From the NCBI GenBank assembly GCA_000961765.1, contig LADT01000081.1:1-34038 (forward strand): 34,038 nt of DNA. The letters run 5' to 3'. This DNA is from Clostridiaceae bacterium BRH_c20a. GTDB lineage: Bacteria > Bacillota > Peptococcia > Peptococcales > BICA1-8. Under the pieces are notes generated by a model. It was not told the origin of the DNA and made no database searches. It was given only the letters and a program-made list of their open reading frames with translations. Below are positions 1 to 34,038 of the stretch, piece after piece. The position numbers and the translations under genes were made by a program. How positions within the stretch are numbered: position 1 is the stretch's first letter; the number at the start of each line of letters is the position of its first letter.

Positions 1-38
1 CGCTTTAGAGTTGTTAGCCCTCGGGCAAAGTGATACTT

Positions 39-76
39 CGTTCAGATGTTAATTATATTTCATCTGAACGTTTATT
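39..76 (+). terminator. Hairpin with T-run, terminator-like on + strand
   Basis: A perfect 10-bp inverted repeat (39-48 with 61-70, loop 12) is followed on the + strand by a T-rich run. This fits a terminator for a + strand gene entering from the left edge. The right-hand part overlaps the last codons of the minus-strand polymerase IV gene, so the final residues of that protein are encoded inside the hairpin. Confidence 0.5.
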
Positions 77-1249
77 TTTTTCATCGTCCCTTAACAATCT
101 AGCCCTAGTTATTGTTTTTCTGCCAAATTTTATATTAATCTTGTCTAAAGCTTGGTACAAATTTTTTGACTTATCCTCTTTTTCTGTAAATAATGAAAAT
201 TGCTGTTTCACCTGCTCCTCCCGGATTAAACCAGAAACAGTAATACCTATTAATCGAATGCTTTTCTGTGATAGATGATTAACTATTAATAACTTAACAG
301 CCTCCTGATAAATCACATCATCCTGATTAAATTCCGTGGATAAGGTATGACTTCTAGTTATTGTTTTAAAATCCGGGTAGCGGACTTTTAAAGTTACCGT
401 TTTCCCGCAGAGTCCTGCTCGCCTTAGCCTCCAGCCTACATCCTGAGCTATTTCCAATAAAACCCTTGTTAAATACTCTTGATCTTTAATATCTTGGCTA
501 AAAGTAGTTTCATGCCCTATTGAATGAGCATCTCTCTCAGGAATCACAGGCCTCTCATCAATCCCATTTGCTAAATGATAAACTTCTAAACCCCAACTGC
601 CTAAAGTTTTAGCTAATAAATCTGGGCTTGATCTAGCTAACTGCCCTATAGTTTTTATATTTAAATCTACCAGCCTAGCTGCTGATTTGTTGCCTATACC
701 CCAAAGCTTCTGAACTGATAAAGGCCAAATTATTTTGGCTATATTTTCTCTATTTATTACTACCAGTCCATCGGGTTTTTCCAAATCAGATGCTATTTTA
801 GCTAAAAATTTATTAGCTGCAATACCAATTGAAGCTGTCAAATCTAATTGGCTTTTAATCTGGGCTTTAATTCCCTGGGCTATTTGCAGGCTATCTCCAA
901 AAAGCCTTTGACAGCCGGTAACATCTAGAAAAGCCTCATCTAGTGAAATGGGCTCAACCAAAGGCGTATAGTGCTGAAATATCTGCATTATTTCATCAGA
1001 TACTCTACGGTATTTGCTATGATCCGGCGGGACGAATATTCCCTGAGGACATAGTCGGTATGCTTCAATTAAAGGCATAGCTGAACGAATACCATATTTC
1101 CTAGCTTCATAAGAAGCAGTGGAAACAACGCCTCGTGACTGCGGCTTTCCCCCGATTATTACCGGTTGACCCCGCAGCTCGGGATTATCTCTTTGTTCTA
1201 CAGCAGCATAAAAAGCATCCATATCAACATGAATTATTCTTCTTTCCAT
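53..1249 (-). CDS. dinB: DNA polymerase IV (Y-family, error-prone)
   Basis: The 398-residue protein is a Y-family translesion DNA polymerase, which copies past damaged template bases in the cytoplasm with low fidelity. Visible hallmarks are the N-terminal DMDAFYAAVE motif (first catalytic Asp), PDHSKYR in the fingers, SLDEAFLDVT (catalytic Asp-Glu pair, about residue 103), a helix-hairpin-helix region near WGIGNKSAARL, and a little-finger domain after about residue 240. Length fits DinB of Firmicutes. The ATG is preceded by a purine-rich AGGTGG site about 10 nt upstream. There is no obvious operon partner: the gene ends at the left edge of the window and the next gene upstream is divergent. 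No SOS box was recognised. Confidence 0.95.
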   Translation of the reverse strand: MERRIIHVDMDAFYAAVEQRDNPELRGQPVIIGGKPQSRGVVSTASYEARKYGIRSAMPLIEAYRLCPQGIFVPPDHSKYRRVSDEIMQIFQHYTPLVEPISLDEAFLDVTGCQRLFGDSLQIAQGIKAQIKSQLDLTASIGIAANKFLAKIASDLEKPDGLVVINRENIAKIIWPLSVQKLWGIGNKSAARLVDLNIKTIGQLARSSPDLLAKTLGSWGLEVYHLANGIDERPVIPERDAHSIGHETTFSQDIKDQEYLTRVLLEIAQDVGWRLRRAGLCGKTVTLKVRYPDFKTITRSHTLSTEFNQDDVIYQEAVKLLIVNHLSQKSIRLIGITVSGLIREEQVKQQFSLFTEKEDKSKNLYQALDKINIKFGRKTITRARLLRDDEKNKRSDEI

Positions 1250-1353
1250 GGTACCACATCCACCTTAATTTCTAAATTAATTTTACCACAAAGAAAAATT
1301 TGAGGATATATGAGTAAAAAGTGGAAATTATATTGATGAAAGGGGGGAGCTTA

Positions 1354-1497
1354 ATGAAAAAACCGAACCAGCAGCCACAAAAGGGCACGAAGCAAACTAA
1401 TGTAAACGAATCTCAAAATTATTTACAAGAAGCTTCGGAAGAATTAATGCAGGAAAAAGGAATGCAAAAAACTCAAAAACAGCAAAAGAAAACATAA
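1354..1497 (+). CDS. 47-residue hydrophilic peptide, unknown
   Basis: A short ORF begins MKKPNQQPQKGTKQ and ends KQQKKT. A strong ribosome site (AGGGGGGAG) lies just upstream of the ATG, and a perfect terminator hairpin follows the stop at once. Its Gln/Lys/Asn-rich, hydrophilic composition with no membrane segment vaguely recalls small spore proteins (gamma-type SASP-like composition). No diagnostic SASP motif is present, so this is only a guess. The tight RBS-ORF-terminator arrangement is the main argument that it is a real, separately transcribed gene. Confidence 0.6.
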   Translation: MKKPNQQPQKGTKQTNVNESQNYLQEASEELMQEKGMQKTQKQQKKT

Positions 1498-1506
1498 GGA
1501 CAACAA

Positions 1507-1539
1507 AAGTGAGGGGATTTCTCCCCTCACTTAATTTTT
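1507..1539 (+). terminator. Rho-independent terminator of the 47-aa gene
   Basis: A perfect 11-bp stem (1507-1517 with 1522-1532) has a 4-nt loop and is followed by AATTTTTA. It starts 10 nt after the stop codon of the small + strand gene. Confidence 0.85.
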
Positions 1540-1574
1540 ATATTTTATACTGGAAAGTATCATAGCACTTGGGA

Positions 1575-1604
1575 ATTAATTACATACCTATTAATTACAT
1601 ACCT
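1575..1604. repeat. Tandem 15-bp direct repeat (two copies)
   Basis: Two exact, adjacent copies of ATTAATTACATACCT occupy 1575-1589 and 1590-1604, about 20 bp before the -35 box of the tRNA-Leu promoter. No function is evident; it may be a simple duplication. Confidence 0.8.
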
Positions 1605-1621
1605 AGAAGTCCCAATCAATA

Positions 1622-1650
1622 TTGACAAAGGTATTTGCCCGTGCTATACT
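1622..1650 (+). promoter_or_regulatory. Sigma-A-type promoter of tRNA-Leu
   Basis: A perfect -35 box TTGACA (1622-1627) and a near-consensus -10 box TATACT (1645-1650) are separated by 17 bp. The first tRNA base is 20 nt downstream of the -10 box, as expected for a stable-RNA promoter. Confidence 0.85.
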
Positions 1651-1670
1651 ATTTTTTGTCAACAAAATAT

Positions 1671-1757
1671 GCCGAAGTGGCGGAATTGGCAGACGCAGTG
1701 GACTCAAAATCCACCGCCCTCAAAAGCGTGCCGGTTCGAGTCCGGCCTTCGGCACCA
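1671..1757 (+). tRNA. tRNA-Leu, anticodon CAA
   Basis: An 87-nt class II tRNA with encoded CCA. The acceptor stem GCCGAAG pairs with CTTCGGC, followed by discriminator A and CCA. The anticodon arm is GTGGA-CTCAAAA-TCCAC with anticodon CAA at 1705-1707 (reads TTG). A long variable arm typical of tRNA-Leu follows, and the T arm contains GGTTCGAGTCC. It is flanked by its own promoter and a perfect terminator, so it is a single-gene transcription unit. Confidence 0.97.
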
Positions 1758-1760
1758 TAG

Positions 1761-1795
1761 AAATCAAGGCTTCTAATGCCTTGATTTTTCTTTTA
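1761..1795 (+). terminator. Terminator of tRNA-Leu
   Basis: A perfect 10-bp stem (1761-1770 with 1778-1787, loop 7) is followed by a T-rich tract. It starts 3 nt after the CCA end. Confidence 0.9.
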
Positions 1796-1845
1796 CTCAA
1801 AAACCTGCCGATGTAACCTTCCGATATGACTTTTTATTAATATAT

Positions 1846-1862
1846 ATACCCTATGGAGGTAT
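1846..1862. promoter_or_regulatory. GC-rich palindrome resembling a CsoR-type operator
   Basis: ATACCCTATGGAGGTAT has 5-bp inverted arms (ATACC/GGTAT) and closely resembles the copper-sensing CsoR operators known upstream of copZA in Bacillus. Oddly, no gene starts nearby on either strand. It lies between the tRNA terminator and the 3' end of the secreted-protein gene. Assignment is by resemblance only. Confidence 0.35.
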
Positions 1863-1865
1863 AAG

Positions 1866-1887
1866 AAAAACTACCCTTTCAGGGTAG
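1866..1887 (-). terminator. Second terminator-like hairpin behind the secreted protein gene
   Basis: A stem of 7 bp (1871-1877 with 1881-1887, loop 3) is followed on the minus strand by GTTTTT. It may act as a back-up terminator for the gene ending at 1980. Confidence 0.45.
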
Positions 1888-1960
1888 CTAAAAATTGGTG
1901 TTAGATTCTACTTTGGCTTTATACATTAGTATCTGACTTTCTATTCTCTGATCCTCAGTA

Positions 1961-1990
1961 AATAAAAAAAGCAGGGGTTTTATCCCTGCT
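1961..1990 (-). terminator. Terminator overlapping the stop codon
   Basis: A 7-bp stem AGCAGGG/CCCTGCT (1970-1976 with 1984-1990) is followed on the minus strand by seven T. The stop codon of the upstream gene lies in the loop, so coding and termination signals overlap. Confidence 0.85.
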
Positions 1991-2669
1991 CTCCGACATT
2001 CAAATAATCTTCTGCTCTATTATAGAATCCATCAATTATGCTTTTAAAAGAAATCTCTTTGCTGTTTTCATTAATAGAACTTTTAAACCAGCCTAATTCT
2101 TTTATTATTTGATCTACCTCAACTGCCCAAACGTTATAAGCATCAATTCCTTCTTTCCTTCGCAACTCAGCATCTTGCTTGAAGATTTCAAACTTTTCTT
2201 CCTCTTTTGCTAGTTCTTCTAGCAGCTCTTTTTCATAAGGAAATCCACCTAATTCATTAGAAGTTTGCTTAAATGCTTCCGCGAGTAATTGTTTATTATA
2301 ATCTATAGTTTTTCTAGTCTCGGCTATCTGGTTGTCTATAGTATTATTTATTAAATTGTATACTTGTAGTTTTTTTGCTTCTAATTTATTTATTAAATCT
2401 TCAACCTGTTGAATGTAAGATGTATATTGCTGTGAAGTTTGTTTTATAGCACCAGTATCAATATTAACCGTCTGAGTAGTGCCATCCCAATCTACCTTAT
2501 GACCAAAATTTTCAGAAATAAACCTTAGCGGAACATACGCATGACCATCTTTCATAATTACATCAGCATCAGCCTTCTGACCATCAATTACAATACTGAT
2601 CCCGCTAGCAGCCAAAACAGGTGTAACCACCAGCACCAATAAACATATTATTAGTAATATCTTTCTCAC
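1980..2669 (-). CDS. Secreted protein with copper-amine-oxidase N-terminal-type domain and coiled coil
   Basis: 229 residues. A signal peptide covers about 1-20 (hydrophobic IIICLLVLVVTP ending at AASG). It is followed by one copper-amine-oxidase-N1-type domain (about 22-72), recognisable from IVIDG, YVPLRFISENFG and VDWDGTTQTVNI. Despite its name, this domain is widespread in secreted clostridial proteins and does not imply oxidase activity. The rest (about 75-229) is charged and helical, probably a coiled coil, with no catalytic motif seen. The protein is likely cell-surface or cell-wall associated. The gene stands alone with its own terminator. Confidence 0.85.
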   Translation of the reverse strand: MRKILLIICLLVLVVTPVLAASGISIVIDGQKADADVIMKDGHAYVPLRFISENFGHKVDWDGTTQTVNIDTGAIKQTSQQYTSYIQQVEDLINKLEAKKLQVYNLINNTIDNQIAETRKTIDYNKQLLAEAFKQTSNELGGFPYEKELLEELAKEEEKFEIFKQDAELRRKEGIDAYNVWAVEVDQIIKELGWFKSSINENSKEISFKSIIDGFYNRAEDYLNVGEQG

Positions 2670-2709
2670 TTGACATTTCCCCCATGAATTGGAATTTTTT
2701 ATCTATATT

Positions 2710-3289
2710 CTACCACATAGCCATACATTCCCTGCATGTTTCCCAAATTATTTTTCCAACAACACCAATTACAGCAACTTGACCTAAATCTTCAACTAGA
2801 TATCCTTTAGCATTATTATATTCTTTTTCCTCGACTTCTGATAAGTCTACTACCAATAATAACCACCAGGCAACAAGCCAATAGGTATAGGGAGAATCAT
2901 ATTAGGATAATCGTCCGGATTAAAATAGTAGCTTTCCTCATTAGGTATATCGCCAAGAGTAATTTTTAACTCAAACTGACCTTTCTTATTTTGGTTAATA
3001 CTACAATAGGCACCCACGCTATCGTCAAAAAACTCTGCTTTATCTAGGACCTGCTTAAAATTAGTACCAGGTGGCAATCTCCAATAAGATGTTATCTCAT
3101 TACTTTCTTTATGGTAATGACTAAGCATGGGTATTTTATCCTCTTTTTTTTTATCCCACACGCCCGAAATGTATCTTCGACACGGCCTATTATTTCACGC
3201 CCTGGACGGTATCTGAAAAGCCTTGAAAAATTGCGAATAGCAAGTTCAAGCACAACTTCGCTGTAATTACCCATGCTAAACCCACTCAA
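2710..3289 (-). pseudogene. Frameshifted remnant, resembles N-terminal part of a conjugation FtsK/TcpA-like translocase
   Basis: Three overlapping minus-strand frames read as one broken gene. The first (TTG at 3289) gives NFSRLFRYRPGREIIGRVED and runs to a nine-A tract. One base of shift there moves into the second frame (KKKEDKIPML ... SYWRLPPGTNF ... LPIPIGLLPGG, stop at 2850). A further shift gives LVVDLSEVEEKEY and a stop at 2710. The LPPG and P-IPIG-GG-VDL pattern resembles the region before the Walker A motif of TcpA/FtsK-type translocases of Gram-positive conjugative elements. No Walker motif remains. The 9-A tract contains A AAA AAG, a classical -1 slippery heptamer, so programmed shifting is formally possible, but decay is more likely. 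Family assignment is tentative. Confidence 0.45.
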
Positions 3290-3701
3290 TCAATCCACCC
3301 CCAATTCATCCAGCACCCATCTTTGAGCTTTCCGGGATAACCTTAAAAACTCTTGCTTCTGCTGTGTTGTAGCACTTTTTAGTTTTATAAACTGTAAATA
3401 CTCAGGAGTTTCTTTAAAAACAGTACCCTTAGTCATGGTCGGTTTCCCTGTCTGCACTAACCGCTTAAACGCTGCAGCCTGTTGTCTAGTATAAACCTTT
3501 TGACTTTTAGCACCATAACTGGATGATATTAAACAAGCCTTTTGGATTAGTCATAATGCCATAGCCTACTACTGCACCCAGTCCAACAACTACTACTTTT
3601 GCTTTTACGGGGACCCTCTCCCATAAGCTCTCAGATGCATAGCACGGTGTCGCTAACATTGAGAAAATTATCCCAGCACATACAATCTTCTTAATATTCA
3701 C
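3290..3701 (-). pseudogene. Small secreted/membrane protein gene, probably frameshifted
   Basis: A GTG start at 3701 with an upstream GGGGAG site opens a frame encoding a signal peptide (MNIKKIVCAGIIFSML ... YASES) and a hydrophobic stretch (KVVVVGLGAVVGYGI). It stops at 3507. Another frame, without its own credible start, continues from about 3530 as SSYGAKSQKVYTRQQAAAFK and ends DELGVD at 3290. That stop touches the TTG start of the next broken gene. The simplest reading is one gene of about 135 residues with a single frameshift around 3525. The function was not recognised. Stop/start contact suggests a former operon with the translocase-like remnant. Confidence 0.4.
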
Positions 3702-3799
3702 CCTATCACTCCCCTTAATATTCTTAATATTCCACTCTTGCCATAACCTTCATGCTAGCCGCAATAGTCAGTCACCCAGCCCCTTATCAACCCCCCTCC

Positions 3800-3839
3800 C
3801 CCCATTCTTGGGGGTATTTATTGTTTGTCGTGGACAAAC
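3800..3839. repeat. Two adjacent hairpins at the edge of the GC-rich block
   Basis: CCCCCA/TGGGGG and GTTTGTC/GACAAAC (3823-3829 with 3833-3839) lie immediately beyond the broken coupling-protein gene, where base composition changes from AT-rich to GC-richer DNA. They could be a scar of the element's end. Neither has a proper T-run. Confidence 0.35.
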
Positions 3840-3841
3840 TC

Positions 3842-4879
3842 CTACCCTGCTGACGTGAAGATGGAGGTCACAATCCCGAGAGAGGTGATAATGTCTGCCC
3901 AGACCTGCCAGTTATAATTTGTCGAGGTGCCGATTGCGGTCATCAGCTTGTCGATGAGGTCTTCCACTATCCCCCCATCCAGGAATAGAGAACGGGAAAG
4001 CTCACCGCCACAACCATAGCGCGGATAAAGCTCCGGCAAGCCCCAATGTGCAGATGGACTGAATGACCAAATTCCTTGTTTTGCCGCTCCGGGTAGCTCC
4101 GATGGTCAGAGTGTGGGTATCATCGGAAATGTAGTAGATTTTCTCTTTATCCCCCTCCTTTGTCATACCTACGGCGATACCACCGCTTTTAAGGATTTTA
4201 TAGCGGTCCTGCTTGGGAATACTTTGGTCTGCCTTTGTTTGAGGGTCTTTTTCCTTTATAAAATGGGTGTCAAGTTGATAATCCACTTTTTCAAAGCTGG
4301 ATTCCCCTGCTTCACTTTCCAGCGGTTCCTCCTTTTTGGGTTGTGGCGTTTGTGACAACATACTTTTATCACTTTCCAAGGGATGTTCCTTGTCTGTGTC
4401 CGGCTTGGCGGTTTCCGTGCTTCCCTCCGTTTCCTCGGATAAAATATCGAGGTTATCTCAGCCGGTTTCAATCAGCTTTGAGAAAACCTCGTTTTTGGGG
4501 GGTCTAAGGTGTAGCAATCAAACACCTTCTCTTTTTCTTTTTCCGTGAACCACCGCGCCGATCCGTGCTGGTACTGCCCTACAGGCGCAGGAGTATAAAT
4601 ATCTTCTGTTACTTTTATGGGCTGGCTTTGGTAACTGCGGCTGTTTTGGACAAAAAACAGCAGACAGGCAAGGACGGTAAAACCTTCAAAAGAAAGAAAC
4701 AGCATACGGTGTTGCTTTTGAGCAATCAATCCGGTAAGTCAATCCCAAAAAAGCATCAGTGTCAATGTCTCGTACTGACGCGCAAGCAGTCCATGCAGGG
4801 CGGAAGTGAAAAAGAGATTGAAAACTGTACCCAGGCCTATGATAATGCTGCTTAATATCAGCTTTTCCTTCTTGGTCAA
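3842..4879 (-). pseudogene. Broken VirD4/TraG-type conjugal coupling protein gene
   Basis: VirD4 coupling proteins are membrane ATPases that feed DNA into a type IV secretion channel. A TTG start at 4879 with GAGGTG 5 nt upstream opens a frame with two membrane segments, broken by TGA at 4739-4741. The same frame resumes with TPAPVGQYQHGSARW, characteristic of Tn1549-like elements. A frameshift occurs in a C6 run (4498-4503), and another in-frame TGA lies at 4458-4460. Downstream the nucleotide-binding loop GATRSGKT is intact, but soon after (about 4030) the sequence diverges into LSALWLWR and stops. A different frame (ELYPRYGCGG ... TSAG) ends at 3842. At least four lesions make function impossible. 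It is GC-richer than the flanks, consistent with transfer. Confidence 0.8.
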
Positions 4880-4950
4880 TGGTTCACCTCTTTAAAATGT
4901 GATTATTAGTGATTTCCCTTCCATTTTCTGGTTAATTAATGGCTTTCTCG

Positions 4951-4979
4951 TTTACAAATTGCTATTTATGGCATATACT
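4951..4979 (+). promoter_or_regulatory. Promoter of the AbrB/PIN pair
   Basis: TTTACA (4951-4956) and TATACT (4974-4979) are separated by 17 bp, and lie about 45 nt upstream of the antitoxin start. Confidence 0.65.
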
Positions 4980-4989
4980 GTAGACAAAG

Positions 4990-5011
4990 AATTCTTGATA
5001 TTTCAAGAATT
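4990..5011. promoter_or_regulatory. Inverted repeat, probable operator of the toxin-antitoxin pair
   Basis: AATTCTTGA (4990-4998) is repeated in inverted form at 5003-5011 with a 4-bp spacer, between the -10 box and the ribosome site. AbrB-like antitoxins usually repress their own operon, so this is the likely binding site (inference). Confidence 0.55.
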
Positions 5012-5023
5012 GAAAGGAGTGAT

Positions 5024-5287
5024 ATGATGAACCTTGCAAAGGTATCTGCAAACGGTCAGGTCACTGTTCCTATCGAAATTCGCCGCAAGCTTAAGCTCAA
5101 GGAAGGCGATAAAATACTTTTTATTGAGCGTGAAAACGGTGAAATTGTCATCAACAATGCGTCTGCCACGGCAATTCTAAAGGCTCAAAAGACGTTTGAA
5201 GGAGTGGCTGAAAAAGCCGGTATCCAGGATGAATACGAGGTGCAGGCTCTCGTTGATGAAGTACGCTACAGAAAGGATTCAAAGTAA
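5024..5287 (+). CDS. AbrB/SpoVT-type antitoxin
   Basis: 87 residues with an N-terminal swapped-hairpin AbrB DNA-binding domain (about 1-47). The signature is AKVSANGQVTVPIEIRRKL followed by LKEGDKILFIE. The acidic C-terminal half should bind and neutralise the toxin. A GAAAGGAG site lies 4 nt upstream of the first of two consecutive ATG codons. The TAA stop overlaps the ATG of the downstream PIN gene by one base, the usual tight coupling of type II toxin-antitoxin operons. Base composition is GC-richer than in the host genes around it, suggesting it arrived with the surrounding mobile element. Confidence 0.9.
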   Translation: MMNLAKVSANGQVTVPIEIRRKLKLKEGDKILFIERENGEIVINNASATAILKAQKTFEGVAEKAGIQDEYEVQALVDEVRYRKDSK

Positions 5288-5655
5288 TGAAGATACTGGC
5301 CGATACAAACATCCTCATATCCGCATTACTCTGGCCTAACTCAAAACCTGCTGCCGCTCTGCTCCACGCCGCAAGGTATCATGAATTGGTGCTATGCGAC
5401 CGAAATATCTTTGAACTGCGGGATGTGCTGGGACGCAAGGCACCGCAGGCTTTAGCCGATGTTGATGTTTTCCTTGCCGAGCTCGCTTATGATTTAGTAC
5501 CTGCGCCTGAATATCCCCAAAAACTTATAAGCGATCCAAAGGATCAGCCGATTCTCAATGCCGCCATCGTCGCAGATGTTGACATCATTATCAGCGGAGA
5601 TAAACATTTCCTGAGGCTTGATATGGAGCGCCCGCGTACCATGACTGCCGCGTAG
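5287..5655 (+). CDS. PIN-domain ribonuclease toxin, C-terminus cut by an amber codon
   Basis: 122 residues, VapC-like PIN fold of the kind paired with AbrB antitoxins. Acidic catalytic residues are visible: Asp in ILADTNILISA at the N-terminus, a Glu in IFELRDVL, the Asp of LISDPKDQPIL, and Asp-Asp in VADVDIIISGDKHFL. Such toxins cleave RNA. The frame ends MTAA-TAG (5653-5655). In the same frame YLEWIVSEE follows before a second TAG at 5683-5685, and this matches the usual C-terminal tail. A C-to-T change in a CAG codon probably removed nine residues. The catalytic core is complete, so activity may be retained. Confidence 0.88.
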   Translation: MKILADTNILISALLWPNSKPAAALLHAARYHELVLCDRNIFELRDVLGRKAPQALADVDVFLAELAYDLVPAPEYPQKLISDPKDQPILNAAIVADVDIIISGDKHFLRLDMERPRTMTAA

Positions 5656-5704
5656 TATCTGGAATGGATTGTATCGGAAGAATAGATTTCTTGTTTTAAA
5701 ATGG

Positions 5705-5745
5705 AAAGAACCGTGACGTTCAGACAAACATCACGGTTCTTTTCT
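5705..5745 (+). terminator. Terminator of the AbrB/PIN operon
   Basis: A perfect 12-bp stem (5705-5716 with 5731-5742, loop 14) ends in a T-rich arm. It lies 50 nt after the shortened toxin gene and 20 nt after its original stop. Confidence 0.75.
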
Positions 5746-5761
5746 ATGGCTGTTGAAATTA

Positions 5762-5935
5762 TTATGGCTCAAAACCATAATCGTCACCATGTTCGCCAAA
5801 GCCGTCCTCCTGTTCGGACAACCCGGCTGCTTCTTCCTGCTGATTATCAAGATGTTGCATGAATGCACCCACATAAGTATAGCTTTTCAACACACTTTCT
5901 ACGTCATTTCTCAGAATCCAAAATATATTATCCAC
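5762..5935 (-). pseudogene. C-terminal fragment of an unidentified mobile-element gene
   Basis: A minus-strand frame reads DNIFWILRNDVESVLKSYTY and then an acidic tail ending GDDYGFEP with two stop codons (5759-5764). No start codon with a ribosome site is present; the earliest in-frame candidate is GTG at 5935. Codon use in the 3' part resembles the nearby GC-richer element DNA, while the upstream part is AT-rich, suggesting a junction near 5890. The family was not recognised. It is probably a tail left from an integrative element gene. Confidence 0.4.
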
Positions 5936-6062
5936 GTAAGATTTTAAATAGAGATAATTTTTTCCCTAAGGTTCCATTAAATGCAATAAGACATTTTTAA
6001 TTACATATCCCCAACTACATCAATTGTATTCCAATTCTTAATCTTCTATGATGGTAATATCT

Positions 6063-6408
6063 TTATAAAAATAGTGGCATTAGTATAAGTTGATTAAAGA
6101 CATGGGTTAAAGCATGAGCATAAATTGCGTGTGACAAGCCAATTCTCCAATACAAATAGCCAAAACCAATACCGCCAACACCATTCAAAACAACAGCTCT
6201 AACGACAATAGGTAATAGTCTGCGCTGTCACCGGTAAATGACCAAGTCCGAAAATGATTGCTGTCAACGCAATGCTTACAATAAAAACCCAATTTGGTAC
6301 AAATTTACTATTCTTTAATTTTACAAACAGTTTTAATAAAATAAAGTCTATAAGAGACATTAAAAACAGTCGCATTATCAATTCCTCAATAATACCGCCG
6401 TACAACAC
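6063..6408 (-). pseudogene. CPBP-family intramembrane protease, frameshifted and lacking its N-terminus
   Basis: CPBP (CAAX-protease-like) proteins are membrane metalloproteases. The first frame carries the EExxxR motif (YGGIIEELIMRLFLM) and the second motif FGLGHLP, then stops at 6199. A shift of one base near 6215 opens the continuation IVVRAVVLNGVGGIGFGYLY and SHAIYAHALTHVF, containing the third histidine motif, ending at 6063. All three catalytic motifs are therefore present but split. The N-terminal membrane segments normally preceding EExxxR are missing or lie in another frame. The gene is surely non-functional as it stands unless the shift is a sequencing error. Confidence 0.8.
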
Positions 6409-6418
6409 GCTTTACTCT

Positions 6419-6727
6419 TTATTCATCCTTATATTTTCCTTCCAGTCTTTTTCTTCTGCGTAATGTTAATTGGCCCACTGCAAACACTGCCCCAAAGACT
6501 ACTACAAATACGGATCCTGAAAAAATCAATACTGTAGGTAGCAACATCCCAAATATATCTTCCTGGAATACTTCATAACTTTTATACTTGGTAATCCCAA
6601 ACAAAGTACCTACCAACAAAGTAGTTATTAAGCTGGTAATAAAATAAGTTTTGAGGGAAGGAGTTGTATGATAATCCCACAACCCTTTTCTGAAGTAACT
6701 AAAACCAACTCCTAGGCAACTTAGCAT
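6419..6727 (-). CDS. Small membrane protein, unknown
   Basis: 102 residues with a hydrophobic N-terminus (MLSCLGVGFSYF) and two long membrane segments (about 27-47 and 60-88), ending in a basic tail RRRKRLEGKYKDE. An AAAGGTGG site lies 9 nt upstream of the ATG. It ends 10 bp before the broken CPBP gene, in a different frame. It may be an independent gene in the same transcript, or the degraded N-terminal membrane part of the same protease. The family was not recognised. Confidence 0.5.
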   Translation of the reverse strand: MLSCLGVGFSYFRKGLWDYHTTPSLKTYFITSLITTLLVGTLFGITKYKSYEVFQEDIFGMLLPTVLIFSGSVFVVVFGAVFAVGQLTLRRRKRLEGKYKDE

Positions 6728-6877
6728 AAATAGGGTCCACCTTTCTTAATGTCAACTATATTTTACATTTAGTCCACTAAAATGTGCTTAGCGTGACAGG
6801 AAATGGTGCCTAAAAATACACCTATGGTTAAGTATTGACAACATCAAAATTTATTTTAAGTAGACGACTTAATTTGG

Positions 6878-7069
6878 AATAATGCATTTGCATTATTGTG
6901 CTTCTTGAACTTAATAGATTATCTACCAACTAAAATGCGTAACACCTATTAGGTTGTTACGCATTTACAGTGGGGATTATCAAAGGCTAAAAATATTTAT
7001 CCTTAGCCTTAACAGTTGCTTTTAAGCAATTATTAGTTGAAGTGTGACGCAAGGGTGAACTGCCCTTGC
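6878..7069. other. Cluster of five hairpins in a non-coding stretch
   Basis: The gap 6728-7100 has no credible gene but is rich in dyads: 6878-6885/6890-6897, 6933-6943/6956-6966 (11-bp stem extended by ACCT/AGGT), 6983-6990/7003-7010, a small one near 7017-7030, and 7049-7055/7063-7069. None has a convincing T-run on the + strand. It could be a structured RNA or the ends of a degraded transposable element. Confidence 0.5.
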
Positions 7070-7100
7070 TTTAATGTGTCATATGACTTCTCCTAAGATA

Positions 7101-7292
7101 ATGCTCATATCAAAAAAAATTTGGATTATTGTTTGCTTTTTTAGTATTTTTATAGACAGAATATCCAAATGATATAAAAAATTAATACTATTTGGCTTAT
7201 CTACTCTAGTTTCAATAATTATTTGGTTTAGGGATAGCTTCTTTCAGAAGTATGATTGGCAATGGATTAAAGTTATGGGAGGTTATTTATAA
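7101..7292 (+). pseudogene. Small membrane protein gene interrupted by TGA
   Basis: From ATG at 7101 the frame reads MLISKKIWIIVCFFSIFIDR and ISK, then TGA at 7170-7172. The same frame continues YKKLILFGLSTLVSIIIWF and ends WIKVMGGYL at 7292. The continuous protein would have 63 residues and two membrane helices. A TGG-to-TGA change is the simplest explanation. No good ribosome site precedes the ATG, so even an intact version is uncertain. Confidence 0.35.
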
Positions 7293-7299
7293 ATATTGG

Positions 7300-7332
7300 G
7301 GGGCGTATCGAAACTTAATTTCGATACGCCCC
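7300..7332. terminator. Strong 14-bp hairpin between convergent units
   Basis: A perfect 14-bp stem (7300-7313 with 7319-7332, loop 5) lies between the interrupted + strand gene and the 3' end of the copper-storage gene. It lacks a clean T-run on either side but is well placed as a bidirectional terminator. Confidence 0.6.
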
Positions 7333-7362
7333 TCGTGCTTCTTATTTATGGCAGCATAGATT

Positions 7363-7773
7363 TTATAGATTCATTGGCATCATCATCTCACCCATTGGTG
7401 GCATCATTTCACCCATAGGCATCATCATCTCACCCATTGGCATCATAGCAAAGGCTCTGCATTGCTGTGCACAATGTAAGCAGACCTGTGCACAATGTTG
7501 AGAATGATGGTCAGGAAACCTTAAGCATTCATTTGCACAGGCTTCACAAATCATGGCACATAAATGGGCGGCGTGTCTAGCAAAATTGCTCCCTCTAGCA
7601 ATATATTTAGCTGTTAATGAGCAGATATCAGCACAATCACGCAAAAGCCGCATTTGTGCCACCCTTAAGTGTAGATTTGGTAAACAGTGAACTAAGGTAG
7701 TCATGTGTTCACAAACAGCTTCACAATGCTGTATGGTGTTTACTAAGTTATTCTGCATATTCATTATAGTCAT
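7363..7773 (-). CDS. Cytosolic copper-storage protein (DUF326, Csp-type) with Met-rich tail
   Basis: 136 residues. The first ~110 form the DUF326 four-helix-bundle pattern in which Cys residues line the bundle core and hold many Cu(I) ions: HCEAVCEHM, DCADIC, LCAMICEACANEC and HCAQVCLHCAQQC, 13 Cys by my count. No signal peptide, so it is cytoplasmic like Csp3. The C-terminal ~27 residues are an unusual tail made of MPMGEMM-type repeats, giving many Met thioethers that could also ligate Cu(I). A palindrome resembling a CsoR operator lies just upstream. Alternative in-frame ATG codons exist at residues 1, 4 and 6; residue 4 sits at better spacing from GGGGG. The repeated tail codons form a minisatellite-like DNA repeat (about 7370-7445). 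Confidence 0.88.
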   Translation of the reverse strand: MTIMNMQNNLVNTIQHCEAVCEHMTTLVHCLPNLHLRVAQMRLLRDCADICSLTAKYIARGSNFARHAAHLCAMICEACANECLRFPDHHSQHCAQVCLHCAQQCRAFAMMPMGEMMMPMGEMMPPMGEMMMPMNL

Positions 7774-7794
7774 TTTCCCCCTTTCATTTTCGGT

Positions 7795-7812
7795 TATAGG
7801 GTATCCCCTATA
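7795..7812. promoter_or_regulatory. Palindrome upstream of the copper-storage gene
   Basis: TATAGGG-N4-CCCTATA is a perfect 7-bp inverted repeat 22 bp upstream of the first ATG. The G-run/C-run symmetry resembles CsoR-type copper operators. It would overlap a promoter serving this gene. Confidence 0.5.
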
Positions 7813-7870
7813 ATATCTTATGGTTAGAAAATATTTAAGGATACTGCATGGAAAGCAGAGCTAAAAAGGA

Positions 7871-7897
7871 AAAAATCGCCATTGAAAGGCGATTTTT
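7871..7897. terminator. Terminator of the ccdA-like gene
   Basis: A perfect 10-bp stem AAAAATCGCC/GGCGATTTTT with a 7-nt loop lies 20 bp after the stop codon. A/T flanks on both sides would let it work in both directions. Confidence 0.85.
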
Positions 7898-7916
7898 AGT
7901 ATTAAACATTATACTA

Positions 7917-8651
7917 TTACATACCTACTGGAAGTTTAAAGGGTATCAGCTTAGCTGTAAAAGTGGTTAGTAGATTAAAATTTCCAGTTAAAATCAGGAT
8001 ACCAAGGGCAATAATTATTGTTCCTGTAACAATATTAAGTGTTTTAGAAACTTTATGGGTTTTATGAATCAATTTAATGATTTTATCCATATACAATCCA
8101 GCAACTATATAAGGTATTGCTAAACCTATAGAGAATAAAAACATTACTAACATTCCATTTGTTACAGAACCGAGGGAACCAGCCATAATCAAAATTGAAT
8201 AAAGTACTGGACCAATACAATGGGAGCAAGCAACAGCAAATATAATACCAACTACAAATGATGAAAGATAACCCGAACCGAATTTAGCCTTATCTCCCGG
8301 CATATTGCAGCTATTTATGAAGCTTAATTTTATAATTCCAACCAAATTAAGTCCAAGAATTATTACCAGAGTACCACCTACAAATTCGAAATATCTCTCA
8401 TACTTAGTTAAAAATCCTGCCATTAGCCCTGCTGCCCCACCTGCTAAGGTAAAGACGATTGTAAATGCTAAAATGAACATTAAAGTGTTTCCAAGGACAT
8501 ACTTCTTTAGATTTTTATCCGATGGTAAATTGCGAAGTTCTTTTAAAGATAGCCCTGTTATCATGGAAAAATATACTGAAAGCATTGGTATGATACACGG
8601 GGAAATAAAAGAAATTATTCCAGCTAAAAATGCTATTATATATACTGACAT
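7917..8651 (-). CDS. ccdA: CcdA/DsbD-type thiol:disulfide membrane transporter
   Basis: 244 residues with six membrane helices. CcdA carries electrons from cytoplasmic thioredoxin across the membrane to keep extracytoplasmic thiols reduced, needed for cytochrome c maturation and some spore proteins. Conserved half-motifs are visible: SPCIIPMLSVY in helix 1 (Cys 19) and AVACSHCIGPVL in helix 4, each with the redox-active Cys, plus an internal pseudo-repeat. An AGGAG site lies 9 nt upstream of the ATG. Its neighbour upstream is a triheme cytochrome, which needs reduced CxxCH cysteines, so the pairing makes sense, although the 360-bp gap suggests separate promoters. CcdA-type proteins also serve metal-related thioredoxins, so a copper role is possible. 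Confidence 0.9.
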   Translation of the reverse strand: MSVYIIAFLAGIISFISPCIIPMLSVYFSMITGLSLKELRNLPSDKNLKKYVLGNTLMFILAFTIVFTLAGGAAGLMAGFLTKYERYFEFVGGTLVIILGLNLVGIIKLSFINSCNMPGDKAKFGSGYLSSFVVGIIFAVACSHCIGPVLYSILIMAGSLGSVTNGMLVMFLFSIGLAIPYIVAGLYMDKIIKLIHKTHKVSKTLNIVTGTIIIALGILILTGNFNLLTTFTAKLIPFKLPVGM

Positions 8652-9011
8652 CTTCTTCTACTCCTTTATACCTAAAAATTCTTTTTCTTTTTTTTCACTT
8701 TTTTTCATCCTCCAACCACCCTAATATTAAACATTTTACTTTAACTTCTTGAACTAACATCTATCTATTTTACTAGCTTGAAAATATCACCTCCGGAAAC
8801 AATGAGGAGTTATTACTTATTTAGATTATAGTAGGAATGTTTGTTAAAGATATTATTTAATTTTGAATAATTCTTGAACTTTATTTAAATTTATTTGGTT
8901 TTAGAAGAATATTTAGCGGACAAATATAACTAGTAAAAAAAATAAAAGCCATGAATATCACATAGCTTCCAACTCTAAAAAAATTTTATCTAATTATAGT
9001 CACTTTCCCTC
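8652..9011. other. AT-rich intergenic region, no supported gene
   Basis: Apart from the ccdA ribosome site there is one 16-codon minus-strand ORF (8660-8708, MKKSEKKEKEFLGIKE) whose GGAGG directly abuts the ATG, too close for normal initiation. An imperfect dyad CACCTCC/GGAG lies near 8789-8812. No terminator for the upstream cytochrome gene was recognised. Confidence 0.5.
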
Positions 9012-9398
9012 TTACTGCTTCTCATTATGACAACTCCAACAATTAGGCTCAACACCTGCATATTTATGACATGCATCACAAAACTCGCTTTTATTTGAAT
9101 GACAGTATAAACAAGTTTGCTCAACGCACATCAAAAATTCCCGACCATCCTTTGCAATATAAATTCTATTCTCCTCTCTAACAACTTCTACTTTCCAATC
9201 GGCTAGTAATTCCATATGCTTGGCTCTCATATAATCTGTTTCTTCAATACACTGTTTGACTTCTAATGCTTGAATTTCTGGAGTATCTAAGCTTATTTCA
9301 GGCTGTTTAACAGGCTTATACAAGTTATACCAAAATGGTATTGTAATCAGACCAATAAAAATCAAAAGACCAATAATAATATTTCGAGTAACTTTCAC
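9012..9398 (-). CDS. dsrJ: DsrJ-type triheme cytochrome c
   Basis: 128 residues. An N-terminal membrane anchor or uncleaved signal (about 7-27) is followed by an extracytoplasmic domain with three c-type heme sites: CLYCH (96-100), CDACH (107-111) and CWSCH (120-124). Upstream, Cys50 and the stretch YMRAKHMELL (56-65) match the conserved N-terminal part of DsrJ, where a Cys and a Met or His act as unusual distal heme ligands. DsrJ is a subunit of the DsrMKJOP membrane complex that links quinones to cytoplasmic sulfite reduction via DsrC. None of the partner genes dsrM, K, O or P is in this window, so it is an orphan here. GTG start with AGGAGG upstream. The nearby ccdA gene could support heme attachment. 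Confidence 0.82.
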   Translation of the reverse strand: MKVTRNIIIGLLIFIGLITIPFWYNLYKPVKQPEISLDTPEIQALEVKQCIEETDYMRAKHMELLADWKVEVVREENRIYIAKDGREFLMCVEQTCLYCHSNKSEFCDACHKYAGVEPNCWSCHNEKQ

Positions 9399-9552
9399 TT
9401 TTGAGTCCTCCTATAATTATTGTGGATTTGAATTCTCTTCTAATTGAAGTATGTATTTATTATTATTTAATTCTTAGAATGACACTATTCATTAAACGAT
9501 CTTGTGCCGACAGTTGAGCCTCAGCCTTGTTTTATGAAATAAACCTGTAAAC

Positions 9553-9626
9553 AAAGAGCAGGGACTTCTTATCAATCCCTGCTCTTTCGAATTTTGAACA
9601 CCTAATATTTAAAAGATGTTCAAAAT
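9553..9626. terminator. Tandem hairpins after the VTT-protein gene
   Basis: A perfect 12-bp stem (9553-9564 with 9576-9587, loop 11) is followed by a second dyad of 10 bp (9591-9600 with 9617-9626). They lie about 140 bp past the VTT gene's stop in the minus direction. T-runs are weak. The rest of the gap 9399-9766 shows no gene. Confidence 0.55.
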
Positions 9627-9766
9627 AACCTATATTATTCTCCTTACACTCCTTTGGAGCTATATTTTGGACTAATCTAATCTTATATACTAGATTTGTA
9701 TTTTTCTTAAATAATATTTGATAAATCTACGAACCTTATATAAGAAATATGTATAGTGCGTCCCTT

Positions 9767-10315
9767 TTATTTTTTGAATTTAAATAAGATAAGCGTTAGT
9801 AATATTAAAACGGTCAAAATCACAGTCAGCCAACCGTGGTTAATTACTATTAATCCATGGCTAATTAATACTTCTAGTAGAATTGACGGTAATTTTCCTA
9901 GTGCTGTTGCTAATATAAAAGGGAATAAACCGATAATGCTTATAGCTCCAGCTAAAGTTACTATGCCTGAAGGTACAAATGGCAGTAACCTTGCCTCAAA
10001 TATTAAAAGCCATACTTTTATCCCTCTAGCCTCAGTAACCTTCTTAATAATGGGATAGGTGCAGCCTAATTTTTCAATATATCTTTTTATCCCCCAGCGA
10101 TAGAGTATAAAGGAAATTCCCGCTCCAAGCACCTCACCCATCCAGGAAATCAATAGACCGTTATAAAAACCAAAAGCTAAAACATTAGCTCCTGTGATAA
10201 AAATCGATGGCAGTACTCCCAATATGGCAACTAAAATACTTAGAAGCAAACTAATAATAATTGCCCAGTAGCCTAGATTTTCTAATATATTGGCCAACCA
10301 CTCTGCTGAAAGCAT
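9767..10315 (-). CDS. VTT-domain membrane protein (TVP38/TMEM64 or DedA-like)
   Basis: About 182 residues with five or six hydrophobic segments. The family includes lipid scramblase or flippase-like proteins such as DedA and TMEM41/VMP1. Family-like features are the VLPSIFITGANVLAFGFYNG loop and a second re-entrant region with EARLLPFVPSGIVTLAGAI. The start is placed at the ATG 5 nt behind AAGGAGG, 11 codons after the first possible in-frame start (10348), which has no ribosome site. It stands alone with terminator structures on both sides. Confidence 0.82.
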   Translation of the reverse strand: MLSAEWLANILENLGYWAIIISLLLSILVAILGVLPSIFITGANVLAFGFYNGLLISWMGEVLGAGISFILYRWGIKRYIEKLGCTYPIIKKVTEARGIKVWLLIFEARLLPFVPSGIVTLAGAISIIGLFPFILATALGKLPSILLEVLISHGLIVINHGWLTVILTVLILLTLILFKFKK

Positions 10316-10418
10316 TTTAACCTCCTTAATAATTAACCTAAATCCCATATTATAATTAATAACTCAAAATAACAATGGAAGTATTGACGTAGTTACTGAC
10401 AGAGTTTCCTTTAACGGA

Positions 10419-10467
10419 AAAAGAGGGTGCCACAAACTACAGTGCATAGTTGTTATCACCCTCTTTT
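10419..10467. terminator. Terminator after the lipoprotein gene
   Basis: An 11-bp stem AAAAGAGGGTG (10419-10429) pairs with 10457-10467, and an inner stem (ACAAACTA/TAGTTGT) extends it. A/T flanks make it usable in both directions. Confidence 0.75.
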
Positions 10468-10548
10468 CTTAGCAATTTATTGCTACTAATTATTTAATTA
10501 ATACCAATACCTATTAAAACTTGTCCGATTAAGTCCTTCTATCCAAGA

Positions 10549-11223
10549 CTACAAACCTAAAAATTCTTTTTCCCAAATAAATTCCCGTAGCGGAAGATCA
10601 ATAAAATCTTTTATTATAAGCTTGACATACTTGGTTTCAGCAGTAATAAAACCATTATCAGGAAACAGCAAATAGTTTATTACATGATGCCCTCCACCAC
10701 TGTATACTTCCCATTTTGCATCGCCCTGTGGGCTATTACCCTTGTCATCAAGAAGAGTTGCATATTTACTCAAGTTATACTCATCAAGATTGTAGGAATG
10801 ATTGTCCATTTGTACTACGAATGTTAAGTAGCCTTCTTTTCCTTGTCCTAAAGGATTTGCAAATATAATTCCCATCTGGATATCTCCCTCGCCATTATAA
10901 CGCTCTAGGTCTCCGGAATTAAGAGTACTCTTAGTATTTTTGATAGTATCTTTATTCTGCTCTGTCATTTGTTCTACGTTTGTTTCTTTTTTTATATTGG
11001 CATCTTCTGTCTTACCGATTTCTTGTTTTTCTTCTGCTCCAAAATTGTTTTCATTATTGTTTTCAATTATATTTTCAATTATATTTTCAATTATATTTTC
11101 ATTTATTGGCTGTTCATTTCCCTGAACTTGTACTTCTCCTTTATCCTTATTTCTACTACTACAGCCTACCACTACTAAAGCTATAGTTAAAATTGCCAGC
11201 AATAAAATTATCCTTTTATTCAT
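10549..11223 (-). CDS. Lipoprotein with low-complexity linker, unknown
   Basis: About 224 residues. A lipoprotein signal peptide ends at VVVGCSSR, with Cys the likely lipidation site. It is followed by a disordered, acidic Asn/Glu/Ile-rich linker (repeats of ENII) up to about residue 115. A C-terminal domain (GEGDIQMGIIFANPLGQ ... FIWEKEFLGL) looks beta-rich and Ig-like, with no recognised catalytic motif. The linker is encoded partly by three exact 12-bp repeats. The second ATG (11223) is preferred because the first abuts GGAGG. It lies 28 bp downstream of the TauE gene and is probably cotranscribed with it. Confidence 0.7.
   Translation of the reverse strand: MNKRIILLLAILTIALVVVGCSSRNKDKGEVQVQGNEQPINENIIENIIENIIENNNENNFGAEEKQEIGKTEDANIKKETNVEQMTEQNKDTIKNTKSTLNSGDLERYNGEGDIQMGIIFANPLGQGKEGYLTFVVQMDNHSYNLDEYNLSKYATLLDDKGNSPQGDAKWEVYSGGGHHVINYLLFPDNGFITAETKYVKLIIKDFIDLPLREFIWEKEFLGL
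11061..11096. repeat. Three tandem 12-bp repeats inside the lipoprotein gene
   Basis: TTTCAATTATAT occurs three times without change (11061-11072, 11073-11084, 11085-11096), with decayed copies at both ends. On the minus strand it encodes repeated Glu-Asn-Ile-Ile. Copy-number change would alter linker length without shifting the frame. Confidence 0.9.
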
Positions 11224-11250
11224 TCTTTTCATCCTCCGTTAATTAAAATA

Positions 11251-12012
11251 CTAAAAACTAATCCACATTTTTAAGGCAGTTCCGCTTATTAAAAATGCTA
11301 AGAACCCTTTTAATAAATTAGCCGGTATATGCTTACTTACTTTTCCACCCAAATATGCCCCTGGTATAGCACCTATAACAATTGCGGCGGCAAGATTCCA
11401 TACAATCTGGTCGGTATAGACTTTACCTAAAAAACCTGCAAAAGAAGAAAAGAATACTATTGCCAAAGAACTTCCAACTGTTATTCTTAAGGGAATGTTT
11501 AGAATATAAAGCATTATGGGAACAAGGAGAAAAGCTCCCCCGGCTCCAATCATCCCTGATAAAATGCCAACAATGAAAGTAGAAGCTACGGTTAATACCT
11601 TATTAAAATTAATCTGCATGTTTTCATTTTTCTCTTTTTTAGGTATAAACATCATCAATGCTGCTATAAGAGCAAGCACAGCAAAAGTTTGCTGCATTAT
11701 ATATTCAGTGATATATTTTGAGATTAACCCTCCGATAAATGAGGCTATTATTATTGTTGTTCCCATCCATTTTACTAACTCTTTGTTTATATAATTATTT
11801 GCCCTGTGTACAAGGGCAGCAGTTCCCGTGGCAATTAAAACCTGGACAATTGTCATACCTGCCACAGTCTGCATGCTTAATTGTTCAAATCCTAAAATGG
11901 GAGGAACAAAATATAATAAAGGAACCATTATTATTGCTCCACCGATGCCTGCCATTCCTGCAATAAAGGCACCCAGAAAGCCCAGTACTATGACTACCAG
12001 TACTATATTCAT
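11251..12012 (-). CDS. TauE/SafE-family permease
   Basis: About 253 residues, eight predicted membrane helices. TauE/SafE proteins are thought to move sulfite, sulfonates or related sulfur anions across the membrane. The family hallmark, a Gly-rich N-terminal repeat (GAFIAGMAGIGGAIIMVPLL) and its second-half copy (GILSGMIGAGGAFLLVPIML), is clear. ATG at 12012 lies about 11 nt behind GAGGGTG. An earlier in-frame start (12045) would add 11 residues with no ribosome site. Upstream lies an array of TTTGT motifs that may control this gene. The sulfur link to the DsrJ-type cytochrome nearby is suggestive only. Confidence 0.88.
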   Translation of the reverse strand: MNIVLVVIVLGFLGAFIAGMAGIGGAIIMVPLLYFVPPILGFEQLSMQTVAGMTIVQVLIATGTAALVHRANNYINKELVKWMGTTIIIASFIGGLISKYITEYIMQQTFAVLALIAALMMFIPKKEKNENMQINFNKVLTVASTFIVGILSGMIGAGGAFLLVPIMLYILNIPLRITVGSSLAIVFFSSFAGFLGKVYTDQIVWNLAAAIVIGAIPGAYLGGKVSKHIPANLLKGFLAFLISGTALKMWISF

Positions 12013-12077
12013 TAAACAATAATCACCCTCTCCCTTTTCTGCCAATGTTTTACTGAATATATGAATTATATAGCGCT

Positions 12078-12195
12078 AATTTGTCTAAGCTTTGAATTAA
12101 TTTTGTGTAAATTGTGAACTTATAAGCTAAATTTGTACTAACTGGTAACAATTTGTGTAGAATTTGTGAAGTCTATTCCTTTTAATTTTTGTGTC
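12078..12195. promoter_or_regulatory. Array of seven helically phased TTTGT(G) motifs
   Basis: Variants of AATTTGTGTAA recur with their first G at 12083, 12105, 12114, 12135, 12155, 12166 and 12191. Spacings are 22, 9, 21, 20, 11 and 25 bp, near multiples of one helical turn. The array is 70-180 bp upstream of the TauE start and also upstream of the divergent NusG-domain gene. It could be a multi-site binding region or curved DNA. Confidence 0.5.
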
Positions 12196-12208
12196 TTGTA
12201 GAATGGAG

Positions 12209-12305
12209 AAAACAGCTGATGCTGTTTTAGGTTTCGCTTCGCTAGGTTAAGGTTAAGGCTAAGATTGAGTTTTGAAAGTTGTCATTAGAGGGCCATATTG
12301 GCCCT
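12209..12305. other. Two hairpins in the divergent intergenic region
   Basis: AAAACAGC/GCTGTTTT (12209-12216 with 12221-12228, loop 4) and AGGGCCA/TGGCCCT (12289-12295 with 12299-12305, loop 3, followed by TTAATTTG). The second is about 55 bp before the NusG-domain gene and could be an attenuator-like structure in its leader. No gene is seen in 12046-12357. Confidence 0.45.
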
Positions 12306-12363
12306 TTAATTTGTTCAAGTTTAATCAAAACTTTCTTGTATACTTACTGGTGGGGGGATGCTT

Positions 12364-12684
12364 ATGAAAAAAGGTGATTATTTAATAATAGTATTTCTAC
12401 TTATTTTCGCAGGCTTATCTTGGCTTCTTGTAAATAACTTATGGAAAGAAAATGATTCAAAACAGGTGATTATTGAGGTTGACGGTGTATACTATGATAC
12501 AATCGAAGTTTGGGTAAACGATGAAACCGTTATTTGCCCAAGGGAAATTTGTGTCCAAACAGGCAAAATAAGTTTTGTTGGGCAAAGCATTGTATGTCTG
12601 CCCAACAAAACTGTAATTTATATCACATCCCAAGGTGTTAATTCTTCAAAAGTTGAACCTATTGTAGATGAGATTGTTTTTTAA
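12364..12684 (+). CDS. NusG domain II-containing membrane-anchored protein
   Basis: About 106 residues: an N-terminal membrane anchor (IIVFLLIFAGLSWLLVNNLW) and an extracytoplasmic NusG-domain-II fold (DUF1312). The core motif CPREICVQTGKISFVGQSIVC agrees with family members, which carry a conserved Cys-rich CxxxxC ... G.ivCLPN pattern. The function is unknown. In other Firmicutes such proteins lie near electron-transport, FMN-transfer or heptaprenyl diphosphate synthase genes. The start is the ATG 6 nt behind GGGGGG. A nearby upstream ATG (12358) abuts the G-run and is less likely. Confidence 0.82.
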   Translation: MKKGDYLIIVFLLIFAGLSWLLVNNLWKENDSKQVIIEVDGVYYDTIEVWVNDETVICPREICVQTGKISFVGQSIVCLPNKTVIYITSQGVNSSKVEPIVDEIVF

Positions 12685-12773
12685 GAGTTAAATTACACAA
12701 AATTATCATAGTTTTATAAAAAAACTGTCACTAAATTTATATAGTATTAAGGTAGAAATTGGAGGGGAATAAA

Positions 12774-13193
12774 ATGAAACTAATTAAAAATATTTTCTTT
12801 TTATTTATTAACCTTATTTCAACACCGACAAAGGACTTTAAAGAAACTAGCCCTCATAAAGAAGCCGGTATTTATAAGGAATTTAATGATATTCATTTAA
12901 AAACAAAAAAAATTGAACGGGCGCTGGAAAGCTCTATTGTTGACTTAGAAACTGATTATAAAGAATGCCGTGAACAAATTAGGGCTGCTCTGATCAAAGA
13001 TAATGAAGAGGATGCTCGTTTCTGGCTCCAAAAACAATCATTAATTAAAATTACATTACATAAATACAATAATATATTCTTCACTATAAAACATGATTTA
13101 GCAGAAATAGATGATGATATTAAGCTACTAAATTATGCATATTCTCAATTAAATAAAAATCATAAAAATACCTATCAACAAATAGCTAGCTAA
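12774..13193 (+). CDS. Helical protein, unknown (first of a pair)
   Basis: 139 residues beginning MKLIKNIFFLFINL, so the N-terminus is hydrophobic but short. The remainder is highly charged and predicted helical or coiled-coil (LKTKKIERALESSIVDLETD ... HDLAEIDDDIKLLNYAYSQL). The ATG at 12774 follows GGAGGGG at good spacing; a TTG at 12759 is the alternative. No family was recognised. A coiled-coil gene of similar size follows 18 bp downstream on the same strand, probably cotranscribed. Confidence 0.7.
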   Translation: MKLIKNIFFLFINLISTPTKDFKETSPHKEAGIYKEFNDIHLKTKKIERALESSIVDLETDYKECREQIRAALIKDNEEDARFWLQKQSLIKITLHKYNNIFFTIKHDLAEIDDDIKLLNYAYSQLNKNHKNTYQQIAS

Positions 13194-13211
13194 TGGAAAA
13201 GGGGGATAGTT

Positions 13212-13577
13212 ATGGCTACTTTAAAAGAATTGTTTTCTAGTCTTATTCTTGGGGACACTCTTGATGATAACAAAACTGACTATTATTCATTATTATCTAA
13301 AGTTAATCACCAACGAAATGAGACAAATAAATTAATACATGAAACTTCTGAGCATATTAAAAAACTAAAGAAACAAAAAACCATTAATCTTTCCCATGAA
13401 TTTGATGATTATCAGATAAATCATCAAATTATCCGTCTTCAATCCAGGATTGAAGAATTAACTCAGCAAATTTCAGAATTAGATAAAATTGAACAAAAGA
13501 TTAATACTGCTTTATTAGAAGATAAAATTCAAAGAACAACTATCAAACACTACCAAATCGAGTTAGAACTAGTCTAA
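13212..13577 (+). CDS. Coiled-coil protein, unknown (second of a pair)
   Basis: 121 residues, no membrane segment. Heptad-like Leu/Ile spacing runs from about residue 30 to 115 (ETSEHIKKLKKQKT ... IIRLQSRIEELTQQISELDK). AAAGGGGGAT lies 5-6 nt before the ATG. With the preceding helical protein it may form a complex. The last 35 bp overlap the 3' end of the zinc-ribbon gene on the opposite strand. No function can be assigned. Confidence 0.7.
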   Translation: MATLKELFSSLILGDTLDDNKTDYYSLLSKVNHQRNETNKLIHETSEHIKKLKKQKTINLSHEFDDYQINHQIIRLQSRIEELTQQISELDKIEQKINTALLEDKIQRTTIKHYQIELELV

Positions 13578-13737
13578 CATTTCCATCTGAATAAATATAG
13601 AATGCGTCGATAAACCCTTTATTAAAAATTAATTCGATACTGCAATTTTGACAATAATAGCTTCTTGTTGATAATCTTCCAATTAATTTGCTTTTACATA
13701 AAGGACACTTGGCAATTACATTTTCTTTCCTTGACAC
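13543..13737 (-). CDS. Small zinc-ribbon protein
   Basis: 64 residues, GTG start. Two CxxC knuckles, CPLCKSKLIGRLSTRSYYCQ followed by NC, form a classical zinc ribbon. The rest is a short beta-rich tail (FYIYSDGNVRLVL). The ribosome site upstream (GGTAGGGC) is mediocre. It is convergent with, and overlaps by 35 bp, the coiled-coil gene, so the two mRNAs would be antisense at their ends. DNA- or protein-binding adaptor is a guess. Confidence 0.6.
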   Translation of the reverse strand: MSRKENVIAKCPLCKSKLIGRLSTRSYYCQNCSIELIFNKGFIDAFYIYSDGNVRLVLTRFGSV

Positions 13738-13777
13738 AGATACTTAGCCCTACCTAATCCCCAAAATATAAGCCGAT

Positions 13778-15088
13778 TTAATTAGTATTTAGAATAATAA
13801 AATTATCGTTAAGATTTTCTATTGCCTTATCCAGTATATTTTTTATGATTTTCCCCGACTCACTGTTTATTAACACTAACTCATTTTTATCTGCCAGGCT
13901 GCCATATATATATTTGCTGTTAGGTATTACTACTATATCCTGTAATGAATAATCCAGTTGAATCTCTCTTTTATTATTATCTTTGAAATTATATTCAATA
14001 ATTCCATTGCCTTCCTTATTTAACACTAAGATTTTATCTAAAATAGAGTCATAGCTATAGTCTCTGCTGAAATATATTTCTTTGATAACTTGTAGATCAA
14101 CAGAACTTAATATTTTTAAGGTTTTATCCTCATCCGTAACAAATAGATATTTTCCATCTGTACTTTTATTAATATCTGTAATTTTCTTATTACCTAAAGA
14201 CATACTTTTATCTAACATAAAACTCTCAAAATTTATTATTTTTATTTCATCTTCTTCACTAACAAACAATTGATTGCCTATCACCTCTATATTACTTGCA
14301 GACTTTATTAAATCCTTATAGGATAAAATTGTTTCTCCGTTTTCTAAGTTTATTACCAAAATGTTATCCCCGTTCTCACTGATAGCAAATAAAAATTTTT
14401 CTAACTCAAAATACACAATATTTTTTAAGGAAGGTAATGTTTTAATTGATTTTGAATTTATCCTAAAGTCTTCATTTAAAGTAATATTATCCAAAACGCC
14501 ATTTTCTTTATCATAGATTAGCCAGTTGTTATTATTGATTTTTAGAATATTATTTATAGAAGCTGAATATCCTAATTTCTTTTCACCTTGATTTGTTAAT
14601 AGCCATGAATCCCCTTTAATATCGTTTACTAAAATCCCAATTTGAGACGGAAATAAAAATTTATTTAGTTTATTAAGGGACCAGCTTATCTTCTCATTTT
14701 TACCGCCGGCTAACCCCGTTATATTTAAAGAGAGTTCTTTACCTTTTTGGAGAGTCTCTTTATCTAACTCCGCTACTACTTCTATCACTGGATGGTGTTC
14801 CGATTTACGAAGGTATTTATACTCTACAATCTTAAACTCTTCTTCATCTATCTCAGTACTAATTATTTCTTTCCAATTATTCTCAGTCAGATCTCCAGCA
14901 TGAGTTGTAAAGGATAGTTCAAACCTTAAATTATTATCCTGGTACTTTGTAGGTGATGCCTTAATTTGAATATCCTTTATTGTAATTGTCTCTGAAAATT
15001 TAGGAACTAATATTTTTTCTTGGTCCTGTGCACATCCGGTAATTAATAAAATTAATATTACCAGTATAAGCATTAAAATTTTTTTCAA
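13778..15088 (-). CDS. Lipoprotein with Ig-like and beta-propeller-like regions
   Basis: About 436 residues from a TTG start behind GAGGTGAC. The lipoprotein signal (KKILMLILVILILLITGCAQ) places it on the outer face of the membrane. An Ig-like region follows (about 30-130: ITIKDIQIKASPTKYQ ... ISWSLNK). The remainder consists of repeated four-strand blades such as DGKYLFVTDEDKTLKILSS and NSKYIYGSLADKNELVLIN, typical of YncE/WD40-like propellers. No catalytic motif. The frame stays open 56 codons further upstream through 60-bp DNA repeats, which I exclude because they form intergenic repeats. It is downstream of copZ on the same strand, but a copper role is not shown. Confidence 0.72.
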   Translation of the reverse strand: MKKILMLILVILILLITGCAQDQEKILVPKFSETITIKDIQIKASPTKYQDNNLRFELSFTTHAGDLTENNWKEIISTEIDEEEFKIVEYKYLRKSEHHPVIEVVAELDKETLQKGKELSLNITGLAGGKNEKISWSLNKLNKFLFPSQIGILVNDIKGDSWLLTNQGEKKLGYSASINNILKINNNNWLIYDKENGVLDNITLNEDFRINSKSIKTLPSLKNIVYFELEKFLFAISENGDNILVINLENGETILSYKDLIKSASNIEVIGNQLFVSEEDEIKIINFESFMLDKSMSLGNKKITDINKSTDGKYLFVTDEDKTLKILSSVDLQVIKEIYFSRDYSYDSILDKILVLNKEGNGIIEYNFKDNNKREIQLDYSLQDIVVIPNSKYIYGSLADKNELVLINSESGKIIKNILDKAIENLNDNFIILNTN

Positions 15089-15120
15089 TACTGTCACCTC
15101 TAAATGATGAATATAATGAA

Positions 15121-15254
15121 AGGAGACACACCTCTCAGGTGAGCTATGCTTCGCTGCTGAGGAATGTCCCCAACGAATAAAGGAGACACACCTCTCAGGT
15201 GAGCTATGCTTCGCTACTGAGGAATGTCCCCAACGAATAAAGGAGACACACCTC
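15121..15254. repeat. 60-bp tandem repeat, two copies plus a partial third
   Basis: Units at 15121-15180 and 15181-15240 differ at one base (G/A), and 15241-15254 begins a third. Each contains a CTCAG/CTGAG dyad and the string GAATGTCCCCAACG. They look like an intergenic REP-type element. One reading frame is open through the array and joins the lipoprotein frame. Confidence 0.9.
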
Positions 15255-15256
15255 AT

Positions 15257-15321
15257 AACAGGAAGCAGGAGGCAAGCTGCAAGATAAAAGCTTATTCTTG
15301 CCTCTTGCCTCTTGATTCTTG
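15257..15321. repeat. Low-complexity inverted repeat
   Basis: Motifs AGGCAAG and CTTGCCT face each other around a near-palindrome centred on AAGCTT (about 15290), and TTGCCTC is tandemly repeated at 15297-15311. It probably belongs to the same intergenic repeat zone. Confidence 0.5.
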
Positions 15322-15325
15322 CGAA

Positions 15326-15342
15326 TTACCCCTCAGGGGTAA
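15326..15342. promoter_or_regulatory. Palindrome TTACCCC-N3-GGGGTAA, copper-operator-like
   Basis: A perfect 7-bp inverted repeat between copZ (which ends at 15365) and the lipoprotein gene. The motif fits the GC-centred palindromes seen at CsoR sites. On the minus strand the T-run precedes rather than follows it, so it is not a terminator for copZ. Confidence 0.4.
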
Positions 15343-15364
15343 AAAAGTGAACAATTTATGAATA

Positions 15365-15565
15365 TTAAACTATTTCATACCCCTGATCTTCAATTTCTGA
15401 AATTATTTTTTTCAAACTTATTTTTTCCTTGTCATATTCCACAACTACATGTTTTGCCTCAAGGTTAACTGTTCCACTAACACCAATTTCCTTTAAAGCG
15501 TTCTCAATAGACTTCTTACAATGGGTGCAGGACATTCCATTTACCTTCAAAACTTCTTTTTCCAT
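15365..15565 (-). CDS. copZ: Copper chaperone CopZ
   Basis: 66 residues, a single heavy-metal-associated (ferredoxin-like) domain. The Cu(I)-binding motif GMSCTHCKKSIENAL is near the N-terminus, as in all CopZ proteins, which ferry Cu(I) in the cytoplasm and hand it to the N-terminal domains of CopA. The gene starts 16 bp after copA, with a good GGGAGG site, so the two form a copA-copZ operon. Length is exactly that of the family. Confidence 0.95.
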   Translation of the reverse strand: MEKEVLKVNGMSCTHCKKSIENALKEIGVSGTVNLEAKHVVVEYDKEKISLKKIISEIEDQGYEIV

Positions 15566-15581
15566 TTAAAATACCTCCCGT

Positions 15582-17987
15582 TTATTTTTTATACTTCCAT
15601 CTTTTTAATCTCAAAGCATTAGTTACAACAGAAACTGAGCTAAAGGCCATAGCGCCGCCTGCTATTACAGGATTTAACAAACCCAGGGCAGCCACAGGTA
15701 TACCTAGTGTGTTGTAAATTAATGCCCAAAATAAATTTTGCCTTATGTTACGCATTGTTGCTCTACTTAACTTAATGCTTGCAGGGATACCCCTTAAATC
15801 TCCTGACATCAGAGTAATATCTGCCGCTTCCATGGCAACATCTGTTCCGGTACCAATGGCCATTCCAACATCAGCAGTTGCTAAAGCAGGGGCATCATTA
15901 ATACCATCCCCAACCATACCAACCTTTTTACCTTGCCCTTTTAATTTTGCTACTTCATTGGCTTTGTCCTCAGGCAATACCTCAGCTAAAACATGGGTAA
16001 TACCGACCTGTTCCGCAATAGCCCTTGCAGTTCGTTTGTTATCCCCAGTTATCATTACAACATCAATATTCATGTCTTTAAGAGCCTTGATCGCCTCTAT
16101 GGAGGTTTCCTTGATAGTATCCGCTACCGCAATAATAGCAGCGATAGAATTATCTACAGCCATAAGCATTGCAGTTTTACCTTGATCTTCAAATTCACTC
16201 ATCTTATCTTCAATTTTTTCAATAGAAATTATCCTATCCCTCATTAATTTTCTGGTACCCATTAATATCTTTTTCCCATCCACAACGGCCTCCACACCAT
16301 GACCCGGTATGGCATTAAATTCATCTGGGTCCGGTAATTCACCAAAAACTTCTTTTCCTTTAATGACTATAGCTTCACCTAGGGGATGCTCCGAACCCTT
16401 CTCAGTTATTGCAGCAATCCTTAAAATATCATTGTCAGCTAAAGCATTTATACTATAAATGTCAGTTACCTCCGGCTTCCCTTTGGTAATCGTACCTGTT
16501 TTATCTAAAACAATAGTATCAAGCTTATGGGTATTTTCTAAGTGTTCTCCACCTTTAATTAAGATACCGTTCTCTGCACCTTTACCAGTTCCCACCATAA
16601 TGGAAGTAGGTGTAGCTAGGCCTAAGGCACAAGGACAAGCTATTACCAGCACCGCAGTAAAATTAATTAGTGCTCTGGTGAAATTTCCAGGTTCAACAAC
16701 AAAATACCAAACACCTATAGTGATTACTGCAATCACTATAACCGCAGGAACAAAATAAGAAGAAATAATATCAGCCATTCTTTGTATAGGAGCCTTAGAA
16801 CCTTGGGCATCTTCCACTACTTTTATTATTTGGGCCAAAGCCGTATCTTTGCCTACCTTAGTTGCTTCAAATTTAAAGGTACCATGTCTATTTATAGTTG
16901 CTCCGATAACTTTGTCCCCTGCTTTCTTATCTACAGGAATACTTTCACCGGTTAACATAGACTCGTCTAATGCCGAATAACCTTCTTTAATAACACCATC
17001 AACAGGTACTTTTTCTCCTGGCCGAACCACAATTAAGTCGCCTGCAACTACTTCCTCAATAGGAATATCACTTTCCTTACCATCTCTGACTACTCTGGCT
17101 GTTTTTGCCTGCAGTCCCATTAGCTTTTTAATTGCTTCAGAGGTTTTTCCTTTAGCAATGGCTTCTAATAGCTTACCTAAGATTATTAAAGTGATAATTA
17201 TTGCTGAGGTCTCATAATAAACGTGCATCTCTCCAATTTGCTGACCCCAAAAGGTAACAACAACACTGAATAGGTATGCTGCAGATGTTCCCAAGGCAAC
17301 TAAGACTGCCATATTTGCGCTCTTATTCTTTAGTGCATAATAGGCATCTTTATAAAACTGGGCACCAGCGATAAATTGAATAGGTGTTGCTAAAGCTAAC
17401 TGAAACAACATATTAAAAATAATATCCGGCACCCAGGTCCATTTAAACAGCTCAGCAAACATAAATAGTGCTAAAGGTAGAGAAAGAACTGCCGAGAAGA
17501 TAAAATACATTTTCTGCTTTCTAATTTCTTTTTCCCTTGACTCCTTCTCTTTATCACTGTCCACCCTGTCTCCTGCGACCTGAGCTTTATAACCCAACTT
17601 TTCTATTACTGCCTTTAAGTCAACGGTTGAAACAACGGAACTATAATATGTTACTGAGGCCTTTTCTGTTGCCAAATTGACAGTTGCCCTTGCTACTCCC
17701 GGTAATAAATTGAGTTTTTTCTCTATCTTTGCAGCACAGGCAGCACAGGTCATTCCTTGAATTTTGAGATCAACATTATCAGCTACAACTTGGTATCCTA
17801 ATTTGTTAATTTTTTCTACAAAATCAATTAATTTGATTTTTGTTGAGTCATACTCAATGGCTGCCTTTTCCATAGCTAAATTTACATTTACATTTGTCAC
17901 ACCAGCCATCTTGCTTAAGGATTTTTCAATTTTGGCAGCACAGGCTGCACAGGTCATTCCTTTTATTTTTAAACTACTTTTCTCCAT
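15582..17987 (-). CDS. copA: Copper-exporting P1B-type ATPase CopA
   Basis: 801 residues. Two N-terminal heavy-metal domains each carry [13 protein letters not shown]. Membrane helices follow, with the ion-pathway motif [10 protein letters not shown]. The phosphorylation site is [12 protein letters not shown], the nucleotide-binding signature SEHPLGEAI, and the hinge [10 protein letters not shown]. The last helices carry YN and MAFSS, matching the Cu(I)-specific P1B-1 subgroup. It pumps Cu(I) out of the cytoplasm and receives it from CopZ, encoded next. AAAGGA lies 8 nt upstream of the ATG. All catalytic motifs are intact. No csoR or other copper regulator gene is in the window. Confidence 0.97.
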
Positions 17988-18045
17988 TTAAATCATCCTT
18001 TCCATTCCATTAAACTGATGCTTCTAAAAAATAATATTAAATAAT

Positions 18046-18081
18046 TCAAGGTTTTCTATTTATTATTCCTGAAAGCTTCAT
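18046..18081 (-). CDS. Possible 11-residue leader peptide before copA
   Basis: MKLSGIINRKP is preceded by GAGGTGA at ideal spacing and ends 58 bp before copA. It contains no Cys or His, so a direct metal-sensing role is not obvious. Its good ribosome site is the only evidence. Confidence 0.3.
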   Translation of the reverse strand: MKLSGIINRKP

Positions 18082-18171
18082 ATTAAATCACCTCTAACTC
18101 CTTTTCACTATTAAAAACGACAAATTTGAATGAAGTATGAACCAACTGTGTCTAATCTTTGAACTTTTTGG

Positions 18172-18206
18172 TAAAAAAAGATACCGCTGTGTCTACCAAC
18201 GGTATC
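18172..18206 (-). terminator. Terminator of the DUF2933 gene
   Basis: GATACCG (18180-18186) pairs with CGGTATC (18200-18206), and seven T follow on the minus strand. It separates the DUF2933 gene from copA. Confidence 0.85.
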
Positions 18207-18216
18207 CTAGGGGGTA
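18202..18216. promoter_or_regulatory. CsoR-like GC-rich palindrome upstream of copA
   Basis: GTATCCTAGGGGGTA is close in sequence to known CsoR operators. It overlaps the distal arm of the DUF2933 terminator and is about 215 bp upstream of copA. If it is the copA operator the mRNA leader would be long. Confidence 0.4.
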
Positions 18217-18239
18217 AAATCGCTTAAAACAGTTCACTT

Positions 18240-18509
18240 TTACTGCTCATTTTGAAGGTTATTTGATTCTTCTAATTTTTTAGTCTCAGAGCCACGTCCA
18301 TGGCAGCTGCCACCTTTATCTTTCATAAAGAACATCATTCCTATATGCATTAATGGACATAACAGTAGAATAAGCCAATAAAGATTACTCCCTCCGCCAG
18401 CAAGGTTTCTCAGCTGTGGAGCAAACAATACTAAAAGCAAGATTGGAGCTAAACAACATATTAACATTAATAATCCATGAAATACACCATGTTTCTTGTT
18501 ATGGTTCAA
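18240..18509 (-). CDS. DUF2933 small membrane protein
   Basis: 89 residues with two membrane helices (about 11-30 and 42-62). The family signature LLLCPLMHIGMMFFM is followed by a Gly/His/Cys-containing stretch (GGSCHGRGS) and a polar tail. DUF2933 proteins often accompany copper or heavy-metal resistance genes, and here copA is the next gene downstream, but a terminator separates them. TTG start 6 nt behind AGGAGGAG. A short dyad TATAC/GTATA (18527-18539) lies just upstream. The role is unknown; metal binding by the His/Met/Cys residues is a guess. Confidence 0.85.
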   Translation of the reverse strand: MNHNKKHGVFHGLLMLICCLAPILLLVLFAPQLRNLAGGGSNLYWLILLLCPLMHIGMMFFMKDKGGSCHGRGSETKKLEESNNLQNEQ

Positions 18510-18708
18510 GCTAACTCCTCCTAAAATATACTTTGTATACTGATATAATGGATAATACCTTTTAATAGTGTCTAATGTCTTATTAAAATGTGATAAAATT
18601 ATGATATTTTTGCGTATTTTAGTTGAACTTATCGGAGTTCCCCTTACAAATTAAAGAGGAATAGATATAAGCATTTTAATTAATAACCTGCTTACAGAGT
18701 TCAAAAAT

Positions 18709-18734
18709 GAAGCGAAGGGCTAATCCTTCGCTTC
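18709..18734 (-). terminator. Terminator of the Spo0E-like gene
   Basis: A perfect 10-bp stem GAAGCGAAGG/CCTTCGCTTC has a 6-nt loop and is followed by five T on the minus strand. It directly adjoins the stop codon. Confidence 0.9.
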
Positions 18735-18905
18735 TTATGTTAAGGGAGGTGATAATTCACTTTTTTTTAAAGATTCAATAATTAATTTATCTAATTCTAT
18801 ACTCTTTTTTAAAACCTCTTGATCTTGAAAATCTCCCTTAGCCTGGTACAAATTATTAAGCTCTTGTCTTAAAACATATATTTTATATTCTAAATAAGAA
18901 CTCAC
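18735..18905 (-). CDS. Spo0E-like sporulation regulator
   Basis: 56 residues, GTG start behind GGTGGTGGG. The pattern EYKIYVLRQELNNLYQ followed by VLKKSIELDKLIIESLKK matches the Spo0E family. These are two-helix aspartyl-phosphate phosphatases that dephosphorylate Spo0A~P and hold back sporulation; the conserved S-x-E-L-D core is present (SIELD). The gene is short enough to be missed by simple ORF calling. It has its own strong terminator and no operon partner. It supports a spore-forming host. Confidence 0.85.
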   Translation of the reverse strand: MSSYLEYKIYVLRQELNNLYQAKGDFQDQEVLKKSIELDKLIIESLKKSELSPPLT

Positions 18906-18998
18906 TTAACCCACCACCCTTTTAGCCAAGCCTTTGGCGAAGGTGGAAGCCTTATTTCGACTTATGCCACCTCAAACTTACGCTTTCTTTTTAATGCT

Positions 18999-19016
18999 AA
19001 AAAAGGGCCTGAGGCC
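18999..19016 (-). terminator. Terminator-like hairpin
   Basis: GGGCC/GGCCC with a 3-nt loop is followed by six T on the minus strand. It is the likely stop for transcripts coming from the ThiF gene or the transposase remnant. The stretch 18906-18998 shows nothing else. Confidence 0.7.
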
Positions 19017-19091
19017 CAGAAAACCCAATTACATCTTAACGCATTATTTAAAATACCTCATAATGTTGATAAAACTATGAAGAGTTTGACA

Positions 19092-19217
19092 TTAATTAAT
19101 AACTAGTTTTTCTTTTATTGTATCTTTATTTTCTACAAACTCGATATACCTTTGGACGGCTTTCTTTTTATCCTCTGAAAACACAGATAACGGAAATTGA
19201 ATATCACATCTTTTTGA
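19092..19217 (-). pseudogene. C-terminal remnant of a REP-associated Y1-type transposase
   Basis: A minus-strand frame without start reads CDIQFPLSVFSEDKKKAVQR followed by YIEFVENKDTIKEKL and a stop. The FxLS.FSED+.KA...F.EF pattern resembles the end of IS200/REP-associated tyrosine transposases. Part of this segment recurs as an imperfect copy on the other side of the ThiF gene. The assignment rests on about 40 residues only. Confidence 0.45.
19115..19141. repeat. Left copy of imperfect direct repeat flanking thiF
   Basis: This 27-bp segment matches 20164-20190 at 25 of 27 positions, and the flanking bases remain similar. Both copies translate to FVE(N/D)KD on the minus strand. Confidence 0.8.
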
Positions 19218-19236
19218 TCAATAAGCTTTATATTCC

Positions 19237-20070
19237 TCAACGATTCTCCGTGGCCTCTGATACTGACCCGGTTAGGAACGTCTGATCAAACAGGTCTATG
19301 TAAATATACTGAGGAGCCTTAATGATTTCTTTTCTCATTAAAAGTATGTTGATTGCATTACCTGCGGCTAAAACCGAAGCTAGTCCAACACCAACGCTGC
19401 AGGTTGGAACCGGTCTCTGCCCCGCAATGATTTCCTGAAGCATTTCAAGGGACATGGCGTGGGCGGCATAAGAGGGAACAACGGGCAGGATCCTTTCAGT
19501 CGGTACAGACAATTCCCCGAGATTTTCCAAGTCCTCGTTTAGCGGTATTTTATTATATTCTTCAAGGGTGATCCCCTGGGGATCAAAATTGGTCAGAAGT
19601 GCCCCAAAACCGATTGCCCCGGCAAAGAAGTAATAGATGCCTCTTTTTCTGGCTGCCCGCTGTAAGTAAATGGACTCTTTCCACGCACCATAGTCCATTT
19701 CGTCAATAACCAGGTCGCAGCCTTCTAAAAACTGGATTGCACTCTCCTCTGAAGTAATACCATTATTATCATAGTAAATGCTGGCCTCGGGGTTAATATC
19801 CTTGATATCCTGATAAACAACTTCAGCCTTATTTCGCTCCAATGTGAGCATCGTGGAACCATGCTGCCTGTTTAAGTTGCTTTGTTCAAAGGTTCCCAAG
19901 TCGGTAATCTTTATGTTGCCCACACCTAGTCTAATCAGTCTTTCAACCAAAAGACCACCAACCCCACCTACACCAGCTACAGCGATGGTTGATTTTTTCA
20001 GTTGTTCCTGCTCTGCTTCCGTAAATATACCAATATTACGAATGAAACTCTCCTGGTATTGCTTACTCAT
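19237..20070 (-). CDS. E1-like ThiF-family adenylyltransferase, orphan
   Basis: 277 residues from the ATG behind GGGGAGGGG; 14 more codons upstream are open but lack a ribosome site. E1-like enzymes adenylate the C-terminus of ubiquitin-like or sulfur-carrier proteins, or small substrates. The Rossmann ATP site AVAGVGGVGGLLVERLIRLG and the NLNRQHG adenylation loop are clear, as is the conserved acidic DLVIDEMDYG. The two CxxC zinc knuckles of ThiF/MoeB are absent; only two Cys were seen (EGCDL, PTCSVG). No sulfur carrier, desulfurase or nitroreductase gene is adjacent. It is flanked by imperfect direct repeats of transposase-like DNA and is GC-richer than its neighbours, suggesting transfer. 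The substrate is unknown. Confidence 0.85.
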   Translation of the reverse strand: MSKQYQESFIRNIGIFTEAEQEQLKKSTIAVAGVGGVGGLLVERLIRLGVGNIKITDLGTFEQSNLNRQHGSTMLTLERNKAEVVYQDIKDINPEASIYYDNNGITSEESAIQFLEGCDLVIDEMDYGAWKESIYLQRAARKRGIYYFFAGAIGFGALLTNFDPQGITLEEYNKIPLNEDLENLGELSVPTERILPVVPSYAAHAMSLEMLQEIIAGQRPVPTCSVGVGLASVLAAGNAINILLMRKEIIKAPQYIYIDLFDQTFLTGSVSEATENR

Positions 20071-20163
20071 TAATACCCCTCCCCGTACACTAAATAATTT
20101 GCGGTCATACACAAGGAGTTTACTTCTTTTTACAACTGATAAATTCCTTTAAATTAGTTCTAT

Positions 20164-20190
20164 TTATTGAATCTTTATCTTCTACAAACT
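20164..20190. repeat. Right copy of imperfect direct repeat flanking thiF
   Basis: Partner of 19115-19141 (25/27 identical). On the minus strand the surrounding frame reads KFVEDKDSINRTNLKEFISC, resembling the end of the transposase remnant. Confidence 0.8.
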
Positions 20191-20354
20191 TAAGGGAAAA
20201 CTAATTAATAAAACATTTATTTACAATGAATTAACCCGATCCGGAACTTAATAAGCAATGATAACGTCAATATTACTAAATAACGAAATCAAAAAGGAAA
20301 AGGTGGTTTATATGTACTGACCAGCATCGAAAAAATACAAAACTAGAAACATTA

Positions 20355-20389
20355 GGCTGCCCCTAAAGCTAAAGCGGGGTAGCTTTTTT
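20355..20389 (+). terminator. Terminator of a possible short + strand RNA
   Basis: GCTGCCCC pairs with GGGGTAGC (one G-T pair) and is followed by TTTTTT. No gene of size lies upstream on this strand. An AAGGTGG site and ATG-TAC-TGA at about 20331-20340 make a two-codon ORF. A small RNA or leader is possible. No other gene was seen in 20191-20440. Confidence 0.6.
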
Positions 20390-20444
20390 GCTATTATAAT
20401 ATTTACTCTATTTAAAGAATAATTGGAAAATGGAGGAATGTAAA

Positions 20445-20528
20445 ATGCGCGAGCAGTTAAAAAGGTTTATAAAAAAGATAAAGGCACCTTCGTTAAGTAC
20501 CTTTATCTTTCTCAAATTGAAAGGTTAA
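20445..20528 (+). CDS. Possible 27-residue peptide ORF over a terminator
   Basis: MREQLKRFIKKIKAPSLSTF continues to LKG and stops. TGGAGG lies 9 nt upstream of the ATG. However the ORF's second half is the terminator hairpin of the opposite gene, so the coding claim is weak. Confidence 0.2.
   Translation: MREQLKRFIKKIKAPSLSTFIFLKLKG
20468..20510 (-). terminator. Terminator of the DUF2512 gene
   Basis: An 11-bp stem AAAGATAAAGG/CCTTTATCTTT (20474-20484 with 20500-20510) is followed by a T-run on the minus strand, 20 bp after the stop. Confidence 0.85.
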
Positions 20529-20530
20529 TA

Positions 20531-20890
20531 TTATTTACTCGGTGCAACTTTCTTTGCACTAAGTAGATATTTATGAAAGAAGTACTCTAGTACCGCGACA
20601 ATTCCTGCAAATAATAATAATGAAAAAAAGCTTGTAGTAAATTGAAGTATTATTATGCTATAAATATATGCTGTTAAAGCACCCATTAAACCATCACCTA
20701 AAGAAGCAACTATATTACCAAGCCTTGGCAGTACCACAAGATCGCCTAATAGATAATTAAGGACTGTACCCAATAAACTTACTATAAATATACTAGTTAA
20801 TGTATTATTGTCAATAAAGCCAAATGCAACCCATGCAGCAGCAAAAGTCATAATAAATTTTAACAGTAAGGCCTGTGTTGTTCTGCTCAT
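20531..20890 (-). CDS. DUF2512 (YndM-like) membrane protein
   Basis: 119 residues with four hydrophobic segments, resembling the YndM/DUF2512 family of small membrane proteins found in spore formers. Typical stretches are ALLLKFIMTFAAAWVAFG, SLLGTVLNYLLGDLVVLPRL and the C-terminal ALTAYIY ... EYFFHKYLL. The function is unknown. The start is the ATG 8 nt behind GGGGG; an earlier in-frame start (20929) adds 13 residues without a ribosome site. Confidence 0.8.
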   Translation of the reverse strand: MSRTTQALLLKFIMTFAAAWVAFGFIDNNTLTSIFIVSLLGTVLNYLLGDLVVLPRLGNIVASLGDGLMGALTAYIYSIIILQFTTSFFSLLLFAGIVAVLEYFFHKYLLSAKKVAPSK

Positions 20891-21051
20891 AGTGGTTACC
20901 CCCTTGAAAATTTTTTTTATAACTACCATGAGTATTATTTACAAATAAGATATATAATAACCAGCGCATTATATGGTTAATATTTCCATATATAATATAA
21001 ATTTGTATTGTAAATAATACTTATGTATTTTAAAAATAAGGAGGATTAACA

Positions 21052-21453
21052 ATGATTCATAATGAAGTAAGCCAAATCGGTCAAACTCTTAATCAAATGT
21101 ACGAAATGGCAGAACAAATGAGGCAAATGGAAGAAAGTAATCGTCAAATGCTAAATCAACTTGCCCAAAGGGAAGCAAACGTCGTTCAGCAAATACAAAC
21201 ACTTCAACAAATGTTACAGCAAAGTAATAGAGCAGTACAAAATCTACAAAATCAAATTCAAGGTACTTTTAACCAAAGCCTAGTTTCCCAAAATAGCTTA
21301 AGAGGGACAGGGACTTACTCAAATACTGATATAAATGTAGGACCAACTCATAATTTTGCACAAGGAATGATGAGAACCTCCGCTCCAATGGTTGATCCCA
21401 GAACAATGGATCCTAGTACATATGAAAGTTCTTTACAGCGGTTTAACATTTAA
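21052..21453 (+). CDS. Gln-rich coiled-coil protein, unknown
   Basis: 133 residues. About 1-75 is an uninterrupted amphipathic helix very rich in Gln and Met (LNQMYEMAEQMRQMEESNRQ), certainly a coiled coil. The C-terminal half is polar and flexible with Met-Asp-Pro repeats (VDPRTMDPSTYESS). AAGGAGG lies 7 nt upstream of the ATG and a perfect terminator follows. Neighbouring coat-type genes suggest a spore or coat context, but no family was recognised. Confidence 0.75.
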   Translation: MIHNEVSQIGQTLNQMYEMAEQMRQMEESNRQMLNQLAQREANVVQQIQTLQQMLQQSNRAVQNLQNQIQGTFNQSLVSQNSLRGTGTYSNTDINVGPTHNFAQGMMRTSAPMVDPRTMDPSTYESSLQRFNI

Positions 21454-21466
21454 AGAAATAGAAAAA

Positions 21467-21496
21467 TTAGCAGGTATAGTTACCTGCTAATTTTTT
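21467..21496 (+). terminator. Terminator of the coiled-coil gene
   Basis: A perfect 10-bp stem TTAGCAGGTA/TACCTGCTAA with a 4-nt loop, followed by six T. Confidence 0.92.
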
Positions 21497-21500
21497 ATAA

Positions 21501-21778
21501 CTATACCCCTACTAAAGAAACTGTCCCCCCTTTGCGTACTGCCTGGGATGCTATTTCAATAGCTGATTTCGAGTCTCCCTGTAGCTTAAGTGCAGTCTCG
21601 AGCATTTCTATAGTTGACATTTTACCGTCCATGCCCAGACAATCTATAAATGCAAATCTGAGCCACATATAGCCGTAAATGTAACTCTGATAATTGCATC
21701 ATCAGGCTTAGTTATAACAGGGTCATCGACATTTCTTACTTTAACATCTTTTATTCCTTCATAAACAACTGCCGTCAA
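21501..21778 (-). pseudogene. Zinc-dependent alcohol dehydrogenase with a large internal deletion
   Basis: From TTG at 21778 the frame reads TAVVYEGIKDVKVRNVDDPV and reaches ICGSDLHL, the zinc-site motif of medium-chain alcohol/formaldehyde dehydrogenases, then TAG. At once another frame gives IDCLGMDGKMSTIEMLETAL and QAVRKGGTVSLVGV, which belongs some 200 residues further on in the same family. So the middle, with the cofactor-binding fold, has been deleted and the C-terminal part is missing. It is non-functional. Confidence 0.85.
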
Positions 21779-21816
21779 TTTCCCTCAACTCCCGTAGGAT
21801 TTTCTAAATCTATTGA

Positions 21817-21844
21817 ATAAAACAAACCCCCGGAAAACCAGAGG
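21817..21844 (-). terminator. Terminator of the coat-protein operon
   Basis: CCTCTGG/CCGGGGG (7 bp including G-U pairs, loop 4) on the minus strand is followed by TTTGTTTTA, 12 bp after the coat-gene stop. Confidence 0.7.
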
Positions 21845-21855
21845 CGAAAATTTGT

Positions 21856-22164
21856 TTAAGTATTGGCATTCAATACCCAGTCAGCTTGTTTAAATGTTTG
21901 ACTAATCTGCTCTTCAGGCGAAAGATAGGGATTATACCAGCCTTTTTTTAGTGATAAGGCAGTCATTGCTTCATGAGCCAAAACATTCTGAGTTAAGAAT
22001 TCGTTATATATTCTTCTAACTTCGGGGGTTGCAGATTCTAAGGTAGCACCAAGATAAGCAACTGATGCTCCTTTAAGACCCATTAGAGTATCGTTGGCAA
22101 TTATTTGATCATTAAGTTTAATATCATTATCACTTCCGAGAATATTTTGGATAAGATTTGCCAT
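21856..22164 (-). CDS. CotF-like spore coat protein
   Basis: 102 residues. The pattern LNDQIIANDTLMGLKGASVAY, TPEVRRIYNEFL, HEAMTALSLKKGWYNPYL is that of the Coat_F family: ferritin-like helical proteins of the spore coat, many around 90-150 residues. Its ATG overlaps the TAA of the upstream gene by one base (TAATG) and has CGGAGG in range, so the two are translationally coupled. It is expected to be made in the mother cell late in sporulation. Confidence 0.88.
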   Translation of the reverse strand: MANLIQNILGSDNDIKLNDQIIANDTLMGLKGASVAYLGATLESATPEVRRIYNEFLTQNVLAHEAMTALSLKKGWYNPYLSPEEQISQTFKQADWVLNANT

Positions 22165-22379
22165 TAGTGCACCTCCGAGGTTATTATATCGTTTTCACTT
22201 ATAAATTGCTTTAATGCCTTGATTCTGGCCTCGCTTGCTTGAACTCCAGATTTTGCTAAAGTTAAAAATTCATCATCTTTAATTAGGGTCTGGGTAGCTT
22301 TTGCTTTAGCGACTGAATTGGTCTCCATTTGCAATAACTCACGAATTTGAAGCATTTCAGCAGTTGTTATTTGGCTCAT
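22164..22379 (-). CDS. Small helical protein coupled to the coat gene
   Basis: 71 residues, all-helical by composition (TTAEMLQIRELLQMETNSVA ... ARIKALKQFISEND). AGGAGG lies 6-7 nt upstream of the ATG. Its stop overlaps the CotF-like start, so it probably works with that protein. It may itself be a short relative of the Coat_F fold. No other motif was seen. Confidence 0.75.
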   Translation of the reverse strand: MSQITTAEMLQIRELLQMETNSVAKAKATQTLIKDDEFLTLAKSGVQASEARIKALKQFISENDIITSEVH

Positions 22380-22445
22380 ATGTCATTCCTCCTAGCTTTT
22401 TTATTATTATTTGTTAAAAATATTTTATTATTCTCCATAATAAAA

Positions 22446-22474
22446 AAATAAGAGAAGGGCCTTGCGGCCCTTCT
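22446..22474 (-). terminator. Terminator of the 56-aa gene
   Basis: A perfect 9-bp stem AGAAGGGCC/GGCCCTTCT with loop TTGC, followed by CTTATTTTTTT on the minus strand. The gene's stop codon is within the first arm. Confidence 0.9.
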
Positions 22475-22643
22475 ATAACTCCTTCTTAATACTGCTTTCA
22501 CCATCCTGCATTGCAGTTATAGTATCCACAGGATCTTTTACAGACTCCATTCTTTTACCATCTCTTAGTTCCTTATCAATTTTTTTCTCTTTTTTTATCT
22601 GGTTTAAAGCCTTTCCTTGGTCCATTTGAATTTTATCCTTCAT
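22473..22643 (-). CDS. Small charged protein, unknown
   Basis: 56 residues starting MKDKIQMDQGKALNQIKKEK and ending SSIKKEL. AAGGGGGG lies 7 nt upstream of the ATG and the terminator overlaps the stop. It is highly charged, with no membrane segment or Cys. It was missed by size-limited ORF calling but is well supported by its signals. The function was not recognised. Confidence 0.7.
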   Translation of the reverse strand: MKDKIQMDQGKALNQIKKEKKIDKELRDGKRMESVKDPVDTITAMQDGESSIKKEL

Positions 22644-22742
22644 AAAATAACCCCCCTTAAGTTATATAGGTATGGTATATTTTTTGTATCTAAGGGGTTA
22701 AATATTCAAATTTAAAGGAAACTAAAAACGGTAGAAATAAAT

Positions 22743-22919
22743 CTAGATAATACATGTCTCCATTATTAAGTGGTGTTCAAATATTTGCAGTTCCCATCCC
22801 TTACTTCTTTTTTCCTGTTCATAAATGTAGGATTCCGCATCTTTTTTTCTGATAAATATCCGATCTAAGGAAACAACTCCATTAGTATCTATCAGCTTAA
22901 CTACAAAAACCTTCAACAT
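22743..22919 (-). CDS. Small protein, paralog A of a divergent pair
   Basis: 58 residues, ATG behind ATAGGAGG. The core VVKLIDTNGVVSLDRIF, YEQEKRSKGWELQIFE is nearly the same as that of the + strand gene at 23365, showing a duplicated small-protein family. It has no membrane segment and predicted strands at both ends of a helix (DAESYIYEQEKRSKG). No known family was recognised. The two genes point away from each other across a 445-bp AT-rich region with a long palindrome. Confidence 0.8.
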   Translation of the reverse strand: MLKVFVVKLIDTNGVVSLDRIFIRKKDAESYIYEQEKRSKGWELQIFEHHLIMETCII

Positions 22920-23364
22920 AAATGTACCTCCTATCTTTTTCGTAGGATATTAGAACTTTAATTATTTTTTAGTTTAGCTATAACAGTAATATTTATATAA
23001 TGTTTATATAATCTTTATATATATTTTATACGAAAAATTTTTATTTTTCTATATTATTCTGAATTTTTTATTTACTTTTATATAATTATTACATGGTTAT
23101 ATAATAAATTTTTTTTATAAGTCTGTTATTAATGTTAATTCAATCTTGAATTAACATTAATAACGTTTTTAGTAATCATAGTAATCAATAACTTTTATGA
23201 AAGAAAAGTAAAAAATATGCAGGAAGCTATTATAGAATACACGAAATTTTTATATACTATGTTATAAGACATTAATTTTAAAAGTTAAGTAAAACAACAT
23301 AACAAATACAATAAAAGCTTATAAGCTTTGAATCGGAGTAAAATAAAAAACCAGGAGGTGAATT
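22920..23364. other. Extremely AT-rich divergent control region
   Basis: No gene was found. The region holds TTTATATAAT-like repeats (22990-23030), long T tracts, and one perfect palindrome (23125-23164). It must contain the promoters of both paralogous small genes. A/T-tract phasing suggests curved or easily melted DNA. Confidence 0.6.
23125..23164. promoter_or_regulatory. Perfect palindrome, 19-bp arms, 2-bp centre
   Basis: GTTATTAATGTTAATTCAA (23125-23143) is repeated exactly in inverted orientation at 23146-23164. GTTTTT follows on the + strand. It could be a large operator between the divergent genes, a cruciform-forming site, or a terminator for an unseen + strand transcript. Confidence 0.75.
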
Positions 23365-23535
23365 ATGAAAAAATATGTAGTAAAGATTGTAGATACAAAT
23401 GGTGTTGTATCAGACGACAGGATATTTTCTAACAGGGACGAAGCTGAAATATATAGGTTTGAACAAGAGAAGAAAAGCAAAGGATGGGAGCTCCATATTT
23501 TTGAATATCCTGTCATAAATGCTAATATGTTTTGA
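23365..23535 (+). CDS. Small protein, paralog B of a divergent pair
   Basis: 56 residues, ATG 5 nt behind AGGAGGTG. The core VVKIVDTNGVVSDDRIF, FEQEKKSKGWELHIFE matches paralog A over nearly its whole length; only the extreme ends differ. An orphan terminator hairpin follows 65 bp downstream. The strong conservation of the KGWEL.IFE block against an otherwise free background indicates selection on the protein. The function is unknown. Confidence 0.8.
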   Translation: MKKYVVKIVDTNGVVSDDRIFSNRDEAEIYRFEQEKKSKGWELHIFEYPVINANMF

Positions 23536-23601
23536 GTAAATGTAATAACAAGGGCCGAAAGGTAAGCGCAATTGTTTGAAATATTAGTTAATTAATTTTT
23601 G

Positions 23602-23635
23602 AAAATCCAGTATATATTTACTGGATTTTTTTATT
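23602..23635 (+). terminator. Terminator after paralog B
   Basis: An 11-bp stem AAAATCCAGTA/TACTGGATTTT (23602-23612 with 23619-23629), followed by T-rich DNA. Confidence 0.9.
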
Positions 23636-23734
23636 TTTATATAATACGGCAGGACCAACTAATTGTTTAAACTCTTTATAATTTAGGTAATTATATTTAA
23701 AATAGAAATATAATTTAACAGGAGGTTGACGTAT

Positions 23735-24127
23735 ATGATTAAATGGAAAGATGATTATAAAATTGGCGTACCACAAATTGATGAACAGCATGAAAAACTT
23801 TTTGAGATTTGTGATAGAGCCTATGCACTTTTGAAAAATAAAATTTACCTTGATAAGTATGACAGAATCATCCAAATATTAGATGAATTAAAAGATTATA
23901 CAATATATCATTTCAAATTTGAAGAAGAATACATGCAAAAGATTGGTTATAAAAAACTATTATCTCAAAAAGTTTCTCATAATGATTTTATTGAAAAAAT
24001 TAACAATATAGATCTAAAAATAGTTGATGAAAAACAGGATATTGCAATAATGGAAGTTTTAGATTTCGTACTAAAATGGATTGAATATCATATCTTAAAT
24101 GAAGATAAGAAAATCTCAACAATATAG
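23735..24127 (+). CDS. Bacteriohemerythrin with one altered iron ligand
   Basis: 130 residues, single hemerythrin domain: a four-helix bundle with a non-heme diiron site that binds oxygen. Ligands in order: His19 (IDEQHEKLF), His59 and Glu63 (YHFKFEE), His82 (VSHNDF), His119 and Asp124 (YHILNED). The expected first His of the HxxxH pair is Gln78 (LLSQKVSH), at exactly the canonical spacing of 15 residues after Glu63. So one of seven ligands is replaced. ATG 9 nt behind AGGAGG; a TTG nine bases earlier is in frame but less likely. Monocistronic, with terminators on both sides. Confidence 0.93.
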   Translation: MIKWKDDYKIGVPQIDEQHEKLFEICDRAYALLKNKIYLDKYDRIIQILDELKDYTIYHFKFEEEYMQKIGYKKLLSQKVSHNDFIEKINNIDLKIVDEKQDIAIMEVLDFVLKWIEYHILNEDKKISTI

Positions 24128-24203
24128 AAATTGTAATCCATTACCTATAAATATCTTCTAAAATATAATTGTATTAAAGTTGACCAGCCCTATATTTACA
24201 CTA

Positions 24204-24242
24204 AAAAGAGGAGAGGAACTAATTTCGTTCCTCTCCTCTTTT
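24204..24242. terminator. Bidirectional terminator, 16-bp stem
   Basis: A perfect 16-bp stem (24204-24219 with 24227-24242, loop 7), A-rich on the left and T-rich on the right, serves the convergent hemerythrin and gamma-glutamyltransferase-like genes. The latter's stop codon touches the stem. Confidence 0.92.
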
Positions 24243-25759
24243 TAATATCCACCGGCTGAACCTGGGAATCTATTATCAACTTCCGGGTAATAGCTATCCT
24301 CAATCACCTGGATGGCCGTAGTAGAACCATAGAAATGCTCTAAAGACAAATTTTCCAAGGAGTATTTATCTGTCATAAGTTTAAGCAGTTGTAAATCCCA
24401 TGCTCCTTCTTCAACCCAAAGAGCACTGCCCTCATAATGAATTCTTGGTGCATCCAAGGCTTCTTTTAGTGTTTTATTTAACTCTATTATCTGAATAATT
24501 ACAGCTGCAACAATAGTAATTATTCTTCTCGAACCTGGGGTGCCAATCGCTAAAAATGGCCTGCCATTTTTTAGAGCAAGGGTTGGGGTCATATTTGATA
24601 AATTAGAACGGCTTGGCTGTGGTGCATTAGGATGCAGAGGATCTGTACTAAATTGAGACATCCCACAATTGAGTACTATCCCCGTTCCCGGAACTGTTAG
24701 ACCTGAACCAAACCAGAGTTGACCATTGGTTTGTGTTAGTGATACCATATTTCCTTCTTGGTCTACTGTACATAGATGGGTAGTATGACCTATATCCTCC
24801 GACTTATTAAAATAGGTACTATATTCACCCCTTTTTATCTTTTTAGCAGCTTTTTTGCAATATTCTTCATTTATTAAGTGTAAAATTTCAGCCTGGTTAA
24901 CTGTTCTTTTTTCTAATACTTTAAACCGATCTTCGAAGGCTACCTGCATAACATGATACATAGCATCAAGCTGTTCTAGTTCCGTAAGCTCTTTTAATTC
25001 TATATTTTCAATGATTTTCAATATCTGCGCCATTGTGATGCCGCCTGAATTAAACAAAGGGAAATAAATGTCATAGCCATGATATGTAATATTGCCAGGC
25101 GTCTCAATTTTAACCTCATAGTTAATTAGATCCTCTTTTGTTAATATACCCTTTCCTTTTTTGATAAGGGCTAAAAGAGATTCAGCAATTTCACCTTGAT
25201 AAAATACTTCTTCACCCTGTTCTTGAATTTTTTTTAAAGTTTTGGAATAATCGGGTAGTTTTAAGATATCTCCTTCTTTAACATTGCCAACCTGAAATAC
25301 TTTTTTAGTTTCGGAGTCTAGGTGATCTTCATTTATTGCTCGGTATAGAGCAGAATTTATTCTAAATCCGTCTTCAGCTAATAGCCTGCTTGGTTCAATA
25401 CACTTACTCAAGGGTAGCTTGCCATATTTTTCTGAAATGGTGCTTAAGCCTTTTAGTACCGTCGGAATGCTTACCGCTTTATGACCCACTGTATTAGAAC
25501 TATTTATAAACATATCAGGACTACTATTTTGTGGAGCTTGAGGACCAAAATTAACAACTAGGACCTCTTTTCTTTCTTTGAGGTATATTGTTGCATAACC
25601 ACCTAAACCTCCTATACCGGAATTTTGGGGGTCGACGACACTTAAAGCAAAAGCAGTAGCTATTGCAGCATCGACGGCGTTCCCACCTAATTTTAGAATT
25701 GAAATACCTGCTTCTGTTGCTAGTTCATGGGCACTTGATACTGCGCCATTTTTATACAC
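24242..25759 (-). CDS. Gamma-glutamyltransferase-family N-terminal-nucleophile hydrolase, altered specificity
   Basis: About 505 residues. The family self-cleaves before a Thr that becomes the nucleophile; that site is present (GHTTHLCTVDQEGN). GGNAVDAAIATAFAL and VDPQNSGIGGLGG are family blocks. Residues that hold the glutamyl group in E. coli enzyme are changed: the MDDF motif is MSQF (Asp433 equivalent is Gln), RPLSSM is SNLSNM, and PGGSRI is PGSRRI. No signal peptide, so the enzyme is cytoplasmic rather than exported. These changes argue for another amide substrate rather than glutathione. The GTG at 25759 has GGGAG at suitable spacing; 25768 is the alternative. Monocistronic. Confidence 0.88.
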   Translation of the reverse strand: MYKNGAVSSAHELATEAGISILKLGGNAVDAAIATAFALSVVDPQNSGIGGLGGYATIYLKERKEVLVVNFGPQAPQNSSPDMFINSSNTVGHKAVSIPTVLKGLSTISEKYGKLPLSKCIEPSRLLAEDGFRINSALYRAINEDHLDSETKKVFQVGNVKEGDILKLPDYSKTLKKIQEQGEEVFYQGEIAESLLALIKKGKGILTKEDLINYEVKIETPGNITYHGYDIYFPLFNSGGITMAQILKIIENIELKELTELEQLDAMYHVMQVAFEDRFKVLEKRTVNQAEILHLINEEYCKKAAKKIKRGEYSTYFNKSEDIGHTTHLCTVDQEGNMVSLTQTNGQLWFGSGLTVPGTGIVLNCGMSQFSTDPLHPNAPQPSRSNLSNMTPTLALKNGRPFLAIGTPGSRRIITIVAAVIIQIIELNKTLKEALDAPRIHYEGSALWVEEGAWDLQLLKLMTDKYSLENLSLEHFYGSTTAIQVIEDSYYPEVDNRFPGSAGGY

Positions 25760-25826
25760 AAAATACACTCCCTAACTTTATTCAATACCATATTATTCGT
25801 TACCAAATATTATTTTCCTATTTAAG

Positions 25827-25863
25827 TATAAAAAATAAAACCCTCGATGAATCATAGGGTTTT
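25827..25863 (-). terminator. Terminator of signal peptidase gene
   Basis: AAAACCCT/AGGGTTTT (25837-25844 with 25856-25863) is followed by TATTTTTTA on the minus strand and overlaps the stop codon. Confidence 0.85.
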
Positions 25864-26443
25864 AAAGTGTAAATATTAATTTACCTAGTACATTTTCAAT
25901 AGGAACACTACCTATTATTCTGCTATCTGCACTATGATTTCTATTATCACCTAAGACATAAATATGTCTTTCTGGAATAACTACTTTATAATTAGGTGTA
26001 TACATTTCTTCTTTAATGTACTTTTCTTCTAAAAGTTCTCCATTTCTGTATATCCTTCCATCTTTAAATTCGATAACATCTCCGGACCTACCGATTACTC
26101 TTTTTATCCAATATTTATCTTCTGGAATTTGTTTAAATAAGAGTGAGGAGATTTTATTATATTTAAAGGTAAAAACCAGGTCATCTTTTAAAGTATGTTT
26201 TTTCTTAACCTGACTGTCAATGATAACTATCTCCTCATAGTCTGGCTCTATATCAAAGGTGTTCAGGATTTTCGACATAACCACCAAATCGCCTTCTTGA
26301 AGGGTAGGTTCCATAGAGGAGCCGAAAACATTACTGGGCTGAAGTATAAAAAGATTAATAATTACAGCTATCACTAGGGCTAGAGCAACTGTACTAAGAG
26401 CCTCAGATAGAAAACTAAATAATTTCAATGATGATCGCCTCAT
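25862..26443 (-). CDS. lepB: Signal peptidase I
   Basis: 193 residues, one N-terminal membrane anchor (about 15-38). It removes signal peptides from secreted proteins on the outer face of the membrane. The catalytic Ser lies in FGSSMEPTLQEGD and the general-base Lys in YWIKRVIGRSGDVIE. The conserved boxes VLGDNRNHSADSR and GSVPIENVLGKL are also present. This is the usual compact Gram-positive type. The ATG lacks a clear Shine-Dalgarno site, unusual in this window. Monocistronic. Confidence 0.95.
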   Translation of the reverse strand: MRRSSLKLFSFLSEALSTVALALVIAVIINLFILQPSNVFGSSMEPTLQEGDLVVMSKILNTFDIEPDYEEIVIIDSQVKKKHTLKDDLVFTFKYNKISSLLFKQIPEDKYWIKRVIGRSGDVIEFKDGRIYRNGELLEEKYIKEEMYTPNYKVVIPERHIYVLGDNRNHSADSRIIGSVPIENVLGKLIFTL

Positions 26444-26532
26444 AATCTTTATTTATTTATAAACATAATATATCAATTATTACTTATTGAATAGAGTTAA
26501 ATTTTAGCTATCGAAATGACAATATTTTTATC

Positions 26533-26724
26533 CTAATAATATATCCGGGTAGAGTTACTGCAATTATTGCAGGTAATATATATTTCACTATTGTATATTT
26601 CGTTCTCATCTAATTCCATGTTTATCTCAATAAGGGATTCATCAACAACTCCACAATTCTGTCCCTTTACTATTAACGCTTCTTCATGACAATTCTGGCA
26701 AATTAATTTAAAGTCAGTGCTCAT
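26533..26724 (-). CDS. Small protein with two CxxC knuckles
   Basis: 63 residues from the ATG behind AAGGAGGTGG. CQNC near the N-terminus and CNNC near the C-terminus probably bind one zinc, framing an acidic middle (ESLIEINMELDENEIYNS). A third Cys (GQNCGV) lies between. No known family was recognised. Monocistronic, between signal peptidase and the 46-residue gene. Confidence 0.7.
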   Translation of the reverse strand: MSTDFKLICQNCHEEALIVKGQNCGVVDESLIEINMELDENEIYNSEIYITCNNCSNSTRIYY

Positions 26725-26839
26725 AAATACCACCTCCTTTTGCAACTCTTCTTCGCCATAACTTAAAAATTACCTTTTCAAAATTTTCAACAAATTTCAA
26801 CAAGAAAGACCTCCGTTTTATTAGCTCCATTACTTAAAG

Positions 26840-26871
26840 TACAAAAAAACCAGCACAAGGCTGGCTGGTTT
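26840..26871 (-). terminator. Terminator of the lipid-operon transcript
   Basis: AAACCAGC/GCTGGTTT with a 9-nt loop, followed by seven T on the minus strand, directly after the 46-residue gene. Confidence 0.88.
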
Positions 26872-26894
26872 ATAAAGGGTTTGTATTAAGTTAA

Positions 26895-27035
26895 CTACTT
26901 CTTGATTAAGCTTTCTGCTGATAACTCCAAAAGGCTTACAGCCTTTTGGATAAAATGATCTCTTTTTTCAGGGTCCGCTTCCTGTAATTCTTTTTCAAGT
27001 TTATCCATAATAGCAATTGTCATATCAAGTAACAT
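26895..27035 (-). CDS. 46-residue helical peptide, unknown
   Basis: MLLDMTIAIMDKLEKELQEA ... LELSAESLIKK: a single amphipathic helical hairpin by composition. GGGGTGAT lies 3-4 nt upstream of the ATG. It lies 64 bp after the thioredoxin-fold gene and just before a terminator, so it is the probable last gene of the operon. The coding sequence includes a 9-bp dyad CCAAAAGGC/GCCTTTTGG. Confidence 0.65.
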   Translation of the reverse strand: MLLDMTIAIMDKLEKELQEADPEKRDHFIQKAVSLLELSAESLIKK

Positions 27036-27099
27036 AATATCACCCCACTTAGCTATGTTACCCTTAGTATAGCCCCTAAGTGTTTTTTAATTCCTGGGA

Positions 27100-27387
27100 T
27101 TAGAGAACTTCTTCAATATAGTTTTCAATATCTTCTATGGTTGCTTTACCCTCAACGGATACAATATGCCCATTTAAAATAAATAGTGGGTAATTCTTTA
27201 GGTTTTGGTAATCAATATCCATGTGTTGTGACAATTGGTCCATTTTATTGCCCTCATACACCTCGATAATCATCTGGGGATATTTTTCTCGGAGACTATT
27301 CAAAAATTGAGCTAATATATCTGCATCACTATTATACCGAGGGTCTTCATTTTCATAAAGAAATACTTCCATCCGTAAATCTTGCAT
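27100..27387 (-). CDS. Thioredoxin-fold protein without cysteines
   Basis: 95 residues. Strand-helix-strand order MEVFLYENEDP, ILAQFLNSLREKYP, MIIEVYEG, then NYPLFILNGHIVSVEGKATI with a cis-Pro-like YP and final helix resembles the thioredoxin/glutaredoxin fold. No Cys is present at all, so it cannot be a redox enzyme. GGGGTGAT lies 5 nt before the ATG. It is 70 bp downstream of the radical SAM gene and probably in the same operon. Confidence 0.6.
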   Translation of the reverse strand: MQDLRMEVFLYENEDPRYNSDADILAQFLNSLREKYPQMIIEVYEGNKMDQLSQHMDIDYQNLKNYPLFILNGHIVSVEGKATIEDIENYIEEVL

Positions 27388-27457
27388 CTATATCACCCCA
27401 ATTAGATAATATTTCCTTTGTATCATTTCACGCTATCAAAAATAATATTCAATAAAC

Positions 27458-28330
27458 TTATAATCCACGCCATCCCTCAGGGCGGAAAACTTTATCTCCT
27501 ACCTTTTTTGCATCATTAAGAATACTCAAAAGCATTTCTTTATCTTGATTTAAAGTTCCTTTTAAAGCTAGATAATTCGAAGCATGGTTACTTCTAAACA
27601 CACAATTTCTTAAATCCAAATTATGAATAAGTCCGGATAATTCATCAATAATTTCCATTGGTTCTAATAATAAGAATTCTCCCCTTCTCACTTGACTAGC
27701 TAAGGGAGTAATATCTTCAACCATCAGGGTCAAGGCTCCTAAATATTCTGGTCCAATCTCATTTATAACTCTAGCCGTCTCTTGGGCATGTTCATGCCTT
27801 AGTACTCTTCCACCTAATCCCAAAATAATAGTACTTGATAATGCAAAGCCAGCTTTCCTTGCCTTCTGACCTGCTTCTATCATTTCCTGGGCTGTAACAC
27901 CTTTATTTATTAGCTTTAAGACTTCTTCGCTTCCACTTTCAACCCCTAAATAGAGCATAGTAATCCCACTAGCTCGTAGCTCCTTAAGCTCTGTTTCACT
28001 TTTCTCCAGAATGTCCCTAGGACCCGCATAAGCAGTAACCCTTTCTAAATTCGGAAAATCATTATATATTTTTTTTACAATTGCCTTAAGTAACTTTGAA
28101 TCTATTGCTAGAGCATTACCGTCTGCTAAAAAAATCCGGCGAGCCATAGGGTAATAGTCTTTAGCCCAACTGATGTGCTTTTCAATCTCCTGCTCAGATA
28201 AAATACGAAATTTCTTTGTCTTGTACATAGAACAAAAGGTGCATTTATTATGGGAGCAGCCCTGGGTAATTTGCAGAATTAGGCTTTCTGCCTCACTAGG
28301 CGGGCGATATAAAGGCATGTCATATGGCAT
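27458..28330 (-). CDS. Radical SAM protein (Elp3-like fold), unknown substrate
   Basis: About 290 residues. The iron-sulfur cluster ligands lie in GCSHNKCTFCSMY (Cx4CxxC spacing, known in this subfamily). SAM-binding elements follow: FLADGNALAI (GGE-like strand), LYLGVESGSEEVL and TIILGLGG. The start is the ATG with AGGGAG about 10 nt upstream. It overlaps the end of the phosphatidylserine decarboxylase gene by 11 bp, indicating coupling. The substrate is unknown. Confidence 0.88.
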   Translation of the reverse strand: MPYDMPLYRPPSEAESLILQITQGCSHNKCTFCSMYKTKKFRILSEQEIEKHISWAKDYYPMARRIFLADGNALAIDSKLLKAIVKKIYNDFPNLERVTAYAGPRDILEKSETELKELRASGITMLYLGVESGSEEVLKLINKGVTAQEMIEAGQKARKAGFALSSTIILGLGGRVLRHEHAQETARVINEIGPEYLGALTLMVEDITPLASQVRRGEFLLLEPMEIIDELSGLIHNLDLRNCVFRSNHASNYLALKGTLNQDKEMLLSILNDAKKVGDKVFRPEGWRGL

Positions 28331-29243
28331 TTTGCTCAACTCCCTTCTGGGCAATACCCATACCCATTTTTACTTTAGTTTCCATTCCCTTAAGGGTATT
28401 ATTAATCAGGTCTTCATCAATAGTTATCGTATCAGGCTTCAAAAACATTATTACAGTTGACCCGCCAAATTTAAAATAGCCTTTCTCTTCGCTTTTGGCT
28501 ACCCTTTTATTAGGTGAATAGGTCTGGATTATAGTTCCTACACAAGTGGCACCAACTTCAATTATTAGAATATCATCAAAATTATCAGAATGAAAAAGGG
28601 TTAACTGCCTTTTATTTTGACAATAAATTTGAGCCTTTTTTCTAAGGGCTATAGGGTTTACAGAATAATAAGCCCCTTTGATTTCCTGGGCTACATCAGC
28701 AATCCCATCAGCAGGAAAATGAAAACGGTGATAATCAACAGGACATAAACGAAGAACAAAACAAAAACCGCCTCTATAATCTTGGGCCAACTCTTGATCA
28801 CCTATTACCTCACTCAAGGAAAAATTACTGCCCTTAACCTGAATAAGCTGGTCAATATCAATATCTGCATAAGCCAAAAGCCGTCCATCAGATGGGGAAA
28901 TTAAACTGTTAGCATTTGAATCAATTGGTCTAGCCCCTTCTTTTAGCTCCCGATAGAAAAAATCATTAAATGAACTATACTCTTCTATTGGTACCTTGTA
29001 ATCATCCATATCTATTTCATAATCCTTTACAAAGGCTGCTATCTTTTTAGAACTTATTGCCCGATCTTGAAGCTTCCCATAAAAATAACTAAATAGCTTT
29101 TTCTTAAAAAGCAGCTCTAATAAACCCATCCCTATAGGGTGCTCATAAAGCCATTTCAAATACTTCTCTCCGGCTATTTTTTCTTCTATTATATTCTTAG
29201 TTTCGCGATCAAAATACTTTATCGGCAAGAGGGTCCACCCCAC
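28320..29243 (-). CDS. psd: Phosphatidylserine decarboxylase
   Basis: Up to 307 residues. The proenzyme cleaves itself at a conserved Gly-Ser to create a pyruvoyl group, then converts phosphatidylserine to phosphatidylethanolamine at the membrane. The cleavage motif KFGGSTVIMF is near the C-terminus. The catalytic His lies in VDYHRFHFPADG, and DYKVPIEEYSSFNDFFYREL is the conserved N-terminal block. A GTG start (29243) is 7 bp after the upstream stop; a TTG at 29228 behind GGGGTGG may be the true start. Probably an operon with DUF5698 upstream and the radical SAM gene downstream. Confidence 0.95.
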   Translation of the reverse strand: MGWTLLPIKYFDRETKNIIEEKIAGEKYLKWLYEHPIGMGLLELLFKKKLFSYFYGKLQDRAISSKKIAAFVKDYEIDMDDYKVPIEEYSSFNDFFYRELKEGARPIDSNANSLISPSDGRLLAYADIDIDQLIQVKGSNFSLSEVIGDQELAQDYRGGFCFVLRLCPVDYHRFHFPADGIADVAQEIKGAYYSVNPIALRKKAQIYCQNKRQLTLFHSDNFDDILIIEVGATCVGTIIQTYSPNKRVAKSEEKGYFKFGGSTVIMFLKPDTITIDEDLINNTLKGMETKVKMGMGIAQKGVEQNAI

Positions 29244-29249
29244 AATCTC

Positions 29250-29753
29250 TTAATTCCCATAGCCACCATAAAAATACTTAGGTTCATACATTACTACAAA
29301 GGCATTAGGCTCTAGTTCTTTTATTCTTGCCTCTAGTCCTGCATACCTTTTTTTCTTAACAAGAATATACAGCATATCCTTGTCACCCTTCAAACCACTG
29401 ACTTTCCAATTTGTTATAGCATAATTGTCTTGTCTTAAGGCTTCTACTAGGCAAACTAGATTCCCCTCAGCAATAACCTGCACAATCAAATGTCCCATAT
29501 TAAGTCTTTTCTCAACAATTGAGCCTGTTAAAACCCCTGCTGCATAACCAGCAGAAGCTATTAATATACCAATAATATTATTATTGCCTGTTCCTCCAAT
29601 TGCATAAGCGAATGTTGCCATATATATAAAGTTTTCCGTAGCAGCAATAATTGATGCAATACCCTTTTTACCTCTGATAACCATAATAACTCGGATTGTG
29701 TTCAATGAAACATAAATAGCCATAGCAAAGAAAATGAGAAGATATTGTTGCAT
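29250..29753 (-). CDS. DUF5698/UPF0316 membrane protein
   Basis: 167 residues: three membrane helices (about 5-25, 35-55, 60-80), then a soluble DUF2179-like domain (IVQVIAEGNLVCLVEALRQD ... KKKRYAGLEARIKELEPNAF). The combination is that of the UPF0316/DUF5698 family, thought to be cyclic-nucleotide or other small-ligand sensors by fold, but with no proven role. GGAGGT lies 13 nt upstream of the ATG. It is the first gene of the likely psd operon. Confidence 0.85.
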   Translation of the reverse strand: MQQYLLIFFAMAIYVSLNTIRVIMVIRGKKGIASIIAATENFIYMATFAYAIGGTGNNNIIGILIASAGYAAGVLTGSIVEKRLNMGHLIVQVIAEGNLVCLVEALRQDNYAITNWKVSGLKGDKDMLYILVKKKRYAGLEARIKELEPNAFVVMYEPKYFYGGYGN

Positions 29754-29879
29754 TACTCAGTATTTACCTCCACTCCATTTAGAAACTTTCCAATTATGAA
29801 TCTGCAAGTATTAAGATTCCTGCATTTTTCATTTCATTTTGTTTCATTCAGAATTATCAAGTGTTGCCCGAAGGATTAC

Positions 29880-29958
29880 TGTCATCCTGAGCGATAGAGA
29901 AGGATCCTATGTAGTCAAGAACCTTAGATCCTTCGGTCGTACCTCCCTCAGGATGACA
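29880..29958. repeat. Palindromic intergenic repeat (MITE-like)
   Basis: TGTCATCCTGAG (29880-29891) and CTCAGGATGACA (29947-29958) are perfect terminal inverted repeats around an inner dyad AAGGATC/GATCCTT. The end sequence is shared by palindromic repeats common in many bacterial genomes. It lies between the psd operon and ygiQ. Confidence 0.85.
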
Positions 29959-29990
29959 CAGCAACAATCAGTAGCTTTCATAATAAAGAT

Positions 29991-31829
29991 TTATTTTTTG
30001 GGCTTTCTATTTTTAAAAGTTCTGGTTTCTTTTCTTGATGGTTTAATTAACGCTTGAGGGCCATAGCCTATTAAATCCTTGCGTTCAGCCTTTATTAAGG
30101 CCTCTAAAACAAGACCGTAGTTTTTGGGGTCTCGATACTGTAATAAAGCCCGCTGCATAGCCTTCTCCTTAGCTGAACGGGGGACATAAACTTTTTTCAT
30201 GGTTCTTGGATCAAGCCCAGTATAATACATTGTTGTAGAAAGGCTGCCAGGTGTTGGAATGAAATCCTGTACCTGTTCCGGATTATAACCCATATCTCTA
30301 ATATATTCTGCCAAAAGCACAGCATCTTTTAGGGTACTGCCAGGATGACTAGAAATAAAGTATGGTACAAGGAACTGTTTTTTCTTTAGCTTGTCATTCA
30401 TAACCTGATACCTATTTGTAAACTTTTCATATACTTCTTTGCGGGGTTTACCCATCATATCTAATACCCGAGCTGAAACATGCTCTGGCGCTACTTTTAA
30501 CTGCCCGCTGATATGGTGCTGGCATAATTCCTTCAGAAAATTTTCCTTGGGGTCATTTACAATGTAATCATACCTCAGTCCAGAACGGATAAAGACCTTC
30601 TTAATGCCCGGGATTGTCCTAACTTTACGCAACAACTGTAAATATTCTTGATGGTCTATATCTAAATTAGGGCATGGCTCAGGATGAAGACACTGCTTGT
30701 CTTGACATGCCCCTAATTTTTTTTGTTTTTTACAAGCCATATTTCTAAAATTTGCAGTAGGACCACCTATATCATGGATATATCCTTTAAAACTGGGTGC
30801 TTGAGTTAATAACTGGGCCTCCTCAATTATGGACTCCTGGCTTCGGTTTTGGATAATCCGCCCCTGATGAAAATTCAGAGCACAAAAGGAGCATCCACCA
30901 AAACAGCCTCGATGGCTGGTGATGCTAAACTCAACTTCCTCTAATGCGGGAACGCCACCTTGTTTCTCATATACAGGATGATAGGTTCTCTCAAAAGGAA
31001 AACTAAAAATTTCATCAAGTTCTTTTTGTGCTAAGGGATCGGCTGGCGGCAGCTGGATTAAAAAGCGACTTCCATGAGGTTGAATAACTTTTTTTCCCAA
31101 AAAGGGGTTTTGTTCTCGATATTGTTGCATATAGGCTTTAGCATAATTTATTTTATCTTCACTAACATCTTCAAAACCAGCTGCTAATATATAACCTGGC
31201 TTTTCTGGAAGACTAGTACTAATATAACAGGTTCCCGCTATATTTGTAAGACTTTCAATAGTAGCACCTTGCTCTAAAGCCCTAGCAATAAACTTAATCT
31301 GTTTTTCTCCCATTCCATAAACTAATAAATCTGCCTTTGCATCAAAGAGGATTGACCTTCTTACTTTATCATCCCAATAATCATAATGGGCAAAACGCCG
31401 CAAACTAGCTTCGATACCCCCGATTATTACCGGTACATCTTTAAATGCCTCTTTGACTTTATGGGAATAAACAATTGTGGCTCTGTCCGGACGCAGTCCT
31501 TTTTTTCCGCCTGGTGAGTACAAATCTGTAGACCTTGGCTTTTTGGCTGCAGTATAGTGATTAACCATGGAGTCAATATTACCGCTGGTAACTAAAAAGG
31601 CTAATCTGGGTTTTCCTAGCTTTTTGAAATCATCCACTGTATGCCAATTGGGTTGGGAGATAATTCCCACACTAAACCCTTCGGCTAATAAGACCCTACC
31701 GATTAGAGCAGCTCCAAAACTGGGGTGATCAATATAAGCATCTCCAGAAACGATAATAAAATCAAGGTTGGACCAACCTAATTGTTCCATATCATATTTA
31801 TCAATGGGTAAAAACTTATTTCTACTCAT
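29991..31829 (-). CDS. ygiQ: YgiQ-family radical SAM protein
   Basis: 612 residues, typical length. The N-terminal domain ([39 protein letters not shown]) resembles a B12-binding-type fold. The central radical SAM core carries [20 protein letters not shown], the CxxxCxxC cluster motif. The conserved [23 protein letters not shown] and PYFISSHPG blocks follow. The tail ([14 protein letters not shown]) is strongly basic. The reaction is unknown. CAGGAG lies 5 nt upstream of the ATG. Monocistronic. Confidence 0.95.
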
Positions 31830-31889
31830 AAAAACTCCTGTTTTTTCGTTTTATTTATTAATTATAATACCCTATTAAATAGGTAAAAA

Positions 31890-31930
31890 CAAAATAAAAA
31901 AGTCAGAACCTTAAGTCCTGACTTTTTTAT
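31890..31930. terminator. Terminator of the spore-protein gene
   Basis: An 11-bp stem AAAAAAGTCAG/CTGACTTTTTT (31896-31906 with 31918-31928, loop 11) works for the minus-strand SASP gene. Confidence 0.9.
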
Positions 31931-31942
31931 TTTATCTTATAG

Positions 31943-32149
31943 TTATTTGTTACCCATATTTTGTTCGGCAAACTGGATCATCTTTCTAACCATGTAGCCA
32001 CCTACATAACCGTTTTCACGGGAAGACAATGAGCCTTTGTCGGCTTGGTTGTAATTTGACATACCTAATTCGTTAGCAACCTCAAATTTAAATTGGTCTA
32101 AAAAATTACTAGCACCTTGAACTGCAGGTTTATTTGTGTTTCTTGCCAT
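31943..32149 (-). CDS. Alpha/beta-type small acid-soluble spore protein
   Basis: 68 residues. SASPs coat and protect DNA in the dormant spore and are degraded at germination by the protease GPR. The GPR cleavage region FKFEVANELGM and the DNA-binding block DKGSLSSRENGYVGGYMVRK are characteristic. AAGGAGG lies 9 nt upstream of the ATG. Expression is expected in the forespore under sigma-G. Monocistronic. It is direct evidence for a spore-forming host. Confidence 0.96.
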   Translation of the reverse strand: MARNTNKPAVQGASNFLDQFKFEVANELGMSNYNQADKGSLSSRENGYVGGYMVRKMIQFAEQNMGNK

Positions 32150-32286
32150 GTTTTTAACCTCCTTTTATTTTAAGTTCAGTACTATTTTGTGATTTTTTAA
32201 AAATAATATGTATAATTGGAGGTTGTATTTTTTGTAAAAAAATCAAAATTGTACAAAAAAGTCTTAAATATAAATATTCTTAAAAA

Positions 32287-32961
32287 CTACAAAGTTTCCT
32301 TAAGGTTATCCTTGGTAAGTCTAGCTTTTTTAAATAAATAATAATAATCTTTAATACTAGTATGTTGAATTTGGGCGGGATCTTCTTTCATTACAGTATA
32401 GACATGCTGAATTGAAACACCGATTAGAAAGGCGGCTAAAAATGTCCCAATACCTACTAATCCTCCCATGAAATAACCAGTTATAAGGACCGAAGTTTCT
32501 AAAATGCCCCTTATTTTCCAGACAGGTTGTTTAGTCTTTTTAAGTAAACCAACCATTAAGCCATCTCTAGGACCTGAACCTAAGCCTGCGCCCATATAAA
32601 AATAGGTTCCCCAGCCAAAGAGATATAAACCTAAGGACAGCATAAATAATTGCTGACCTAAAGATGATGCTAATGGAATTAAATTATAATCCCGTATTAA
32701 GTCAATAAACAAACCTACTAGGTACATGTTTAAAACGGTGGCAACTCCGGGAACTTCACCCAAAAGTACACATAATAATAACAATACTATTCCTACCAGC
32801 TGACTGATTTGCCCCAAGGACAAGGTGCTATAATTAGTTATCCCGAGGTGTAATACATCCCAAGGAGTTGCACCAAGCTGGGAATGAATTGTAAGAACTA
32901 TAGCTATAGAAAAAACAAAAAGTCCAAAAACGAGCCTAATTAATTTTTTTAAAAAATTCAT
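32287..32961 (-). CDS. YczE/YyaS-type membrane protein
   Basis: 224 residues, five membrane helices. Family blocks: HSQLGATPWDVLHLGI near the N-terminus and its internal copy MGAGLGSGPRDGLMVGL, typical of YczE-like (DUF6198) integral membrane proteins. Both have the Gly-x-x-P/R-Asp arrangement. The function is unknown; transport is presumed. GTGGAGATG lies upstream of the ATG. The gene is 25 bp downstream of the AEC transporter gene on the same strand, probably cotranscribed. Confidence 0.88.
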   Translation of the reverse strand: MNFLKKLIRLVFGLFVFSIAIVLTIHSQLGATPWDVLHLGITNYSTLSLGQISQLVGIVLLLLCVLLGEVPGVATVLNMYLVGLFIDLIRDYNLIPLASSLGQQLFMLSLGLYLFGWGTYFYMGAGLGSGPRDGLMVGLLKKTKQPVWKIRGILETSVLITGYFMGGLVGIGTFLAAFLIGVSIQHVYTVMKEDPAQIQHTSIKDYYYLFKKARLTKDNLKETL

Positions 32962-32986
32962 CTAATCATCTCCACGAAAGATATTA

Positions 32987-33880
32987 TTACACCATAAAGG
33001 ACAAAATTATTGATAAAGTAATCATACTAAATACAGTACTTAAAAAAGTAATACTAGAGACAAAATCTGGTAATACATCATACTCCAAAGCATAAATTGT
33101 GATTATTGCAGCTGTAGGCATAGCTGCTTGTAAAATCATGACTTTTTCCAAAAGGGGATCTAGCGAGAAAAAACTTAAAACAAAAAAAACTAACAAGGGA
33201 GATATTATTAACCTTAAGCTTAAGGCAAGAGATGTTTTAACCCAGTCAAATTTAGTGACTTGGATCTCTGCTAACTGCATACTTAAAGTTATCATTATCA
33301 GGGGAATAGCTCCCTGGGCAAAAAAATCAATGGATTTAAATAATGGATCGGGAAAAGGAAAAGTTGATAATTTAAATAAAATCGGAATATATACCGCATG
33401 AATAATAGGGTTCTGCAAGACCTTCTTTAAGGCTATTTTCCATGATGCTTTCCCTTTAGCTGCAATATAAATTCCAGTCGTACTCATAAAAATTGTATGA
33501 ACTATCATAATTACCACAGAATATTCAAAAGCTACCTGGCCTAAGGCAAGTAAGGCTAAAGGAACACCTATATTTCCGTTATTCATAAAGGATGTAGATA
33601 ATATTAATGCAGTGCTTTCTTTAGTATTGTTTTTTAACAACTTGTTTATTAAATAGTTGATTAAAATTAAACCATGGGTTAAAAGAATTATATATATACC
33701 TATATGCAGGTAATTTATATTCCAGCTTGTTTCGTAAATAGTTTTAAAAACTAAAGCAGGTAAAAAAACATATAAACTAACTGTAGAAACTGTTTTTAAA
33801 TCAAGTCTATACTTTTTTTGCAGTGCAAACCCAAATACAGACATAATAACAATAGGTAAAATCACATTGATAAAAGCCAA
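32987..33880 (-). CDS. AEC-family (auxin efflux carrier-like) transporter
   Basis: 297 residues, about ten membrane helices. Bacterial AEC members export or import organic acids such as malate or malonate. Family-like features are TSFMNNGNIGVPLALLALG (the NxGNxG-P loop in the middle of the first repeat) and MPTAAIITIYALEYD in the second repeat. The start is a TTG with GGGAGG 7-8 nt upstream. First gene of a probable two-gene unit with the YczE-like protein. The substrate cannot be told from sequence. Confidence 0.92.
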   Translation of the reverse strand: MAFINVILPIVIMSVFGFALQKKYRLDLKTVSTVSLYVFLPALVFKTIYETSWNINYLHIGIYIILLTHGLILINYLINKLLKNNTKESTALILSTSFMNNGNIGVPLALLALGQVAFEYSVVIMIVHTIFMSTTGIYIAAKGKASWKIALKKVLQNPIIHAVYIPILFKLSTFPFPDPLFKSIDFFAQGAIPLIMITLSMQLAEIQVTKFDWVKTSLALSLRLIISPLLVFFVLSFFSLDPLLEKVMILQAAMPTAAIITIYALEYDVLPDFVSSITFLSTVFSMITLSIILSFMV

Positions 33881-34038
33881 TTTTTTGTCCTCCCGAGATG
33901 AAGTTGTTTTGAGCTATAAGTTTAATAATAAACTTTATTAAAACTATTAGCAATAGATAGATTCTTCTATACTGTTAATATTTGTTAATAATTAGTTTCC
34001 TAAACAATCTTGAATATTTTGTGGAAATATGCTAATAT
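33881..34038. other. Right-edge intergenic DNA
   Basis: AT-rich, no gene supported. A short dyad AAGTTTA/TAAACTT (33918-33935) lies about 40 bp upstream of the AEC gene and could be an operator or part of its promoter. Confidence 0.4.

Follow-up and report, generated by a model that had tools for sequence, protein, structure and literature searches.

Two small-protein genes in the window, the whole stretch of 34,038 nucleotides analysed here from Clostridiaceae bacterium BRH_c20a, are with near certainty genuine members of a conserved family that is held under strong purifying selection. The reading favoured here, to which a probability of about 0.38 is given as a whole, is that the proteins of this conserved family adopt a DUF7336-like mini-fold and act as adaptors or inhibitors that dock on a partner through a D-T-N hairpin. 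The genes and the region between them are:

22743..22919, minus strand: P0001, gene for a 58-aa small protein, whose orthologue in the UViG relative is syntenic
23365..23535, plus strand: P0002, gene for a 56-aa small protein, nearest to the single copy of genome G004
22920..23364: AT-rich intergenic sequence separating the start codons, of which 23015-23118, upstream of P0001, is 79% conserved in the relative

A first-pass annotation had described these as divergent small genes with strong ribosome sites, and both open reading frames were found where and in the orientation it had placed them, with GGAGGT directly 5' of each ATG and the start codons 445 bp apart. The common core that it had read in the proteins holds for D-T-N-G-V-V-S-x-D-R-I-F and KGWELxIFE, but the V before D-T-N occurs only in P0002, P0001 having I at this position. 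Its description of the pair as nearly identical was too strong: the BLASTP match (E 2e-23), while far beyond chance, reflects 63% identity over 51 aa, and full-length identity is 57%.

Homologues exist outside the strain, as single copies in seven further genomes of the phylum and on one metagenomic contig, and a whole-genome search revealed a third copy in the genome of origin on another contig (G000:C36, about 76497-76664). The family is present in 4 of the 46 genomes of the class. In a phylum sample of 398 genomes, eight were listed and five gave convincing matches, while those in G107, G170 and G389 (E 0.002-0.01) were rejected as chance, two lying within long open frames and one containing internal stops. 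In the taxonomic family of G417, each of the four genomes sampled from genus g256 has a single copy of the gene, and none turned up in the remaining 42 sampled genomes. A named record with a homologue is the Clostridia MAG contig JAAXZE010000133.1, probably from the same genome as the G004 copy. No family member was found in collections of phages and plasmids. In a tree, the copies of the taxonomic family to which the window belongs split from those of G037 and g256, in an alignment too short for every branch.

The single copies of other genomes stand in unrelated surroundings, as judged from product names read from translations. Neighbouring genes encode a TRAP transporter in G003, rhomboid-like and glutamate-synthase-like proteins in G004, a LytTR-type regulator and acetyl-CoA synthetase in G037, and a multihaem cytochrome in G417 and G430; no conserved neighbour or operon partner was found in the loci examined. 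Glutamate-synthase-like genes lie 3.3 kb from the third copy (L009:13003-14430, plus strand) and 0.3 kb from the G004 copy (L010:7764-9170, minus strand), perhaps a coincidence, as none was seen at the other loci.

The lone match in IMG/VR, IMGVR_UViG_3300031485_000187, carries the 88%-identical orthologue of P0001. Because its flanking genes (for a 95-aa protein, a 70-aa protein and a signal peptidase) are syntenic with window positions 25830-27431 at 84% identity, this copy is placed in host DNA, adjoining phage genes. Past the 95-aa gene and short of the radical-SAM-like gene at 27458, homology ends (about 27431 in the window and about 6187 in the UViG contig, L022), beyond which the relative carries phage-like genes; the junction is a probable prophage integration site. 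In L022, P0001 is kept behind the signal peptidase gene, and the counterparts of 23119-23227 and of the following block are missing:

23264..25829 (~2.6 kb): block absent from the syntenic relative, comprising P0002 and the next two genes
23726-24127, plus strand: hemerythrin-domain gene
24242-25768, minus strand: gamma-glutamyltransferase-like gene

The first-pass annotation had argued for selection from conservation concentrated in the protein, and dN/dS ratios calculated by the Nei-Gojobori method bear this out as purifying selection, lying between 0.04 and 0.10 and far from the value near 1 that would have told against it. The ratio was 0.09 for P0001 and its UViG orthologue, 0.04 for G417 and G379 within one other genus (residue 9 onward), and 0.10 for P0002 and the G004 copy, where dS is near saturation; for P0001 and P0002 themselves, dN is 0.34 with synonymous sites saturated. 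In the comparison of P0001 with its orthologue, third codon positions hold 16 of the 22 differences. When the same base changes were placed randomly, they caused a mean of 15 amino-acid changes, against 7 in the real pair; only 2 of 20,000 simulations gave so few, and the frame stayed open in only 15% of runs. Together with the homologues, the dN/dS values rule out chance or non-coding open reading frames.

AlphaFold2 models of P0001 and P0002, of moderate confidence and built from a four-sequence alignment, predict a beta-beta-alpha-beta arrangement for both (pLDDT 78 and pTM 0.60 for P0001; pLDDT 73 and pTM 0.53 for P0002). Foldseek searches of a viral library returned numerous small phage proteins, most of them uncharacterised and many with probability 1.00 and TM 0.6-0.85, at E values of 0.01-0.1 and in no case below 0.001; a mini-fold this small can arise independently. 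No credible relative of solved structure was found by fold or by sequence. Ten residues are invariant in all 11 sequences (V6, K7, D10, T11, N12, V14, D18, F21, A27 and Y30). The polar ones lie mostly on the hairpin between strands 1 and 2 of the predicted models (where strand 1 ends, within the turn and on strand 2), as would be expected of a docking site.

The claim that no known family could be recognised stands for P0001 and P0002 themselves, which gave no worthwhile Pfam or NCBIfam match and no match to DUF7336 (Pfam PF24024; curated cut-off 25 bits), but not for the family as a whole. The G037 homologue lies exactly at the cut-off (25.0 bits, E 1.7e-5), and four further members fall below it (10-15 bits where shown), so that 5 of the 11 match. 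The alignments shown in detail share one register, from residue 1 to about 50, and reversed control sequences gave no match. Alignment of the family against DUF7336 with hhalign returned a probability of 9% and an E value of 0.0034, from only 11 and 7 sequences, and Foldseek matched proteins named DUF7336 with probabilities of 0.98-1.00, but with E values of 0.03-0.09 and TM of 0.54-0.74. The family is probably a remote branch of a DUF7336-like mini-fold, which is very common among small phage proteins. No paper on DUF7336 turned up in the literature library searched, none of the 11 members matched PADLOC anti-phage defence models at E<=1, and a match of P0001 to NifT (E 0.1) was dismissed as chance.

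Each protein is predicted to form one beta-beta-alpha-beta unit, about 50 residues long. The sequence shows no evident signal peptide or membrane segment and no obvious set of catalytic residues, and no linked partner was seen; for these reasons a soluble cytosolic protein-binding module, serving as adaptor or inhibitor, is the best guess at function, offered tentatively and at somewhat less than even odds. The invariant V-K-x-x-D-T-N-x-V hairpin may dock on a partner whose gene lies elsewhere in the genome, as would fit the lack of a conserved neighbour at the loci examined, and each paralogue might have its own partner or expression condition.

An unlikely but plausible origin is a phage early-gene mini-protein, captured and domesticated so that it now serves the host in some role or prevents superinfection. 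The fold occurs chiefly among phage proteins in the viral library, and the gene is spread patchily across the phylum in shifting genomic positions. However, part of this bias towards phages comes from the library, the structures compared being viral, and 50,697 phage records contained no close relative; matches to PHROGs were weak, the sole IMG/VR match lies in host DNA adjoining a prophage, and the lack of a PADLOC match also counts against such a role. Four weak phage matches of the G037 member (E 0.8-8) were not accepted as evidence of phage residence.

A role as a free-standing immunity protein or antidote to a polymorphic (Rhs-type) toxin, as suggested by DUF7336 genes that stand behind Rhs genes, is improbable. 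Two Pseudomonas phages and a Moraxella plasmid have a DUF7336 gene behind an Rhs gene, L043 and L046 have one behind a similar toxin-like end, and the third copy in the genome of origin shares a 19-kb stretch with a 2036-aa RHS-repeat gene and toxin-like fragments. However, that copy lies on the strand opposite to the RHS gene and not behind it, and no toxin-like gene was seen beside the window copies or at the other loci examined, none of which, the third copy included, has a same-strand toxin gene directly upstream. Furthermore, the small gene is genus-wide in g256 and under strong constraint, unlike most immunity genes, and the link to DUF7336 is remote. Near the third copy, L009:1429-9281 (minus strand) is a degraded RHS locus consisting of the 2036-aa gene, a separate 189-aa N-terminal-like open reading frame and short toxin-like and transposase-like fragments. 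DUF7336 genes directly behind Rhs or toxin-like C-terminal ends were observed at L048, L052, L053, L046 and L043, which belong to phages, plasmids and a single genome from the phylum, and their products are probable immunity proteins. The C-terminal ends from the Pseudomonas phage, Methylorubrum and G192 have in common a GPG(S/T)-x-x-N-x-(I/L)-K-K-like motif; Pfam gave no match for the two ends that were scanned.

It is a long shot that the family is a hitherto undescribed regulatory small protein of Bacillota with the fold of a phage mini-protein, whose D-T-N hairpin would bind a single conserved core enzyme in these anaerobes; were this so, phage and host would bind host machinery with the same fold.

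The significance that the first-pass annotation implied for the divergent layout is not supported. The surroundings of the genes contain the following further elements:

23125..23164: perfect 40-bp palindrome with 19-bp arms and a 2-bp spacer, terminator-like on the plus strand
23601..23630, plus strand: terminator-like hairpin 3' of P0002
22474-22453, minus strand: terminator-like hairpin downstream of P0001, past another 56-aa open reading frame

The palindrome has an RNA fold z-score of -6.5 and lies inside 23119-23227, the stretch missing from L022; it was rejected as a shared regulatory element, being single in the genome and missing from the relative. Rfam gave nothing at 22300-24200 except a sub-threshold miRNA-hairpin match to it. 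A by-eye look upstream of the genes for a conserved promoter of sporulation type found a promoter region common only to P0001 and its orthologue. The other 56-aa open reading frame (22473-22643, minus strand), which is charged, begins MKDKIQMDQGKALNQ and lacks a Pfam match, is retained in the relative only as a match to the last few codons before a shared terminator, which suggests a deletion there. Elsewhere in the window, a predicted open reading frame (13778-15256, minus strand) begins at its N-terminal end with RCVSFIRWGHSS(V/A)AKHSSPE repeated in tandem; this may be a DNA repeat included in the translation, with the lipoprotein-like protein truly starting downstream of it.

The divergent pairing looks incidental, and P0001 and P0002 look like old paralogues; nothing supports a co-evolved pair. 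A recent inverted duplication is disfavoured, as P0002 shares 70% identity with the G004 copy and only 57% with P0001; the alignment is too short for a tree to resolve the branching. That the two proteins form a heterodimer or the genes share a divergent control region, as the first-pass annotation implied, is most improbable: the divergent geometry and the perfect palindrome between the genes speak for it, but the pairing is seen in this genome only, the relative has a syntenic P0001 with neither P0002 nor the palindrome stretch, the third copy lacks the palindrome, and P0002 resembles the single copy of another genus more closely than it does P0001.

The analysis turns an unrecognised pair of open reading frames into a defined family with ten invariant residues and a predicted fold, and genus g256, with its single-copy gene in all four sampled genomes, offers a ready test set. 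Should a partner be identified, the family would offer a way into the function of this mini-fold, which abounds in phages and for which no function was found. As things stand, it adds one to the conserved small proteins whose role is unassigned.

Among known systems, PHROG 10284 (unknown function, 61 positions) is matched weakly in full register by 7 of the 11 members (best E 0.0016), but not significantly after library correction; it was rejected as the parent family, its matches to members being weak and its model giving only chance matches in the phylum genomes. Small uncharacterised phage proteins in BFVD, such as A0A8S5VI81 and A0A6J5M700, have the same predicted fold as the window proteins, with TM (query) of 0.77-0.81 and rmsd of 1.3-1.5, but are only 23-24% identical to them. 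DUF7336 resembles the family in its length of about 60 aa, its N-terminal K-V-Y-[VI]-V strand, its acidic A-E-x-Y helix and its C-terminal E-Y strand. Unlike DUF7336, the family has no member 3' of an Rhs gene and carries its own invariant D-T-N-x-V-x-[ST]-x-D motif. The family is not a new kind of system; it is strictly conserved, little noticed and unnamed in the libraries searched.
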